From contig NZ_SMBP01000004.1 of assembly GCF_004341945.1 (NCBI RefSeq), forward strand, positions 62,001 through 126,000: 64,000 nt of DNA. The letters run 5' to 3'. The notes below the pieces were generated by a model, which saw only the letters and a list, made by a program, of their open reading frames with translations, was not told the origin of the DNA and did not search any database. Of this stretch, positions 1 through 64,000 are shown in pieces. The translations under genes were made by a program, and so were the position numbers. Within the stretch, counting starts at the first letter, position 1. Every line of letters starts with the position of its first letter. Origin of the DNA: Longicatena caecimuris. GTDB lineage: Bacteria > Bacillota_I > Bacilli_A > Erysipelotrichales > Erysipelotrichaceae.

Positions 1-670
1 TACTTTGTTTCAATCGCTGAATATCATCAATTAGCAGATAATCAACAGAACAAATCATTTCTTTGACCTCTTCTACTGTTTTATTTTTCATAGATTCAAT
101 CAGTAAAGTGACAAAATCTTCACTATATATGTAAAGAACTTTTTCATCAGGTTTATTTTCTTTTACAAAATTACCGATGGCATGTAATAAATGGGTTTTT
201 CCTAATCCCGAGTTACCAAAGATAAATAATGGGTTATTAAACTTACCGGGATAATGACAGGCGGACATGGCAGCCGCATAGGCTTCACGGTTATTCTTGC
301 CGACAACAAAGCTGTCAAAGGTATATTCTTTTTTTATTTTATCCTCAAACATGATTTCATTTCTTCTTCTCACCGCTGAGGATGGTTGTAACAAATCGAC
401 TTCATTTCTTAATAATATTTGACAGGATACTGGCTGATCCAAAACCTGAGATAATTTTTCCTGAATCAGATCAATGGATTCCATCATTATTTGTTTATTA
501 ATTTTAAATGGAACAATGATGGTTGCCAATTCACCATCTATATCATATAACGATGAATCCTCTTTAAACCATGCATTAAAAACAGCATCATCAAAATGCG
601 CATTTTCATTTATGAGGGTCAATGTTTTTTGCCAGATCTGATCCAGCTGTATACTAGCAAACTTTGACAT
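1..670 (-). CDS. dnaA: Chromosomal replication initiator DnaA (N-terminal 223 residues; C-terminus outside window)
   Basis: DnaA binds DnaA boxes at oriC, opens the duplex and loads the helicase. Only domains I, II and the start of the AAA+ domain III lie in the window; the gene is cut by the window edge. The Walker A motif GNSGLGKT is at residues 152-159 and the Walker B region reads LLIDDIQ near residue 215. The ATG at 670 follows a strong AAAGGAG site. The DNA-binding domain IV is not visible. The gene diverges from rpmH across a box-rich AT-rich region, the usual arrangement in this phylum. Identification is secure. Confidence 0.97.
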   Translation of the reverse strand, partial: MSKFASIQLDQIWQKTLTLINENAHFDDAVFNAWFKEDSSLYDIDGELATIIVPFKINKQIMMESIDLIQEKLSQVLDQPVSCQILLRNEVDLLQPSSAVRRRNEIMFEDKIKKEYTFDSFVVGKNNREAYAAAMSACHYPGKFNNPLFIFGNSGLGKTHLLHAIGNFVKENKPDEKVLYIYSEDFVTLLIESMKNKTVEEVKEMICSVDYLLIDDIQRLKQS

Positions 671-1288
671 AAGCAACTCCTTTTTTCGGTAGTCATATTT
701 TACTATAAATGGTGGAAAAAAACTATGCGTATTATGAAAATATCAAATTTTCCACAGGAAAAGTAAGTATTTCATTGATAATTAAAGGATAAAAAAAGTT
801 TTCCACACTTATCAACGTGGAAAGCCTGTGGATTTTTTAATGTGGATAAGTAAAAATGGTGGAAAAGTTGATAAGTACTAGTATAAAAAATAGCTTTCCC
901 ATAGCTTTTCATATTAAAATAAACTGATAATTAAAGGCTAAATGAATGTTTTCCACGTTTTCCACAATAGGTGGAAAACCTAGCTTAAATTTACTGTGGA
1001 AAGCTTGTGGATAAATAAGAATATTAGAAATTTTAGCTAGAATTCCCCTTTTTTCTTTTCAATAGGAGTAAAACTTAGAAGTTTTCCACTTTCTTTTATA
1101 AAAGAGGATTAGAATTGTTGAAAACTTTTCTGATTATGAAAACATAGTACCTATATAAACATAAAAATTTTGTTGAAATCTTGAAAGAACAAGATCACTT
1201 TTTATTTTCTGAAAAGAACTATGGGAAAATGTTTTAATCTTCGTTATAATAGATACGATATATAAATTAATAAGAAAGCAGGTTTTTT
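671..1288. other. oriC: oriC region with many DnaA boxes
   Basis: The AT-rich spacer between dnaA and the next gene holds two perfect DnaA boxes (TGTGGATAA at 841-849 and 1006-1014). At least ten relaxed copies of the form TTTTCCAC(A) or (T)GTGGAAA are also present, for example near 709, 768, 798, 816, 857, 949, 957, 969, 995 and 1081. The sequence 3' of the 1006 box is very AT-rich with several TAG/TTAG steps, which could be the unwinding site; that part is inference. A TATAAT hexamer at 1245-1250 probably serves the gene at 1289. Confidence 0.9.
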
Positions 1289-1684
1289 ATGAATAAAATA
1301 GGAAATATAGTAAAAGAAAAATTACTGAATTATGAAGAAAAGCTAAAGGCCAGCAATCGTCGTAGTTTATCTAGAATATGCAATTGTACAGAAGGAGCTT
1401 TTTTATTGGCCATGACAATCTATGTGGTTGGCAATATGAATGCTTGGACAATTTTGATGTTGGCAATCTGTGTCTTTTTAATATTTAGAATCATACATAT
1501 CTATATAACGATAACAAGCTCATTGGATATTAGATTATTATATTTTGGAATGATTTTTTGTGAAATTGTGCTTTCCGGAATAGGTTTCTTTTATACACCA
1601 ATCCTTCTATTTTTAGGTTTGATATTCGCTATGTTAATCGGATTTCCTTTTTTATTCCATAAACTTTCTTTATTGAAAAACTAA
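1289..1684 (+). CDS. Small membrane protein of unknown function beside oriC
   Basis: This 131-residue protein has a basic N-terminal 30 residues followed by about four hydrophobic stretches (roughly residues 32-50, 51-75, 78-100 and 104-125). It is therefore probably an integral membrane protein. I do not recognise a family. The start follows an AGCAGG site and a TATAAT at 1245-1250. The gene stands alone between oriC and the rpmH promoter. It has no catalytic motif, and its cysteines are scattered. Its position next to the origin says nothing firm about its job. Confidence 0.7.
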   Translation: MNKIGNIVKEKLLNYEEKLKASNRRSLSRICNCTEGAFLLAMTIYVVGNMNAWTILMLAICVFLIFRIIHIYITITSSLDIRLLYFGMIFCEIVLSGIGFFYTPILLFLGLIFAMLIGFPFLFHKLSLLKN

Positions 1685-1722
1685 AAAAAGGAATGCGAAT
1701 TTTCATTTATTTTAAACTTTTA

Positions 1723-1751
1723 TTGACTTTGATAATGAATTTATGTATAAT
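1723..1751 (+). promoter_or_regulatory. Sigma-A promoter of rpmH operon
   Basis: TTGACT (1723-1728), a 17-bp spacer, and TATAAT (1746-1751): a near-consensus housekeeping promoter about 50 bp upstream of rpmH. Confidence 0.85.
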
Positions 1752-1803
1752 TTCTTAGCAATGCTCAATTTGTATAAAGAAAAAAGAAGTGGAGGTGGCT
1801 CTT

Positions 1804-1938
1804 GTGAAAAGAACATATCAACCGAGCAAAAGAAAACACCAGAAAACTCATGGATTCAGAGCCAGAATGGCTACTGTTGGAGGACGTAAGGTTTTAGCAC
1901 GTCGTCGTAGTAAAGGTAGAAAAGTGTTGTCAGCTTAA
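1804..1938 (+). CDS. rpmH: 50S ribosomal protein L34
   Basis: A 44-residue, very basic protein with the L34 signature: it begins [11 protein letters not shown], has HGFRARM in the middle, and ends in an arginine-rich GRKVLARRR segment and a VLSA tail. The start is GTG at 1804 behind GGAGGTGG. L34 is a structural component of the large ribosomal subunit. The gene is first in the conserved rpmH-rnpA-yidC-jag cluster, divergent from dnaA. Confidence 0.97.
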
Positions 1939-1965
1939 AAAATCACCTTCGGGTGATTTTTTTGT
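1939..1965 (+). terminator. Hairpin terminator/attenuator between rpmH and rnpA
   Basis: The stem AAATCACC / GGTGATTT is closed by a UUCG tetraloop and followed by a T run. It probably reduces read-through so that much more rpmH than rnpA mRNA is made. Confidence 0.8.
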
Positions 1966-1991
1966 AGTAAGGTCTGAAAAGGAGCAACGAT

Positions 1992-2318
1992 ATGAAAAAA
2001 GAATTTCGTGTAAAAGATACGCGAGAGTTTGCGGAAATCATGAATTATAAGAAGTTCTATACATGTCCTTCCTTTGTTATTTATGTAAAACCTAGAAAAG
2101 AAGATCATGCGCGTGTAGGAATTTCCGTTGGAAAAAAGATGGGAAAAGCTGTTATACGTAATAAAATTAAGCGGCAAGTACGCAGCATGGTACAAGATAT
2201 TTATACATTTGATGAGAATTTTGATACGATTATTCTCGTTCGAGTGAAATATCATGAAGAAAATTATATAAACAACAAAAAACTCTTGGAAAGATTGATT
2301 AAAAAAGTTAAAATATAA
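1992..2318 (+). CDS. rnpA: Ribonuclease P protein component
   Basis: This is the protein subunit of RNase P, which removes tRNA 5' leaders together with the M1 RNA. The 108-residue basic protein carries the family RNR motif region (GKAVIRNKIKRQVR, about residues 51-64). It also has the N-terminal RVKDTREF start and the aromatic region that contacts pre-tRNA. Length is typical. It lies between rpmH and yidC, as in most Bacillota. The start codon follows AAGGAGC. Confidence 0.96.
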   Translation: MKKEFRVKDTREFAEIMNYKKFYTCPSFVIYVKPRKEDHARVGISVGKKMGKAVIRNKIKRQVRSMVQDIYTFDENFDTIILVRVKYHEENYINNKKLLERLIKKVKI

Positions 2319-2348
2319 AGGTAGGCAACTTTAGCGAGGAGAAATGAA

Positions 2349-3338
2349 ATGAAAGATTTTTTTAAACAAAAAAAGAAATTGCTTCTTGTTGTAATGCTGA
2401 TGGTGGTAACGCTCACAGGATGTAGCGTACCGCGTGGTCAGAATGGTAAGACTTATGTGGACTCCATTATTACAATTAAAGAAGAAACCGTAGCAAGGAA
2501 GAATGTAGATTTTGAAAAGGGATCAAAAGCAGAAAAGCTGTATAAAGACTTAAAACCGGATGAAAGAATTACCATCAAGCCAACAACTTTCTCAGATGCG
2601 ATGGATGAAGGTTGGTTCCATGGTATTATCGTATATCCAATTGCACAGCTGATCAACTGGGTAGCAAACTTTACGGATGCCGGTATTGGTATCATCGCAG
2701 CAACCTTTTTGATTCAGTTATTAATTTTCCTATTTTCTATTAAATCACAGGTCGCAAATCAGCGTATGCAGGCATTACAGCCAGAAATGCAAAAAATCCA
2801 GGCAAAGTATGCCGGACGTACAGATGATCGTTCCAAAATGGCACAAGCACAGGAAATGCAGGCTTTATATTCTAAATATAAAATAAATCCATTTGGAACT
2901 TTATTAATCACTTTTATTCAGTTCCCTGTTATTTTGGGTATGTATCAGGCAACAATGCGTGCTTACAGTGTAGTAACTGGTAGTTTTGCCGGTATCAATC
3001 TTGCAAAAACACCAATTGAAGGTTTAAAAGAAGGACAGATTGCTTTTGGCGTTATCTTCATCTTGATGGTTTTGTTCCAACTTCTTTCCTTTAAAATGCC
3101 ACAATGGTTACAGGAACATCGAAAAAAGAAACAACATGTAAAAGAAAAGAAATATGCAGAACCTAAGAAACAGCCGGGTATGATGGGCTCAATGAATATG
3201 ATGATGTATATGAGTACAGCAATGATTGCCATATTCGCTATCAACTGGCCATTAGGTATGTCATTCTACTGGTTGGTAAATTCCATTGTCAGAGTAGGAC
3301 AGAACTTATTGATTCATAAATGCTTTATCAAAGATTAG
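2349..3338 (+). CDS. yidC: Membrane protein insertase YidC/OxaA (SpoIIIJ type), lipoprotein
   Basis: YidC inserts and folds membrane proteins alone or with SecYEG. The 329-residue product starts with a lipoprotein signal ending in the lipobox LTGC (Cys25). Five hydrophobic segments of the 60KD_IMP domain follow, with the first core helix near residues 113-131 and a basic cytoplasmic loop (about residues 250-275). The translation unit starts just after rnpA and is followed by jag, the normal partner. In spore-formers one YidC paralogue (SpoIIIJ) is needed for forespore signalling. This copy has the SpoIIIJ-type context, but its role in sporulation is inferred. Confidence 0.95.
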   Translation: MKDFFKQKKKLLLVVMLMVVTLTGCSVPRGQNGKTYVDSIITIKEETVARKNVDFEKGSKAEKLYKDLKPDERITIKPTTFSDAMDEGWFHGIIVYPIAQLINWVANFTDAGIGIIAATFLIQLLIFLFSIKSQVANQRMQALQPEMQKIQAKYAGRTDDRSKMAQAQEMQALYSKYKINPFGTLLITFIQFPVILGMYQATMRAYSVVTGSFAGINLAKTPIEGLKEGQIAFGVIFILMVLFQLLSFKMPQWLQEHRKKKQHVKEKKYAEPKKQPGMMGSMNMMMYMSTAMIAIFAINWPLGMSFYWLVNSIVRVGQNLLIHKCFIKD

Positions 3339-3352
3339 GAGGCATACGTTCA

Positions 3353-3967
3353 ATGAAAACATATACTGGAAAAAACTTGGAAGATGCTATTCAAAATGCA
3401 GCAAACGATAAACAAGTGACAGCAGAGGAACTTACTTATACCGTTATTGAGGAAACTAGTGGTTTTCTGGGATTAGGAAGTAAAGTAACGATTAGTGCTT
3501 ATTGCAAAAATGATATCATGGATTTTATGAAGGATTATCTGCAAACTTATTTTGATGGAATTCAAATGGAAGCAACCATTGAAGTAAGTGAAGATAATGA
3601 TTTCTATCATGTAGATTTGGATGCTGAAAACAATGCTATCTTAATTGGTAAAAATGGGCAAACACTGCAATCTATGAATGCTGTATTGAAATCTGCAGTA
3701 TCCAGTGAATTTAAAAAACGTATCCGTGTTCTCATTGACATCAATGGATATAAAGAAGAAAAATACCAAAAAGTATGTTCTTTAGCATTGCGTGTAGCAA
3801 AAAGTGTACAGCGCAGCAAAACAGATGCTATCTTAGATCCTATGCCAGCTGATGAGCGTAAAGCTATTCATAACTATTTGACGAATATGCGTAATATCTC
3901 CACGGTAAGTGAAGGGGAAGGTAATCAAAGACGATTAAAAATCGTATATGACCCTGAAAAACAATAA
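3353..3967 (+). CDS. jag: Jag/KhpB family RNA-binding protein (Jag-N, KH, R3H)
   Basis: The 204-residue protein has an N-terminal Jag-N domain with the motif SGFLGLGSK, a central KH domain with the GKNGQTL turn, and a C-terminal R3H domain (motif around LRVAKSVQRSKTDAILDPMPADERKAIH, abbreviated here as R..A...H). KhpB binds RNA and influences cell division and envelope genes. I chose ATG 3353 because TAGGAGG lies about 10 nt upstream; the longer frame starting at 3320 begins inside yidC and lacks a site. It is the last gene of the operon and is followed by a terminator. Confidence 0.94.
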   Translation: MKTYTGKNLEDAIQNAANDKQVTAEELTYTVIEETSGFLGLGSKVTISAYCKNDIMDFMKDYLQTYFDGIQMEATIEVSEDNDFYHVDLDAENNAILIGKNGQTLQSMNAVLKSAVSSEFKKRIRVLIDINGYKEEKYQKVCSLALRVAKSVQRSKTDAILDPMPADERKAIHNYLTNMRNISTVSEGEGNQRRLKIVYDPEKQ

Positions 3968-3978
3968 AAAACTATTAG

Positions 3979-4008
3979 AAAGTCTGTGAAAAGCAGACTT
4001 TTCTTTTT
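3979..4008 (+). terminator. Intrinsic terminator after jag
   Basis: The stem AGTCTG / CAGACT (3981-3986 and 3994-3999) is followed by TTTTCTTTTT. It ends the rpmH-jag transcript. Confidence 0.85.
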
Positions 4009-4383
4009 GCACAATAAGAAATTCTTGTTAGTAAGATGTCTTCATTTATTTGATATGAAAGGTACATGTTATTTACTGATTAGTTATAGGATGGAGAACC
4101 TTTAGCTAATTGTATATTATGAGTATGTAATGTGCTAGATAATTTCTTATTTAAAATGCTAAATGAATTTCGAAAAAGATATTTGTTAATCTATCGTAAA
4201 TAGGAAAGTAAGAAGACTGTTTTTATTTATGGTGGTATAAAAAAGGAAATTTATAAAGTTCTAAATAGTGTATATTACGGAAGGTTTATAATTTTTATAT
4301 CTTATATTTATCACATATAAGTAAATTTTATAAAATTCCATATACTGCTTAAAATATTTATGCTAAAATAGCGATAAAGGAAG
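4009..4383. other. AT-rich intergenic stretch without a gene
   Basis: I see no coding frame with a ribosome-binding site, no strong hairpin and no repeat here. It presumably holds the promoter of the GGDEF gene, but no consensus hexamer pair is convincing. Confidence 0.5.
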
Positions 4384-6483
4384 ATGAGCACAATGACAGA
4401 AACAATCTTTGAAACTTTATTGAGAGAGATGGAAGAACAACAAAAACTACATCATCTGTCAATTGTAGAGAAAAAGGCAAAGCAATTATTAAAATTAGCT
4501 GAAAAAGAGCAAAATCATTATTATGAAAGTATTGCCTGGTATTTTATATCTTTATTATCTTTTTATAATGAAGATAAACAAAAAGCTATGAAAGCATGCG
4601 GTCAAGGTTTAAAACTATGTGAATCAGCGGATAATGTACGCTATGAGATACGTTTAATGAATCTTGCCGGCATTTTATATGCAGATAGTAGTAATGAATT
4701 AACAGCGCTTCATCATTTTATTAATGCTTATTTCCTGTCAAAAGAACATCCGGAATATGGATTCATGCAATTGATTTTAAAAAATATGGGAACATTATTT
4801 TTTAGTATCGGTATGTATCAGGAAGCTTTGCAATACTATACAGAAGCATTTGACTATATGTTGCTCGATAAGTTTGAAAAGGGAGATTTACAAATTGTTA
4901 TTTCTCATATTATGTTTACACTTGCCAGAATGAATGAGCAGGAAGAAGTAAGGATTTGGAAAAAGAAATATGACGAATTAGATAATGAATTAGCTAAAAT
5001 ACCAGAAGAATATGTACTTAGTGAACTATATCTGGATGTCTGTGCGCATACTACATCAAAGGTGCCTGAAAAAATGGAGCAGGTATTAAAAAATTTATAT
5101 CAGGAAGAGGACTATTCCCATATTAAAAACTGTATGTTTTTTATGCTTGAAATGAGTTTGCATATGAAAAATGATTCGCTGTTTATTAAATTATATCAAA
5201 CAGCAAATAAATTATTTAAAGATATGAAAAATCCATATTTTGAAGAAGAACTTTCACAAATCTATATACAATATCTTAAAGAATTTCATAAAGATAATTT
5301 AAAAGATGAAATTTATCATCATTACGAAATATATCAGAAAGCTCAATCTTTTAATTTAGAGAATCGTAAGATCAGTATGAAAGTTAAAATGGATTTAGAA
5401 AATACGTTGTATAAACAACGTAAAATCATTGAAAACAATCAGAAACTTATGCAGTACACAGAGTTAGATGACTTTACCGGCGTTTTGAAAAAAACAGCTT
5501 TCCGCAAACAGACGATAGAAAAACTTCAGCGTCGAAATAAGGATCAGAAAGCATTTTTCTTGATGATGGATATAGATAATTTTAAACATATCAATGACAG
5601 TTATGGACATATGATCGGTGATCGTGTCATAAAAGAAATAGTAGCAATCATTAAAAATAATGTTGATCAAAATACCCTTATAGGAAGAGTAGGTGGTGAT
5701 GAATTTGCCATTTATGCAGATCATGTATATGAATTATATAAGATAGAAAATTGTGTAGAAAAGATAAAAAATGATGTACAAGATATTAAAATTAGAAATG
5801 TTAAAAAAAGAATAAGTATCAGTATAGGAATATGTGAAGCATCGGATGATGATTCATATGATATTATTTATAAAAAAGCAGATCATGCATTGTATGAGGC
5901 AAAATTGAGTGGAAGAAATCAATATGTAGTTTATGAAGAAGATAACGTTCAGGAAGAAACCTTATTACCAATGCATAGTAATGAATTTTCTAAATTATCG
6001 ATCTCTGCAGTTCTTCCAAAGGTATTTATGATTTTAAATACGGAAAAGAAAAGCAGTACGATTTTAGACAGAGCCATTTGTTATATAGGGAGAATCTTAC
6101 ATATACAAGACTTATTTTTACTTTATTTTATAGACCGAAAAAAAGAACAAGGGTATTTAAAAGTGTTTAACTTAAATGATAAAAGTATTCGCAGTCAAGC
6201 CATTTACCATATAGAGGAAGGGTATTTTAACGAATTTGATGAAACAGGTTTATTTCAAAATCATAATCTGAATCATTGTGATTTTCCATATGAAACAAAG
6301 TATAAAGAAAATCATATCATGTCTACCATACAGAAAAAAATTGAATATGATGGTCATTTTTATGGTATTGTGGGTATGAATAAAAAGAGTCGTCAAGTTT
6401 GGAATATAAAAGATGTTCTCTTAATTGAAAATATGGCCTGTGCATTTTCTACATATTTTGAAGATTGGCGAAAACAGGATTGA
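4384..6483 (+). CDS. Diguanylate cyclase with TPR-like sensor and C-terminal GAF-like region
   Basis: The 699-residue cytoplasmic protein has no signal peptide or membrane segment. Residues about 1-320 are helical TPR-like repeats. A coiled coil leads into a GGDEF domain (about 355-520) with the intact signature RVGGDEF and the metal/substrate motif DIDNFKHIND. The last 160 residues look GAF-like. Such enzymes make cyclic di-GMP from two GTP. The inhibitory I-site RxxD upstream of GGDEF is absent, which suggests no product inhibition there. ATG 4384 is the longest start; ATG 4393 is about equally plausible because AAAGGA lies only about 4 nt before the first. It is a monocistronic-looking gene. 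Confidence 0.88.
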   Translation: MSTMTETIFETLLREMEEQQKLHHLSIVEKKAKQLLKLAEKEQNHYYESIAWYFISLLSFYNEDKQKAMKACGQGLKLCESADNVRYEIRLMNLAGILYADSSNELTALHHFINAYFLSKEHPEYGFMQLILKNMGTLFFSIGMYQEALQYYTEAFDYMLLDKFEKGDLQIVISHIMFTLARMNEQEEVRIWKKKYDELDNELAKIPEEYVLSELYLDVCAHTTSKVPEKMEQVLKNLYQEEDYSHIKNCMFFMLEMSLHMKNDSLFIKLYQTANKLFKDMKNPYFEEELSQIYIQYLKEFHKDNLKDEIYHHYEIYQKAQSFNLENRKISMKVKMDLENTLYKQRKIIENNQKLMQYTELDDFTGVLKKTAFRKQTIEKLQRRNKDQKAFFLMMDIDNFKHINDSYGHMIGDRVIKEIVAIIKNNVDQNTLIGRVGGDEFAIYADHVYELYKIENCVEKIKNDVQDIKIRNVKKRISISIGICEASDDDSYDIIYKKADHALYEAKLSGRNQYVVYEEDNVQEETLLPMHSNEFSKLSISAVLPKVFMILNTEKKSSTILDRAICYIGRILHIQDLFLLYFIDRKKEQGYLKVFNLNDKSIRSQAIYHIEEGYFNEFDETGLFQNHNLNHCDFPYETKYKENHIMSTIQKKIEYDGHFYGIVGMNKKSRQVWNIKDVLLIENMACAFSTYFEDWRKQD

Positions 6484-6541
6484 TTTCCTGTTTTTCTATG
6501 GAATTTTCATGTATAATAAGAAAGCTGATTGAGGTGATAAA

Positions 6542-7102
6542 ATGAAATTAATAGCCGGTTTAGGAAATCCAGGGAAAGAATATGAAAACACAAGACACAA
6601 CTCAGGTTTTTGTGTCATGGATGCGATTGCTAAGGAATTGCATGTTGATATCACACAAAAGAAATTTAAATCATTCATTTGTATGACAAGAATACAAGGA
6701 GAACAAGTATTATTAATGAAACCGCAAACCTATATGAATAATTCTGGGGAAGCTATTATTGAGGCTGTCAAGTTTTATCATATTGATGTAAAAGACATTT
6801 TGATTATTTATGATGATTTAGATTTGCCTGTTGGAAAGATACGATTACGTGAAAAAGGAAGTGCAGGTGGTCAAAATGGTATGAAAAACATTATTGCACA
6901 TTTGCATACACAAGAGTTTAAAAGAATTCGCGTAGGGATCGGAAAGGATTCACGAGTACCTGTCATTGATTGGGTATTAGGGAAAATCAGAAAAGAAGAT
7001 CGTGAAGATTATGAAAAAGCAATAGCACTGGCAAAGGATGCAGCTATTTATAGCGTTACGCATACCTTTATGGATACGATGAGCCATTTTAATGTGAAAT
7101 AA
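6542..7102 (+). CDS. pth: Peptidyl-tRNA hydrolase
   Basis: Pth releases peptides from stalled peptidyl-tRNA. The 186-residue protein has all family motifs: GLGNPGKEYENTRHN with the catalytic His at about residue 20, KPQTYMNNSGE, the catalytic-Asp region YDDLDLP, and GSAGGQNGMKNI. Length is standard. The ATG follows GAGGTG. It lies 41 bp upstream of mfd, the same pairing as in Bacillus. Confidence 0.97.
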   Translation: MKLIAGLGNPGKEYENTRHNSGFCVMDAIAKELHVDITQKKFKSFICMTRIQGEQVLLMKPQTYMNNSGEAIIEAVKFYHIDVKDILIIYDDLDLPVGKIRLREKGSAGGQNGMKNIIAHLHTQEFKRIRVGIGKDSRVPVIDWVLGKIRKEDREDYEKAIALAKDAAIYSVTHTFMDTMSHFNVK

Positions 7103-7143
7103 AGCTTTTTCATGATAATACATGCAGAAAATAAGGTGATAAA

Positions 7144-10100
7144 GTGAAAATACTTCTTCAGGAATTCATGCAGAATGCAGCGGTTACTTCCATTGTTGAA
7201 GGTAAAAGTCAGCTGGGTAATTTATCATTAAGTGAAGAAGCCCTGCTGTTAGCAGCGGCATATCGCAAAAAACCGCAAAGTATGTTTATTATTAAGAATA
7301 ACGCATATACGGCACAAAAACTCTATGATCGTTTAGAATGTCTGTTAGAGGATGATGTGCTGCTTTTCAGCGTGGAAGAATCATTACGGGTGGAAGCTAT
7401 TGCTGCTTCACCGGAAAGCAAAGCAGCACAGATGGAAACAATGGCAAAGCTTTTAGATAAGCATCCTTATATTTGCGTCATGAATGCAGCGGCTGCGATT
7501 CGTTTTCAACCATCTGTAGATATTTTTCAACAACACTTTATTCATATCCAGCAAGATGATGTGTTGGATTATGAACAACTGAAACAACTGTTATTTGAAG
7601 CTGGCTATGCCTATGTAAATCGTGTTGATCAACCATTATGTTATGCAGCAAGAGGTGGTATCATCGATGTATATTCGATGAATTATGAGCATCCGATTCG
7701 TATAGAATTTTTTGATAATCTTGTCGAAAGTGTACGATTTTTCGATATTTCCACGCAAAGAACAATTGAACTGATAAAAGAAGTGACAATCATTCCTGCT
7801 AATAATCTTTTGTTTACGGATGAAGAAATCGGTTGTATCGTTGAACGTGCAAACCAAGAATTAGCTATACAGCAGAAACAGTTATCATTATCTTTTCGTG
7901 ATCAGTTGATATCACAAGTGAATGAAGATTTAGACTTATTGGCAAATCGACATGCAGAAAATCATTTATATCGTTATTATGCGTTTCTTGATCAGGCAAA
8001 TACGATTTGCGATTATGTGAAAGATGCTAGTATTGTTGTTTCTAGTAAGGAAGAAGTTAACGATACAATCCGTCATGTACAGGAAGAAAATATTGCCTAT
8101 TTACAAGAATTATTTCAAGAAGGAAGTGCTTTGTATAAGTTTGGTGTATTTGAAGATTTATCCAAAATATTAGGCAAACATAAAGTTATTGAATTTGGCA
8201 TGTTTGTGGATTATAAAAAACCGATTACATCACAAATCATGAGCATGTCATTAGGTGATATTAATTTAGAACGGACTATCCAGGAAATCATTTCAGCATC
8301 GCATCGTCACAGAGTTTTATTATGTTTAGATCATCATGAGATTTCACAAGTCCGTAAACTGCTAGAAGAACAGCATGTAGCTACACGCATCGTTCATGAG
8401 GATGATGTATTAACCGATGGCATCTCTATTTTAGAGAAGAAAATGGTTGAAGGATTCAGCTGTTTAACAGAAGGAATCAGCGTTTACACGAGCAAGGAAT
8501 TATTTCATAAATCCCGTAAATCCACGCGTTATTCCAATAAGTTTAAAGAAGCTGAAGTTTTGCATGATTATCAAGAACTGCATATCGGAGATTATGTCGT
8601 ACATAATCAGCATGGTATCGGTAAATATTTAGGTATCGTCAATAAAGAGGTAGATGGTATCCACAAGGATTTTTTGCATATTGCCTATAAAGGTGATGAT
8701 GTTTTATTAGTACCATTAGAGCAATTTCAATTGATTCGTAAATTCGTATCAAAAGAAGGAGCAGCTCCTAAACTAAATAAATTAGGCAGTGGTGAATGGG
8801 AAAAGACAAAGAAAAAAGTCAGTGCAAAAATAGCAGAATTAGCAGATCGTTTAATTCATTTATATGCCAATCGTGATGAGCATATCGGGCATGCATTCGC
8901 AAAAGATACGGCGATGCAAAAAGAATTTGAAGATGATTTTGATTATGAATTAACAATTGATCAGGCAAAAGCAGTAAAAGAGATAAAAAGTGATATGGAA
9001 TCCAGTAAGCCAATGGATCGATTGTTATGTGGAGATGTCGGATTTGGCAAGACAGAAGTTGCCGCAAGAGCTGCTTTTAAAGCAGTGAGTGATAATAAAC
9101 AGGTTGCCTTTCTATGTCCGACAACCATTTTATCTTTACAACATTTTAAAACTTTTCAACATCGTTTTCGCAATTTTCCAGTAAATATTGCGGTCGTAAA
9201 TCGCTTTATTAAACCACAGGATCAAAAACAGATCATCAAAGATCTAAAAGAAGGTAATCTGGATATCCTGATTGGAACACATCGTTTATTATCTAAGGAT
9301 ATACAATTTAAAGATCTTGGATTATTAGTGATTGATGAGGAACAGCGTTTCGGTGTAGAACATAAAGAAAAGATAAAAGAGTTAAAAAACAGTGTTGATG
9401 TTTTATCACTTAGTGCTACACCAATTCCAAGAACATTGCAAATGTCTTTGATAGGCATACGTACACTTTCACAATTAGAGACACCACCATTAAACCGCAT
9501 GCCAGTACAGACATATGTAATTGAGAAAAATTTTTCAATGATCAAGGAAATTATTCAAAGAGAACTGGCACGCAATGGGCAGGTTTTTTATCTTTATAAC
9601 AATGTAAAAGAGATTTATAATGTCGCAAGAAAATTACGAGAAGCATTACCGGATGTGGAAATTGGTGTCGCTCATGGACAAATGAGCCGTGATGATATTG
9701 AAGATGTCATGATGCAATTTACGGATAATCAATATCAGGTATTGGTTTGCACGACGATCATTGAAACAGGAATTGATATACCAAATGCGAATACCATTCT
9801 CATTGAAGATGCTGACCATTTTGGTTTAAGTCAGTTATATCAAATAAAAGGAAGAGTTGGTAGAAGTGATCGTTTGGCATATGCGTATTTGATGTATTCT
9901 CCGCAGCGTCAGTTGAGTGAAGTAGCAATGAAACGACTCAAGTCAATCAAAGAATTTACACAACTTGGCAGCGGATATAAGATTGCCATGCGGGATTTAA
10001 CGATTCGTGGTGCCGGGGATATGTTAGGTCCTCAACAAGCTGGTTTTATTGATACGGTAGGTATTGATATGTATATCGAGATGTTGAATAGTGCGATTAT

Positions 10101-10593
10101 GGAGAAAAAAGGCATTAAAAAAGTTGAAAAGCCAGTTATGAAAAAAGCAAACGTAAAAGTAGATGCCTATATACCAGGACAGTTTGCCAATGAGGATTAT
10201 GAGAAAATTACATTGTATCAGCGTATTGAAAAGATAGAAACGAAACAAGAATTAAAGGCAATGTTAGAAGAGATTAAGGATAATTATGGAAAATTACCTA
10301 AGGCGGTTCAGTTATTGTTTGAAAAGAAACGTTTGGATATTCTCATAAATGAACCTTATGTAGAGAATTTTCAGGAACAGCCAAAAAGAATTAGTATGTC
10401 ATTTACCGAAACCTGGTCAAATGCAATTGATGGTGTGAAATTATTTGAATTCATGACGTGTATTTCTAAGGATATTCAATTACGGTATGTCAATCGTAAA
10501 ATTACTTTGCAATTTGCGAAGCGAAAAGATTGGTTGATTACGGTTATTGAAATTTTAGAGAGTTGTGAAAAACTTGAAAGAAAAGAAGCTTAA
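7144..10593 (+). CDS. mfd: Transcription-repair coupling factor Mfd
   Basis: Mfd removes RNA polymerase stalled at lesions and recruits UvrA. The 1149-residue protein has a UvrB-like N-terminus and an RNA-polymerase-interaction domain (motif GDYVVHNQHGIGKYLG, about residue 482). Next come a RecG-like translocase with Walker A GDVGFGKTE and box II DEEQRFG, then motifs V/VI (IIETGID, QIKGRVGRSD) and the C-terminal TRCF domain. Length is close to the Bacillus protein (about 1177). The start is GTG behind AAGGTG. It is co-oriented with pth. Confidence 0.97.
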   Translation: MKILLQEFMQNAAVTSIVEGKSQLGNLSLSEEALLLAAAYRKKPQSMFIIKNNAYTAQKLYDRLECLLEDDVLLFSVEESLRVEAIAASPESKAAQMETMAKLLDKHPYICVMNAAAAIRFQPSVDIFQQHFIHIQQDDVLDYEQLKQLLFEAGYAYVNRVDQPLCYAARGGIIDVYSMNYEHPIRIEFFDNLVESVRFFDISTQRTIELIKEVTIIPANNLLFTDEEIGCIVERANQELAIQQKQLSLSFRDQLISQVNEDLDLLANRHAENHLYRYYAFLDQANTICDYVKDASIVVSSKEEVNDTIRHVQEENIAYLQELFQEGSALYKFGVFEDLSKILGKHKVIEFGMFVDYKKPITSQIMSMSLGDINLERTIQEIISASHRHRVLLCLDHHEISQVRKLLEEQHVATRIVHEDDVLTDGISILEKKMVEGFSCLTEGISVYTSKELFHKSRKSTRYSNKFKEAEVLHDYQELHIGDYVVHNQHGIGKYLGIVNKEVDGIHKDFLHIAYKGDDVLLVPLEQFQLIRKFVSKEGAAPKLNKLGSGEWEKTKKKVSAKIAELADRLIHLYANRDEHIGHAFAKDTAMQKEFEDDFDYELTIDQAKAVKEIKSDMESSKPMDRLLCGDVGFGKTEVAARAAFKAVSDNKQVAFLCPTTILSLQHFKTFQHRFRNFPVNIAVVNRFIKPQDQKQIIKDLKEGNLDILIGTHRLLSKDIQFKDLGLLVIDEEQRFGVEHKEKIKELKNSVDVLSLSATPIPRTLQMSLIGIRTLSQLETPPLNRMPVQTYVIEKNFSMIKEIIQRELARNGQVFYLYNNVKEIYNVARKLREALPDVEIGVAHGQMSRDDIEDVMMQFTDNQYQVLVCTTIIETGIDIPNANTILIEDADHFGLSQLYQIKGRVGRSDRLAYAYLMYSPQRQLSEVAMKRLKSIKEFTQLGSGYKIAMRDLTIRGAGDMLGPQQAGFIDTVGIDMYIEMLNSAIMEKKGIKKVEKPVMKKANVKVDAYIPGQFANEDYEKITLYQRIEKIETKQELKAMLEEIKDNYGKLPKAVQLLFEKKRLDILINEPYVENFQEQPKRISMSFTETWSNAIDGVKLFEFMTCISKDIQLRYVNRKITLQFAKRKDWLITVIEILESCEKLERKEA

Positions 10594-10597
10594 TGAT

Positions 10598-10636
10598 ACA
10601 TCCACCTTTGTGATAAAGATGGGTGTTTTCTTTTTT
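10598..10636 (+). terminator. Intrinsic terminator after mfd
   Basis: CACCTTT...AAAGATGGGTG hairpin followed by TTTTCTTTTTT. Confidence 0.75.
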
Positions 10637-10771
10637 GAACGTTTTATTGAAACTGTTTATAAAAAAGAAACAAACAATGAATGAAATGGTTTTAAGAAAA
10701 TTATACACATAAAAATGTAACTTATATCAAAAAGAATGCTATACTTTAAGTAAGAAAAGAGGGATGTTGTT

Positions 10772-11623
10772 ATGAAAAAAACGAGTCGCGTATGCTGTGC
10801 AATCTTATGTTTCTTTTTATTAACTGCTTGTTCATCCAATGATAAAACAAAGCAGCCATCAAATGCCATAAAAGTAAAAGAACAAACAACACTCAGTAAT
10901 GAAACAAAAGAACTATTCACTTATTTGGATGCAACTTTAAAAGCAAAAAGTTTGCATTTGCAATCACAACAAGATTATGAAAGAGATCAACGCTATTATC
11001 AAAATAATACGGAAATAAAAAAAGATGGGAATGGTGGAAGTGTGATTTCCACTGGTGATATCGATAATGCAAATCCAAAGCAAGCTCATTATATGGTGAA
11101 ACAAATAACAGAAGATAGTACCGTGGTATATGGTGAAGAAAATGGTTATATGTATAACTATCTGAAACAAGAAAATGGTACCTACAACTTAAGTCAAAAA
11201 GAAGCAACGACATCATCAGATATTGAAAATAGTTTTTTATATTATTATTTGAACTATGATTTATTAAAACTTACACAACAAAGTTTTACATGTGTAAAAG
11301 ATAAGGAAGGTAATGATATCTTATATACATTGACGATAAAAGATCCTGATTCTTACATAAAAATTTATAATCAAAAAAATAAAGAGGATAAAATAGAGAA
11401 TGCCGATATCTCAAAACTTCATTCTTATAAACTTGTATTCCGTATTCGTGATGATTTGGTTAAATCTATAACAAGTGATATGGATTATGAAATCAGTATT
11501 CCACAAAAGGAAGATAATACCGAGTATGATACGTATGTTGAGCAGACAAAATTGCATCATTATACGGAATTCAGTAAAATAAATGAAACAGTGAAGATTC
11601 ATCTGGAAAATTTCAAAGGTTAA
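10772..11623 (+). CDS. Putative lipoprotein, function unknown
   Basis: The 283-residue protein has a lipoprotein signal peptide with lipobox LTAC (Cys about 20) followed by a polar linker. The rest is hydrophilic, with many Tyr, Asp and Lys residues, and looks beta-rich, in the manner of LppX/LolA-like or YkyA-like surface lipoproteins. I cannot assign a family. The start follows AGAGGGATG. A TATACT at 10740-10745 is a likely -10. The gene stands alone between two terminators. Confidence 0.75.
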   Translation: MKKTSRVCCAILCFFLLTACSSNDKTKQPSNAIKVKEQTTLSNETKELFTYLDATLKAKSLHLQSQQDYERDQRYYQNNTEIKKDGNGGSVISTGDIDNANPKQAHYMVKQITEDSTVVYGEENGYMYNYLKQENGTYNLSQKEATTSSDIENSFLYYYLNYDLLKLTQQSFTCVKDKEGNDILYTLTIKDPDSYIKIYNQKNKEDKIENADISKLHSYKLVFRIRDDLVKSITSDMDYEISIPQKEDNTEYDTYVEQTKLHHYTEFSKINETVKIHLENFKG

Positions 11624-11634
11624 ACAGTGTTTTA

Positions 11635-11708
11635 AGAGAATGTTTGAAATGCCCTTTGTTAATTAGTTGTTCAATTAACGAGGTTTATGTCATTGCATTC
11701 TCTTTTTA
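11635..11708 (+). terminator. Branched terminator-like structure after the lipoprotein gene
   Basis: The outer stem AGAGAATG / CATTCTCT (11635-11642, 11696-11703) encloses an inner stem GTTAATT / AATTAAC (11658-11664, 11673-11679) and is followed by TTTTT. It is probably an intrinsic terminator with a structured loop. Confidence 0.6.
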
Positions 11709-11720
11709 TATATGAATCAT

Positions 11721-11748
11721 GTTATAGTTAACGCTTTTTAACCATAAC
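11721..11748. repeat. Inverted repeat in the metK leader
   Basis: GTTATAGTTAA (11721-11731) and TTAACCATAAC (11738-11748) pair at 10 of 11 positions around a 6-nt loop. No T run follows, so a protein-binding site or leader hairpin is more likely than a terminator. No known SAM riboswitch consensus was recognised in this leader. Confidence 0.5.
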
Positions 11749-11891
11749 CAGCTTATCCAATATACTCTTATCTGCATGTGTCAAGATATAGAGAATCAGC
11801 TTTGAAGAAAGATGGAGTAAACCTTGTTTCATAAATAAAAATGCGTTACAATAAAAGAGCTGAAAAAGATAAAAAAAAGAGAGGAATACAT

Positions 11892-13070
11892 ATGTTAAAT
11901 AAACAGTTTTTCACTTCTGAATCAGTAACAGAAGGACATCCTGATAAAATCTGTGATCAAATCAGTGACGCGGTGTTAGATGCTATCATTGAACAAGATC
12001 CCAATGCGCGTGTAGCATGTGAAACCTGCTGTACGACTGGTATGGTCATGATCATGGGTGAAATTTCGACAAACTGCTATGTCGATATTCCAAGTATTGC
12101 ACGTAATGTAGTACTGGAAATCGGCTATGACAGAGCAAAATATGGTTTTGATGGTACAACTTGTTCCGTATTAACTTCGATTGATGAGCAATCCAGTGAT
12201 ATCGCTATGGGTGTTGATCATTCTTTAGAAACAAAAGAAGGTAAGGAAGAAGATAATAATGGTGCTGGTGATCAGGGAATGATGTTTGGTTATGCTTGTG
12301 ATGAAACACCAGAATTGATGCCATTATCAATTTCTTTGGCTCATCGTTTAGCAAAACAACTGACTGCAGTCAGAAAAGATGGTACATTGGATTATCTTCG
12401 CCCAGATGGTAAGACGCAGGTTACGATTGAATATGAAAATGATGTTCCGAAACGTGTAGATACAATTGTTATTTCAACGCAACATTCGGATACAGTAGAG
12501 TTGGAAACCATTCGCAAGGACCTGAAAAAATATGTTATTGATGTTATTATTGATCCGACAATGATGGATGAAAATACGAAAATTTATATCAATCCAACAG
12601 GTCGTTTTGTAATTGGTGGTCCTCAGGGTGATAGTGGGTTGACTGGCCGCAAGATTATTGTAGATACATATGGTGGAATGGCACGTCATGGCGGCGGTGC
12701 TTTCTCTGGTAAAGATCCAACGAAGGTAGACCGTAGTGCTGCTTATGCTAGCCGTTATGTGGCAAAAAATATTGTAGCTGCAGGACTTGCAAAACGTTGT
12801 GAAGTACAATTGGCATATGCCATCGGTATTGCTCATCCCGTGAGTGTTTTGGTTGATACATTTGGCACTGGTAGATTACCTGATGAAGAAATTGCTGAAA
12901 TTGTGCAAAAAGAATTTGATTTGCGTCCTACCAGCATCATTAAGACATTAGATTTGCGTAAACCTATTTATCGCAAATTAGCTGCGTACGGGCATATGGG
13001 TAGAGAAGATTTGGGTGTGAAATGGGAAGATACGGCACCTGCGGAATCATTAAAAAAATATTTGAGATAA
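11892..13070 (+). CDS. metK: S-adenosylmethionine synthetase
   Basis: MetK makes SAM from methionine and ATP. The 392-residue protein shows the family signatures: [17 protein letters not shown] at the N-terminus, [12 protein letters not shown] (about 119-130), and the phosphate-loop [16 protein letters not shown] region. It ends in the usual [11 protein letters not shown] segment. I place the start at 11892, behind GAGAGGAATACAT. An upstream in-frame ATG at 11841 adds 17 lysine-rich residues not seen in the family. It is followed by a strong terminator. Confidence 0.97.
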
Positions 13071-13118
13071 AGAAAACGTAGTAATTCAGTTTTCGCAACG
13101 CTAGTTTTATAAATCATT

Positions 13119-13151
13119 GCCCTTACTATCTTCGGATAGGAGGGCTTTTTT
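13119..13151 (+). terminator. Intrinsic terminator after metK
   Basis: GCCCTTACTATC TTCG GATAGGAGGGC stem followed by TTTTTT. Confidence 0.9.
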
Positions 13152-13364
13152 CTGACATCTGTGTAAGGTTAGAGCGTTTTTCGATGAAGTTGTGTATAAT
13201 TAAGAGGAGAAGAAAACAAGAAGCTTTCACTTGTGCATTAGATGAAATGGATAAAGTACAAATTTATGGTCAGTAGGAAGATAAGCAGTAAGCGAAGATA
13301 AATAAAAAAGATACGTTGAGTTAAGATAAGTTAAAAAAGATGGTTTATGTTGGAAGGTGAAGAT

Positions 13365-14033
13365 ATGGTAAAAGTTGCGATTGTTGAAGATGATGAAATT
13401 ATACTTGAAGAGTTAAGTAATTGTTTAAAGGAATGGAATTTTGAGGTCAATAAAGTAGATGTGGCAAAAGATATTTTACAACAGCTCACGACTGTAAATT
13501 GTGATATCGTATTGCTGGATGTTCATCTCCCCAATATAAACGGTATCAGTGTTTGCCGTCAATTTCGAAAGTTTAGTAATGCACCGGTAATTTTTATATC
13601 CAGTGATGCAGATCGTATGAGCATGGTAAGTGCCTATGAATATGGTGGAGATGATTATATCGTTAAACCATTTGATAAGATGGTTCTCATCGCTAAATTG
13701 AATGCATTTATCAGAAGGATGCAGCAAGAAGCAGATAAGGAAGTTTTAGTATGGCGTGGTGTTGAATTAAATCTGCGAACCTATCAATTAAAATATCAGG
13801 GAAAGATGATGGAAATTACGAAGAATGAGATGAAAATATTAGAATTGTTGATGAGCAATCCACATGTAGTAATATCACGCAGTGATATGATGATGGCTTT
13901 GTGGAACAGTGATTGTTATGTAGATGATAACACCTTAAGTGTTAATGTTGGAAGATTGCGGAAAAAACTGGAAGATGTCTTTCGCATAGATGATTTTATT
14001 CATACAAAGAAAGGCACAGGATATTATATATGA
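13365..14033 (+). CDS. OmpR-family response regulator of a Bce-type module
   Basis: The 222-residue regulator has a receiver domain with acidic pocket EDD near residues 9-11, phospho-acceptor Asp in LLDVHLP (about 52) and Lys in IVKPF. A winged-helix DNA-binding domain follows, ending SVNVGRLRKKLE...GTGYYI. The preferred start is ATG 13365 behind GGAAGGTG; 13347 is too far upstream. The stop overlaps the kinase start by 4 bp (ATGA). With the next three genes it forms a peptide-antibiotic sensing and resistance cluster of the BceRSAB type; the actual inducer is unknown. Confidence 0.92.
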   Translation: MVKVAIVEDDEIILEELSNCLKEWNFEVNKVDVAKDILQQLTTVNCDIVLLDVHLPNINGISVCRQFRKFSNAPVIFISSDADRMSMVSAYEYGGDDYIVKPFDKMVLIAKLNAFIRRMQQEADKEVLVWRGVELNLRTYQLKYQGKMMEITKNEMKILELLMSNPHVVISRSDMMMALWNSDCYVDDNTLSVNVGRLRKKLEDVFRIDDFIHTKKGTGYYI

Positions 14034-14989
14034 AACTACTACATGATTTATCAGGATCTGTATGTTTACTTTTAACGATGGTGATCGTACAAGTCATTTG
14101 TTTATGGACATTTGAAATAGAGAAAGAAATCATTGAATACATCTTGTTTATGGAAATCAGTATGTTATTGTGTTATATCGGTATTGCTTGGGTAAAACGA
14201 AGAGCTGAAATAAAACAATTACAAGAATGCAATCATGTCTCTTTTTTAGAAAGAAAGGCATTAACTGCTAAAGACAAAGAAATACAGCGTATCATCAAGG
14301 AATTGGAAGAGGAATATTATTCACAGAAACAATCTTATCAGAAAGAGAAAAAAGAACGGGAACAGTATTTTCAATTATGGATACATCAAATAAAGACACC
14401 CATTTTTGCTATGCATATGTTGAATGAACATATGCAGGATGAAAAAAGAAAAAAACAAATCCGTGCTGAGTTATTCAAAATCGAGCGTTATACGCAGATG
14501 GCATTGTCTTATCAGCGTATAGATGATGATTATATTATGGAAAAGTGTTGTTTACATACAATAGTACAAGAAGCATTACGAACTTATAGCACATTGTTTA
14601 TTGAAAAAGGTTTGTGTCTTGATTTCTCATATGATGAGGATGATGAAATTTATACGGATCGCAAATGGTTGTGTTTTGTCATTGAGCAACTATTAGATAA
14701 TGCTATAAAATATACCCAACATGGTACCATTCATGTACGTTGTAGTAAGGACGAAGTAAGCATTGAGGATGAGGGTTGTGGTATTGCTAGCGAAGATATT
14801 GTATTAATCAAACAAAAGGGATATACTGGTAAACTTGGCAGAGAGAAAAAACAAGCAACCGGCATGGGATTATATTTCGTTAAAGAAATTTGTGAACGTC
14901 TGCATATCAAATGGCAAATATCTTCACAATGGCAGCATGGTACTAAGGTATCTTTGTATCCGGTGAAGGAAAGATTAATGGATAGATAA
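14030..14989 (+). CDS. BceS-type intramembrane-sensing histidine kinase
   Basis: The 319-residue kinase has two N-terminal membrane helices (about 9-30 and 34-56) with almost no extracellular loop, the hallmark of BceS-like sensors that read the state of their ABC transporter. The phospho-acceptor His lies in WIHQIKTPI (about 123-131). The ATP-binding domain has an N box LLDNAIKY, a G1 box DEGCGI and a G2 box TGMGLY. It is translationally coupled to the response regulator. The ABC genes follow after a 280-bp gap that should hold the regulated promoter. Confidence 0.92.
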   Translation: MKLLHDLSGSVCLLLTMVIVQVICLWTFEIEKEIIEYILFMEISMLLCYIGIAWVKRRAEIKQLQECNHVSFLERKALTAKDKEIQRIIKELEEEYYSQKQSYQKEKKEREQYFQLWIHQIKTPIFAMHMLNEHMQDEKRKKQIRAELFKIERYTQMALSYQRIDDDYIMEKCCLHTIVQEALRTYSTLFIEKGLCLDFSYDEDDEIYTDRKWLCFVIEQLLDNAIKYTQHGTIHVRCSKDEVSIEDEGCGIASEDIVLIKQKGYTGKLGREKKQATGMGLYFVKEICERLHIKWQISSQWQHGTKVSLYPVKERLMDR

Positions 14990-15179
14990 TATGGGAGCAA
15001 TGTTTTTACGTAAAAAATTATGTACGATTTCTTTCTATTAAAATGAGTCTATACTACAAAGACAATGGTTTTTAGCATGATGAAAAGATTGTTAAGCAAT
15101 ACCTAATATGATGTTATAAACAATGATTTTAAGAAAGATTGAACGACAACGAAATCTTTGATAGAAAAGGGTGAAAAGA

Positions 15180-15247
15180 AAGATGACATAGATGTTAGAT
15201 ATCCGTCATCTTAAGTTAAGGCAGAAAATGGAAATGCTTGTTATACT
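15180..15247 (+). promoter_or_regulatory. Probable regulated promoter region of the ABC genes
   Basis: The 280-bp gap between kinase and ATPase contains an 8-bp inverted repeat AAGATGAC / GTCATCTT (15180-15187, 15205-15212) and a TATACT -10-like hexamer (15242-15247) just before the AAGGAGG site. Binding by the neighbouring response regulator is inferred from context only. Confidence 0.45.
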
Positions 15248-15269
15248 TTAGATCAAGGAGGAAATATCT

Positions 15270-16037
15270 ATGACAATATTAGCATTAGAAAATGTGCATA
15301 AAGTATATACATCTCGTTTAAAAAGTCAACATACGCATGCTTTGGACGGGGTGAGTATGGAATTAGAAAAAGGTGAATTTGTCGCTATCATGGGCGAAAG
15401 TGGTTCGGGGAAGAGTACACTGTTAAATCTATTGGCTTGTTTTGATGATACAAGTGAAGGAGCTATCTATATTCAGGATAAAAACATTGTAGCAATGAAG
15501 GAAGAAGAAAAGGCATTATATCGTAGAGAACACATAGGTTTTGTGTTTCAAGATTTTTCATTGCTTGACTCTTTAAGTGCAGAAGATAATATTTTATTAC
15601 CATGCATCCTTTCTCAAAAAGATTTAAAGGAAAAGCGAAAATACTTGCAAAAGCTTTGTCATACTTTGCATATTGAAGATTTATTAAAACGTTTTCCTTA
15701 TGAGTTAAGTGGAGGTCAGCAACAACGTGTGGCAATAGCAAGAGCCTTGATCAATGAACCAGATATTTTATTGGCAGATGAGCCAAGTGGTGCTTTAGAC
15801 TCAAAAAGCAGCATGCAGCTATTAGAACTGCTGTGTGCATTACAAAAACAAGGACAATCGATTTTAATGGTGACACATAGCCCACTAGCAGCATCCTATG
15901 CACAACGTGTCGCTTTCCTAAAAGATGGCAAAATTATTCAAGAAATCTATAGTGGAGAAGATAATCGTGAAACTTTTTATAATCGTATCGTGCATATGCT
16001 GAGTGTTCAAGAAAGCAGGGATCTGCATGAATATTAA
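15270..16037 (+). CDS. ABC transporter ATPase (BceA/MacB-like)
   Basis: The 255-residue ATPase has Walker A GESGSGKST (about 41-49), Q-loop FVFQDF, signature LSGGQQQR, and Walker B ILLADEPSGALD with the D-loop. These are typical of the 3.A.1.134 peptide-exporter/target-protection family. The start follows AAGGAGG. Its last 11 bp overlap the permease start, so the two are translated together. Partner permease and two-component genes point to sensing or removal of cell-wall-active peptides. Confidence 0.93.
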   Translation: MTILALENVHKVYTSRLKSQHTHALDGVSMELEKGEFVAIMGESGSGKSTLLNLLACFDDTSEGAIYIQDKNIVAMKEEEKALYRREHIGFVFQDFSLLDSLSAEDNILLPCILSQKDLKEKRKYLQKLCHTLHIEDLLKRFPYELSGGQQQRVAIARALINEPDILLADEPSGALDSKSSMQLLELLCALQKQGQSILMVTHSPLAASYAQRVAFLKDGKIIQEIYSGEDNRETFYNRIVHMLSVQESRDLHEY

Positions 16038-18006
16038 ATATTATTTCACCTTGGCATGGAGTGATATTCGAAACATGAAGGATATTTATCTTCCTTATGG
16101 TGGAATGATGTCCATGTGTTTTTGTTTCTTATATATAATCGCATACTTAGGTACGCATGGTAATTTTTATTCCTTAACAAAAGGTTCCATTATGACGCTA
16201 GACTTACTAACATGTGGTGGTGTCATCTTATGTGTATTAATTTTTATCTTATGTTGGACGTTTTCATTGACGATACGCCGTCAGATATCCACGCGTCAGG
16301 GATTATATCGTGTGTTGGGTTTTTCCCGAAAGAATTTATTATTACTAAATGCCTGTGAGATGATAATTATCAGTGTGTTAGCACTCATTGGAGGTATGAT
16401 ATTCTGTATTGTATTCGGTAAGTTGCTTATCATGAGTGCAGAACGTTTTGCAAGACAAACACTGATACAAGGAATTACCGTTGATATGCGACTGATGTTA
16501 TGGATAAGCTTATTTATGCTTTCTGTCGGACTTGTTTTGCTCGTTCGTGATTCAGTATATATTGTTACGCATAACCCTTTAACAATGTTACGTAAAGAAA
16601 AAATGCAAGAACAGCCAAAAGCAAAAAAATTGACAACCATATTTGGTATTGTATTTTTAGGCGTTGGTTATGGTATATCTTTATCCGTAAATGATATTGG
16701 TGATGATTTAGAAAAAATTGTTTTTGCCATTCTTCTTGTGATTTTTGGCACATATTGTGTTTTTAAAGGAACAGGGATTATGTTGTTGAAGCTGCTGCAA
16801 CGAAATGAGAAACTATATTATCATAAAAAACATATGATTACCCTATCAAATCTATTATTTCGTTTGCGTAGTTATGCTGTTTCAATGGCAAGTATTACGA
16901 TCTTACTGACGATGCTGATATTAACTGCATCCATGTGTATATCACTGTATACAGGGGTAGAAGATAGTGTAAAGCAACGCTTTCCTGAGTATAAATTTAT
17001 CATTAATGGTATAAATGATGATCAACAGCTCCAACAAATAGTAAAGAAACATCATTTAGCAATTCAAAAAGAAGTCCAGATACCAGTAGTTCATGGTGCT
17101 ATGCAAGTGGTAGTACGCAATGAAGAATTATGGATTGGAAAAGTGAATGAAACGATTAAAGAAAATGATTCGGTTCCAGCATTAACAGCTATCACATTAT
17201 CTGGATATCAAAATGCGACAAATACACAAGTTCATTTAAAAAAAGATGAAGTTTTATTATTGAATCGTACATCCCATCCTATTCATACAATGAATATACG
17301 CATGGAAAATGATGATCATACCATTTCTATTATGAAGAAAAAGGTAAGATCTTCTGATGTCGATTTTGAAGTTTTCCCTACGGATTTAGTCTTAATCGTA
17401 CCTGATCAACAAGCAGTTGCTTATTTAGATTATCTATTCGGGGAATATGTACACGATGATCCAGGTTATAGTACGACTTTAAGTATGTATCGCAGTATGA
17501 ATTTCATTGGTAGTGAAGATAATCAAAAGGCATTAGCTGCAGACTTAAACGCAAACGAGGAAATAACAATAGAGGATTATTATACAGTTTTAGATGAAAT
17601 GATGAGTGCATATGGAAGTTTTCTGTTTTTAGGCATTCTTTTCTCCATTCTCTTCATCTTCTCAATCTTTATGATCTTGTATTATCGTATGCATGAAGAT
17701 TTACGCGAGCATGAACATGAGTACAGTATTTTATATCGTATTGGATTAACGAAGAGAGAGTTGAGTTTAGAGTCGGCAAGAGAGAATAGATGGCTGATCT
17801 TAGCACCTCCGATATTAGCAATCTTACATTGTCTTATGGCTTATCCGGCTTTTCACCTTTTTGCAAGTTTATTTGGTTTTGGAAAGAATGGTTTTTCGTT
17901 TATGCTGATGGGTGAAGGATGTTTGGTCGTTTTATTTGTTTTTATTGTTTATATGTTACTGTTGCAGATGTTAATAAAGAAAAAAATTATGACAAGAAAG
18001 GTTTAA
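16027..18006 (+). CDS. BceB/FtsX-like ABC permease
   Basis: The 659-residue permease has about ten membrane helices in the FtsX arrangement. One helix leads; three FtsX helices follow, then two more pairs. A large extracellular domain (about residues 315-525) sits between helices 7 and 8, as in BceB-type peptide transporters. The final three helices are near 535-560, 595-620 and 630-650. ATG 16027 is chosen because it overlaps the ATPase end and follows AGCAGGGA; the 16003 frame start is inside the ATPase gene. A perfect 12-bp-stem terminator follows. Confidence 0.9.
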   Translation: MNIKYYFTLAWSDIRNMKDIYLPYGGMMSMCFCFLYIIAYLGTHGNFYSLTKGSIMTLDLLTCGGVILCVLIFILCWTFSLTIRRQISTRQGLYRVLGFSRKNLLLLNACEMIIISVLALIGGMIFCIVFGKLLIMSAERFARQTLIQGITVDMRLMLWISLFMLSVGLVLLVRDSVYIVTHNPLTMLRKEKMQEQPKAKKLTTIFGIVFLGVGYGISLSVNDIGDDLEKIVFAILLVIFGTYCVFKGTGIMLLKLLQRNEKLYYHKKHMITLSNLLFRLRSYAVSMASITILLTMLILTASMCISLYTGVEDSVKQRFPEYKFIINGINDDQQLQQIVKKHHLAIQKEVQIPVVHGAMQVVVRNEELWIGKVNETIKENDSVPALTAITLSGYQNATNTQVHLKKDEVLLLNRTSHPIHTMNIRMENDDHTISIMKKKVRSSDVDFEVFPTDLVLIVPDQQAVAYLDYLFGEYVHDDPGYSTTLSMYRSMNFIGSEDNQKALAADLNANEEITIEDYYTVLDEMMSAYGSFLFLGILFSILFIFSIFMILYYRMHEDLREHEHEYSILYRIGLTKRELSLESARENRWLILAPPILAILHCLMAYPAFHLFASLFGFGKNGFSFMLMGEGCLVVLFVFIVYMLLLQMLIKKKIMTRKV

Positions 18007-18080
18007 GTAGAAATTGTTTGTGAGAAGCGTGTTATAAGTAATGATTTTGTTGTAAAGATAGTAATTTAAATATAAAAATA

Positions 18081-18120
18081 GGAAGCCTTAACATCAGAAA
18101 ATGCGTTAAGGCTTCCTTTA
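18081..18120. terminator. Bidirectional terminator between the Bce module and cotJC
   Basis: GGAAGCCTTAAC (18081-18092) and GTTAAGGCTTCC (18105-18116) form a perfect 12-bp stem. T-rich sequence follows on the + strand and A-rich sequence precedes it. It can serve both the permease (+) and the cotJ operon (-). Confidence 0.85.
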
Positions 18121-18173
18121 AAATACTTTATGCAATAAGCAAGAAGGACTTAGGGGTTCTCAGCAGTGTTGTA

Positions 18174-18371
18174 TTATTTGTCAAAAGCAGGATTATAACG
18201 ATAATAGTTGTCTGAATCTAATTGTTTTTGAACGTAAGCCAAAGCTTCACCAAATCGTTGGAAATGTACGATTTCTCTTTCGCGTAGGAAAACCAAAGGG
18301 GCTATGACATCTGGGTCACAGGCTTCCCGGATAAGGTTGTCATACGTTGTTCTGGCTTTTTGTTCTGCTGC
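18174..18371 (-). pseudogene. cotJC: cotJC, 3' part (codons 134-198), separated by the inserted element
   Basis: Read on the minus strand from 18371, this stretch encodes AAEQKARTTYDNLI followed by LREREIVHFQRFGEAL and ends NPAFDK-stop. That is the C-terminal part of the manganese-catalase-like spore coat protein CotJC, including the EREIVH metal-ligand motif. It has no start codon of its own. The first codons (GCA GCA GA) are the 8-bp repeat shared with the other end of the insertion. Joined to the 5' part at 24759-25157 it gives an uninterrupted 198-residue CotJC, close to the 189 residues of the Bacillus protein. It is intact apart from the separation, so it may be a split gene rather than a decayed one. 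Confidence 0.9.
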
Positions 18372-18390
18372 AACCTCATAAGAACAACAT
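18364..18390. other. Left attachment junction (attL)
   Basis: Core TCTGCTGC (18364-18371), followed inside the element by the arm TAAGAACAACAT (18379-18390). The arm is the inverted partner (10 of 12) of ATGTTGATCATA near the right end. The element's next 310 bp up to 18701 show no gene with a ribosome site. Confidence 0.7.
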
Positions 18391-18701
18391 AGGCCAAAAG
18401 CCTTATAAACACGCTGTTTTTTATTGTACAGGCTTTCCCTAGCTGCGATTGCATAAGGACAAAAAGTACATAATCTATATAATATAGAAGATAAAACAAA
18501 TTATCCTGCAAAAAATTTCATCGTTCAATCGTATGCAATCCAATCCTTAATATATGCCAAACAATATGACAACACGAATCTGCGATACGGTGGTAAAAGA
18601 ATAAAAGCCAGTGGGGTTGTCTATTTGCAACAATATTTCGTCTGGTAAGCTCGTATTTGCAAGCTCTACATGGTTGAAACAAGCCATCCTCCTTATACTG
18701 C

Positions 18702-20399
18702 CTACCGTTTTTCATACAACTGAAACTGCCCAATCATATGATCCAGCATCTGCGTCTGTGTAGAAAGCTCCTCGCTTGCGGCCGCCAGCTCCTCGGATAT
18801 CGAGGCATTATTCTGCACCACATCCGAAACCTGGCGCACCTCCGCTGTGATATTAGAAATGGATTTATGTTGATTTTCTGTGGCGGAAGCAATCCTATCC
18901 ACCATAAAAATCACCTGTTTTGTACACTCGATAACCTGCAGCAGCGAATCGGCCGCCGTGTGGGCAACCTTTTCTCCATTTTTTACTGCTGCCACCGATT
19001 CCTTGATCAGAGCTGTCGTGTTCTTGGAGGCCATTGCCGTCTTATCCGCTAGACTGCGTATTTCTCGCGCAATCACCGCAAATCCTGTTCCCAGTTCACC
19101 GACCCTTGCCGCCTCTACAGAGGCATTTAAGGCTAGTAAATTCGTTTCGAATGCAATATCCTGAATAGTCTTCACTATCTTGTAAATTTCATCGGACCTT
19201 TCACTGATGATGTTCATTGCACTAATCATTTCCTGCATCTGCTGGTTGCTCTCAGAAACCTGTGCGCCCGCACGGTCTGTCTGGTTGCGCGCTTTATCCG
19301 CGTTCTCCTTTGTTACCCTGACTTGCTCAGATATTTCATTTACAGCTATGGCAAGTTTTTCAATCGAATCGGCCTGTTCCTCTGCCCCGATCGCAAGGAT
19401 CTGCGCTCCTGAGGATACTTGTTCACTACCATTCGCCACTTGCCTTGCGGACTGGCTGATGCGCCAGAGGGTATCACTTAGTTTATCCCGCAGTCCCCAC
19501 ATCGACACTAGGATGCGGTCATAATGCCCCATGTAGTATTCATTGACATTGGATTGAACTTTAAAATTCCCCTCGGACATATCGCCAAGGATATCGCTGA
19601 TATCTTCAATAATCGTCTTTTGATAGCTGATTAAATCCCGTATACTATCCGACATCTTTCCCAGTTCATCTCTCGACGTATAGGAAACGCACACGCCGTC
19701 TAACTGACCGTTTGCCAACTGCTGGGCGGCATCCTCAATCTCCTTCACAGGCTTGCGGATGCTGTTGGAAATATAGATGCCAAGCAGTGCCGCAGACACG
19801 ATACTGAATGTCATGATGATCATGATAACAGTGATTGCCGATGCCTGCGCATATTCCCCTTCCTTCACCATATCCTGGGCGTTATGTGCCGCCACATCCG
19901 CGATCTGTTGGAGAAGATCCGCCATCTGATTCAGAACCGGAATATAACTGGACTTCATGACCTCGTATGCCTCATCCGTTTTCCCCGTTTCCACCAAAGC
20001 GAATACTTTGTCACGGTAGACGATGGCCTCCTGCAGCCGTTTATCCACCCTATCCACCATCGCGATGTCCCCTTTGAAGGAGTTACGGATTACGGGAAAT
20101 GTAGCGCGCATGTTTCTGAGGCTTTCCTTCGCCTTATCAATGTACTCCGCGGATTCTTCCACATCAGACTCCAATATGGCATTTAAGATATCCCCTCGTG
20201 CAGCCTGCATCTCCCTTTTCGCTAGCCACACATTGATCGTCACTGTATAATTATTACGATAAAAAGAGGAAAGATTATCGCCAATTCTATTCAGCATGAA
20301 TAGAGCAGCAATACTTGCCGACAGACATATTGCGATTACCATTGCATACGATAATAACAACCTAAACTTTAGTTTCATATTTCGTATTTTCTTCAACAT
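18702..20399 (-). CDS. Methyl-accepting chemotaxis protein (four-helix-bundle sensor)
   Basis: The 565-residue receptor has a membrane helix near residues 12-34 and a periplasmic/extracellular four-helix-bundle domain (about 35-185). A second helix (about 186-210), a HAMP domain with the NSIRKPVKEIEDAAQQLANG pattern, and a long coiled-coil signalling domain follow. The kinase-contact hairpin reads EAARVGELGTGFAVIAREIR. The GGGAGA site before ATG 20399 decides the start; the longer frame adds a run without family likeness. It is cargo of the cotJC element and G+C-rich relative to the host. No other motility or chemotaxis gene is in the window, so its partner kinase must be elsewhere or lacking. 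Confidence 0.9.
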   Translation of the reverse strand: MLKKIRNMKLKFRLLLSYAMVIAICLSASIAALFMLNRIGDNLSSFYRNNYTVTINVWLAKREMQAARGDILNAILESDVEESAEYIDKAKESLRNMRATFPVIRNSFKGDIAMVDRVDKRLQEAIVYRDKVFALVETGKTDEAYEVMKSSYIPVLNQMADLLQQIADVAAHNAQDMVKEGEYAQASAITVIMIIMTFSIVSAALLGIYISNSIRKPVKEIEDAAQQLANGQLDGVCVSYTSRDELGKMSDSIRDLISYQKTIIEDISDILGDMSEGNFKVQSNVNEYYMGHYDRILVSMWGLRDKLSDTLWRISQSARQVANGSEQVSSGAQILAIGAEEQADSIEKLAIAVNEISEQVRVTKENADKARNQTDRAGAQVSESNQQMQEMISAMNIISERSDEIYKIVKTIQDIAFETNLLALNASVEAARVGELGTGFAVIAREIRSLADKTAMASKNTTALIKESVAAVKNGEKVAHTAADSLLQVIECTKQVIFMVDRIASATENQHKSISNITAEVRQVSDVVQNNASISEELAAASEELSTQTQMLDHMIGQFQLYEKR

Positions 20400-20433
20400 A
20401 ATTTTCTCCCAACGATGATGATTCACATCACTC

Positions 20434-20803
20434 CTATAACAGTTTTGATATTTTTCTGTAAAGCACACCCACTTCAATCGGCTTCTTAATATAACTGTTC
20501 ATTCCTATCGCTTTCGCTTCGTGCACGCTTTCCCTTCGATCATGCCATGAGATAATAGAACCAACGCATACGCCTAAGCACTTTGCGGATCCGCTGAATT
20601 ACCTCGCTTCCATTAAATACGGTATTTTATTAATCATACATTGAATTACCGATCTTCTAATGGATCTTTAACACTGTTTGTATGGCCATAATGGCCTACT
20701 TCGTCGTTGCGATGGGCTTGTCAGTCTCCGCCTTTTCAAGCAGCATATGCGCATGGGCGCAGAAGCCTTCATCATCCGCGACCAGCATCTTGAGATTCTC
20801 CAT
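20434..20803 (-). pseudogene. Decayed response-regulator receiver domain
   Basis: On the minus strand, 20803 begins MENLKMLVADDEGF, the start of a CheY-like receiver with its acidic pocket. Near the other end the sequence reads AKAIGMNSYIKKPI followed by a short tail and stop at 20434, the end of a receiver domain. Between them stops and frame changes break the frame; the phospho-acceptor segment cannot be read. It lies between the GntR regulator and the chemotaxis receptor and suggests that these were once a signalling cassette. Confidence 0.75.
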
Positions 20804-20972
20804 GATGCCGCTGTCTGCTCAAATGGGATGAAGATATGTTGCTAGAATGTTTACTCATGCCAATCTCGTTATGCTTCCCTTGAAGACGAGCTTGGCTCTT
20901 TCATTTTTGACTGGCATTTAGCCCCAAATTCTCTCTTGTTTTACGTTGCACGAACCTTTTACACCACTGTCC

Positions 20973-22376
20973 TCATATCTGATCCTTAGGGTTTTCCAAT
21001 GAAAACCTTGTGCGTAAAAAGTCCAGTCTATCCTCAATAAACGCCTGCCAAGATTGTGCACACGCCGTCCAATGCTCCGCCATCATATCTGTTTCCAGCT
21101 GGGCGATAAAATCGTTCAAATCCATATGTGGCTGTTCACCAGAGCCTCTTAACACGGCAGAGAAAATATATCCCCATGCCATCAGCTCCCTCAACTTACC
21201 ATAGCACTCCCTCAAGAATACAGAGGGAACTTCAGTAGAGATAAACTTTAAGAGGACATCAATACACAGAATATCGTTATTTTTACCGTGAAATTTGCTG
21301 ATTTCCTGCAATAAAGCTTCTCTCTTTTCCGCGGTAATTGATTCCAAAGTAAAGAGAGTTACGTTATATATTGTCAAAAAGAGAAACTCCATTCCTTCCT
21401 TGTGCAGGGTCAAGTTCTCTTGCATTTCCCGCGTGTTAAGTATATACGGATTGATAGGCTCCATACATACCCGGGTCCCGACCCCCATGTAGGCTTTCGT
21501 CACCCCCAGTGAATGTAGTACATCCAGGGTCCGACGTACTGTGCTCAATGACACATGATACCGTTCTGCCATTTTAGGCAGGGACGGCAGATAGCTGCCA
21601 ACGGGATAGACCTCCCAGAAAATCTCTTGAATAATGGTGGAGGCAAGGGTATAGCGCACCTGCGGCCGTTTTCGATACATCGTCCATGTAAACGGAATCT
21701 GCGGCACATTTTTCAAGTGATGTTCCTCGGGAATGGAATCGACAAATGCCTTGACTTCCAGAAAGTTCTGATAGTAGTAAGCATCTGTTTCCGCCTTCAT
21801 GCGGTTGGCTATCTCAACTGACAAAAGACCATCTTCCATATAATTGACCATGCCGTACTCTTTATTGGGATAAAAATAATTGAGATAACGCAAGAATTGC
21901 CAGTATAGACTTTCCATTAAGCCATTGTTGAAAGTTCTCAGGACATCATAATACAATTTTGTTGGTTCCTCACTCAATATCCCAGTTGCATTTGTTTTCT
22001 TGTATAAACCTGCAGAGATACTCCGTTCTAAGTTTTTTAACCCCATCTCCCAGACCGTAGAAAATAGCAGAGCCCCTTGTTGATTAATATCTAGCATTCC
22101 ATCTCTGCGCGGAACAAAATACTTCATAGCATTTTCTATGAAGGTTTTCTCTGTCCCCTGGTACACGATTATGGCCATCTTCCGCTGTTCTGTTTTTATG
22201 TACCCAGCTGCCTCCAATTTGTCCAAAGCAGTCTGCACCGTATTTCGCGCCAGACCAAAGGAAGCACAAATCTGTGAAATTGATCTTAACTGGTCGCCAT
22301 ATTGGTACATGCCAAAAAGAATTCGCGATTCATAGTATTCGTAAATCAGCTCGCTAAGTACATTATCATTTGCCAT
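20973..22376 (-). CDS. Double winged-helix GntR-family transcriptional regulator
   Basis: The 467-residue regulator has two GntR-type DNA-binding domains. One is at the N-terminus (residues about 5-75, with RSISQICASFGLARNTVQTAL around the recognition helix). The second is in the middle (about 225-295, LPSLPKMAERYHVSLSTVRR). The rest is helical without a recognised ligand domain. ATG 22376 follows GGAGG at good spacing; the frame start at 22400 does not. It lies upstream of, and co-oriented with, the decayed response regulator and the chemotaxis receptor. Two half-proteins in one chain could bind DNA as an internal dimer (inference). Confidence 0.85.
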   Translation of the reverse strand: MANDNVLSELIYEYYESRILFGMYQYGDQLRSISQICASFGLARNTVQTALDKLEAAGYIKTEQRKMAIIVYQGTEKTFIENAMKYFVPRRDGMLDINQQGALLFSTVWEMGLKNLERSISAGLYKKTNATGILSEEPTKLYYDVLRTFNNGLMESLYWQFLRYLNYFYPNKEYGMVNYMEDGLLSVEIANRMKAETDAYYYQNFLEVKAFVDSIPEEHHLKNVPQIPFTWTMYRKRPQVRYTLASTIIQEIFWEVYPVGSYLPSLPKMAERYHVSLSTVRRTLDVLHSLGVTKAYMGVGTRVCMEPINPYILNTREMQENLTLHKEGMEFLFLTIYNVTLFTLESITAEKREALLQEISKFHGKNNDILCIDVLLKFISTEVPSVFLRECYGKLRELMAWGYIFSAVLRGSGEQPHMDLNDFIAQLETDMMAEHWTACAQSWQAFIEDRLDFLRTRFSLENPKDQI

Positions 22377-22484
22377 TTCTGTCCTCCAGCAGGGGGACAC
22401 CTGCTCTTATGTGTTTACCGTTCCTTGGTGATTTTCAGCGAAGCAATAAATTATTAGTTTATTTTTTATCTCTCTGCTCATATT

Positions 22485-22513
22485 AGGGTAACCCTGTTCA
22501 TGTTGGTACTAAC
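22485..22513. promoter_or_regulatory. Candidate operator region upstream of the GntR gene
   Basis: Two dyads sit about 110-135 bp upstream of the gene: AGGGTAACCCT (22485-22495) and GTTGGTACTAAC (22502-22513, palindromic at 10 of 12). A TATACT-like -10 for the minus strand lies just beyond (near 22516-22525). Autoregulation is inferred. The rest of the 22377-22873 gap shows no gene that I can support. Confidence 0.45.
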
Positions 22514-22873
22514 TTAAGTATAGCACGCTTCCTACGAGCACGCAATGAATATTTCATTTGTATCTGGGACTTTTAAGGGATCTCATTTCCACCTCTGCGA
22601 ATATAGAGCAGGGACAAAACGCAAATTATACAATTATAAAATTCGCACTTGGAGTTAAAGCGTTTCATATGCTGAAAGAAGATTGCGGCTATGTTCTATA
22701 TATCAGCATACTGATACACTCGTCTAATACGCATCATCCATCACACTGGAAATGGTGAGCGTCCCATGGAGCTTTCTAAAGCCATCTGATTCCTTCATAT
22801 GAATAGATAACTTATTTCATTATGTACAAGCATTTTTGGATACTTTTTAAATATAGTGTAGTGAGGTGGTTTC

Positions 22874-23020
22874 ATGGCAAATGATGTTAAAGTAGTTTGC
22901 AAGAATGTTTTTAAAAATAGTGATACAGCGGCTCTGCAGAAAGTGTTTACTATGAAATGGATAGAATTGATAAACCAATTTGAAAAAAGTAAGGGGCACT
23001 CTACCCCTGCGAGTTGTTAA
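22874..23020 (+). CDS. Small recombinase-associated protein (48 aa)
   Basis: This ORF reads MANDVKVVCKNVFKN... with the core FTMKWIELINQFEKSKG and ends ASC. It has a ribosome site (GTGAGGTGG). Short proteins with a similar xFTxKWIxLIN core are, to my recollection, common just upstream of serine recombinases in clostridial elements. That comparison is from memory, not from a search. No function is assigned. It lies 78 bp upstream of the recombinase and is co-oriented with it. Confidence 0.6.
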   Translation: MANDVKVVCKNVFKNSDTAALQKVFTMKWIELINQFEKSKGHSTPASC

Positions 23021-23071
23021 ACAAGCGATTCTGCAAAGTGTTATCATAACATAAGCAGTGATCGTTTGTTT
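23019..23071 (+). repeat. Inverted repeat in the recombinase leader
   Basis: AAACAAGCGATTCTGC (23019-23034) pairs imperfectly with GCAGTGATCGTTTGTTT (23055-23071). The loop carries no T-run; the repeat may control recombinase expression. Confidence 0.5.
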
Positions 23072-23098
23072 TGCCATCTTTGAAAAGGAGAACAAAAC

Positions 23099-24667
23099 AT
23101 GATGAATACGTCAAGGGTTGCGATATATTGCCGCTTATCCGAAGAAGATAGAAACAAACAATCAGAAACAGATGACAGTAACAGTATTCAAAATCAAAAG
23201 TCTATGCTGCTTCAATATGCTTTAGAACAAGGGTGGGAGGTCTACAATATTTACAGTGATGATGATTACACTGGCTCTGACCGACGACGACCAGAGTTCA
23301 ACAAGTTACTGAATGACGCAAAAGACCGTAAATTTGATATTGTCTTATGTAAGACGCAATCCAGATTTACCAGGGAGCTTGAATTGGTAGAAAAGTATAT
23401 CCACGGTCTATTTCCCATTTGGGGTATTCGCTTTATTAGTATAGTTGATAATGCGGATACCGCAAATAAAGGAAATAAGAAATCAAGACAGATCAACGGA
23501 TTGGTGAATGAATGGTACTTGGAGGATATGTCGGAGAACATCAAGAGTGTGCTGACAGATCTAAGAAAAAACGGTCGTCACATTGGAGCATTTGCTCTCT
23601 TTGGTTATAAAAAAGACCCTAATATAAAAGGACACTTGATTATTGATGAAGAAGCTGCACAGGTTGTCAGAGAAGTTTTTACTCTGTTTTCACAAGGCTA
23701 TGGAAAAACTGCCATTGCCCGCATGCTGAATGATCGAGGTATTCCCAACCCAACGGAATACAAGCGGCTTCATGGTTTACGCTGTCGAACACCCAAAGGC
23801 AAGAACAGTACCTTATGGAAATATTATGCTATTTCCGATATGCTGGTAAATGAAGTTTATATTGGCAATATGGTACAGGGCAAATATGGGAGTGTATCCT
23901 ACAAGACAAAGCAAAATAAGCCACGTCCGAAAAGTGAGTGGTACATTGTCGAGGGTACGCACGAACCGATCATTGACCGTGAATTGTGGGATAAGGTACA
24001 GGTGTTGATAGCTCAAAAGGCAAAGCCATTTACAGCAGGTACGATTGGGTTATTTGCCAAAAAAGCCCGCTGTATGAACTGCGGTTATGTTATGCGTTCT
24101 AATAAACAGTCTGATGGCAGACGATATTTAGGGTGTTCTAGCCGACACGTTTCTAAGAATGCTTGTGTTGGTTCTTTCATTTCTGTACCTAAGTTGGAAC
24201 AGGCGGTGATTACAGAAATCAATAAGCTGTCTGCCGCATATCTGGATAAAGATGAACTGGAACAAAGTGTAATCTTTAACAGTGATGTAAGAGGAAAACA
24301 GAAGGCTCTGAAAGAGGAAATAGCCGCGTATCAAAGTAAGATTGGAGAATATACCAAAGGTATTCGTGAGTTGTATTTAGATAAGGTTAAGGGTATCTTG
24401 TCAGAGCAGGACTATTTGGACTTATCCAAAGACTTCTCAACTCAAAAGGAAAGGTTAGAAAAACTGGTGATTGATACGCAAAAACAGCTTGACATTATGG
24501 AAAGAAAGATACAAGCTGGTGATAACAAACGCCAGTTAATTGAGCAATATACCAATCTTGAACATTTAAACAGGGAAATCGTTGATAAGCTGATTGACTA
24601 TATAGAAGTTGGAAAAAAAGACCCTGTCACAAAAGAAGTACCTATTGAAATACATTGGAATTTCTAA
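23099..24667 (+). CDS. Large serine recombinase (integrase/excisionase of the element)
   Basis: The 522-residue recombinase has an N-terminal resolvase domain with the nucleophile Ser14 in YCRLSEED, followed by YSDDDYTGSDRRRPEF and the SRFTRE motif near residues 88-93. A Recombinase domain (about 165-300) follows, then a zinc ribbon with Cys325, Cys328, Cys346 and Cys356. A coiled coil (about 395-490) completes the typical large-serine-recombinase layout. Length is at the short end of the family. Start: AAAAGGAG lies before a double ATG (23099/23102). The gene lies next to the right attachment site, as expected for such integrases. A separate recombination directionality factor was not recognised. 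Confidence 0.95.
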   Translation: MMNTSRVAIYCRLSEEDRNKQSETDDSNSIQNQKSMLLQYALEQGWEVYNIYSDDDYTGSDRRRPEFNKLLNDAKDRKFDIVLCKTQSRFTRELELVEKYIHGLFPIWGIRFISIVDNADTANKGNKKSRQINGLVNEWYLEDMSENIKSVLTDLRKNGRHIGAFALFGYKKDPNIKGHLIIDEEAAQVVREVFTLFSQGYGKTAIARMLNDRGIPNPTEYKRLHGLRCRTPKGKNSTLWKYYAISDMLVNEVYIGNMVQGKYGSVSYKTKQNKPRPKSEWYIVEGTHEPIIDRELWDKVQVLIAQKAKPFTAGTIGLFAKKARCMNCGYVMRSNKQSDGRRYLGCSSRHVSKNACVGSFISVPKLEQAVITEINKLSAAYLDKDELEQSVIFNSDVRGKQKALKEEIAAYQSKIGEYTKGIRELYLDKVKGILSEQDYLDLSKDFSTQKERLEKLVIDTQKQLDIMERKIQAGDNKRQLIEQYTNLEHLNREIVDKLIDYIEVGKKDPVTKEVPIEIHWNF

Positions 24668-24722
24668 ATTCTTATAAGCTGGCAGCGGGTATGCCTGATT
24701 ATCGCAAACACCACTTATACAG

Positions 24723-25157
24723 TCAATGTTGATCATACAAAGCGGCACCATCTGCTGCCATGTCTTCCATCAAGTCTGTGATAGGGTCACCTTTTGATTG
24801 GAAGTAAGTTGAAGTAAATGGAGCACCACTTGCTGCTTGTGGCCAGATACCAGTTGTATGATCGACATAGTAAGCATCAAAACCGGCTTTTTTAATTTCA
24901 TCTACACTAAGATTGCGTGTTAGTTGATAGACGATGGCTGAAACCATTTCCAGATGAGCTAATTCTTCCGTTCCAATATCGGTCAACATCGCTTTCACTC
25001 GATCATAAGGCATTGCATATCGCTGATTCAAATAACGCATGGAAGCACTCAATTCACCATCTGGACCTCCAATTTGCGTAATGACAATTTTCGCAAAAGA
25101 TGGATCCGGATGTTCTATCTGAACAGGAAACTGTAATTTCTTTTCATATACCCACAT
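24723..25157 (-). pseudogene. cotJC: cotJC, 5' part (codons 1-133 plus a short read-through into the element)
   Basis: The reading frame starts MWVYEKKLQFPV and follows the CotJC manganese-catalase-like family (GGPDGELSASMRYLNQRY, TDIGTEELAHLEMV with metal-ligand Glu/His). It reaches MEDM at codon 133. At 24758 it enters the element and stops after 11 more codons (AADGAALYDQH). As it stands the protein lacks the C-terminal helices and half of the di-metal ligands, so it should be inactive. It becomes whole only if the element is removed. It is the third gene of the cotJABC coat operon; cotJB ends 2 bp upstream. Confidence 0.92.
24726..24758. other. Right attachment junction (attR)
   Basis: Inside the element ATGTTGATCATA (24726-24737) is followed by a 13-bp gap and the core TCTGCTGC (24751-24758), which is the coding sequence of cotJC on the minus strand. 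Together with the left arm, the dyad centre falls on the first two core bases (TC, i.e. GA in cotJC orientation). Confidence 0.7.
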
Positions 25158-25159
25158 AC

Positions 25160-25402
25160 TTACTTATCTCCTTCCCATGGCCATTTACCATGTATATATT
25201 CCCATGAACAGCTATTATTCTCACGGTTTGTTAATGGGCCATGCAAGGCTTCATATTCTTCTCTCGCCTGTTTACTGCAACATTGCATTGTGCGATAGTA
25301 CGATAAAGCTTCTTTATCGTGCGGATGAGAATTTAGAAAAAGAGCAGCTTCCTGCAGAGCAAAATCATACATTTGTAACTGTGTTAAAACATCATCATGC
25401 AT
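25160..25402 (-). CDS. cotJB: Spore coat protein CotJB
   Basis: The 80-residue protein matches the CotJB layout: a helical start around LTQLQMYDFALQEAALFLNSHP, the YYRTM segment and a C-terminal GPLT...W.W region with the PWPW-like ending WPWEGDK. CotJB is a small coat component that acts with CotJA and CotJC under mother-cell control in Bacillus. It is preceded by an AAGGAGG site and lies between cotJA and cotJC. Confidence 0.9.
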   Translation of the reverse strand: MHDDVLTQLQMYDFALQEAALFLNSHPHDKEALSYYRTMQCCSKQAREEYEALHGPLTNRENNSCSWEYIHGKWPWEGDK

Positions 25403-25421
25403 AAAAAGGACCTCCTTTCAT

Positions 25422-25610
25422 TTATTGTCGAAATGGTTTGTTTAAATCATAGAATATTGTGCCACTGCAAAATCCTTTTTCCAATGGCATTGGCATACTC
25501 CATTTTTGCATTGGAACATAAGCCATACCTACCACCTGTCTACGGTGTGTAGATAAATTTGTACATACTTCAGAAGGTAAACCATAATCATTCTGTATAT
25601 TGTTTTGCAT
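25422..25610 (-). CDS. cotJA: Spore coat-associated protein CotJA
   Basis: A 62-residue protein with the family core MAYVPMQKW followed by LEKGFCSGTIFYDLNKPF, the usual CotJA pattern (AYVPxQxW...GTIFPxLxxPF). The start is ATG 25610, 8 nt after AAGGAGG; the longer frame start (GTG 25619) lies in the ribosome site. It is the first gene of cotJABC. No clear sigma-E or sigma-K promoter could be read upstream. Confidence 0.88.
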   Translation of the reverse strand: MQNNIQNDYGLPSEVCTNLSTHRRQVVGMAYVPMQKWSMPMPLEKGFCSGTIFYDLNKPFRQ

Positions 25611-25729
25611 AGATGTCACCTCCTTTCTTTCTATACTATTTCATAAGAGAAAAAACTTGTAGATATATAACCTGTCAAAAGGAAAGCAATAGAATATTAG
25701 CAAAAACAGCAGATTAGACTTAATTTTCA

Positions 25730-25762
25730 TGGCAAAAGAAAAAAGATGCAATTGCTTGCATC
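25730..25762 (-). terminator. Terminator of the small Xre gene
   Basis: On the minus strand GATGCA/TGCATC (25757-25762, 25745-25750) is followed by TTTTTTCTTTT. Confidence 0.75.
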
Positions 25763-25777
25763 TCTTCTCTATAAAGA

Positions 25778-26020
25778 CTATTTAATTTCCTGATCTAATT
25801 CATTAAACGGTTCATAATCGAAAAATTCTGCTAGTGTGATATCCATACCATCACAAATCTTTTTGATTGTGGAAACAGTTGGATTCTTACTCCTTCCAGA
25901 GGTAATATTACTTAGTGTTGATTGTGTCATACCACATAAAATACTAAGTTTATTCATGGAAATGTTGCGCTCATCGCATAATTCCTGAATACGTTGGCAG
26001 CATACTTCTTGTAGTGTCAT
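25778..26020 (-). CDS. Small Xre/Cro-type regulator (paralogue 1)
   Basis: The 80-residue protein is almost only a helix-turn-helix domain: RIQELCDERNISMNKLSILCGMTQSTLSNI with the recognition helix around TQSTLSNITSGRSKNPT, then KKICDGMDITLAEFFD. ATG 26020 has AAAGGAG 8 nt upstream; GTG 26029 lies in that site. It is a clear paralogue of the protein at 52466-52711, sharing NPT(V/I)STIKKICDG and EFFD. A TAAC-N8-GTTA dyad lies upstream at 26073-26088, so autoregulation is likely. It is divergent from spoVT. Confidence 0.9.
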   Translation of the reverse strand: MTLQEVCCQRIQELCDERNISMNKLSILCGMTQSTLSNITSGRSKNPTVSTIKKICDGMDITLAEFFDYEPFNELDQEIK

Positions 26021-26072
26021 TGGAATCACTCCTTTTCTAATACCTATTCTAAAAGATTCGCTATAGAAAGTT

Positions 26073-26099
26073 TAACCAATTATAGTTAAATTAACTATA
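26073..26099. promoter_or_regulatory. Candidate Xre operator, copy 1
   Basis: TAAC-CAATTATA-GTTA (26073-26088), followed at once by an inverted half site so that TATAGTTAA-a-TTAACTATA (26081-26099) also forms a perfect dyad. It sits between the divergent Xre and spoVT genes. Confidence 0.65.
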
Positions 26100-26142
26100 T
26101 ATACAACAAATTTATAAGTATCACGCATTCCCGTTTAAGAAA

Positions 26143-26172
26143 CGAATATTTCAAATGAAAATGCTCATACTA
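26143..26172 (+). promoter_or_regulatory. Sigma-G-type promoter of spoVT
   Basis: CGAATA (26143-26148), a 17-bp spacer, and CATACTA (26166-26172) match the forespore sigma-G/F consensus (GMATA ... CATnnTA). In Bacillus subtilis spoVT is transcribed by sigma-G, which agrees. Confidence 0.7.
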
Positions 26173-26194
26173 CACGTTGTAAAGGAGTGTCGTT

Positions 26195-26689
26195 ATGAAA
26201 GCTACTGGAATCGTTAGAAGACTGGATGATTTGGGACGTTTGGTTATCCCTAAAGAAATAAGAAAACAATATCGATTGAAAGAAGGAGATTCTATTGAAT
26301 TTTTCATTGATAATGATCGCATCGTAATTCAAAAACATGATATCATGTCAAATCATATGGAAGAAATAAATATCATGTGTGAAACTTTACATGCAATGTA
26401 TCAAAATACTGTTTGGTTTATCCAGGATGAATGGTTAAACAAAAAACAAATTAATTTGCGCGAAAGTTTCTTAGAACAATGTCATGTTCATCGCATGCAA
26501 GTTTTTAAAAATACAATGGTCATGAAAAATCAGGATACGGCATATGATGGTATTATCTATCCGATTACCTCTTTTGGCGATTGGTTTGGAGCCTTTGTTA
26601 TGTTATATGATAAAAGTGTATTAGATAAAGAACAGTTATATGCGTTGGAGGCATTTACACAACTTTTATCTCGCCAACAATCACAATAA
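26195..26689 (+). CDS. spoVT: Stage V sporulation protein T (SpoVT-like AbrB family regulator)
   Basis: The 164-residue protein has the N-terminal AbrB/SpoVT swapped-hairpin domain (MKATGIVRRLDDLGRLVIPKEIR, core shown) and a C-terminal GAF-like domain (about 60-160) ending in a helix. SpoVT adjusts sigma-G-dependent genes in the forespore. The Bacillus protein is 178 residues. A strong AAAGGAG precedes the start, and a sigma-G-type promoter lies at 26143-26172. Downstream is rqcP, also a neighbour in Bacillus, though there several genes intervene. I prefer SpoVT over AbrB because of the C-terminal domain. Confidence 0.9.
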   Translation: MKATGIVRRLDDLGRLVIPKEIRKQYRLKEGDSIEFFIDNDRIVIQKHDIMSNHMEEINIMCETLHAMYQNTVWFIQDEWLNKKQINLRESFLEQCHVHRMQVFKNTMVMKNQDTAYDGIIYPITSFGDWFGAFVMLYDKSVLDKEQLYALEAFTQLLSRQQSQ

Positions 26690-26721
26690 ATGGTAAACTA
26701 TACCGTAGAGGTGAAGTTACG

Positions 26722-27000
26722 ATGCGATTAGATAAATATCTGAAAACAGCACGTATTTTAAAACGGCGAACAGTATCAAAAGAATTAGCCGATCAACAAC
26801 GTGTTTATGTTAACGGAAAAGTAGCAAAACCATCTACGGATGTAAAAATTGGTGATGAAATACGCGTTCTGTTTGGTTATCGAGAATTAAGTGTTCGCGT
26901 TTTGATGCTACAGAAACAAGTAAATAAGAATGATGCGGCACTCATGTTTGAAGTGTTAGAAGAAAAAATCATCAAGAAGGATGCACCAAATAATGGATGA
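26722..27000 (+). CDS. rqcP: S4-domain ribosome-quality-control protein RqcP (YabO family)
   Basis: The 92-residue basic protein is an S4 RNA-binding domain: MRLDKYLKTARILKRRTVSKELADQ, the VYVNGKVAKPSTDVKIGDEI motif, and a short charged tail. RqcP works with RqcH on obstructed 50S subunits to add C-terminal alanine tails. GAGGTGA precedes the start. It follows spoVT by 32 bp, probably in the same transcript. Confidence 0.9.
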   Translation: MRLDKYLKTARILKRRTVSKELADQQRVYVNGKVAKPSTDVKIGDEIRVLFGYRELSVRVLMLQKQVNKNDAALMFEVLEEKIIKKDAPNNG

Positions 27001-27029
27001 TAGAAACAGGAACAAACAATTATAAAAAG

Positions 27030-27120
27030 GCTGTAATGCGAATTGACACAAGGGAAATGAATCTTAAAGTTTAGATAAATAGTTCATTTCAAAGTCGTCA
27101 CTCCATTACGTCTTTTTTTC
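27030..27120 (+). terminator. Branched terminator after rqcP
   Basis: Outer stem GTAATG / CATTAC (27033-27038, 27104-27109), inner stem GAAATGAA / TTCATTTC, then TCTTTTTTT. Confidence 0.7.
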
Positions 27121-27200
27121 ATTATGGGGAATCATAAAAATGAGGAATCATGAAAAGATGTTCTTAGAATCGATAGAACAAAGAAATTTCTGAATTCGAG

Positions 27201-27218
27201 TTAACTATATATAGTTAA
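27201..27218. promoter_or_regulatory. Candidate Xre operator, copy 2 (perfect palindrome)
   Basis: TTAACTATATATAGTTAA is a perfect 18-bp palindrome containing TAAC-N8-GTTA. It precedes a TAAAAT-like -10 and the small frame at 27275, and further on the two-component system. Confidence 0.65.
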
Positions 27219-27274
27219 AAATGGTAAAATAAAGTATACCATCAGTTGCATGTGTTTTGAATGGAGGGCTCGTT

Positions 27275-27433
27275 ATTACAGATTCAGAAATCTTTCAAAT
27301 AAACGTAGATATCATGGAAATATCAAACGAACAAGATGATTTGCATGCGTTATGCTCTTGGATAGATGAAATAGGAATTGATGCTGTGTTTGAAACAATC
27401 ATTCGTCTACATACAATTTATGCGCTGGAATAA
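27275..27433 (+). CDS. Possible small protein (52 aa) with a rare ATT start
   Basis: A strong ribosome site (TGGAGGG) stands 6 nt before ATT at 27275. The frame then runs TDSEIFQINVDIMEIS... to HTIYALE-stop, an acidic helical peptide with a hydrophobic pattern. If ATT is not used, the first ATG is at 27314 (39 residues) and has no site. It could be a target of the operator at 27201. I do not recognise it, and it may be non-coding. Confidence 0.35.
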   Translation: MTDSEIFQINVDIMEISNEQDDLHALCSWIDEIGIDAVFETIIRLHTIYALE

Positions 27434-27602
27434 AAACGTTAGAATCATTTTGGTAAATCTTAAAAAGTCTTAAACCCTTATTATTTACTAGTGTTTTCAT
27501 ATAAATGTTATATAATGAAGACGAAAACATTGTATAGAAAGGATGCGTATATTGTAAGGATGACTGCTTAGGTGAGTTCATTACAATATACCAGGTGATG
27601 GT

Positions 27603-28292
27603 ATGGCATATAATGTCCTGATCGTAGATGATAATAAAGAAATCCGAGAAGTGGTCAATGTACTATTAAGTAATGAAGGATATATTGTGAATGAAGCTGA
27701 CAATGGTGCAGAAGCTATTACAAAATGCGAAGCACAGGATCTTATTATCTTAGATATCATGATGCCCGGTATGGATGGTTTTAAGACATGTCGACGTATC
27801 CGTGAATTAACCAATGTACCTATCTTATTTCTTACGGCAAAGACTTTAGATCAAGATAAAGAAGACGGCTTTAACAGTGGTGGCGATGATTATCTTATTA
27901 AACCATTTTCATATAGCGAGCTTTTATCTCGTGTAAATGCTCTTATACGTCGTTTTTATGTATATCGCGGAAAAAGTAATATTGAGGAAAGTAATATTAT
28001 AGAACGTAATGATTTGAAAGTGGATCAAAATAGTAATCGTGTATGGGTTGGTGATGAAGAAGTAAATCTTACCGAGATAGAGTATCGTATCTTGCAATTA
28101 CTGATTACCAATCCTAAGCGCGTTTTTTCTAATAAAGAATTATACGAAAGCATATGGGATGAATCCTATTTATATACTGCCAATAACACGATCATGGTAC
28201 ATATACGGAATTTAAGGAAAAAATTATTAGTTGATCCTTCCAATCCTAAGTATATACGTACTATTTGGGGAAAGGGGTATCGCTTTGATTAG
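27603..28292 (+). CDS. OmpR/VanR-type response regulator
   Basis: The 229-residue regulator has a receiver with the DDN pocket (DDNKE), phospho-acceptor Asp in LIILDIMMPGMDG (about 51), and Lys in DDYLIKPF. A winged-helix domain follows, ending HIRNLRKKL...IWGKGYRFD. It most resembles VanR-like regulators. The start follows GGTGATGGT. Its 3' end overlaps the kinase start by 8 bp. Confidence 0.93.
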   Translation: MAYNVLIVDDNKEIREVVNVLLSNEGYIVNEADNGAEAITKCEAQDLIILDIMMPGMDGFKTCRRIRELTNVPILFLTAKTLDQDKEDGFNSGGDDYLIKPFSYSELLSRVNALIRRFYVYRGKSNIEESNIIERNDLKVDQNSNRVWVGDEEVNLTEIEYRILQLLITNPKRVFSNKELYESIWDESYLYTANNTIMVHIRNLRKKLLVDPSNPKYIRTIWGKGYRFD

Positions 28293-29616
28293 AAAAACAC
28301 GAATATCCAGATTAAGTATCAAACTGGTTATGATAGTGTTAATTTCTTTTGTGGCCAGTGCTTTATTATTTGCTATTTTGTTCATGAACCGTTATCGCGT
28401 TTTTCATTTCATTATTGATGAAACAGCCTTAACAAAATCAACAGCTGAATCGGTAGCTCAATTGCAAACTACGATTACCAAGAAACATATATCAAAAAAT
28501 GATCAGAAACGCATCCGTGAAGAAATGAAAGAATATCGCCATCTTACGATGCAGCTATATGATTCTGAAGGGGTCTATTATACGGATCATGCCAGTCCTT
28601 TGGAAAAGGATGTATACATAGAAACATCTTCTTTTCTATTAACGTTATATTATCCACAATATGAAGATTATACATTAAAATTTTATGATGGTACATATAA
28701 TTTGACCGTGTATTCTTATCAAGGTGTTTGGTTTATGGAGCTGTATGTAATAGGTGCTATTGTGCTTTGTGTGATGCTATTTCTATTACTGATCATGCGC
28801 TATATCCGCCGTAAAATAAATTACATCCTAAAAATAGGGGATGAAATGAAGCTGATAGAAAGTGGGGATTTTCAACATCCGATTCTTTATGAAGGTAAAG
28901 ATGAATTAACAGATCTGGCAATTCAATTGAACCAATTGCGTTCTGTATTAGATGAAAACATGCGAAGTGAAAAAGAAGCAAAACAAGCAAATCAGGATTT
29001 GGTTACAGCGATGAGTCATGATTTACGTACGCCATTGACCTCCCTCCTTGGTTATCTTGATATTCTTGACATGAAAATATATAAGAATGAAGAAGAGCGT
29101 TCGGAATATATTCGTAAGTGTAAAATAAAGGCTGATCAAATTAAAGATATGTCTGATCGTTTATTTACGCATTTCCTAATCTATGCACAGGATGAGAATA
29201 TCCAATTGCAGCTGATGGATCAAGATCAGGTAAATGTGATGCTCGAGGCCTTTGGCAATGAATTGATTGACAGTGGTTTTGAGATTCAGCTGCTTATTGA
29301 CGCAAAACCATTTAAGATTATGGCTGAAACGAGTTTGTTAAAAAGAATATTCGATAATTTATTATCAAATATCCGCAAATATGGGTCATCACAAGTGGAA
29401 ATAAGTTTACGCTGTGAAGAAAAGCAGTTATGCATGTGTATTAAAAATGATAAGAAAGAGGATATTTCAAAAGAAAAAAGTTCTCATATCGGATTAAAGA
29501 GTGTACGAAAAATGCTGTCTTACATGAATGCTACTTTAGTGATTCAGGAGGTAGAAGACATTTTTGTAGTACAGCTTGTGTTCCCTTTATCAATGGATGG
29601 TTTACCAAAAGCATGA
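28285..29616 (+). CDS. Sensor histidine kinase (VanS-like)
   Basis: The 443-residue kinase has two membrane helices (about 14-36 and 155-175) enclosing an extracellular sensor of about 115 residues. A HAMP domain and a HisKA domain with MSHDLRTPLTSLLGYL (phospho-acceptor His) follow. The N box RIFDNLLSNIRKYG is present. The ATP lid is short and the G1 box reads only as KNDKKE, a degenerate form seen in some VanS relatives. The start is TTG 28285, 7 nt after AAAGGGG and overlapping the regulator gene. Signal unknown. Confidence 0.88.
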   Translation: MIRKTRISRLSIKLVMIVLISFVASALLFAILFMNRYRVFHFIIDETALTKSTAESVAQLQTTITKKHISKNDQKRIREEMKEYRHLTMQLYDSEGVYYTDHASPLEKDVYIETSSFLLTLYYPQYEDYTLKFYDGTYNLTVYSYQGVWFMELYVIGAIVLCVMLFLLLIMRYIRRKINYILKIGDEMKLIESGDFQHPILYEGKDELTDLAIQLNQLRSVLDENMRSEKEAKQANQDLVTAMSHDLRTPLTSLLGYLDILDMKIYKNEEERSEYIRKCKIKADQIKDMSDRLFTHFLIYAQDENIQLQLMDQDQVNVMLEAFGNELIDSGFEIQLLIDAKPFKIMAETSLLKRIFDNLLSNIRKYGSSQVEISLRCEEKQLCMCIKNDKKEDISKEKSSHIGLKSVRKMLSYMNATLVIQEVEDIFVVQLVFPLSMDGLPKA

Positions 29617-29617
29617 G

Positions 29618-29761
29618 ATGTTAAATGAGGATCCTTTATATGGAAATGTTAGTATCAGACAAAATGTATTCCTATCGGCTTTTGGAAATCTTGTACAACT
29701 AGGATATGAAGTGAATAAAGAAAAAGAATCATCAGCAAGTTCTAAGCATGAGATTACTTGA
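29618..29761 (+). CDS. Possible short ORF after the kinase (47 aa)
   Basis: ATG lies 1 nt after the kinase stop. The frame reads MLNEDPLYGNVSIRQNVFLSAFGNL... and ends SKHEIT. There is no clear ribosome site, so translation would depend on coupling to the kinase. I do not recognise it. It may be a real coupled peptide or chance. Confidence 0.25.
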   Translation: MLNEDPLYGNVSIRQNVFLSAFGNLVQLGYEVNKEKESSASSKHEIT

Positions 29762-29790
29762 AAGAGATAATATTCAAACCTATTTCAGTA

Positions 29791-29828
29791 AATCATTGCG
29801 TGAATGAATTGCCAAGGATTCTTTTTTT
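29791..29828 (+). terminator. Terminator after the two-component genes
   Basis: AATCATTG / CAAGGATT stem followed by CTTTTTTT. Confidence 0.6.
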
Positions 29829-29924
29829 GTATCATGTTTCACCGTGATGTGATCATTAGAATATTATCATAAACAGCATAAGAAAACAGTTAATACTTAA
29901 AATTAAGGCTTACTTGAATTAAAA

Positions 29925-30701
29925 TTACAAAAAATGTAAGGAAGTTAATGCTTGCAGGATACCATCTTCACTAACTTTTGTCGTTACATAATCAGCGATT
30001 GCTTTTACATCTTCATGAGCATTTCCCATAGCAACGCCTATGGCAGCATGTGCCAACATTTCTACATCGTTTAAACTATCCCCAAAGGCAATGTAGGAAT
30101 CCATTTGCAGATGTTTTAACAAGTATTGGATGCCTTTATATTTATGATAATCTTTTAATACGATGTCGGCATACGTGGATAATCCGGGAATAACATGTAT
30201 ACCATCAATTTCATGATAAGATGCATAATCGTATTGTAAGGGACCGTAAGCGATCATCATGATGACAGGTTGTCCATCATAAGGCTTAACTTCTGGAACA
30301 AGTTCTTTAAAAAAATCCAATGCCTGATAAACCAGCTCATTAGGCGCAGCAGTAAGATATTCACCTTCTCCATGAATTATCAATATAGGATTTTGTTGGG
30401 CATGTGCCACCTGCATACACTTTTCAACACTCGCTTGAGGAATACAGGCGAGATGTAAGATTTCTTGTTTTTTATTAAAGATTGCCTGACCATTGTTACA
30501 TAAGAAAAAATCCCAATCAATTAAGGAAGCAAAACCGCCATTCTTCAATGATGGCAAAGAACGTCCTGTCGATATTCCCAGTAAATGCCCTTGTTTATGC
30601 AGCTGTTGTAAGGCTGTGATTGTAGAAAGGGGAATTTGATGGGTTTCTGTGTCAATGAGTGTACCATCAACATCAAAAAGAAATAGCATTTTATCGTTCA
30701 T
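29925..30701 (-). CDS. HAD-superfamily phosphatase, Cof/YidA type
   Basis: The 258-residue protein starts with the HAD motif FDVDGTLIDT (the first Asp is the nucleophile). Motif II is ISTGRS. The conserved Lys region precedes motif IV, FGDSLNDVEML. The inserted cap (about 85-180) is of the Cof (C2B) type. These enzymes dephosphorylate small phosphorylated metabolites, often sugar phosphates or FMN; the substrate is not deducible. It is divergent from glmU and has no operon partner. Confidence 0.9.
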   Translation of the reverse strand: MNDKMLFLFDVDGTLIDTETHQIPLSTITALQQLHKQGHLLGISTGRSLPSLKNGGFASLIDWDFFLCNNGQAIFNKKQEILHLACIPQASVEKCMQVAHAQQNPILIIHGEGEYLTAAPNELVYQALDFFKELVPEVKPYDGQPVIMMIAYGPLQYDYASYHEIDGIHVIPGLSTYADIVLKDYHKYKGIQYLLKHLQMDSYIAFGDSLNDVEMLAHAAIGVAMGNAHEDVKAIADYVTTKVSEDGILQALTSLHFL

Positions 30702-30887
30702 AAATTTATCAACCTGCCTTATGTCTACATGGTATCATAGGTTAAGGAACATTGCCACATTTAATCTTCATGGTGAAGTATACATTCGTAAACATATGGA
30801 AAACAACGGAAATTGGGTAGGAAATAGGCGATATACCTTTTTTTTACTTGGCTTTTTTGATAAAATAGGAATGGAGGTAATTTTTTT

Positions 30888-32243
30888 ATGAAATCTGCAA
30901 TAGTATTAGCGGCTGGTAAAGGTACCAGAATGAAATCCTCACTATGTAAAGTCATGCATCCGGTGTTAAATAAACCAATGATCGGACATATTATCGCGGC
31001 ATTAAGGGCTGCCGAGGTTGATCGAATCATTGTTGTTGTCGGACATGGAGCAAATAGCGTCAAGGAGTATTTACAAGATGACGTAGAATATGCATTACAG
31101 GAACCGCAGTTGGGTACCGGGCATGCTGTCATGCAAGCTAAGGCATTAGCTGAAGAAGACGGCGATACCATTATCGTAAATGGGGATGGACCTTGTATTC
31201 AGAAAGAAACAATTCTGAAAGCATTTGCGGCGAATCAAAACTATGCATGTACCGTATTGACTAGCGTATTAGCGGATGGTGAGCGTTATGGACGTATAGT
31301 ACGTAATCGTGATGGTATGGTTGAAAAAATCGTTGAAGCAAAAGATTGCAGTGCTGAGGAATTAGCCATTAAAGAAATCAATACTGGAATTTTCTGTTTC
31401 AAGACCAGCAAGCTGTTTGATGGTTTAAAAGAAATCACCACCAACAATGCCCAGAATGAGTATTATTTAACAGATCTGGTAGAAATTTTTCATAAGCATA
31501 ATGAAAAGGTAAATGCGATGATCGTAGATGATGCAGAGGAAACCATGGGTGTGAATGATCGTGTTGATTTAGCAAAAGCCAATAGCTGGATGAAAAAGCA
31601 CATTAATCATAAACACATGTTAAATGGTGTGACCATTCTGGATCCAGACAACACCTATATTGATGCTGATGTGGAAATCGGAGAGGATACAACGATTTAT
31701 CCCAATGTGCATCTGCAGGGAAACACTAAGATAGGTTCCCATGTGACAATTTTACCGAATTCTTTCTTACGCAATGCGCTTATTGAAGATGGTGTGACCA
31801 TTGATAGCAGCAAAATTGTTGAAAGTAAGGTAGGGGCTAAGACAGCTATCGGTCCTATGTCACATTTAAGAAACAATACGGAAATCGGTGAGAATTGTCG
31901 TATTGGAAATTTTGTGGAATTTAAAAACTCACACTTTGGCAATGGAAGTAAATGTGCGCACTTAACGTATGTGGGAGACAGTGATGTTGGCGAGCGTGTC
32001 AACTTTGGCTGTGGTGTTGTGACCGTCAATTACGATGGTAAGAACAAATATCGCACGACGATTAAAGATGGTGCATTTATTGGCAGCAATTGTAATCTGA
32101 TTGCGCCTGTGACCATTGGCGAAAACGCTTTGCTTGCGGCAGGTTCTACAATTACTGATTCAGTAGATGATGGTGATATGGGAATTGCCCGCTCTCGTCA
32201 GTCCATAAAGAAAGGTTATGGATCAAAGTATAAGAACAAATAG
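30888..32243 (+). CDS. glmU: Bifunctional GlmU (UDP-N-acetylglucosamine synthesis)
   Basis: The 451-residue enzyme acetylates glucosamine-1-P and uridylates it to make UDP-GlcNAc for peptidoglycan. N-terminal pyrophosphorylase motif: LAAGKGTRMKSSLCKVMHP. The product-binding motif GTGHAVM is present, as is NGDGP in place of the more usual GDxPL. The C-terminal left-handed beta-helix of hexapeptide repeats (about 255-440) includes the acetyl-CoA site (HLTYVGDSDVG). AATGGAGG precedes the ATG. It is 17 bp upstream of prs, as in Bacillus. Confidence 0.97.
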   Translation: MKSAIVLAAGKGTRMKSSLCKVMHPVLNKPMIGHIIAALRAAEVDRIIVVVGHGANSVKEYLQDDVEYALQEPQLGTGHAVMQAKALAEEDGDTIIVNGDGPCIQKETILKAFAANQNYACTVLTSVLADGERYGRIVRNRDGMVEKIVEAKDCSAEELAIKEINTGIFCFKTSKLFDGLKEITTNNAQNEYYLTDLVEIFHKHNEKVNAMIVDDAEETMGVNDRVDLAKANSWMKKHINHKHMLNGVTILDPDNTYIDADVEIGEDTTIYPNVHLQGNTKIGSHVTILPNSFLRNALIEDGVTIDSSKIVESKVGAKTAIGPMSHLRNNTEIGENCRIGNFVEFKNSHFGNGSKCAHLTYVGDSDVGERVNFGCGVVTVNYDGKNKYRTTIKDGAFIGSNCNLIAPVTIGENALLAAGSTITDSVDDGDMGIARSRQSIKKGYGSKYKNK

Positions 32244-32260
32244 GAAAGGAATAGGGAACA

Positions 32261-33214
32261 ATGGAAAACAAAACAGTAGTATTTGCGTTAACATCCAGTG
32301 TGGGTCTGGCAAATGAAATCGTCAGTCAACTGGGTATTCCTCTGGGACAGTGTGATGTAAAACACTTCTCCGATGGAGAAATCATGGTTGAACTTGGGGA
32401 ATCTGTACGTGGTAAGAATGTCTTTATCGTACAGTCTACCTGCGCACCGGTTTCCAGTAACATCATGGAGGTGTTGATTGCTATTGATGCCTGCAAACGT
32501 GCCAGCGCCGGACATATTTCTGTCGTAATGCCATACTTTGGCTATGCACGTCAGGATCGTAAGGCAAAACCAAGACAGCCAATCACCTCAAAGTTAGTTG
32601 CTGATTTACTTGAAAGAGCAGGAGCTAACCGTGTAATCACAATGGAACTTCATGCTACACAGATTCAGGGATTCTTCGATATTCCGGCGGATGATATTTC
32701 AGCAATACCAATCATCGGTAAATATTTCAAGGAATTAAATCTGCAGGATGTAGTTGTTGTATCTCCGGACCATGGAGGAACTACGCGTGCGCGTAAGTTA
32801 GCGGAGATTCTGCATGCACCATTGGCTATTATCGATAAACGTCGTCCAAAACCAAATGTGGCAGAAGCGATGAATATCATTGGTGATGTAAATGGTAAGG
32901 TTGCCATCATGGTAGATGACATTGTAGATACTGCCGGAACGTTAACAGCAGGTATTAACATGTTGTATGAAAAGGGTGCTACCGCTGTATACGCATCTTG
33001 TGTACATGGGGTATTAAGCGGACCAGCAATTGATCGTTTAAAAGCAAGTAATTTAGCAGGTTTCATCTGTACAAATACAATTGCACAAGATGAAAAAGCT
33101 GCTCAGTATCCAGAAATGAAAGTATTATCTGTTGGACCGGTACTTGGTGATGTCATTAAGGCAATTGAAGAAAACCGCCCGGTAAGTCCAATTGTTTCCC
33201 GTTACGCTGAATAA
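32261..33214 (+). CDS. prs: Ribose-phosphate pyrophosphokinase
   Basis: Prs makes PRPP from ribose-5-P and ATP, feeding the purine operon found at 44-52 kb. The 317-residue class I enzyme carries the FSDGE motif, the metal-binding HATQIQGFF, the flexible loop with KRRPKPN, and the PRPP-binding loop VDDIVDTAGTL. Length and motifs are standard. It shares a transcript with glmU. Confidence 0.97.
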   Translation: MENKTVVFALTSSVGLANEIVSQLGIPLGQCDVKHFSDGEIMVELGESVRGKNVFIVQSTCAPVSSNIMEVLIAIDACKRASAGHISVVMPYFGYARQDRKAKPRQPITSKLVADLLERAGANRVITMELHATQIQGFFDIPADDISAIPIIGKYFKELNLQDVVVVSPDHGGTTRARKLAEILHAPLAIIDKRRPKPNVAEAMNIIGDVNGKVAIMVDDIVDTAGTLTAGINMLYEKGATAVYASCVHGVLSGPAIDRLKASNLAGFICTNTIAQDEKAAQYPEMKVLSVGPVLGDVIKAIEENRPVSPIVSRYAE

Positions 33215-33238
33215 AAAAATACATAGAAAGGAATTTAT

Positions 33239-33595
33239 ATGCTGGAACATATCGTTGCACAATTCCTGCCAGAAATTATTTCTTTACTGGAACTGATTGG
33301 GATTGCAGTAATCACCTTCGGTTCGGTTAAGGCTTTCTATCATTATAGTAAGGCTTTTCTGACAAAGAAACGATACCCGATACGTATCGAATTAGCAAAT
33401 GCTCTGGCATTGGGACTGGAATTTAAGATGGGAGCCGAAATTTTAAAGACGGTTCTTGTCCGCAGTCTAAATGAAATCCTCATTTTAGGTGCGATCATTC
33501 TTCTAAGAGCACTGTTGTCATTGATGATTCATTTTGAAATCAAGGCAGAACAGCAACATGGCTCTCCTGAAGAGGCATCTCCTAACAATTATTAA
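33239..33595 (+). CDS. DUF1622 membrane protein
   Basis: The 118-residue protein has three hydrophobic segments (about 10-30, 47-67 and 78-98). The family core IRIELANALALGLEFKMGAEILKT matches the usual DUF1622 pattern RxxLGxxLxLGLEFxxAADI. Function is unknown; it is an integral membrane protein. It follows prs by 24 bp and may be part of the glmU-prs transcript. Confidence 0.85.
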   Translation: MLEHIVAQFLPEIISLLELIGIAVITFGSVKAFYHYSKAFLTKKRYPIRIELANALALGLEFKMGAEILKTVLVRSLNEILILGAIILLRALLSLMIHFEIKAEQQHGSPEEASPNNY

Positions 33596-33616
33596 ACATC
33601 ATAAAATATATTTATT

Positions 33617-33704
33617 AAAAAAGAGTCAAGGCATATACGAATGTATTCTCACAAATGAAGTGGCAAATGTGAGAGATACCGTGTAATGTCACGACTCTTT
33701 TCTT
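33617..33704 (+). terminator. Branched terminator after the DUF1622 gene
   Basis: Outer stem AAGAGTC / GACTCTT (33621-33627, 33693-33699), inner stem TCTCAC / GTGAGA (33647-33652, 33669-33674), then TTTTCTTAT. Confidence 0.7.
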
Positions 33705-33749
33705 ATATAAGTCTTTATAAAGGATATTTTATTGCTTTTCTATTCTTAT

Positions 33750-33866
33750 AACTTATCAAACTTTGTTTCATAATTTAACATACTTCTTTATAATTCATTA
33801 AACTTATTTGTAAATCATTAAAATTTTTTTAATTCAACAAACTTCATTATAATTCATTAAACTTTT
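33750..33866. repeat. AT-rich degenerate repeat, about 20-bp period
   Basis: Five to six units resembling AATTCATTAAACTT recur near 33753, 33773, 33792, 33813, 33831 and 33851; two are identical. Spacing is 18-21 bp, close to two helical turns. It lies between two convergent genes, so a role is uncertain. Confidence 0.55.
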
Positions 33867-33908
33867 CTTGATAACTCATGGTACTTAGCTTTTTAAGAAA
33901 CGTATGTT

Positions 33909-34685
33909 CTATTTATCGTTTGTATGAAAAATGGTGTGAATAAAATGTTTAGGCCCATGTCGATAAAGCAATAAGATACCATCTTTTCCTATATCATGAT
34001 AAACATCATCAAAATAAAACATACCGGCTACTGCCGTGAATTGATTCCAAAAGTCACTATGTAATGCTTTATGCAATACGGTATGCTGCAAAGCTTTATT
34101 TTCAATTGTAATAGCTTGTGCCAACATGCCAAATGCTTTTTCTTTGTGAGGCTCATAGCGGACATCTTGAAATTTATACTCTTTACAATTGCGATTCCAG
34201 GCTAACCAATTAGCCAGCCCATGAGTAAATGTCATATCATCTAGCATGTCAAGATAATGGTGAGTTGACAAAGGGTAACGATGACGTATACAAAGCTTGG
34301 TTATTTCCAAAGTGATATAATTTTGCATGATATAAGTCATTTGAGAGAGGATTCTTGTATAATCAGCAATATGAATCAGATCTAAAATGATAACATTGTG
34401 CTTGAAAACTTCGGTACGCATTGGGGCTGAGGTACTTCCGACAACCGGTATGATGGTTAATGAAGCAAGAAGCTCATCCATATCGGAAAATAAGCTTAAC
34501 CAGATATCTTTATTAAATACCGGGAATTCCTCGACAATCGTTTCCAGTTCACTTAGTAATGCGGAAACGACATCTTTACGTTTGCTATCTGGTTGTTGAA
34601 AGCCAGATACATAGGAATATCCGCTGGTTTGTTCCATAGGTAAATCATGTAAAAAGGCATGAATAAGAGATGAATCAATTTGCAT
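33909..34685 (-). CDS. Protein of unknown function (258 aa)
   Basis: The protein is soluble-looking and mostly helical in the centre, with several His-rich patches (e.g. IRHRYPLSTHHYLDML, DDVYHDIG). It ends RHGPKHFIHTIFH. There is no signal peptide or membrane helix. I do not recognise the family. The pattern of paired acidic and histidine residues recalls metal-binding or peptidase-like proteins, but no catalytic motif is complete. AAGGAGGG before ATG 34685 supports translation. The gene stands alone on the minus strand, divergent from the deacetylase gene. Confidence 0.7.
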   Translation of the reverse strand: MQIDSSLIHAFLHDLPMEQTSGYSYVSGFQQPDSKRKDVVSALLSELETIVEEFPVFNKDIWLSLFSDMDELLASLTIIPVVGSTSAPMRTEVFKHNVIILDLIHIADYTRILSQMTYIMQNYITLEITKLCIRHRYPLSTHHYLDMLDDMTFTHGLANWLAWNRNCKEYKFQDVRYEPHKEKAFGMLAQAITIENKALQHTVLHKALHSDFWNQFTAVAGMFYFDDVYHDIGKDGILLLYRHGPKHFIHTIFHTNDK

Positions 34686-34909
34686 ACTATCCCTCCTTGT
34701 CTTTTATTTTACTATAGAAATGTAATTTCAGAAAGGAAGAAACATCATAATTCTTTGAATTCACAAGAAAGTACATCAGAGTAGAATCTGTTGGGGTATT
34801 TAAATTATGCATGATGTTACATTCGGTAAGTCGAGGCAGTTTACGAAAAGAATCTGCCATCGCAAATAAAGTTAACACCTCGGGGAACAATAACTCATGA
34901 GGTGATTGT

Positions 34910-35656
34910 ATGGATAAGCAATTAGCAAAGCGTGTGTTTTTGTGTTGTTGTGGTTTTTTGCTAGTAATTGCGATGATGGCATCCGTCTTGCCATCTGCTG
35001 AATTGATTAAGGTAAGCAGCGAGAAGAAAAAAGTGATGTATCTTACCTTTGATGATGGTCCAAGTCAGAATACGCAAGAAATATTAGATATTCTAGATCG
35101 TTTCCATGTGAAAGCAACCTTTTTCGTAACAGCAGAAAGCCCAGATCATATAAATATGATTAAAGAAGAGGTAAAAAGAGGCCATGCGATAGGAGTTCAT
35201 ACATATGCACATGACTATAAAACAATTTATACAAGTGTAGATGGTTATTTTAAAGATGTTGAAAAAATGAACGATATCATTGAGAAACAAACAGGAAAAA
35301 GGACAAAAATTCTGCGTTTTCCAGGTGGTGTCAGTAATACAGTCTCACGGAAATACGCCTCTAAGATTATGAGTAAATTAGCTAAAAAAGTTGAGGAACA
35401 TGGGTATCACTATTATGACTGGAATGCTTCGAACGGTGATGGAAATTGTTATACAAGCGTGGATTCTTTGATAAACACAGGGCTAAAAGAAGTAAGAAAT
35501 CAGGATACGGTCATGATGCTTATGCATGATGGAGGTGCCAATAAAGCTACTGTTGAGGCTTTGCCTACGCTGTTAAACAGTTATATACAACAAGGCTTTG
35601 AATTCCGGATCATCGATGATACAACGCCGGTTTTTCATCATCATATTGCAAATTAA
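34910..35656 (+). CDS. Polysaccharide (peptidoglycan) deacetylase
   Basis: The 248-residue protein has an N-terminal membrane anchor or signal (about 8-30) and a NodB domain. Motif 1 is TFDDGPS with the catalytic and metal Asp pair. Motif 2 is GVHTYAHDY with the metal His residues. Motif 3 is RFPGGVSN. Motif 5 MLMHDGG supplies the catalytic His. It resembles PgdA/PdaC-type enzymes that remove N-acetyl groups from wall glycans. A role in spore cortex or lysozyme resistance is possible but not shown. GAGGTG lies before the start. Confidence 0.92.
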   Translation: MDKQLAKRVFLCCCGFLLVIAMMASVLPSAELIKVSSEKKKVMYLTFDDGPSQNTQEILDILDRFHVKATFFVTAESPDHINMIKEEVKRGHAIGVHTYAHDYKTIYTSVDGYFKDVEKMNDIIEKQTGKRTKILRFPGGVSNTVSRKYASKIMSKLAKKVEEHGYHYYDWNASNGDGNCYTSVDSLINTGLKEVRNQDTVMMLMHDGGANKATVEALPTLLNSYIQQGFEFRIIDDTTPVFHHHIAN

Positions 35657-35685
35657 AGGCAAATTCATTACACGATGGAAGAAAA

Positions 35686-35757
35686 AAAGAAGAAGGTTGC
35701 AGGTTATGGATACTGAATGAAATCATATCCAACAGGTTTACAAACTTCTTCTTTTCT
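35686..35757. terminator. Terminator after the deacetylase gene
   Basis: Outer stem GAAGAAGGTT / AACTTCTTC (35689-35698, 35743-35751) encloses an inner TGGATA/TATCCA stem and is followed by TTTTCT. Confidence 0.65.
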
Positions 35758-35898
35758 ATAGATTACTTTATTCTTTAAAGATGATAAGATTACTTCCTTC
35801 ATTTGAAAGATAAGAACTATCGCTACTAATAATTGGGATACGTCATGATGTCTTTTCGAAGAAACGATAAAGACGAAACTTCCCTATAACAGAAAGTA

Positions 35899-37401
35899 TT
35901 ATCCGGCTTTTGAAACAAGCTCATTTTGATGATCAATATCTGCTTGTGTAATGGTTTCACCTTTATCTATCTTTTTGATTAACTTAATAGCATTCGTTAC
36001 ACAGGCTTCATTTGGTACCATAACATAGGCATTAAATCCATTAGCCGGTGTCCACTTGGTTGCGCCGCGGCCACTCACTTGAATTTGCTTGATATCCCAG
36101 CCACTCATATCATTCAACTGTGCTTTTACAAATGCTGTCATTTCACTTTGTGACATATTTGTCTGGAAGCTGCCGCTTACAGCACTCATAATACCTGTAT
36201 AGTTTGTGATAATCGTAGGGGATAAGGCTTTGTTGATGATAGCTGTCAAAGCGCGCATTTGATTACGGCTACGTTCACGATCACCATCAGCTAATGAATA
36301 ACGTTCACGAACAAAGCCAAGGGCTGCTTCACCACTCAAATTATTCTCGCCGACATTGATTTGATATCCGTTATTTGTCGTAAAGGCAAATGGAGAATTT
36401 ACTGTGATACCACCTAATGCATCGACAATATTAATTAAACTTGAGAAATTTACACGTGCATAATAATTTAATTTGATATCCATAAAGTTCTCAACTGATT
36501 TCAAAGTACAATCAACACCAAAGATACCTGTATGGGTCAGTTTATCAAGCTGATTATCTTGACATACCTGAGGAATATAGAAATCACGAGGTACACCGGT
36601 CATTAAAATCTGATGTGTTTTAGGGTTAATAGATACGATCATATTAACATCGGAACGCGATACAGTAGCGATAGAACCATACGTATCAATACCGGTAATA
36701 TACACATTAAATGGATCTTCGGTAACGTCAACACCTTTTGCCAATGCTTTTGATTTGGTCTCATATCGGTATTCTTTAATGACACGTGTCTTTTTGTTAA
36801 AATCAGAGTGTTCTTCTTCAAACATCCCGCGAGAACCTTCGTTAACTAAGATTGCGTCCACATTTCCATTGTATAAGTCATCACCATATTTCTTATAAGA
36901 AGAATAGCTAATGGTAACTGGCTTAGATCCTAAATCTTTTTCAATATCTGTCAATGCCTTGTTTTGGGTTTCTGAATCACCAATAGAGATTGTGCCAAGT
37001 TTCTTATCCTTTAAGTCATTGATTTCTTTCATTTTGCTATCTTTCATAACAACAACGGATAGGATAGATACATCGGTATCACTACCTGTCATTTTTGAGA
37101 AAGCATCACTTGTTTTAAATATATACCAATTACCTACAGCTAATAATAAGGAAAGAATAACGATGAGAACTTTTCCTAAAGCTCGGTTAAATCGATTTAC
37201 TCTTTTACCCATCTGTAAATAATACATTGCCAATAATAGTAACAGAAGCAATACAGCAAGTATCATAAAATATTTCATAGGAATCAGATTAATTGTAAAT
37301 GCTTGAACGATAAATGCTAAAGTAAGTACGGCATATATCAATATGAAATAAAATTCAGGCTTTTTATAGAACGCCTTTTTATTCGTGCTTTTTTTTGCCA
37401 T
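35899..37401 (-). CDS. LytR-CpsA-Psr (LCP) family glycopolymer ligase
   Basis: The 500-residue protein has about three membrane helices in the first 110 residues and an extracellular accessory domain (about 115-235). The LCP catalytic domain (about 235-450) has the motifs ITGIDTYG, SRSDVNMIVSINP, GVPRDFYIP and the Arg-rich RER...DRERSRNQ. LCP enzymes attach teichoic acids or capsules to peptidoglycan. The extra domain before LCP is as in CpsA-type streptococcal proteins. It is monocistronic. Confidence 0.92.
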   Translation of the reverse strand: MAKKSTNKKAFYKKPEFYFILIYAVLTLAFIVQAFTINLIPMKYFMILAVLLLLLLLAMYYLQMGKRVNRFNRALGKVLIVILSLLLAVGNWYIFKTSDAFSKMTGSDTDVSILSVVVMKDSKMKEINDLKDKKLGTISIGDSETQNKALTDIEKDLGSKPVTISYSSYKKYGDDLYNGNVDAILVNEGSRGMFEEEHSDFNKKTRVIKEYRYETKSKALAKGVDVTEDPFNVYITGIDTYGSIATVSRSDVNMIVSINPKTHQILMTGVPRDFYIPQVCQDNQLDKLTHTGIFGVDCTLKSVENFMDIKLNYYARVNFSSLINIVDALGGITVNSPFAFTTNNGYQINVGENNLSGEAALGFVRERYSLADGDRERSRNQMRALTAIINKALSPTIITNYTGIMSAVSGSFQTNMSQSEMTAFVKAQLNDMSGWDIKQIQVSGRGATKWTPANGFNAYVMVPNEACVTNAIKLIKKIDKGETITQADIDHQNELVSKAG

Positions 37402-37711
37402 GTTTTCAGCCCTTTCTTGTAATGATAAGCATATTTATTATACCTGTTTTCAAGCGTTTTTACTACATAAAATTCTTACGTTTCATTAAGCACTAAGAAA
37501 TGGTAACAAAACAGAAATGCCGCTTTTACAAAAATAGGATGCTTGAAAGAAAAGTGTAGTGTATATCAGCTATGCGTTATTTTCTTGTTTTTCCCAAAGC
37601 ATCTACAAAAGCATACAATTTATGCGTTATCTGCGAAAAAGATGGTAAACGAATAGGAAAAATGGTGATATACATGATACAATATACGTTAGAAACGGCA
37701 GGTGTTTATAC
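37402..37711. other. Divergent promoter region between the LCP gene and mnmE
   Basis: The 310-bp AT-rich spacer holds no supported gene. A TATAAT on the minus strand (about 37437-37442) and a TACAAT on the plus strand (about 37678) are possible -10 elements without good -35 partners. Confidence 0.4.
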
Positions 37712-39043
37712 ATGTTACAAGATACCATTGCGGCAATTTCAACAGCAGCTGTAGATGGCGCCATCTCGATCATACGAATGAGTGGTGATGCGGCCATTCA
37801 AATTGTTGATTCCTTATGTTCGATCGATCTGACATCAAAAAAAAGTCATACAATCAGTTATGGTTTTATCCTAGACCCTATTACAAAAGAGGAAATTGAT
37901 GAGGTGTTAGTATCGGTTTTTCGTGCTCCTAAAACATTTACAAGAGAGGATATCGTAGAGATCAATTGCCATGGCGGCCGTTATGTGACAAAAAAGATTC
38001 TGCAACTTTGTCTGATGCAGGGGGCACGCTTAGCAGAGCCGGGAGAATTCACGCGCAGAGCATTTTTAAATGGCCGAATTGATTTGACACAGGCAGAAGC
38101 TATTAACGATATGATTCTTGCGGATTCTAATGAGAGTCGGAAATTAGCAATGCATGGGATTCGCGGAAGTGTAAAAAAATTATTAGAGCCATTCATTAAA
38201 AATATTTTAGATATTATCGCGAATATAGAAGTGAATATCGATTACCCTGAATATGATGATGTTGAGATGTTGAGCAATGAAGTGATACTTCCTAAGATTC
38301 AAAAATGGCTTTCACAAATTGATCAATTATTAGAACGTGCTGAAAGTGGACAAATGATGAAAGAAGGTATCAAAACAGCGATCATCGGAAAACCAAATGT
38401 TGGGAAAAGCAGCTTGTTAAATGCCCTTCTGGAAGAAGATAAAGCAATTGTTACCGAAATAGCAGGAACCACCAGAGATATTGTGGAAGGTCATATTCAC
38501 TTGGGTGGTTTGACTTTGAATTTGATAGATACAGCGGGAATTCGTGAAACAGAGGATGTTGTTGAAAAAATCGGTATCGAAAGAAGTATGAAAGCTATCG
38601 AAGATGCACAATTAATTATTTTAGTTTTAGATGCCAGTCGTCCATTGGATGAAGAAGATCAGCAACTGATGCAAATGACTGAAAATAAGACAAGAATTAT
38701 TGTATATAATAAAAAAGATCTTAATCAACATATAAAAGGCATATGCATTTCTGCTCAGCATCATGAAATTGAACCGTTAATACATGAAGTACATCGATTA
38801 TTTGACAGTCATAAAATTGTTATAGAAGAGCCCGTATTAGCGAATGAACGACAAATATCACAAATGATGAAAGCCAAAAAAAGTATGCTGTCAGCTGTTG
38901 ATGCGATTGCGATGGGACTTGAACTTGATGTGGTAGAAATCGATATACAGGAAGCTTATACGGCATTAAAAGAGATATTAGGAGAAGTACATCGAGAAGA
39001 TTTATTAGACACATTATTTGCTAATTTCTGTTTAGGTAAGTAA
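37712..39043 (+). CDS. mnmE: tRNA-modification GTPase MnmE
   Basis: MnmE with MnmG modifies the wobble uridine of certain tRNAs. The 443-residue protein has the folate-binding N-terminal domain (TIAAISTAAVDGAISIIRMSG), a helical domain, and a G domain with G1 GKPNVGKSS, TTRDIVEG (G2) and DTAG (G3). The C-terminal FCLGK contains the conserved cysteine. The G4 motif reads NKKD. Length is typical. It is followed closely by tatD. Confidence 0.96.
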   Translation: MLQDTIAAISTAAVDGAISIIRMSGDAAIQIVDSLCSIDLTSKKSHTISYGFILDPITKEEIDEVLVSVFRAPKTFTREDIVEINCHGGRYVTKKILQLCLMQGARLAEPGEFTRRAFLNGRIDLTQAEAINDMILADSNESRKLAMHGIRGSVKKLLEPFIKNILDIIANIEVNIDYPEYDDVEMLSNEVILPKIQKWLSQIDQLLERAESGQMMKEGIKTAIIGKPNVGKSSLLNALLEEDKAIVTEIAGTTRDIVEGHIHLGGLTLNLIDTAGIRETEDVVEKIGIERSMKAIEDAQLIILVLDASRPLDEEDQQLMQMTENKTRIIVYNKKDLNQHIKGICISAQHHEIEPLIHEVHRLFDSHKIVIEEPVLANERQISQMMKAKKSMLSAVDAIAMGLELDVVEIDIQEAYTALKEILGEVHREDLLDTLFANFCLGK

Positions 39044-39105
39044 ATATAGGATGGTTTTTAATCGACTGGTTACAGAAGCAGATTCTTAAAAAGAAGGTGA
39101 AAGAT

Positions 39106-39879
39106 ATGGACTATACATTAACAGATACTCATTGTCATATCACATGTGATGATCTATTTGAACGCATTGATGATGTGATTGAAAATGCAAAAAGGCATCA
39201 TGTAGGAAGAATGCTGATTGTTTGTACGAATTTTAAAGAATTTGAACGTGCAAAAAGTTTAAAAAAGCAACATCCTGCAATCTTTGATATTGCGTTAGGC
39301 TTTCATCCCAATGATCTATATAAATTTGAAGAAAAAGATTATGTACGATTGGAAAGCTTATTACAGCATCATGAGTTGTGTGCACTTGGTGAAATAGGTT
39401 TGGATTATCATTGGGATGACGTAAAAAGAGAAGATCAGATAAAAGGCTTTATACGTCAGCTTGAAATGGCGAAAAAATACCACATTCCGATTCTTATACA
39501 TATGCGAGAAGCCACAAAGGACACGCTTGACATCTTGAAAGAACACAGACCTTTACAAGGAATTTTCCACTGTTACAGCGGAAGTTATGAGACAGCTGTT
39601 GAGGCAATGAAATTAGGCTTTTATATTTCCTATGGCGGACCATTGACATTTAAAAATTCAAGAGGAGCTCCAGAGGTTGCTGAAAAACTTTCTGTAGACA
39701 GATTGTTTATTGAAACAGACAGCCCATATCTTACACCACATCCACATCGCGGCAAACAAAATGAGCCGATGTATGTTGAAGTAACCTTTCAACGCTTATG
39801 TGAAATAAAGGGTATGAGCGAAGCTGAGCTAGCTGAGCAATTAGAAAGAAATTATCAAAGGTTATTTTATAATACATAG
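39106..39879 (+). CDS. tatD: TatD-family metal-dependent DNase/hydrolase
   Basis: The 257-residue TIM-barrel hydrolase has the metal motifs DTHCHIT, EIGLDYHW, HMREAT, HCYSG and ETDSPYLTPHPHRGK. TatD proteins show 3'-5' exonuclease activity; the exact role is uncertain. ATG 39106 is 7 nt after AAGGTG; GTG 39097 lies in that site. It is 62 bp behind mnmE and probably co-transcribed. Confidence 0.93.
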   Translation: MDYTLTDTHCHITCDDLFERIDDVIENAKRHHVGRMLIVCTNFKEFERAKSLKKQHPAIFDIALGFHPNDLYKFEEKDYVRLESLLQHHELCALGEIGLDYHWDDVKREDQIKGFIRQLEMAKKYHIPILIHMREATKDTLDILKEHRPLQGIFHCYSGSYETAVEAMKLGFYISYGGPLTFKNSRGAPEVAEKLSVDRLFIETDSPYLTPHPHRGKQNEPMYVEVTFQRLCEIKGMSEAELAEQLERNYQRLFYNT

Positions 39880-39905
39880 CGGTTATAGGAACTTTGAAAA
39901 ACAAA

Positions 39906-39960
39906 AAAGATAAGAAGATTTTATTTATTAGATAAATACTATTTTCTTATCTTTATTTTA
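39906..39960. terminator. Bidirectional terminator after tatD
   Basis: AAAGATAAGAA / TTCTTATCTTT (39906-39916, 39944-39954) with flanking A and T runs. It serves tatD (+) and the Xre-membrane gene (-). Confidence 0.75.
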
Positions 39961-40001
39961 TATTGACAATGGAAAGTTTAAAGGTATTTCTACTCTTTAT
40001 A

Positions 40002-40742
40002 TCATTCATACTTTTTACCTATATAATATATAGCAAGTATTAAGCTACAGAAAAGAAAGGTTAGTAAAACGCCCTGTATGTTGCTTGTAACTGTTGAACC
40101 ATATAATTTTATACATATACCGTGGATGAGAATGAATACATCAGCAGATAGCAGTGCCCAACTTTTAATTGTGGTACAGATATATGGCCAATTCCCATTA
40201 TGGAAAGATAAACCGGTACAATGTATTCTGAAAATACCATGCATAACATAATGAATCTTATTTGAATCGTAATAGGAAGGTAATACCTTTGGGGTAAGAA
40301 AACAAAAATATCCTCCTAATAATAAGATGATAACACTAGTAGTTATGCTGCTTTGTAAGTCTGATATCGAGATATCTGCCATAGTAAACATGATAATTTC
40401 AAAGAAAAAGATGATGATGCATAGGAAATATGCGATGATCCAATGTTTTCGATGCTGTTGTAGCGTGTGATAGATGACGTGATCGTATGCATGAATATCG
40501 CATGGCTTCAAGGATTCGATATTCTGATGCTCACCTTTTAGTAGTTCAGTAACAGTGATATCAAATAAATTTGCTAGGGGCATAAGCAAGGGTATGCTGG
40601 GCATGCTTACTCCACGCTCCCATTTACTTACGGTTTTATCTGATACATACAACTTGTCAGCTAAATCTTTTTGTGTAAGCTTTTTTGCTTTTCTTAATTC
40701 ACTTATATACGAACCGACTTTTTCATTATTTATCTGATCCAT
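40002..40742 (-). CDS. Xre-type regulator with C-terminal membrane domain
   Basis: The 246-residue protein has an N-terminal helix-turn-helix (KLTQKDLADKLYVSDKTVSKWERG, core; residues about 16-40). A linker is followed by four or five membrane helices (about 100-120, 130-150, 190-210 and 220-240). Membrane-tethered Xre proteins of this form are common in Bacillota and usually have unknown signals. AGGAGGTG precedes the ATG. No partner gene is adjacent. Confidence 0.85.
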   Translation of the reverse strand: MDQINNEKVGSYISELRKAKKLTQKDLADKLYVSDKTVSKWERGVSMPSIPLLMPLANLFDITVTELLKGEHQNIESLKPCDIHAYDHVIYHTLQQHRKHWIIAYFLCIIIFFFEIIMFTMADISISDLQSSITTSVIILLLGGYFCFLTPKVLPSYYDSNKIHYVMHGIFRIHCTGLSFHNGNWPYICTTIKSWALLSADVFILIHGICIKLYGSTVTSNIQGVLLTFLFCSLILAIYYIGKKYE

Positions 40743-40891
40743 ACATACACCTCCTGGCTATATCTTACAGTGTCATGCTTTTATAATCAATCGACTGTTA
40801 GTAGAGTTATGAAAAAGATGTAGATCATGATGGATAAAAAACTGTACGAGGTATTCATATAAGGGTTATGCGGCTGATTATAAAAAAGTCA

Positions 40892-40938
40892 TAAAAAAAA
40901 CTGAAGGAAGTCAGCAATGATGTTGATGTTTCTTCAGC
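40892..40938 (-). terminator. Terminator of the DtxR-family gene
   Basis: On the minus strand CTGAAG...CTTCAG (40932-40937, 40901-40906) is followed by eight T. Confidence 0.75.
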
Positions 40939-41310
40939 TTATTTCGCATATTTGTTTTTAAAATCCATCAGTTTTTGAAAGGTCTCCTCACTGATGACAT
41001 GTTCAATGTGACAGGCATCCTCATCAGCATTTTCAGCACTGACACCAAGTACATCTTGTAAAAAACCGCTGATGGTTTCATGACGCAAATAAATACTTTT
41101 TGCCAAATCTCTTCCGGCATCGGTGAGATGAATATCTCCATAGCTTTCTTGTAAGACATACCCTTTTTCTTTTAACACATTCATGGCTTTGTTTACACTG
41201 GGTTTGGATACATGCATGCGACTTGCGACATCCACACAGCGAATTTTTCCGGTTTCTTCCAATATCAGCAATGTTTCTAAATAATCTTCTAAAGATTCCC
41301 CTAATTTCAT
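40939..41310 (-). CDS. DtxR/MntR-family metal-dependent regulator
   Basis: The 123-residue protein begins ESLEDYLETLLILEE and carries a winged helix (VDVASRMHVSKPSVNKAMNVLKEKGYV). A short dimerisation/metal domain follows with DAGRDLAKSIYLRHETI and the DACHIEHVIS motif containing ligand-type Cys and His residues. There is no SH3 domain, so it resembles MntR or IdeR-core types. It probably senses Mn2+ or Fe2+. No transporter target is next to it in the window. Confidence 0.88.
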   Translation of the reverse strand: MKLGESLEDYLETLLILEETGKIRCVDVASRMHVSKPSVNKAMNVLKEKGYVLQESYGDIHLTDAGRDLAKSIYLRHETISGFLQDVLGVSAENADEDACHIEHVISEETFQKLMDFKNKYAK

Positions 41311-41350
41311 GCAATCACCTCAATATACTTTCTTTAAATATATCATAAAA

Positions 41351-41713
41351 TCAAGACTGTGAACATAAGTTTGTGTAATTCTCTTCTTTAAAGCCAACAA
41401 GAACAACTTGCTCTGTTACAAGAAGCGGACGTTTGATTAACATGCCATGCTCACTCAGCAATTTCAATTGTTCTTCCTCGCTCATCAAAGGAAGACGTTC
41501 TTTCATATGTAGTTCTTTGTATAAATTACCACTGGTATTAAAGAATTTCTTTAAAGGAAGTCCGCTTTGTTTCCACCATGTGCTTAGCTCTGCAGCACTT
41601 GGTGTATCTTCCACGATATGACGTGCTTCTACCTCAACACCAAGGGATAGTAAGTGCTTTTTCGCTTTTTGACATGTGGAGCATTTCGGATATTCAATAA
41701 ATAAGACTTTCAT
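41351..41713 (-). CDS. ArsC/Spx-family thioredoxin-like protein
   Basis: The 120-residue protein has the CSTCQKAKKHL redox motif at the N-terminus (CxxC, residues about 10-13) and the MLIKRPLLV motif with the conserved Arg near residue 92. The pattern fits the YffB/Spx/ArsC family. Whether it reduces arsenate or binds RNA polymerase like Spx cannot be read here. ATG 41713 follows GAGGTGG; the longer frame from 41764 is unsupported. It is 40 bp from the DtxR-like gene, in the same direction. Confidence 0.85.
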   Translation of the reverse strand: MKVLFIEYPKCSTCQKAKKHLLSLGVEVEARHIVEDTPSAAELSTWWKQSGLPLKKFFNTSGNLYKELHMKERLPLMSEEEQLKLLSEHGMLIKRPLLVTEQVVLVGFKEENYTNLCSQS

Positions 41714-41778
41714 TTTAGCCACCTCACTTAGAAATATCATAGGGGAAATTTGCCGGAATTGCAATCTTTCTGCCTATA

Positions 41779-42432
41779 TCATAAGCCTTTATATTTCTTA
41801 AATTGTTTGCGGCATAGTATATGATAGAAAATTGAAATAGCACCTATGACACATAAGATGATACATAGCGCTAAGAAAGAGATGGTGATAGTTCCGGTAT
41901 AGTGTGTATTTGCCCAAAGCATGATACCTATATAGCAAACAGCATAAATAATTATATAGATGATCCAACTATATTCTTTAAAACGCAAAACAGTGCGGCC
42001 TTGTGCAAAATCAGCTAATAAAATGGCAGCAGATACGGCAAGAGCGGTACAGAAATCATTTACAGTAAAGGTAAATGTATAGTGTGTGAAAGAAATAGAT
42101 GTCGTATCATCAAGACCTATCAAAGACAAAAGCAAGATCATGATAAAGAAGATGAAGATAGCACCGGAAAAGATGTATAATAAACGCAAAATATGTTCTA
42201 GCATGGTTTCTTTTACAGCATTTTCGCTGATTTGATTGCAGAACTCTTCAAGATCACCGAAAGCTTCTTCTGTTGGGATGTCACGTTGTTGATTATCCAA
42301 GGCTAAGGCGAGCACATCGTCAAGAATATCACGGAATACAGTATTGCTGATATGACGAGAGGATAAATTACGAGCAATCTTTGTATATACTTTTTTATAA
42401 TCGTGGTGCAGATCTTTTACTTTATTTTTCAT
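41779..42432 (-). CDS. DUF1048-like membrane protein, third of three paralogues
   Basis: The 217-residue protein has an N-terminal cytoplasmic helical domain (about 1-75; motifs ILDDVLALALDNQQRD and AFGDLEEFCNQISENAV) and four membrane helices (about 90-110, 125-145, 155-175 and 180-205). The soluble part resembles DUF1048 by the pattern ILxDxLxLxxxGxxxGxxxEExxGxxxxxFCxE; this comparison is from memory. It is the last gene of a PadR-controlled operon. The start has GGAGGTG upstream. Function unknown. Confidence 0.75.
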   Translation of the reverse strand: MKNKVKDLHHDYKKVYTKIARNLSSRHISNTVFRDILDDVLALALDNQQRDIPTEEAFGDLEEFCNQISENAVKETMLEHILRLLYIFSGAIFIFFIMILLLSLIGLDDTTSISFTHYTFTFTVNDFCTALAVSAAILLADFAQGRTVLRFKEYSWIIYIIIYAVCYIGIMLWANTHYTGTITISFLALCIILCVIGAISIFYHILCRKQFKKYKGL

Positions 42433-42448
42433 AAAGACACCTCCGTTT

Positions 42449-43081
42449 TTATGCTGCTTCTTTATAGGAAAAGTAATTCTTATGCTGTGTATGAAAGTAC
42501 AGGTATAACAAAATAGGTGTTAAGAGAATACATATGCCAATAAAAACTATAGGAATTATAATAGAATGAGGCAAATAAGGCGATAACATAGGAGGCATTA
42601 TACAAATTAGTAAAGCATAGAGGGGTATCATAATGGCGTAACGACCAAATTCTAAACGAAAGGATAAACGGTTGATTATAAAGATGGTCATAGGGATACC
42701 TATAAATGTCAAAATATAGCGTATAAGTTCATCTGCAGTAAAACGTATCTCACCATGGTTATTGAAGATTCCGATTAGGAAAAGAAGTGTGATAAAAATG
42801 CATAGCAGTCCGCCATATAAACCTACTTTTTCTATCGTTGTTTCTTTTACGGCATTGCGGGAAATCTCATCACAAAACTGTTGATAATCTCCAAAAACTT
42901 CTTTAGGCTTTAAATTGCGCTGTTGATTATCCAAAGCCATCACAAGAATATCTTCTAGAATGTCATACAAAACCAAACGATTAATATGCTTGCTAGTTAA
43001 ATAATCTTTCATTAAATGGAAGGTTGTTAGATAATCGCTATTAAGACCACGCTCATCTAATTTATTTTTGTAAAACATCAT
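42449..43081 (-). CDS. DUF1048-like membrane protein, second paralogue
   Basis: The 210-residue protein has the same layout as its neighbours: ILEDILVMALDNQQRN and VFGDYQQFCDEISRNAVKET, then four membrane helices. ATG 43081 is 5 nt after AGGAGG. The frame start at 43087 lies in that site. The gene overlaps its upstream neighbour by 20 bp, so translation is coupled. Confidence 0.75.
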   Translation of the reverse strand: MMFYKNKLDERGLNSDYLTTFHLMKDYLTSKHINRLVLYDILEDILVMALDNQQRNLKPKEVFGDYQQFCDEISRNAVKETTIEKVGLYGGLLCIFITLLFLIGIFNNHGEIRFTADELIRYILTFIGIPMTIFIINRLSFRLEFGRYAIMIPLYALLICIMPPMLSPYLPHSIIIPIVFIGICILLTPILLYLYFHTQHKNYFSYKEAA

Positions 43082-43730
43082 TCTCACCTCCTGATGTACT
43101 CTTGTAGTTAAGAAACTGTTGATAATGCTTATGCCGCAGCCAGTAAGACAAACTTAGCATGATTACACAAATGAAACAAATACAACCAATAAATAATAAA
43201 GGAATATGCATCTTAGCTGGCAGGAGATAAGGAGCTATTAAATACATACCGCCATCAATAACAATAAAGCCTATAATTATGATAAGAATACGCATTTTAG
43301 GTAGATGGAAAGCATATCTTTGATAGATATACATAACTAAAGTTATCATTAAGAAATCTGTGAAGTACATACAGAAGTCTGCTCTGTCATAAAGCAGATA
43401 GCCAAGTTGTAGGGTCGTTTGTAAGGAAAAAAGTAATTCTTTTAAGAAGCTTAAACTAAATAACATAAGAAAGGCACCTAGGTATAAAGAAATTGTTTCT
43501 AACTTTGTTTCCGCAATGGCATTTTTTGATACCTCATCACAGAAACTTTCATAATCGCCAAAGGTTTCATGTGGTGAAGCTCCACGTAGTTGTCCTTCTT
43601 CGGCGATTGCTAAAATGTCTGCTAAGATATCTTTACGAATGAGTTTGTTTATGTTTTTTGTATATAGATACTCACACATTGTTTGATAAACTTGACGATA
43701 TTCCTTGTTTAAGTTTCCTGTATCTTTCAT
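43062..43730 (-). CDS. DUF1048-like membrane protein, first paralogue
   Basis: The 222-residue protein again has the soluble helical domain (ILADILAIAEEGQLRG, TFGDYESFCDEVSKNAIAET) and four membrane helices. ATG 43730 stands 8 nt after AAAGGAG. It follows the PadR gene by about 60 bp. The three genes probably arose by tandem duplication. A small PadR regulator with paralogous envelope proteins is often a stress or antimicrobial-response unit, but the trigger is unknown. Confidence 0.75.
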   Translation of the reverse strand: MKDTGNLNKEYRQVYQTMCEYLYTKNINKLIRKDILADILAIAEEGQLRGASPHETFGDYESFCDEVSKNAIAETKLETISLYLGAFLMLFSLSFLKELLFSLQTTLQLGYLLYDRADFCMYFTDFLMITLVMYIYQRYAFHLPKMRILIIIIGFIVIDGGMYLIAPYLLPAKMHIPLLFIGCICFICVIMLSLSYWLRHKHYQQFLNYKSTSGGENDVLQK

Positions 43731-43791
43731 CGTGTTCACTCCTTTCGATTATGCTCTTGTACCACCTGCATAAACATTATGCATTATATTA

Positions 43792-44124
43792 TTACGTATC
43801 TTTTCTATCATCGAATAATACAAGCATGGTATGTTCTAGAATTTGCCAATTTTCGTAAAATTCAGCTAAATACATTTTGCCTGCTTCTGTAATCTGATAA
43901 TACTTACGTTTAGGACCTAGCGGTGATGCTTTTTTCTCAGCCTTGATATAATGTTGTTTTTCTAAGCGCAATAATATGGGATACAAGGTACCTTCACTGA
44001 CATCTATCCAGCCGGCTTCTTTCATGCCCATTAAAATCTCATAGCCATATGTTGTTTGCTTTTCGATAATCTTGAGAATACATCCTTCCAGACTCCCACG
44101 CATCAGCTGTGTTTTGTCATACAT
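43792..44124 (-). CDS. PadR-family transcriptional regulator
   Basis: The 110-residue protein is a PadR winged helix: LMRGSLEGCILKIIEKQTTYGYEI, the wing ISEGTLYPILLRLEKQHYI-type segment (here SEGTLYPILLRLEKQ), and a short C-terminal helix. PadR proteins repress neighbouring genes. GAGGTG precedes the start. Two operator-like repeats (44140-44184) lie just upstream, and the three membrane genes follow. Confidence 0.92.
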   Translation of the reverse strand: MYDKTQLMRGSLEGCILKIIEKQTTYGYEILMGMKEAGWIDVSEGTLYPILLRLEKQHYIKAEKKASPLGPKRKYYQITEAGKMYLAEFYENWQILEHTMLVLFDDRKDT

Positions 44125-44139
44125 GCAATCACCTCTACT

Positions 44140-44184
44140 TTGTTACACAAGGTACTTCCTTCAACTACATTGTAACACAAAGTA
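44140..44184 (-). promoter_or_regulatory. PadR operator: two copies 30 bp apart
   Basis: TTGTTACACAAGGTA (44140-44154) and TTGTAACACAAAGTA (44170-44184) agree at 13 of 15 positions, and each holds a TTGT...ACAA dyad. The upstream copy overlaps a TACAAT -10 on the minus strand. This fits autorepression. Confidence 0.65.
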
Positions 44185-44382
44185 GCATAGACGCAAGAAG
44201 GTATTAAAAAATTAAGATATTTTCAGAAATTAATGAACGAGGATATCAAACTACTTATGTAGCAAGGGGACACAGGCTTTGTTTTTATCTGTTATTTTTA
44301 GCAACCGTTTCTATGCTATATTGAATACAGGTAAAAATGATAATAAACCTGCATAAATATATGTAAAAATTAAGAAAACCTA

Positions 44383-44411
44383 TTGTAATACCATAGGAAG
44401 TTTAGTAAAAT
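44383..44411 (+). promoter_or_regulatory. Promoter of the purine operon
   Basis: TTGTAA (44383-44388), 17-bp spacer, TAAAAT (44406-44411). This puts the transcript start near 44418, just before the riboswitch aptamer at 44431. Confidence 0.6.
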
Positions 44412-44430
44412 AATCATGTATTGACAATAT

Positions 44431-44499
44431 GCTTGTATATACTCCATAATATGGATGGAGAGTTTCTAGCCGTGAGCCGTAAATTCACGGGCTACAAGC
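44431..44499 (+). ncRNA. Purine (guanine-class) riboswitch aptamer with altered core
   Basis: P1 pairs GCTTGTA (44431-44437) with TACAAGC (44493-44499). P2 pairs CTCCAT with ATGGAG around the loop AATATGG. P3 pairs CCGTGAG with TTCACGG around the loop CCGTAAA. Both loops match the kissing-loop consensus. J2/3 reads GTTTCTAG, where xpt has GUUUCUAC. J3/1 reads GCT, where xpt has ACU. The cytosine equivalent to C74 is present, which favours a guanine/hypoxanthine-type ligand. Two core positions (53 and 73 in xpt numbering) and the start of J1/2-P2 differ, so ligand choice is not certain. It precedes purE and controls a terminator at 44527. Confidence 0.85.
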
Positions 44500-44570
44500 A
44501 AACAATTACTCTTTCTTTTTGTTCGGGACGTACTTGTTTGCTTGGCAGGCAGGTACGTCTTTATATTTTT
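44494..44570 (+). terminator. Riboswitch expression platform: terminator and antiterminator
   Basis: Terminator stem GACGTAC / GTACGTC (44527-44533, 44553-44559), then a T-rich run. The competing antiterminator pairs CAAGCAAAC (44495-44503, which includes the 3' strand of P1) with GTTTGCTTG (44536-44544) in the terminator loop. Ligand binding would lock P1 and free the terminator: an OFF switch. Confidence 0.8.
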
Positions 44571-44586
44571 ATAGGAGGTCTTACTT

Positions 44587-44637
44587 ATGGTCTTAAGAAG
44601 ATGCACTATATTAATTACACAATTCAACGGTTTTTAG
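44587..44637 (+). CDS. Possible 16-residue leader peptide before purE
   Basis: ATAGGAGGT stands 8 nt before ATG 44587. The frame reads MVLRRCTILITQFNGF and stops 56 bp before purE. The ribosome site is among the strongest in this region. It may be a translated leader or a chance frame; I know of no described peptide like it. Confidence 0.4.
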   Translation: MVLRRCTILITQFNGF

Positions 44638-44693
44638 TGTACATATTAAGAGATGCTTGATATGTATTTTTTATTTCTAAGGAGGAAAAGCAA

Positions 44694-45194
44694 ATGAGTG
44701 AAAAGAAACCTATCGTCAGTATTTTAATGGGAAGTCGCAGTGATCTTCCTACTATGGAAGCTTGTTTCAATCAGCTGAAGGAATTCGATATCCCCTTTGA
44801 AGCACATGCTTTATCAGCACATCGTACGCCAAATGAAGTTATCGCATTGGCAGAAGGCGCAAAGAAACGCGGTATTAAGGTTATTATCGCAGCTGCCGGT
44901 GGAGCTGCACACTTAGGTGGTGTGATTGCTAGTTCTACGACATTACCAGTGATTGGTGTTCCTATTCAGACAAGTGCATTAGGTGGTATGGACTCTTTGC
45001 TGAGTACGGTGCAAATGCCTGGTGGAATTCCTGTCGCAACTGTCGCAATCGGTAAAGCCGGCGCAAAAAATGCCGCCATCCTGGCAGCACAGATGATTGC
45101 CTTGAGCGATGATGAAATGGCTGAAAAAATGGAAGCCTTTAAGAAAGCAATGGCTGAAAAAGTTATCAAAGATTCCGTAATTGAAGTGGAATAA
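44694..45194 (+). CDS. purE: 5-(carboxyamino)imidazole ribonucleotide mutase PurE
   Basis: The 166-residue class I PurE converts N5-CAIR to CAIR. Motifs: MGSRSDLPTM, SAHRTPNE (catalytic His) and GGAAHLGGVIAS. Length is typical. AAGGAGG precedes the ATG. It is the first gene of the purine operon. purK, which makes its substrate, is not adjacent. Confidence 0.96.
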   Translation: MSEKKPIVSILMGSRSDLPTMEACFNQLKEFDIPFEAHALSAHRTPNEVIALAEGAKKRGIKVIIAAAGGAAHLGGVIASSTTLPVIGVPIQTSALGGMDSLLSTVQMPGGIPVATVAIGKAGAKNAAILAAQMIALSDDEMAEKMEAFKKAMAEKVIKDSVIEVE

Positions 45195-45209
45195 TATAAG
45201 GAGAAGAAG

Positions 45210-48200
45210 ATGAACTATCGTGTGTATGTGAAGAAGAAAGAAGCTTTTCGTGTAGAAGCAGATTCTTTATTTCATGAATTAAAACAGAATTTGAATTTAT
45301 CTGATGTACATGGTATTGAGCTTTACAATGTCTATGATGTTTTTCATGGGGATGACCATGATATGGAACTGTTAAAGGATAAGGTATTATCAGAAAAAGT
45401 AACAGATGAAGTATTTGATGAGATCGCATTGGAAGGAAAGACATACATTGCATATGAATGCCTGCCAGGTCAATATGATCAGCGTGCTGATAGCGCACAG
45501 CAATGTTTGATGCTGTTGAATAATAAGCAGGATGTTGTTATCAAAAGTGGAAAGATCGTTATTCTAGATGGCAGTGTAAGTGAAGAAGAACTTATCGCCA
45601 TTAAGAACTATCTTATTAACCCTGTGGAAATGAGAGAGAAAGATCTCTCTGTGTTAATCAATGAAGAAGATGTAGAAATCGAAGCTGTTCCGGTTTTAGA
45701 AGGTTTCTGTGCTTTGGATGAAGCAGGCTTAGAAGCACTTCGTCAGGAACATGGCTTAGCTATGACCTTGGCAGATATTGCCCATGTGCAGAAGTATTTC
45801 AAAGAAGAAGAACAGCGTGATCTGACTTTAACGGAATTAAAGGTATTGGATACTTATTGGTCTGATCATTGTCGTCATACAACATTTGAAACAATCTTAC
45901 AGAATGTGACCTTTGATGCCGGTTCTTTACAGGATAGCATCCAGAAGGCATATGAAACTTATTTGCATTTACGTGAAGAGGTACATGGTAATAAGAAAGT
46001 CATGACCTTGATGGATATGGCAACCATTGCCGGTAAATATTTGCGTAAGAATGGTAAATTGGAAGACATGGAAGTCAGTGATGAAATCAATGCCTGCTCC
46101 ATTGAAATCACGGTGGATGTAGATGGTGAAGATCAGCAGTGGCTGTTGATGTTTAAGAATGAAACGCATAACCATCCAACGGAAATTGAACCATTTGGTG
46201 GCGCATCCACTTGTATCGGTGGTGCCATCCGTGACCCATTGTCAGGAAGAAGCTATGTTTATCAGGCAATGCGTATTACCGGTGCCGGTGATATTACAAA
46301 AGATATTAAGGAAGCTTTACCAAACAAATTGCCACAATCCCGTATTTCTAAGGGGGCGGCTGCCGGATATTCTTCTTATGGAAACCAGATTGGTTTAGCA
46401 ACCACATATGTAAAAGAAATTTATAATGATGGCTATGTCGCAAAACGTATGGAAGTTGGTGCAGTCGTTGGAGCAGCACCGAAAGAAAATGTTGTGCGTA
46501 AAAAACCAAATGCCGGTGACATCGTTGTCTTGATTGGTGGAGCTACCGGACGTGATGGTGTCGGTGGAGCTACCGGTTCCAGTAAGGAACACAATGACAC
46601 CTCTTTAACGAAATGTTCCAGTGAGGTTCAAAAAGGAAATGCACCGATTGAACGTAAGCTGCAGCGCTTGTTCCGTAATCCAAAGGCGACACGTTTGATT
46701 AAGAAAGCCAATGACTTTGGGGCCGGCGGTGTCAGTGTTGCCGTTGGTGAATTAGCCGATGGTTTACAAATTGATTTGGATAAAGTGCCAGTAAAATACA
46801 GCGGTTTATCTGGTACTGAGTTGGCAATTTCTGAATCACAGGAACGGATGGCTGTATTAATTGAAGAAAAAGACTTTGATGAGTTTAAACAATATGCCTA
46901 TGAAGAAAATCTTGATGCCTGCATCGTCGCCGTGGTAACCGAAGAACCACGCTTGGTAATGCAGTTCCAGGGTAAGGAAATCGTGAATATGTCACGTGCT
47001 TTCCTGGATACCAATGGTGTGCGTGGCTTACAGGATGTTCTTGTGAAAGAAGGCTTAACAACAAAAGATCCATTCCACAGTAGTGTGAAAAGCATTGAAG
47101 AAGACTTACAGCAGCCAAATGTTGCTTCTCAGATTGGCTTGGCTGAAATGTTCGATGCTTCCATCGGTAAGTCTACTGTTTTAATGCCATTTGGCGGTAA
47201 GTATCAATTAACTGAAACAGAAGGCAGCGTACAGAAATTGCCTGTCTTTGGTTTCACAAATACCGCAAGCATCATGACACATGGATATCATCCTGAGGTA
47301 TCTTTATACTCTCCTTATTTAGGAGCTAGCTATTCTGTCGTAGAAGCCCTAGCAAGAGTGACCGCGTTAGGTGGTAATTATGCTACTTGTCGTTTAACCA
47401 ATCAAGAATATTTTGAACGTTTACATACAGACCCTGAAAAATGGGGCAAACCTATGCAGGCACTGCTTGGTTTGATTGAGGCAGAAATGGCATTTGAAAC
47501 ACCGGCAATCGGTGGTAAGGATTCTATGTCCGGAACCTTTAATGATATCAGTGTGCCACCTACCTTGATTACTTTTGCCGTCACAACCGAAAAGACAGAC
47601 AATATCATTTCCAGTGAATGCAAAGCAGCAGGTCATAACCTGTATCTGGTAAAACACACACCAAAAGCAAACAAGACTCCGGATTATGAACAGTTAAAGA
47701 AAAACTTTGCCCTTGTGCGCGAGCATATCTTAAATAAGGATATCGTAGCTGCTGCTACTGTGAAATTCGGTGGTATTGCCGAAACCTTATGCAAGATGAG
47801 CTTTGGTAATAAGATTGGTATCGATGTTGTGACAAATGAGCCTGTTTTTGATATCAGCATCGGTTCTATCATCGTTGAAAGTGATAAGGTAATCGAAGAT
47901 GATGCCTTCATCCTGTTAGGTACAACAACCGATACAAACAGTATTCGTATCAATGAGGAACGTATCAACATTGATGATGCTATCGCTGTTTGGTGCAAGC
48001 GTTATGATAAGATTTATCCAATGAGTGTTGATCATGATGGAAAACGTGTGGATACACCTACCTATACAAGCACAGAACATAAGCAAGCAAGCAAGACATA
48101 TGATAAACCGAAAGTTATTATTCCGGTCTTCCCTGGTCAAAACTGTGAATATGACACAAAACAGCAGTTTGAACGTGCCGGTGCCGAAGTTGAAATCTAT

Positions 48201-48905
48201 GTCTTCAACAATCTGAATGTTACAAGCATTGAACGCAGTTTGAAGGAATTAAGTGAAAAAATTGCCCATGCCCAGATCTTAATGCTGGTTGGTGGCTTCT
48301 CCAGCGGTGATGAGCCAGATGGCAGCGGTAAGTTTATTGCGAATGTCTTAAGTAATCCATTGGTAAATGAAGCAGTCCAGACATTGTTAGATAACGATGG
48401 TTTGATTCTTGGTATCTGTAATGGATTCCAGGCATTGATCAAGAGTGGCTTATTGCCATATGGCAATATTGAAGGGCTGAATGAAGCTTCTCCTACCTTG
48501 TTCCGTAACAACATCAACCGCCATGTTTCGCATATTGCGACAACGAAAGTTACCAGCAATAAATCTCCTTGGCTGTCTAGCTTTACACCAAATGACTGCC
48601 ATAGCATTGCCATGTCACATGGAGAAGGTAAGTTTGTGGTAAGTGAAGAAGTTGCCAAAGAACTGTTTGAAAACGGACAGGTTGCGACCCAATATGTTGA
48701 TCTTGAGGGTAATCCAACCATGGATGGTACGTATAATATCAACGGTTCTTACTATGCCATTGAGGGTATTACCTCTAAGGATGGTCGTATCTTAGGTAAG
48801 ATGGGACATAGTGAACGTTATGAAGATGGACTGTTTAAGAATATTGATGGTAATAAACTACAGAACATCTTTGAAAACGGTGTGAACTACTTTAAAAATA
48901 AATAA
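45210..48905 (+). CDS. purL: Phosphoribosylformylglycinamidine synthase, single-chain PurL
   Basis: The 1231-residue enzyme makes FGAM from FGAR, glutamine and ATP. It fuses the N-terminal PurS-like region, two AIRS-type halves (motif DTYWSDHCRHTTFET near residue 215; KNETHNHPTEIEPFGGA near 315; GGKDSMSGTF near 768) and a C-terminal class I glutaminase domain (about 965-1231). The glutaminase has GICNGFQAL with the nucleophile Cys and the SHGEGKF histidine region. The single-chain form contrasts with the separate PurS/PurQ/PurL of Bacillus. It starts 15 bp after purE. Confidence 0.96.
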   Translation: MNYRVYVKKKEAFRVEADSLFHELKQNLNLSDVHGIELYNVYDVFHGDDHDMELLKDKVLSEKVTDEVFDEIALEGKTYIAYECLPGQYDQRADSAQQCLMLLNNKQDVVIKSGKIVILDGSVSEEELIAIKNYLINPVEMREKDLSVLINEEDVEIEAVPVLEGFCALDEAGLEALRQEHGLAMTLADIAHVQKYFKEEEQRDLTLTELKVLDTYWSDHCRHTTFETILQNVTFDAGSLQDSIQKAYETYLHLREEVHGNKKVMTLMDMATIAGKYLRKNGKLEDMEVSDEINACSIEITVDVDGEDQQWLLMFKNETHNHPTEIEPFGGASTCIGGAIRDPLSGRSYVYQAMRITGAGDITKDIKEALPNKLPQSRISKGAAAGYSSYGNQIGLATTYVKEIYNDGYVAKRMEVGAVVGAAPKENVVRKKPNAGDIVVLIGGATGRDGVGGATGSSKEHNDTSLTKCSSEVQKGNAPIERKLQRLFRNPKATRLIKKANDFGAGGVSVAVGELADGLQIDLDKVPVKYSGLSGTELAISESQERMAVLIEEKDFDEFKQYAYEENLDACIVAVVTEEPRLVMQFQGKEIVNMSRAFLDTNGVRGLQDVLVKEGLTTKDPFHSSVKSIEEDLQQPNVASQIGLAEMFDASIGKSTVLMPFGGKYQLTETEGSVQKLPVFGFTNTASIMTHGYHPEVSLYSPYLGASYSVVEALARVTALGGNYATCRLTNQEYFERLHTDPEKWGKPMQALLGLIEAEMAFETPAIGGKDSMSGTFNDISVPPTLITFAVTTEKTDNIISSECKAAGHNLYLVKHTPKANKTPDYEQLKKNFALVREHILNKDIVAAATVKFGGIAETLCKMSFGNKIGIDVVTNEPVFDISIGSIIVESDKVIEDDAFILLGTTTDTNSIRINEERINIDDAIAVWCKRYDKIYPMSVDHDGKRVDTPTYTSTEHKQASKTYDKPKVIIPVFPGQNCEYDTKQQFERAGAEVEIYVFNNLNVTSIERSLKELSEKIAHAQILMLVGGFSSGDEPDGSGKFIANVLSNPLVNEAVQTLLDNDGLILGICNGFQALIKSGLLPYGNIEGLNEASPTLFRNNINRHVSHIATTKVTSNKSPWLSSFTPNDCHSIAMSHGEGKFVVSEEVAKELFENGQVATQYVDLEGNPTMDGTYNINGSYYAIEGITSKDGRILGKMGHSERYEDGLFKNIDGNKLQNIFENGVNYFKNK

Positions 48906-48919
48906 GAAGGAATGAAAAA

Positions 48920-48959
48920 GATAGCAATGCCTGTGTACACATCCTCAGGCATCGCTATC
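48920..48959 (+). repeat. Intercistronic hairpin between purL and purM
   Basis: GATAGCAATGCCTG / CAGGCATCGCTATC pair at 13 of 14 positions. No T run follows, so it may stabilise or process the mRNA rather than terminate it. Confidence 0.65.
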
Positions 48960-48991
48960 ATGTATAGGATATACAGAAAGGTAAAGAGAAT

Positions 48992-50023
48992 ATGAGTGAT
49001 AAGTATAGAGAAGCCGGTGTCAATCTGGAAGCTGGCTATGAATCCGTAAGATTGATTAAAAGTCATGTGGCACGTACAAAGGTAAAGGGTGCGATTGATT
49101 CTATCGGTGCATTTGGTGGTATGTTTGATTTATCCATGTTAAATATGAAAGAGCCGGTTTTGGTTTCCGGTACAGATGGTGTTGGTACCAAACTGATGAT
49201 TGCTTTTGCTATGGATAAGCATGATAGCGTTGGTATTGATGCAGTCGCAATGTGTGTAAATGATGTTTTGGTACAAGGAGCTGCGCCAATCTTCTTCTTA
49301 GATTATTTGGCAGTGGGCAAGAATGAGCCAACGAAGATCGAGCAATTGGTAAAAGGTGTTGCGGATGGCTGTGTGCAGGCAGAATGTGCTTTGATTGGCG
49401 GCGAAACAGCAGAAATGCCGGATATGTATGATGTACAGCATTACGATATTGCCGGTTTCTGTGTGGGTGCTGTAGATAAATGTAATCTGTTAGATGGCCA
49501 GAAGATTGAAAAAGGCAATGTGTTGATTGGCTTACCAAGCTCCGGTGTACATTCAAATGGGTTCTCTTTGATTCGCAAGGTTTTATTAAAGGATGCGAAA
49601 TTAGATTTACATAAGCGTTATGAAGAATTAGGTAATGAAAAACTAGGTGATGTTTTATTAACCCCTACCAAGATTTATGTCAAAGCTATTAAACACTTGC
49701 TAGGTAAGGTGGATATCAAAGGCATGAGTCATATTACCGGTGGCGGTTTCTATGAAAACGTACCTAGAATGTTAAAGGATGGACAGGGTGTTTCTATCGA
49801 TTTAACAACATATCCACATAAACCAATCTTTGATTTCATCGCGAAGACAGGGGATATTCCTATGAAGGAAATGTGCAATGTCTTCAACATGGGTATTGGC
49901 TTTATGATGGCTGTGGATAAAGCAGATGTAGAAAAGGTACAAAGCCTGTTACAGGAAATCGGCGAAGAATCTTATGTCATCGGTGAAGTAACCGATAGTG
50001 GAAGTGTGGATTTAACATGGTAA
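48992..50023 (+). CDS. purM: Phosphoribosylformylglycinamidine cyclo-ligase PurM
   Basis: The 343-residue AIR synthetase cyclises FGAM to AIR with ATP. Motifs: [39 protein letters not shown] and [12 protein letters not shown]. It ends VDLTW. It overlaps purN by 7 bp. Confidence 0.97.
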
Positions 50024-50601
50024 ACATTGCGATATTTGCCAGTGGCAATGGTTCTAACTTTGAGAATCTTGTCAACGAAATAAACAATGGACATATTGAT
50101 AATGCCGTTTGTAAGGTATTGATTATTGATAAGGAACAAGCATATGCCAAAGAGCGTGCAGCGCGTTTAGGTATTCCATGTGTCTATGTGAATCCTAAGG
50201 GCTATGGCGGTAAAGAAGGCTATGAAACAGAAATCATGAAAACCTTAGAGAACTACGAGGTTGAATTGATTGTTCTAGCAGGATATATGCGTTTTATTGG
50301 CAAGGTGTTGTTAAGCAACTATCCAAATCGTATCATCAATCTGCATCCGGCATATTTACCTGCCTTCCCCGGTGCGCATAGCATTCAAGATGCTTTTGAA
50401 GCAAAGGTATCTTATACAGGGGTTACCGTGCATTATGTAGATGAAGGTGTCGATACAGGGGAAATCATCCATCAGGAAAAGATCATGATTGATCCTGCAT
50501 GGGATCTGGAAACCCTAGAAGAGCATGTGCATGCGAAGGAATATGATATGTTTCCACGTGTCTTAAAGACAGTTTGTGAACGTATGGAAGAATATAAATA
50601 A
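50017..50601 (+). CDS. purN: Phosphoribosylglycinamide formyltransferase PurN
   Basis: The 194-residue enzyme transfers formyl from 10-formyl-THF to GAR. Motifs: [20 protein letters not shown], and the catalytic [16 protein letters not shown] with Asn-His and, later, [10 protein letters not shown] containing the catalytic Asp. It is translationally coupled to purM. Confidence 0.96.
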
Positions 50602-50619
50602 AGAAAGAGCGGTGTTATT

Positions 50620-52152
50620 ATGAAACGAGCATTAGTAAGTGTATCTGATAAAACAAATCTGATTGAATTCGTATCCGGATTAAAAGAATTAGGTTATGAA
50701 ATTATATCTACCGGTGGTACAAAGAAGGCTTTGGATAATGCCGGTTTAGATACTATTGGTATCTCAGAGGTTACCGGTTTTCCGGAAATCATGGATGGTC
50801 GTGTAAAAACATTACATCCAAAGGTACATGGAGCGTTATTGTGTGTACGTGATAATCCGGAGCATGTTCGTCAGCTGCAGGAATTAGGTATTGATTATAT
50901 TGATTTGGTTTGTGTAAACTTGTATCCCTTCAAACAAACCGTACAAAAACCAGGTGTAACGCATGAAGAAATCATCGAGAATATTGATATCGGCGGACCT
51001 AGCATGCTGCGTAGCGCATCTAAGAACTATCGCTATATTCCGGTCATTGTGGATCCAAATGATTATGATGCAGTGCTGAAGGAACTGCGCGAAATGGGGG
51101 AAACTTGTCCGGTGACAAGAGAATTCTTGGCTGCTAAAGTCTTCCGTCATACAGCAGCATACGATGCGATGATTGCGGACTATCTAACAAATAAAACGGG
51201 TGAGAAATATCCTGAAAAATTAACGATTACCTTCGATAAGGTACAAGACCTTCGTTATGGAGAAAACCCACATCAAAGTGCTGCCTTCTATAAAGGTATG
51301 AAACCTTCTTACTCCTTAGCAAATGCCAAACAGCTGCATGGTAAGGAATTATCTTACAACAACATTCAGGATGGCAATGCAGCAATTGAAATCTTAAAGG
51401 ATTTTGAAGGACAGTGTGCCGTTGTTGGATTAAAACATATGAATCCATGTGGTGTAGGTATTGGTGCGACCTTGGAAGAAGCATGGGATAAGGCATATGA
51501 AGCAGATCCGATTTCCATCTTCGGTGGTATCGTGGCTATGAATGAGCCGGTCAATGCAGCAGTTGCGGAAAAACTGGCAAATATTTTCTTAGAAATCATC
51601 ATTGCGCCTTACTTTGAACCGGCCGCATTTGAAATCTTATCAAAGAAAAAGAATATCCGTCTGATGGAATTGGATACGACATTAGAAGTAACTACAAAAT
51701 ATAAATATACGAATGTTAACGATGGCTTATTGGTACAGGATATTGATGATCATAAGCTGAAAGAAGAGGATCTGCGTTGTGTAACAAACCGTAAGCCTAC
51801 GGAAGAAGAAATGAAACAATTGTTGTTCGCATGGAAGGTTGTAAAACATGTGAAATCCAATGCCATCGTATTGGTAAAGGATAACATGACAATCGGAGTT
51901 GGTGCCGGTCAGATGAATCGTGTCGGTGCGGCAAAGATTGCCATTGAGCAAGCTGGTGAAAAAGCTAAAGGTTCTGTTATGAGCAGTGATGCTTTCTTCC
52001 CTATGCCAGATACTGTAGAAGAAGCAGTGAAAGCAGGGGTAACAGCCATTATTCAACCAGGTGGTTCTATCAAGGATCAGCTGTCCATTGATGTGTGCAA
52101 TGAACATGGCATTGCGATGGTGTATACCGGAGTGCGTCACTTTAAACACTAA
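50620..52152 (+). CDS. purH: Bifunctional AICAR transformylase / IMP cyclohydrolase PurH
   Basis: The 510-residue enzyme performs the last two steps to IMP. The N-terminal IMPCH domain has ISTGGTKKAL and TLHPKVHGALL. The C-terminal transformylase has GLKHMNPCGVGIG (catalytic Lys-His), RYGENPHQSAAFY and the GGSIKDQ motif. It is the last gene of the operon. purF, purD, purC and purB are not in the window. Confidence 0.96.
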   Translation: MKRALVSVSDKTNLIEFVSGLKELGYEIISTGGTKKALDNAGLDTIGISEVTGFPEIMDGRVKTLHPKVHGALLCVRDNPEHVRQLQELGIDYIDLVCVNLYPFKQTVQKPGVTHEEIIENIDIGGPSMLRSASKNYRYIPVIVDPNDYDAVLKELREMGETCPVTREFLAAKVFRHTAAYDAMIADYLTNKTGEKYPEKLTITFDKVQDLRYGENPHQSAAFYKGMKPSYSLANAKQLHGKELSYNNIQDGNAAIEILKDFEGQCAVVGLKHMNPCGVGIGATLEEAWDKAYEADPISIFGGIVAMNEPVNAAVAEKLANIFLEIIIAPYFEPAAFEILSKKKNIRLMELDTTLEVTTKYKYTNVNDGLLVQDIDDHKLKEEDLRCVTNRKPTEEEMKQLLFAWKVVKHVKSNAIVLVKDNMTIGVGAGQMNRVGAAKIAIEQAGEKAKGSVMSSDAFFPMPDTVEEAVKAGVTAIIQPGGSIKDQLSIDVCNEHGIAMVYTGVRHFKH

Positions 52153-52172
52153 GATAGGAACATAAGAATGAC

Positions 52173-52228
52173 AAAAGAAGATTGGATATTCAGCACTTTC
52201 GTTGCTCATATGCAATCTTCTTTTTTTT
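52173..52228 (+). terminator. Terminator of the purine operon
   Basis: AGAAGATTG / CAATCTTCT (52176-52184, 52213-52221) followed by TTTTTTT. The next 237 bp hold no gene I can support. Confidence 0.8.
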
Positions 52229-52465
52229 AACAGCTCTGCTTCATTACTATTTTTATATAGCTCATGTAAGAGGGGTTAAATAATATTGAAAAAGCAGTTT
52301 TCTATCCTACGAGTTATCTTCTTACTATCTTTATATGACGCTAACAATGCAAAGCATTTGCATAGCTTATAAACTACGATTTCTCAAAAATCTACAGTAT
52401 GAAAAAAGCGCTATGTTCTTTATCCATCTATGTAATACTTCAGCAACGAAAAGGATGCTGTCTGT

Positions 52466-52711
52466 TTATGAACCGATTTCAGGTTCTAAGTTTTCAAAAA
52501 GTGGATCATCAAAAAATTCTATTATCGTGATGGATAAGCCATCACATATTTTTTTAATTGTTGATATCGTTGGATTTTTACTTTTTCCAAACTTAATATT
52601 ATTTAATGTTGATTGTGTGATACCACATGTTGTGCTAAGACCATTTAAGGTGATTTCGTTCGTTTTGCATAATTGCAAGATACGTTTACAGCTTGCTTCT
52701 CCTATTGTCAT
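52466..52711 (-). CDS. Small Xre/Cro-type regulator (paralogue 2)
   Basis: The 81-residue helix-turn-helix protein (RILQLCKTNEITLNGLSTTCGITQSTLNNI, recognition helix QSTLNNIKFGKSKNPT) is paralogous to the one at 25778-26020, sharing the NPTISTIKKICDG stretch. AAAGGGG precedes the start. A TAAC-N8-GTTA dyad lies at 52763-52778, about 50 bp upstream. An opposite-strand frame covers this gene but has no ribosome site. Confidence 0.88.
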   Translation of the reverse strand: MTIGEASCKRILQLCKTNEITLNGLSTTCGITQSTLNNIKFGKSKNPTISTIKKICDGLSITIIEFFDDPLFENLEPEIGS

Positions 52712-52762
52712 AAATATCGCCCCTTTATACTATTTATTTTACTTAGATATACTACAAAAGGT

Positions 52763-52778
52763 TAACTATATTGGGTTA
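52763..52778. promoter_or_regulatory. Candidate Xre operator, copy 3
   Basis: TAAC-TATATTGG-GTTA; its reverse complement differs from copy 1 (26073-26088) at only a few central bases. It lies between the Xre gene and the nitroreductase. Confidence 0.6.
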
Positions 52779-52873
52779 TTATGATACTTTTGTTTACTTT
52801 TTATATCCATATAGATGTAAAGATACAATTTACATATCGCAAAATAAGTATATACTTAAGGTAAGAGGTGATA

Positions 52874-53413
52874 ATGATGGAAATGCAGAAAGTGTTGGAA
52901 CAAAGAAGAAGTATTCGTAAATATCAAGATAAGCCGATAAAGAAAGAAGTTGTGGAGGAATTACTTCATGCGGCTCTTTTAGCACCTACATGGAAAAATT
53001 CACAGACAGGACGTTATTATGTTGTTATGGATAAAGATAAGCTAGAGCAGGTGAAAAAGGAAGGGCTTGCCCCATTTAATGCAGAGAATACGAAAGATGC
53101 TCCAGTTTTGATTGTTACAACATTTGTAAAAGATCGCAGTGGTTATGAACGTAACGGTGAACCAAGTAATGAACTGGGCAATGGCTGGGGTTGTTATGAT
53201 TTAGGCTTGCAAAATGAAAACTTATTATTAAAAGCAACGGATTTAGGATTAAGTACCTTAGTCATGGGAATTCGTGATGCTGATAGACTACGTGAGATGT
53301 TAAGTATCAGTGAAGAAGAAATTATTGTATCAGTAATTGCTGTAGGATATGGTGATGCGACACCAACAATGCCAAAACGTAAAGAGATAAGTGAATTCGT
53401 TACCTTTTATTAA
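52874..53413 (+). CDS. Nitroreductase-family flavoprotein
   Basis: The 179-residue protein has the nitroreductase fold motifs: an N-terminal RRSIRKYQDKPI and APTWKNSQTGRYY for FMN binding, and DLGLQNENLLLKATDLGLSTLVMG near the C-terminal half. Members use NAD(P)H and FMN to reduce nitroaromatics or quinones. The native substrate is unknown. Start ATG 52874 (or 52877) follows AGAGGTG; GTG 52868 lies within that site. TATACT at 52851-52856 may be its -10. Confidence 0.9.
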   Translation: MMEMQKVLEQRRSIRKYQDKPIKKEVVEELLHAALLAPTWKNSQTGRYYVVMDKDKLEQVKKEGLAPFNAENTKDAPVLIVTTFVKDRSGYERNGEPSNELGNGWGCYDLGLQNENLLLKATDLGLSTLVMGIRDADRLREMLSISEEEIIVSVIAVGYGDATPTMPKRKEISEFVTFY

Positions 53414-53420
53414 ACTAAAA

Positions 53421-53475
53421 ACGTATGATTACTTTGACTACCTTGACAAGGCTAGTTAAGATCATACGTTTTTTT
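53421..53475. terminator. Terminator between the nitroreductase and the channel operon
   Basis: ACGTATGAT / ATCATACGT (53421-53429, 53461-53469) with an inner CCTTG/AAGG stem and a T run. Confidence 0.8.
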
Positions 53476-53482
53476 GTGTTTT

Positions 53483-54076
53483 TTATTTAATTAAACTAGT
53501 TTTATTTTGCTGCTTTAAAGCCTCAGTATCATAACGAAGTGATTTTGGTAACAGCCAATATAAGCCGGTAATCAAAACAAGCGATATTGCTGCATCTCCT
53601 AACTTTAAGACCATAGCTCCAAAGAAGACGGAAAAGAATTGTGGTACTCCTTGTGCCATAGCAATCTTATAAAAGTGCAATTCCCATTTACTATCTGGAA
53701 TCCCACCGGATTGCCACATGGTTAATAAGGCAGAAATGAAAGATGCGACTACAATTACCGTGATAAAAGTTGGAAGTATACGTTTTATACTGATTTTTCC
53801 GTTTACTTTCAACATGATACCAGTAACTAAGGCAACTCCCGCACTCACGGCAAAATAAATCAGCGAACTGGCATCATAGAAGAAGATGGAAGAAATGAAA
53901 TTGTTAACAAGTCCAACCAACAGTCCGGCAGCAGGTTCCAAAACGATGGCGGCAAAAGCTGTTCCTTGTAAATCCAGCCATACAGGAAGGTGACAGAAAT
54001 GGGCAATCAGATAGAAGACCGTATTGAAGATTACGGAAATTGCCATAACGATTACATAACGTTTTCTTCTATTCAT
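53483..54076 (-). CDS. ECF-transporter S-component-like membrane protein
   Basis: The 197-residue protein has about six membrane helices. It shows the pattern WLDLQGTAFAAIVLEPAAGLLVGLVNN, common in S-component-like proteins that bind small substrates. ATG 54076 follows GGAGGAGG; the longer frame start is upstream of it. It overlaps the K+ channel stop by 8 bp and is the third gene of the channel operon. No ECF ATPase or T component is adjacent, so it may work with a shared module or do something else. The substrate is unknown. Confidence 0.72.
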   Translation of the reverse strand: MNRRKRYVIVMAISVIFNTVFYLIAHFCHLPVWLDLQGTAFAAIVLEPAAGLLVGLVNNFISSIFFYDASSLIYFAVSAGVALVTGIMLKVNGKISIKRILPTFITVIVVASFISALLTMWQSGGIPDSKWELHFYKIAMAQGVPQFFSVFFGAMVLKLGDAAISLVLITGLYWLLPKSLRYDTEALKQQNKTSLIK

Positions 54077-54791
54077 GTGCTTCCTCCTCCTTCTCTTTTT
54101 GTTCTTTTCGCTTATTAATTTCTTCCAAGAAACCACCGGTCACAATACCAGCCGGTAAGGCAATGACAGCAACACCGAAGATGGAAGAAATCATACTGAT
54201 GAGCTGTCCAATCATCGTGGTTGGATAAACATCGCCATAACCTACCGTTGTCAATGCGGTGGTTGCCCAATATAAAGCATCAAAGAAACTGTCAAAGGTT
54301 TGAGGCTCATAACAAAACATAGCTAATGCGGAAATAAAGATATAACCAAGAGCTACGCATAAGACGGATAACAGTGATTGTTTTTCTTTCTCAAATACAT
54401 TTACGATATAAGTGAAATTCTCTGAATAATGTGCTAGTTTAGTAATACGGAACATTCGTAAGATTCGCCATCCTCCAGATAGTAATCCAAGAGAAGGTAG
54501 GATAGACAATAAATCCAACAATGCATAAGGTGTCAAGGGATAAACGATGAAAGCCCAAACACCTTTTGGTTTTATCATCATATAGTCTGCGACGATCCAA
54601 CGAAAGATATAATCCATGAACAGCAAGTACACGGTAACTAAATCTAGCATATCCAAAATAGCATTACTTTTTTTAAACATTAAAGGGACAATGCTAAGAA
54701 TAGCAACCCCACATATAAAGAAGTTATAGAGCTTGCTCCATTTTTCGTGTTTATTGGCTTTCCTAATTAGATGATAGATGTCTTCTCTCAT
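54069..54791 (-). CDS. Voltage-gated K+ channel (Kv-type, six membrane helices)
   Basis: The 240-residue protein has helices S1-S4 (about 25-125) and a pore. S4 carries basic residues at every third position (R109, R112, R115, K118). The selectivity filter TVGYG is at 182-186, followed by DVYP. A long S6 and a charged C-terminus (KEKEEEAHE) complete it. Length is that of KvAP-like bacterial channels. ATG 54791 follows AGAGGTG; upstream in-frame codons are unsupported. It lies 18 bp after the pLGIC-like gene. Confidence 0.92.
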   Translation of the reverse strand: MREDIYHLIRKANKHEKWSKLYNFFICGVAILSIVPLMFKKSNAILDMLDLVTVYLLFMDYIFRWIVADYMMIKPKGVWAFIVYPLTPYALLDLLSILPSLGLLSGGWRILRMFRITKLAHYSENFTYIVNVFEKEKQSLLSVLCVALGYIFISALAMFCYEPQTFDSFFDALYWATTALTTVGYGDVYPTTMIGQLISMISSIFGVAVIALPAGIVTGGFLEEINKRKEQKEKEEEAHE

Positions 54792-54809
54792 AATATTTAT
54801 CACCTCTTA

Positions 54810-55910
54810 TCAGAAACGATAGGCACTTAATGGCAGTAAGATATGTCCGATTAGAATTACAGTTAATATTACGACAAACATCGTTAAGCCATAATGGTTG
54901 GCAAAATCGCGGTCTTCATATTTATTACGGATACGATTCACATTTATCACGGTAAAGGTTACCGATAGAATAGTTAATATACCCCAGAAATTGACGTATT
55001 CCATTAATCCGGTTTGTAAAGCATCCGGTAACAGATTCGCTCCAACCATAATATTGGAAACAGTACCGAATAATGCGGCAGGAATCATACCCAAAGGGTC
55101 CACGCGATGGTTCGTATTGATATATAAGGTAATAAATACCCAGATGGATGTGCCTAACAAGGCAATAAAGCATTTAAAGTATGTACCAAAATCAGAACGG
55201 TTTATTTCTATTTGCGTTACATATTCACTTGTGATCTTATTTCCTTGAAAGCGTGGATCGCCATGATTGTTAATATATTCATTTAATACGGCGGCACTTC
55301 CACTTTTCGTAAATTTATAACCGGCAATACTTATGTTTGGATTTGTCTTGTTTTCATCATCTTTTACAAAGATGACATCATTGATGAGATGATTTGATTC
55401 TAAATAAATACGCAATTGATGACTTTCTAATGGGAAACGCGGTGTCCAGAACGTCTTTGATACAGTGACACTTACACGGACTAATTGATAATTATGATTG
55501 CCTTGATGATATTCATCTACAACCTCAAGTTTTGTAATATTTCCTTTATAAATTCTGAAGTTGTGTGCCATGTCCAAATCGGGCTTTCCATCCCAGTTAA
55601 ACCAAACCAGATAATCTAATGAAAAATTATTTGCTTTCAAATTAATCTCTTTTAGATTTTCTACATAGGTACCAACCTTAACTTCGGTGGCATTTTTGCT
55701 GTATTGATCAGCTCTTTTCTTAACTGCTGGATCAACCTGTAAATATTTATTCCAATATTGATCTTCTGAAACTTTATCCTGATATAATGAGCTAACCGTA
55801 TATACCAGGAAAGAAATTGAGATCAAAAGGAATAAAAACAGGCTCCAGTAGAGTCTTTTTTTCTGCCATGGCAGCATGTTTTGAAACCAGTGCTTTTTCT
55901 TGTTTTCCAT
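54810..55910 (-). CDS. Pentameric ligand-gated ion channel-like membrane protein
   Basis: The 366-residue protein has a membrane helix near residues 21-43, then an extracellular beta-rich domain (about 50-240). That domain has VKVGTYVENLKEINL, FSLDYLVWFNW and FPLESHQLRIYL (159-170), which recall the FPFDxQ segment of Cys-loop receptors. Four C-terminal membrane helices follow (about 240-264, 272-292, 303-324 and 340-362). The stretch RVDPLGMIPAALF (269-281) before TM2 resembles the VDPR(F)G..GA.F motif of bacterial pLGIC relatives. No Cys-loop is present, as usual in bacteria. It is first in an operon with a K+ channel. Ligand and ion selectivity are unknown. Confidence 0.72.
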   Translation of the reverse strand: MENKKKHWFQNMLPWQKKRLYWSLFLFLLISISFLVYTVSSLYQDKVSEDQYWNKYLQVDPAVKKRADQYSKNATEVKVGTYVENLKEINLKANNFSLDYLVWFNWDGKPDLDMAHNFRIYKGNITKLEVVDEYHQGNHNYQLVRVSVTVSKTFWTPRFPLESHQLRIYLESNHLINDVIFVKDDENKTNPNISIAGYKFTKSGSAAVLNEYINNHGDPRFQGNKITSEYVTQIEINRSDFGTYFKCFIALLGTSIWVFITLYINTNHRVDPLGMIPAALFGTVSNIMVGANLLPDALQTGLMEYVNFWGILTILSVTFTVINVNRIRNKYEDRDFANHYGLTMFVVILTVILIGHILLPLSAYRF

Positions 55911-55948
55911 AATAAGTTCCCTTTCTTTCATTCTTGTTTGCTCCCCTG

Positions 55949-55986
55949 CACTTGTACTTTACAACTTGCACGTGATAGTACAAGTG
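55949..55986. promoter_or_regulatory. Long inverted repeat upstream of the channel operon
   Basis: CACTTGTACT (55949-55958) and AGTACAAGTG (55977-55986) are perfect 10-bp inverted arms around an 18-bp spacer, just upstream of the pLGIC-like gene. The half AGTACAAG recurs at 56125-56132 before the aquaporin. It is a candidate operator for a shared regulator. Confidence 0.6.
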
Positions 55987-56124
55987 TATTATACACCATG
56001 AATGAAAGCGGTTGTATTTTTCTTTTCAATTTATTTAATGATTATGTGATTATCATAGGATATTGGTTATAAATTATCGTTAAGTTGTTTTTCTTTTTAT
56101 GTTTTTTGTCTACATGTACCTAAT

Positions 56125-56167
56125 AGTACAAGGCTTGTTTGACATGCTGTCAGGCATGTTCTACAAT
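56125..56167 (+). promoter_or_regulatory. Aquaporin promoter with internal dyad
   Basis: TTGACA (56139-56144), 17-bp spacer, TACAAT (56162-56167). The spacer holds ACATGC-tgtcag-GCATGT (56142-56159), a perfect 6-bp-arm dyad where a repressor or activator could sit. AGTACAAG (56125-56132) precedes it. Confidence 0.75.
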
Positions 56168-56190
56168 GAAATAAATACAAGGAGGAAGTT

Positions 56191-56886
56191 ATGAAAAAAT
56201 ATCTAGCAGAATTTATCGGCACTTGTGTGCTTGTGGTATTTGGCTGTGGCAGTGCTGTGGCCGCGAATACACTTGTACAAGCTACTGGTGTCAATGTGCC
56301 TTTGGCACTCTCCACATTACTTATCGCATTTGCTTTTGGTTTATCTATCGTCGCTATGGCATACTCTATTGGGAATATATCCGGATGCCATATTAATCCC
56401 GCAGTGTCTTTCGCTATGTGGATCAGTAAGAAACTTGATACAAAGGATTTTGTAAGTTATGTTATTGCACAATGTTTAGGTGCAATAGTTGGAGCTGCTT
56501 TATTGGTCTTCATGTTTGGATCAAATGCTTCTTTGGGGACAAATGGTTATGGGGCGCTAAGTGCTTTGCATACTGAAATGGGACAAGCTTTTGTTGTGGA
56601 AGTTGTCTTAACCTTTACCTTTGTACTGGCTATTTTAGGTGTTACCAGCAAGATTGAAAACAGTGCAGTAAGTGGTTTGGTCATTGGCTTAACATTGACA
56701 TTAATTCATATCTTGGGGATTCCTTTCACTGGCACAAGTGTCAATCCGGCTAGAAGCTTAGGACCGGCATTGTTCGCTGGAGGAGATGCATTATCACAAG
56801 TTTGGCTATTTATCTTAGCTCCACTTGTAGGTGCAGCTATTGCTGCTCTTGTTTGGAAATTTATTGCCAGTCCGGACACAGAATAA
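56191..56886 (+). CDS. Aquaporin (MIP family, AqpZ-like)
   Basis: The 231-residue channel has six membrane helices and both NPA motifs, HINPAVSFA (about 67-75) and SVNPARSLGPAL (about 184-195). The Arg after the second NPA is present. The length and SVNPARS pattern favour water channels over glycerol facilitators. It probably moves water (or small solutes) during osmotic change. AAGGAGG precedes the start. It is divergent from the ion-channel operon and shares an AGTACAAG motif with it. Confidence 0.9.
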   Translation: MKKYLAEFIGTCVLVVFGCGSAVAANTLVQATGVNVPLALSTLLIAFAFGLSIVAMAYSIGNISGCHINPAVSFAMWISKKLDTKDFVSYVIAQCLGAIVGAALLVFMFGSNASLGTNGYGALSALHTEMGQAFVVEVVLTFTFVLAILGVTSKIENSAVSGLVIGLTLTLIHILGIPFTGTSVNPARSLGPALFAGGDALSQVWLFILAPLVGAAIAALVWKFIASPDTE

Positions 56887-56933
56887 GCATATATCCGATT
56901 GCTTTTTTGAAATAAAAAAGAGGAGAAATTCAT

Positions 56934-57788
56934 ATGAAGTCGGGGATCACATGGTTTTATCGAATTGCTTTGCTTTGCTGTATCACGTTATTTGGCGGTT
57001 ACACCTTTTGTTCCAGAATGATTCAGCACTCCATGGTTCATGTCGTATTAAATCAGATCCACATTGAGAAAAAATTAGCAGAAAGGTTAAACTCGATCAA
57101 CTTTCCAAAAGCAGAAGAAGAATCGGAAAAGTTAACCAAAATTTTAGAAGATATTGTAAATGATGAAGAAGTGTTAGCTGTCTTGAATGTATATACAGAA
57201 GCGTTTGTTGCCGACATTGTCAAAGATACGCAAAGTGAAACAACGATGAAGATCAATGAAACACTGAAACAGCAGGCGAATCAACATGCGAGTGAACTAA
57301 GCTTATTTACCGAAGGGCTTTTAAGTGAAAAAGAAGTATCCGCCATTATGACAACGGTAATTGATGCCATGGACGTACAGGCCTTATATGATGTTTCACT
57401 TCATATCATGAAAGAAGAGCTTAGTGATGTACAGCTGACAGCATTTAAAATCTTATATTTTTTAAAGGGAGATATCTGTCATTATATCAGCCAATTGGGT
57501 ATGCTATTATGTTCGTTATTGCTAGTCATGCAAAAGAAAGGTTTGCGAGGATTAACCATGGTATGGTTAAGCGGCTGTTTGCTGATGTTTGTTGTATCAC
57601 AAACAATACCACAACTGTTAGCACATGTCTTTGCGAATACAAAAGTGGCGGCTGCTTTGCAGGACAACATTGCTCAATTAGAACGTTATACATTAATACT
57701 GGGTGCCATCACCTTATTGTTGGCATGTCTAATGATGATAACGGCGTTTTTTAGGAAGAAAATCCTACATAAGAAGGACATAGCATAA
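56934..57788 (+). CDS. Membrane protein of unknown function
   Basis: The 284-residue protein has an N-terminal membrane helix (about 10-30), an acidic helical extracellular or cytoplasmic domain (about 40-175), and three membrane helices (about 180-198, 202-222 and 245-268). The last part is very basic. I do not recognise the family. AGAGGAG precedes the ATG. It lies 47 bp after the aquaporin and 20 bp before a lipoprotein gene, so the three may form one transcript. Confidence 0.7.
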   Translation: MKSGITWFYRIALLCCITLFGGYTFCSRMIQHSMVHVVLNQIHIEKKLAERLNSINFPKAEEESEKLTKILEDIVNDEEVLAVLNVYTEAFVADIVKDTQSETTMKINETLKQQANQHASELSLFTEGLLSEKEVSAIMTTVIDAMDVQALYDVSLHIMKEELSDVQLTAFKILYFLKGDICHYISQLGMLLCSLLLVMQKKGLRGLTMVWLSGCLLMFVVSQTIPQLLAHVFANTKVAAALQDNIAQLERYTLILGAITLLLACLMMITAFFRKKILHKKDIA

Positions 57789-57808
57789 ATAAGAAAGAGA
57801 GTTATTTT

Positions 57809-58279
57809 ATGAAAGGGAAACACATAGTGGCATCTGCTTTAGCTGTTACCATATGCCTTATGGGATGCAGCAATAACAAACAGGCAGACATCGATGCCGA
57901 AGTTACAAAATTAGAAGAAGAAGCGAAAAAAACGCTTCAAGATGTGCAAGAATATAGTAAAGAAGATATAAAGAAAGCAACAACGTACATACATGAAAAT
58001 ATGAATAAAGTAAAAGATGATGAGGTTGTGAAGAATCTGATTAAGGCAGGAACATATTTAGAGGCAGCTGCCAAAGCCGGTGCTACTGAATCAAGTCAAA
58101 AGTTAGCTAAACTAGGGAAAGATATACATACATATGCAAGTGATGTATATAAAGCGGCAGATGATAAAAAGGATGCAATCATTAAGGAAAGTAGTAATAT
58201 GATTTCTTCATGGAAGGATACGTTGAATAAAGAGAAAAATAAGCTTATCGATGAATTTCAAAAGTTTATAAATCATTGA
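57809..58279 (+). CDS. Small lipoprotein, helical
   Basis: The 156-residue protein has a lipoprotein signal with lipobox LMGC (Cys about 21). The mature part is acidic and lysine-rich, with strong helix propensity and heptad-like patterns, suggesting an extended coiled-coil surface lipoprotein. Function unknown. It follows the membrane protein at 56934 by 20 bp, with AAGAAAGAGAG upstream. Confidence 0.78.
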   Translation: MKGKHIVASALAVTICLMGCSNNKQADIDAEVTKLEEEAKKTLQDVQEYSKEDIKKATTYIHENMNKVKDDEVVKNLIKAGTYLEAAAKAGATESSQKLAKLGKDIHTYASDVYKAADDKKDAIIKESSNMISSWKDTLNKEKNKLIDEFQKFINH

Positions 58280-58446
58280 TGTTAGATAAGGTGTTAGCAT
58301 ACGATGCATGTTGTTATCTGGTAAAGATAAAAACGTGAATGGTATACAACACCTTTTTCTTTACCGTAAAATTCAGAGGGCTATAAATTGCAATTTATTA
58401 GATGTCGGGTATAATAGTAAACGTAATAACAATAAAGGAGTTATGT

Positions 58447-60087
58447 ATGAAAAAGGACATCGTTTATATTACAGGACACAGACATCCTGATTCTGATTCT
58501 ATTATATCGGCTATTGCTTATGCCTTATTTAAACAGCGCAAAGGAATTCGTGCGATTCCATGCCGCTTAGGAGAACTGAATGCAGAAACAAAGTATTTAT
58601 TAGACCGCTTTGGTTTTGAAGAACCAATGCTGTTTGAAGACGCAAGAGCTACTCTTGATGAAATTGAAATGGATGAGCCACTTACGATTTCACCTACAAC
58701 GACGATTTATGAAACACTGCAGATGATGAATGAACAAAACAAGCAGTCTTATGGTGTAGTGAATCAAAAAGGTCAGTTATTGGGCATGGTAACAAAGAGT
58801 GATCTGGCAACGGTCGGTTTGGGAGATACAGCTGTCGGTATTGCTTTATTAAGAGAAACGCCAATTGAAAATATTTGTCGTACGATCAATGGCAGAATGA
58901 TATATGATGATCCTAAACTTCATTTTAATGGAAAAGTCAGCATCATAGCCATGACGGAAACACGTCTGGCTAATTATGATGTTCAAGATCGACTGGTTGT
59001 GCTAGGAAATGATGCAAAAGCTCAAAAGACGGCCATTACCAAAGGGGCAGGTATCTTAATCGTTGTTTGGAGTGATTCTATTGATGATGAAGTTTTGGAA
59101 TTGGCGAAACTACATCATTGTCCTATTATCATCAGTGGTCATGGTACAATGAATACTTCTCGTTATTTATATTTCTCACCATCTGTTAAACTGTTAATGA
59201 AGCGTGATGTTGTCAGCTTTAATATGGATGAATTTGTAGAAGATGTCGGTAAAAAAATGTTAAAAACACGATATCGCAGTTACCCGGTTGTCGATAATGA
59301 TAATCATTTAAAGGGCTATATATCACGTTTCCATATCTTGGACCATCACAATAAAAAAGTGATTCTGGTGGATCATAATGAGTATTCGCAATCTGTCAAA
59401 GGAATAGAGGCGGCCGATCTATTGGAAGTTGTCGATCATCATCGCGTGTGTGATATCATCACATCTCGCCCCATTTCCTTCCGTAATGAAATCATCGGAA
59501 GTACGGCATCCATCATCACTTCAATTTATATGGAAAATCAGATGGATATTGCGAAAGACTTAGCAGGACTCTTGTTAGGGGCAATCTTATCAGACACATT
59601 GAAATTCCGCTCTCCCACAACCACTGCCAAAGATATCGGTATTGCCAAGACATTGGCAGATAAAGCAGGATTGGATATCGATGTATTTGCGAAGGAAATG
59701 TTTAAGGTAAGCTCCAACATCAGTCAAAAGAGTGTACATGATCTGATCAATCAAGATATCAAACGTTTTGAAATAGATGATAATGTGGTAATGATTGGAC
59801 AGGTGATTGTTTCCAGTGTTGGTGAAGTGAAAGAAATAGAGGGTGAATTACAAAAAGAATTGGATGAATTCACCAGAAATAAAGGTTTAGATTTATGTGT
59901 GATTGTCTTTACCAGCATACTTGAAAATGGTTCTATCTTTTATTCATCCGGTGATAAGGCACAGGCCATCTTTGATGCCTTTCCAAATGAGAAAGAAGAG
60001 GAACACAGTTTCCATGAAGATGTATTATCACGTAAAAACCAGATCGTACCAACCCTATCCAGAGCAATGTTAAATGCCTTAGGATAA
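58447..60087 (+). CDS. Family II inorganic pyrophosphatase with CBS and DRTGG domains
   Basis: The 546-residue DHH enzyme hydrolyses PPi using Mn2+. Motifs: GHRHPDSDS (metal ligands) and VDHHRVCDI (DHH), with a C-terminal DHHA2 domain ending in the SRKNQIVP region. The N-terminal region inserts two CBS motifs around a DRTGG-like stretch (about 75-300), which bind adenine nucleotides for regulation. This CBS-DRTGG-PPase layout is known from clostridia. ATG 58447 follows TAAAGGAG; the upstream start at 58402 lacks a site. It is monocistronic. Confidence 0.92.
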   Translation: MKKDIVYITGHRHPDSDSIISAIAYALFKQRKGIRAIPCRLGELNAETKYLLDRFGFEEPMLFEDARATLDEIEMDEPLTISPTTTIYETLQMMNEQNKQSYGVVNQKGQLLGMVTKSDLATVGLGDTAVGIALLRETPIENICRTINGRMIYDDPKLHFNGKVSIIAMTETRLANYDVQDRLVVLGNDAKAQKTAITKGAGILIVVWSDSIDDEVLELAKLHHCPIIISGHGTMNTSRYLYFSPSVKLLMKRDVVSFNMDEFVEDVGKKMLKTRYRSYPVVDNDNHLKGYISRFHILDHHNKKVILVDHNEYSQSVKGIEAADLLEVVDHHRVCDIITSRPISFRNEIIGSTASIITSIYMENQMDIAKDLAGLLLGAILSDTLKFRSPTTTAKDIGIAKTLADKAGLDIDVFAKEMFKVSSNISQKSVHDLINQDIKRFEIDDNVVMIGQVIVSSVGEVKEIEGELQKELDEFTRNKGLDLCVIVFTSILENGSIFYSSGDKAQAIFDAFPNEKEEEHSFHEDVLSRKNQIVPTLSRAMLNALG

Positions 60088-60090
60088 AAT

Positions 60091-60167
60091 AAAAAACGGT
60101 TAAAGAAACACAATGCGGCGTTATCCATTATGATATCGTATGCATGTGTTACATAAACCGTTTTTTT
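60091..60167 (+). terminator. Terminator after the pyrophosphatase
   Basis: AAAAAACGGT / AAACCG outer stem with an inner AACACaATGC / GCATGTGTT stem, then TTTTTTT. Confidence 0.8.
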
Positions 60168-60183
60168 ATATCGGTAAATGTAT

Positions 60184-60229
60184 AGAAAAAAACTGAAGCA
60201 CCACATGTTTTTGCGGTGGACTTCAGTTT
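60184..60229 (-). terminator. Terminator of the DUF885 gene
   Basis: Minus strand: AACTGAAG / CTTCAGTT stem (60191-60198, 60221-60228) with an inner CCAC/GTGG stem, then TTTTTTTCT. Confidence 0.75.
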
Positions 60230-60282
60230 ACCATGTTTTTTTAGATACTCTTTATATATATCTTTCAAAAAGCTGAACTTCT

Positions 60283-60313
60283 TTATCCACAAAAGCGATA
60301 ATCATGTGGAAAA
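60283..60313. other. Isolated DnaA-box pair
   Basis: A perfect TTATCCACA (60283-60291) and a TGTGGAAAA (60305-60313) face each other 13 bp apart, about 60 kb from oriC, in the 185-bp gap before the DUF885 gene's 3' end. Confidence 0.45.
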
Positions 60314-60414
60314 GCGTATACTGTTTTCTTAAAGAGTGTGCTTGCGCAATGCACAAGTAACCTTGCTTCTAAAGAAGTGTTATTTAAAAGCTTGTAACCA
60401 ATAGAACTTTATTC

Positions 60415-62193
60415 TTATTTACCTTTTTCAATATAGGCATTAATGTTTTCTTCAACAACATTGAAAGGGGCAACACCACTCTTTAACAATGCCGTATGGA
60501 AAGCTTTATCGTCAAATGCATCGCCAAGTTTCTTGACCGCCTTTTCTTTTAAAGAAGCGATTTCTTCATAACCAACATAATATGGTTCAAAGGCACAAGG
60601 ATTTGCTTGTAATTGACTATATTGTACCATAGCGTCATGATCACTTAATTGAAAGCCGATAGCATTGAAATGATCTTTGAAATCCTTTAACGACCAGCCT
60701 TCATAATGGATGCCGATATCTGCCAGTATGATCATATTGTAACTGGCAAGCTCATTTTCTTTTAAAGCAAGTAAGAGATTCTGATCTATATCCTTTAAAT
60801 AATTATAAGCATAATACTGAGCATAAACAGCATAACCTTCAACATAAGCACTGGAATCTATGCAGGCATTCCGGAAAAGGTTTTGCTGATTCTCATACAT
60901 GAAACTATATTGGAACATATGTCCAGGAAATCCTTCATGAGCAACCGTGGAATATGTCTGAATCTTATTAATGGCCCCTGTCTTTGGATTTACGCGCAAT
61001 TGTTTTGTACCATCACCATCAAGTGGAGGAATGTTAAAATAAGCTGCCACACCGCTGCTAGAGGCAATTTCGTCATTTATTGCCTTAATATTATATTTTA
61101 ATTCTTTAACGCTCGGGAAATCATTTGGTATTTGCGTTTTAATATAAGATAATATCTCATCATAACTCTTAAATGAAGTGACAGGCAGTTTGTTCTCTGT
61201 AATTTTTTTAACGATATCTAAATTGTTTATTACGATGCCTTGCAAATTTTGTAAATGCGTGTTAAAGCTGGTGTTCATCATTTTCTTGATATCATCCACA
61301 CTCTTATTGCTGCCAATGCTTTTCTGTAATAATAAAGCATAATATGCTTTTCCATTTTCAAATTTAGCAAGTCCTATGTCATTGTTTTTGCCACTTTTTT
61401 TCAAGTCTTTCATCAAATCACTAATATCTTGATAGGCTGGCAGAAAGGAAGTAGTAAAAGCCTGTTTCAATTGTTTCTTGTAGGATTCGGCTTTTGTTTT
61501 ACTCAGCTTGAGAGTATCGATGTTTTGATACATGGATGTTAATATGGCACTGTTTTCACCTTTTTTTAAAATGCCATCACAATATTTCTTTACATCATCC
61601 AAATTTGTCATAAGCAGTCCTTTATCTGCCTGTTCCTTTGTATATTGGATAACGCAATCAACATAAGGCTTTACATCTTTTACTAATAAGATTAAATCCT
61701 TAACATCCTGTTCATTACGTAAATCCCAGTCAGAGAATAAGGTTGGCATCTGATAATGTATCCCCGAGATGCTGGCAAACATCTGTTGATAATAGTCAAA
61801 CTTTTTATCCATCAGCTGTAGTTCAATATTTCCTTGATATTCGAAACAATCGTATGTCTGTTTCTGCTCATCGCTTAAGATATCACGCTTAAATTCCTTA
61901 AATTCATCCCAGACCTTCTTCGCTTTTTCAGCAGCTTTATGCTGGTTTTCGATCGTTGGACGTTCTCCTAAATTTACTTTTACATTCGTTGGGTCGACAC
62001 CGTGTTTTTGTGGTTGTTTCAGATATACATGCATGGTCGTATAGTCGCTTTCCATCTGCTGTATGAACTGTTTTTCAATAAAATGGTCGAATTTCTTTTG
62101 TTCTTCCTGGGGATCTTTTGAAGAACAGGCACCTAACGATAGTGCCATGATGCCGGATAAGGCTAATAACGAAAGACGTTTTATGATCTTCAT
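60415..62193 (-). CDS. DUF885 lipoprotein, putative zinc metallopeptidase
   Basis: The 592-residue protein has a lipoprotein signal with lipobox LGAC (Cys about 23). The DUF885 domain carries the gluzincin-like HEGFPGH motif (within VAHEGFPGHMFQY, about residue 425), where His residues and the nearby Glu would bind zinc. Other conserved parts are YVEGYAVYAQYYAY and the C-terminal NPCAFEPYYVGY. Members are membrane-attached peptidases of uncertain substrate. AAGGAGG precedes the start. Its terminator is at 60184-60229. Confidence 0.88.
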   Translation of the reverse strand: MKIIKRLSLLALSGIMALSLGACSSKDPQEEQKKFDHFIEKQFIQQMESDYTTMHVYLKQPQKHGVDPTNVKVNLGERPTIENQHKAAEKAKKVWDEFKEFKRDILSDEQKQTYDCFEYQGNIELQLMDKKFDYYQQMFASISGIHYQMPTLFSDWDLRNEQDVKDLILLVKDVKPYVDCVIQYTKEQADKGLLMTNLDDVKKYCDGILKKGENSAILTSMYQNIDTLKLSKTKAESYKKQLKQAFTTSFLPAYQDISDLMKDLKKSGKNNDIGLAKFENGKAYYALLLQKSIGSNKSVDDIKKMMNTSFNTHLQNLQGIVINNLDIVKKITENKLPVTSFKSYDEILSYIKTQIPNDFPSVKELKYNIKAINDEIASSSGVAAYFNIPPLDGDGTKQLRVNPKTGAINKIQTYSTVAHEGFPGHMFQYSFMYENQQNLFRNACIDSSAYVEGYAVYAQYYAYNYLKDIDQNLLLALKENELASYNMIILADIGIHYEGWSLKDFKDHFNAIGFQLSDHDAMVQYSQLQANPCAFEPYYVGYEEIASLKEKAVKKLGDAFDDKAFHTALLKSGVAPFNVVEENINAYIEKGK

Positions 62194-62267
62194 GTAACAT
62201 TTCCTCCTTGTGTTAGTATTAGTATACCCTTTTTTTATCGAATGGACAACTTATGAAGAAAGATGTA

Positions 62268-62299
62268 TTGACGCATTGGTGTATTACGGGTATAATACA
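62268..62299 (+). promoter_or_regulatory. Promoter and GntR operator, copy 1
   Basis: TTGACG (62268-62273), 17-bp spacer, TATAAT (62291-62296). The dyad TGTATTA-N6-TAATACA (62280-62299) overlaps the -10, so a bound repressor would block polymerase. Confidence 0.75.
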
Positions 62300-62315
62300 G
62301 TTAGGAGGTGGTATC

Positions 62316-62693
62316 GTGATAAAACTGCAGGATATAGAATTTCATCAAAAAGCTGCTGTATATCCGCAATTAGCTGACTATATCAAAAAAGGCATTTTAC
62401 TGGGAGAAATTGTGGATGGTGAAGATATGCCGAGTCGCCGAGAGTTGGCTTTGCGCTTATCCATTAATCCTAATACTGTTCAAAAGGCCTATAAATTACT
62501 GGAAGATGAAGGATTTATTCGTACAATATCCAATATTCGCAGTATTGCTGTCGTAACCCAAGACACCAAAGAACGTATTCGCTGCCAGCTCATAGAACAA
62601 CAAGTAAAAACCTTTATCACGGATTGTAAAAGCTGTGGCATGAATTTTCAGCAGACGATTGCTATCATGACCACATTATGGGATAAAATATAA
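62316..62693 (+). CDS. GntR-family regulator, YtrA type
   Basis: The 125-residue protein has one winged helix (IEFHQKAAVYPQLADYIKKGILLGEI, DMPSRRELALRLSINPNTVQKAYKLLEDEGFI core) and a short C-terminal helix, the YtrA-subfamily layout. GTG 62316 follows AGGAGGT; the frame start at 62253 lies upstream of the promoter's -10. YtrA-type regulators repress neighbouring ABC genes. Its operator precedes both this gene and the next. Confidence 0.9.
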   Translation: MIKLQDIEFHQKAAVYPQLADYIKKGILLGEIVDGEDMPSRRELALRLSINPNTVQKAYKLLEDEGFIRTISNIRSIAVVTQDTKERIRCQLIEQQVKTFITDCKSCGMNFQQTIAIMTTLWDKI

Positions 62694-62710
62694 TTTTTTT
62701 ATCGAATGAG

Positions 62711-62730
62711 TGTATTATGAATATAATACA
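62711..62730 (+). promoter_or_regulatory. GntR operator, copy 2
   Basis: TGTATTA-N6-TAATACA again, overlapping a TATAAT at 62722-62727 just upstream of the membrane gene. The flank TTTTTTTATCGAATG is also repeated from copy 1. Confidence 0.75.
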
Positions 62731-62744
62731 GTAAGGAGAAGCTT

Positions 62745-63470
62745 ATGAAAAACATGTTGAAATTAATGAATATGACTTGCCGCTCAGCAATCTCACAAAT
62801 TATCCTTTTATTTCTTTGTGTGCTATTGGCAGAAGGAACATGGCTGTTTCTGCAATTAAAAAATATAGAACTCTTATACTATCATGATATGGGAATAAAC
62901 ATCATGATAATCCTCATAGGGTTTATCCTATTATTATGGATACAGGTAAAGCGATTCACCCATTTTGCCAAAAGTGGCGGACTTACCCGCATACAGGTAT
63001 TGCCGGTATCGAAACGTTCTTTTATCTTTGGCGAAGTACTCTTCAATTATGCGAGTGTCTTATTGCTGGCAAGTGTCCCTTTTCTTGTATGGTTTATGAT
63101 GATTGCCCTTCAACCGTTTCACTTTCCTTTTATGAATAATCTATATGCGTATGCAACTTTGCTCATCTCCATTACTGATTGGATGCCAATCAATGCTATT
63201 GAATGTGGTTGTCTGTTGCTTATTTTATTAGGTATTGCCTATATCATGGTCGCTTTCTCTTTTACGGCAATTGATTTAGACCGCCGTATAAGCCTAATTA
63301 TGGTGCTGCTCATAACCTTTGTCATCATCCTTTTTCTGAATATGATTTTGTTTTCTTCTTCTCTGATGTTACCTTACCGCTATGAAATTTTTGCCGGAGA
63401 AGCTTTGCTGCTTATTCTATTATTGCATCGAAAGTTGGAACATGCATTCGTCAGGAGGAAATCCATATGA
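62745..63470 (+). CDS. ABC-2-like membrane protein in the GntR operon
   Basis: The 241-residue protein has six hydrophobic segments (about 18-33, 48-66, 95-125, 140-160, 165-185 and 190-235). It carries the motif RIQVLPVSKRSFIFGE, typical of the first cytoplasmic loop of ABC-2 permeases. In YtrA-controlled operons an ATPase normally follows; none is in view. AAGGAG precedes the ATG. It overlaps the next gene by 4 bp (ATGA). Confidence 0.75.
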   Translation: MKNMLKLMNMTCRSAISQIILLFLCVLLAEGTWLFLQLKNIELLYYHDMGINIMIILIGFILLLWIQVKRFTHFAKSGGLTRIQVLPVSKRSFIFGEVLFNYASVLLLASVPFLVWFMMIALQPFHFPFMNNLYAYATLLISITDWMPINAIECGCLLLILLGIAYIMVAFSFTAIDLDRRISLIMVLLITFVIILFLNMILFSSSLMLPYRYEIFAGEALLLILLLHRKLEHAFVRRKSI

Positions 63471-64000
63471 AAAAAATTATACTATATCTTACAACATCAA
63501 CAGTATTGCTGTTGACATGCCTTGGTTATCATGTCAATCAATTATTTCCTAAAGATATTCCATTTGATAATAGTGATAAAGCAAGATCCGCCTTAGCGGG
63601 GATGACGATCGAAACAACATTCGGCATGCAAGATTCGGGCAGAACCCTATATCTCGATCTTAAAGATGGAGAGATCACCCAAAGATATACTCGTCAAAGT
63701 ACACAAGAAAAGCAAAAAGATTATGAAATTTCTATGGAACGTATTTTTGAAATGGATGAACAGACAAAAAAGGCCATAGGAAAACCAAAGAATCTAAGTG
63801 AAGAGGGACATGAGATAAAAAGAGTTATACCACAGGCTGATGCGGCTTATGTGTTCTATAGTTCAAATAATATAAAAATACCTACACAGCATGTAAAATC
63901 CAATGAGCACTATCAATTACAGGAAACACTTTATGATATAAAGGAACAAACGGATGATACTTCTTATATCACGTTAGAACAATTGGATACGGATGTAAAT
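63467..64000 (+). CDS. Putative membrane-anchored extracellular protein (partial)
   Basis: 178 codons are visible before the window ends. The start is a signal/anchor helix (MKKIILYLTTSTVLLLTCLG), then a polar extracellular region. AGGAGG stands 8 nt before the ATG, and translation is coupled to the permease-like gene. I do not recognise the family. Confidence 0.7.
   Translation, partial: MKKIILYLTTSTVLLLTCLGYHVNQLFPKDIPFDNSDKARSALAGMTIETTFGMQDSGRTLYLDLKDGEITQRYTRQSTQEKQKDYEISMERIFEMDEQTKKAIGKPKNLSEEGHEIKRVIPQADAAYVFYSSNNIKIPTQHVKSNEHYQLQETLYDIKEQTDDTSYITLEQLDTDVN

Follow-up and report, generated by a model that had tools for sequence, protein, structure and literature searches.

Large serine recombinase elements split the spore-coat gene cotJC at a recurrent codon in gut spore-formers and are probably excised during sporulation

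Introduction

Known sporulation gene-intervening elements amount to a handful, mostly in Bacillus and Clostridium, and the targets named in the literature searched are sigK, spoVFB, spoVR, spsM, gerE, kamA and yabG. In the skin element within C. difficile sigK, the large serine recombinase (LSR) is CD1231 and the recombination directionality factor (RDF) is CD1234, a protein of 72 aa (PMC5025042). Here we analyze a 64,000-nucleotide stretch of the Longicatena caecimuris genome (hereafter the window) in which an LSR element splits cotJC, a spore-coat gene known from Bacillus to be expressed in the mother cell.

The C. difficile skin is alike in that an LSR element divides a mother-cell gene of an anaerobic spore-former, with exact re-joining; it may also be alike in its small RDF with a sigma-E promoter, the function of the corresponding window ORF being inferred and its promoter-like block altered. 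Its target is a regulator, whereas the window element lies in the gene of a coat enzyme; its RDF is not recognizably related to the window small ORF and is encoded apart from an LSR expressed from sigma-A, while in the window the small ORF directly precedes the LSR. The B. cereus gin element in gerE (GirC, GirX; PMC5595907) is similarly non-prophage-like, with an LSR, a short direct repeat at its ends and a restored frame, and its tiny RDF (GirX, 42 aa) may have a counterpart in the window small ORF, but it contains three serine recombinases and 31 genes, has one known target site, and its excision has been demonstrated. The C. botulinum yin element in yabG (PMC10747680) likewise places an LSR inside a gene for coat assembly in a spore-forming clostridium; it is a complete prophage reportedly unique to one strain, whereas the cotJC elements occur in dozens of species and, among the copies examined, are mostly not prophage-like. 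In B. subtilis, SP-beta/spsM and skin (SprA/SprB, SpoIVCA/Skr; PMC4191935, PMC6957869) have an attL-rdf-int-attR unit that rebuilds a mother-cell gene, an arrangement inferred for our locus too, but LSR similarity is low and the genes and hosts are others. Finally, phi027 of C. difficile R20291 adjoins a CotJC/manganese-catalase homologue, CDR20291_1465 (PMC11222575), which was described as an adjacent gene only, without any proposal of splitting or re-joining.

By analogy, the cotJC system likely works as skin, gin, vfbin, yin and SP-beta/spsM do, through an LSR element that sits in a gene used only by the mother cell and is re-joined by excision. A first-pass annotation of the window had named no earlier case of an interrupted cotJC, and we found no direct description in the literature searched; as most subscription papers lay outside that search, the novelty of cotJC as a target is provisional. 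The system stands out by its scale, with a single gene targeted by four LSR families, sometimes interrupted twice, and widely affected across hosts.

cotJC is split within one codon by an element with an intact recombinase

In the window, cotJC lies on the minus strand and is interrupted within codon 136, where an element of 6,387 bp lies between two copies of GCAGCAGA. The relevant features are as follows.

18174–18371, minus strand: cotJC 3' part, from the remainder of codon 136 to the stop, including the repeat at 18364–18371 (profile match); beyond GA, the coding part occupies 18363 to 18174, where the stop codon lies
18364–18371, minus strand: repeat GCAGCAGA on the cotJC 3' side, probable crossover core GA at 18364–18365
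18366–18400, minus strand: element-side attachment arm beside the cotJC 3' part, ATGTTGTTCTTATGAGGTTGCAGCA in cotJC sense, conserved among relatives
18702–20402, minus strand: cargo methyl-accepting chemotaxis protein, 566 aa (domain search)
20973–22373, minus strand: cargo GntR-type regulator, 466 aa, in which two regions are winged-helix (domain search)
22817–22846, plus strand: sigma-E-like promoter block TCATTAT-N15-GATACTTT; relatives read TCATAAT-N15-CATACTTT
22874–23020, plus strand: 48-aa ORF, candidate RDF, conserved before the LSR, function inferred
23099–24667, plus strand: LSR, 522 aa, proposed integrase/excisionase (Pfam domains)
24726–24750, minus strand: element-side attachment arm beside the cotJC 5' part, TGGTGCCGCTTTGTATGATCAACAT in cotJC sense, conserved among relatives
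24751–24758, minus strand: repeat GCAGCAGA on the cotJC 5' side, probable crossover core GA at 24751–24752
24751–25157, minus strand: cotJC 5' part, codons 1–135 and the initial GA of codon 136 (open frame, Pfam)
25160–25402, minus strand: cotJB, intact, upstream in the host operon (CotJB, E 2e-24)
25422–25619, minus strand: cotJA, intact, upstream in the host operon (CotJA, E 3e-15)

The split gene was identified as cotJC by Pfam (Mn_catalase in the N part, E 3e-39) and by its cotJA/cotJB operon context. The first-pass annotation had reported an 8-bp repeat at both element ends, and TCTGCTGC on the plus strand is indeed found at exactly 18364 and 24751; a further reverse-complement copy at 42026 is unrelated. 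Its claim that joining the flanks gives an unbroken 198-residue CotJC also held, in one frame on the minus strand. Its placement of the join between codons 133 and 134 held only in part, because conservation across loci puts the probable crossover at GA, which lies within codon 136 at the opposite end of the same repeat.

A genome-wide profile search of the host assembly (2.95 Mb, 45 contigs) recovered both CotJC parts and no intact CotJC orthologue, just paralogues about 38% identical or weaker. Relatives of the same family and order have an uninterrupted cotJC, providing the empty site that the first-pass annotation had proposed to look for; the nearest, in G006, is 198 aa long and 85% identical.

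The annotation of a serine-recombinase element held as well, since the LSR is both intact and constrained. It comprises Resolvase, Recombinase, Zn-ribbon and DUF4368 domains (PF00239, PF07508 and PF13408 above cut-off), its YCRLS motif has the expected catalytic serine near the N terminus, and dN/dS against the Faecalicatena copy is 0.066. The closest LSR of solved structure is SprA (YokA). We found no structural phage genes in the window element, whose content is the chemotaxis receptor, the GntR-type regulator, the small ORF and the LSR. The receptor and regulator have a G+C content of 47% and 43%, against 34–36% in the flanks, and are absent from the other elements fetched; in nucleotide comparisons, what those elements have in common is confined to the final 2.1 kb, which holds the promoter region, small ORF, LSR and attachment arm. 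The window cargo is partly decayed: between the two cargo genes, at 20403–20972, lies an apparent response-regulator receiver-domain remnant with broken frames. A second, distant LSR (32% identical; L006, G000:C4:158027-159520) is located about 70 kb away on the same contig and adjoins a DnaC-like gene.

Attachment sites point to a GA core in the Glu136 codon

Across loci, the usual N-side junction reads GAYATGGCAGCA-GA-TGGTGCAATCATATAAGAACAACTT and the usual C-side junction AAGTTGTTCTTATATGATTGCAGCA-GA-RCAAAAAGC, and the shared, frame-restoring core is likely GA, with which the Glu136 codon begins. Joined at GA, every locus that has both halves (17/17) gives a continuous frame on one strand. 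In several relatives the two element arms make up an inverted repeat that is nearly perfect; the window arms match less well (17/25 positions), and such inverted-repeat arms are what an LSR attP should look like. The orientation of the LSR varies: in 22 copies its 3' end points towards the N-half, in 48 towards the C-half, and on the LSR tree parsimony requires at least nine switches, two of them forced by well-supported branches.

We mapped metal ligands by comparing the spacing of E136–H169 and E65–H68 with the known ligands in the manganese catalase of Lactobacillus (1jku, matched by profile). On this spacing Glu136 may be a metal ligand, an inference from what is generally known of that enzyme; if so, neither half would contain a complete metal site before excision.

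The same break recurs in distantly related hosts

An alignment of the window LSR and the G052 LSR was searched against named genomes, and 80 loci with 72–95% LSR identity were retained, a lower bound, the family being larger. In 74 of the 80, cotJC pieces broken at codon 133–136 accompany the LSR, mostly a few hundred bases from its end, and in one more (L058) the C-half lies on the same contig behind a second element. At three loci (L052, L094, L110) the contig stops no more than about 100 bases from the LSR, and in two (L046, L091) the element is located elsewhere and not in cotJC. Hosts include Lachnospiraceae, Oscillospiraceae, Anaerotignaceae and Erysipelotrichaceae, and in the genomes behind the loci the cotJC pieces are collinear and open, often without an intact copy. 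Because the same break is found in dozens of independent genomes, a chance origin is excluded.

The LSR module has clearly been transferred between distant hosts. LSR relatives 90–97% identical occur in unrelated hosts, the window module shares 90% DNA identity with that of Faecalicatena, and L049 and L050 are 98% identical across 12 kb. Some insertions are therefore recent, and their intact halves carry little information. No phage match to the window LSR exceeded 60% identity, and a plasmid collection gave one match, at 67% (OY725852).

One of the two loci outside cotJC belongs to Holdemanella biformis, in which an LSR 85% identical to that of the window sits in an element inside an apparent PTS IID gene (L046, after 11563). 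That genome gave no cotJC match, and the site could possibly be a secondary target used where the normal one is missing.

Interrupted cotJC is under purifying selection in relatives

The first-pass annotation had held that neither half has decayed, and this was borne out: stop codons are absent from codons 137–176 (69 loci) and from codons 66–132 (47 loci), sets that include some uninterrupted comparison genes. We counted substitutions by Nei-Gojobori, and the sharpest test comes from pairs that share a homologous element. In cotJC, dS and dN were 0.51 and 0.015 for L082/L097 (P 8e-26 against neutrality), 0.22 and 0.007 for L108/L112 (P 1e-9), and 0.20 and 0 for L089/L092 (P 8e-6), and dN/dS between relatives with a shared element is about 0.03. 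A gene inactive over that divergence would not retain such a pattern. Together, the lack of stops in the analyzed stretches and this ratio indicate that the interrupted gene still works, and excision would explain this most simply. The grounds named beforehand for refuting the idea, frameshifts together with relaxed selection among relatives, were tested for and did not apply.

Re-insertion after divergence is not excluded for each pair, and in L108/L112 the LSR dS is 0.69, above that of cotJC, though neighboring cargo is about 95% identical. The window cotJC and its G006 counterpart are close to saturation at synonymous sites, so that recent insertion cannot be distinguished there from continued function.

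A small ORF and, in most copies, a sigma-E-like promoter precede the recombinase

Upstream of the LSR, a small ORF of 41–56 aa is present in 77 of the 82 copies compared, with a conserved core of C-x3-F-K ... FTxKWIELIN-x2-EK-x-K. Its size is comparable to that of known factors (GirX, 42 aa; CD1234, 72 aa), but no sequence or fold relation to known RDFs was detected, and a fold model gave a single helix of moderate confidence without a PDB match.

The sequence before the small ORF contains ATA-N17-CATA in 56 of 76 copies, compared with 1.1 in shuffles (maximum 4 in 200). As the loci are related, this count cannot be used as a probability; two deep clades, however, both have the motif while their remaining upstream sequence is different. 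As a check we used spoIVA, a gene controlled by sigma-E in B. subtilis. It is present in all 20 carriers tested, and ATA-N16..18-CATA precedes it in 10/20 against 1.55 expected. At the cotJ operon the same motif is not enriched (6/40 vs 4.7 expected), and no shared promoter motif was found there. Relative to L042 and L138, the window block has ATT for ATA and GATA for CATA, and with these key positions altered, activity in the window genome is open to more doubt than across the family.

The promoter spacer (22824–22838 in the window) contains words resembling GTACAAGC, GGACTTGC or GTACTTGC, and the same words are seen upstream of LSRs at other cotJC sites (L065, L119, L134). They may conceivably mark the site of a shared regulator such as SpoIIID.

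A model of programmed excision and its alternatives

In the model we propose, the LSR would insert the element, a site-specific mobile element, at the Glu136 codon of cotJC, and during sporulation would excise it at the GA core, restoring the gene exactly. The 48-aa protein would probably assist as directionality factor, and sigma-E would switch excision on in the mother cell. The coat catalase would then be made in a cell that is doomed anyway, while the spore chromosome would retain the element.

Programmed excision is likely the best explanation of the data (probability roughly 0.78). The data show a split in exact frame that returns at one codon in many genomes, a conserved LSR and small-ORF module with dyad-symmetric arms, purifying selection on interrupted cotJC and, in most relatives, a sigma-E-like promoter; excision, its confinement to the mother cell, the role of the small ORF as RDF and the activity of the window copy are all inferred. 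The suggestion in the first-pass annotation of a programmed rearrangement rather than damage is thus supported by sequence tests, through the exact-frame split in many genomes, selection, the LSR, a partner gene of RDF size and the promoter found in most relatives, with excision itself unobserved. For the family we regard the reading as likely; for the window's own strain we lean only modestly towards it, because the promoter-like block is altered and the attachment dyad imperfect.

The main alternative is plain insertion damage, in which cotJC is merely a conserved landing site, the gene is lost, paralogues compensate and the halves remain intact through recency. In its favor, the module moves between distant hosts (90% DNA identity with Faecalicatena; 98% over 12 kb between L049 and L050), the window genome encodes CotJC paralogues and the window promoter-like block is altered. 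Against it stand the purifying selection in shared-element pairs and the absence of stop codons, a frame that is always exact and the convergence of four LSR families on one gene, and we consider damage unlikely. An artefact of assembly fusing unrelated pieces could be imagined for a draft of 45 contigs, but many independent genomes, cultured isolates included, show the identical break next to this LSR, and this recurrence all but excludes it.

Excision might instead be unregulated or phase-variable, with low-rate exit and re-entry in growing cells and an intact minority maintaining cotJC without any sporulation programme. The C. botulinum yin is excised in part of the population at all time points (PMC10747680), which lends this view some support. 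However, most relatives have the sigma-E-like motif upstream of the small ORF, and since cotJC is needed only in sporulation, selection would favor timed excision; we judge the unregulated alternative very unlikely and retain programmed excision.

No circular element or joined state was found in the L058 contig, OY725852 or viral contigs, and the last of these contained no attP patterns when searched with exact patterns only. An attP-like junction at L058 was rejected as a circle: its contig, G601:C22, is a tandem two-element array whose ends do not overlap. In that contig (L058, L136, L137), the codon-136 site is occupied by two related elements in a row, and the C-half of cotJC follows the second. 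The 'plasmid' OY725852.1 (L147) was likewise rejected as an excised circle, as it holds the C-half of cotJC along with genes of an ordinary chromosomal kind. Its record is labelled as a circular plasmid from Subdoligranulum variabile, but it resembles a chromosomal contig in which the C-half adjoins the 67%-identical LSR.

Further insertion sites and double interruption of cotJC

Profile searches revealed cotJC cut near codon 65 in G024 and near codon 28 in G275, and in all three further sites were identified, at codons ~28, ~65 and ~176 (L122-L134, L038, L065, L119). An LSR was found at all four cotJC sites, each with its own LSR family: identity is 42–77% within a site (one codon-28 outlier excepted) and at most 32% between sites. 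The smallest elements, of about 2 kb, contain little beyond the LSR (L122, L134). With cotJC cut at codon 136 or at three others in many gut spore-formers, re-joining at the DNA level in sporulation is probable.

Some genomes have more than one break. In 7 of the 24 genomes behind the loci (G337, G339, G343, G344, G351, G353 and G356, the last with L099), cotJC is cut at codons 65 and 134–136 with all pieces open, and two breaks also occur in L119 (136 and 176) and L065 (28 and 136). A gene cut twice in one genome would need two excisions. Among 248 sampled Lachnospiraceae, 156 had a cotJC match, of which about 53, or about a third, had no full-length copy; the figure of 53 is approximate, the matches being incomplete, some assignments ambiguous and part of the count attributable to breaks between contigs. 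Split cotJC is rarer in the Bacilli sample.

A bolder reading, which we consider likely as a whole, is that cotJC is a docking gene for at least four LSR families, every one directed at its own conserved block of codons (~28, 65, 136 and 176), that a large share of gut Lachnospiraceae and their relatives have cotJC only in pieces that are DNA-spliced in the mother cell, and that some species need two independent excisions from this one gene. That one coat gene is interrupted repeatedly, at four codons and across dozens of gut species, would mean that a seeming oddity is widespread among anaerobic spore-formers of the gut. The loci offer a natural series for studying how LSRs choose host genes needed by the dying cell alone, how directionality factors appear and how a gene is put back together after two DNA-level insertions; they also supply many LSRs whose attachment sites can be read.

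In the annotation of many gut genomes, cotJC is likely to appear truncated or to be absent. LSRs with cotJC fragments beginning near codon 61–64 also occur in three IMG/VR contigs (L138, L139, L140); parts of interrupted genes have therefore been binned as viral in such collections.
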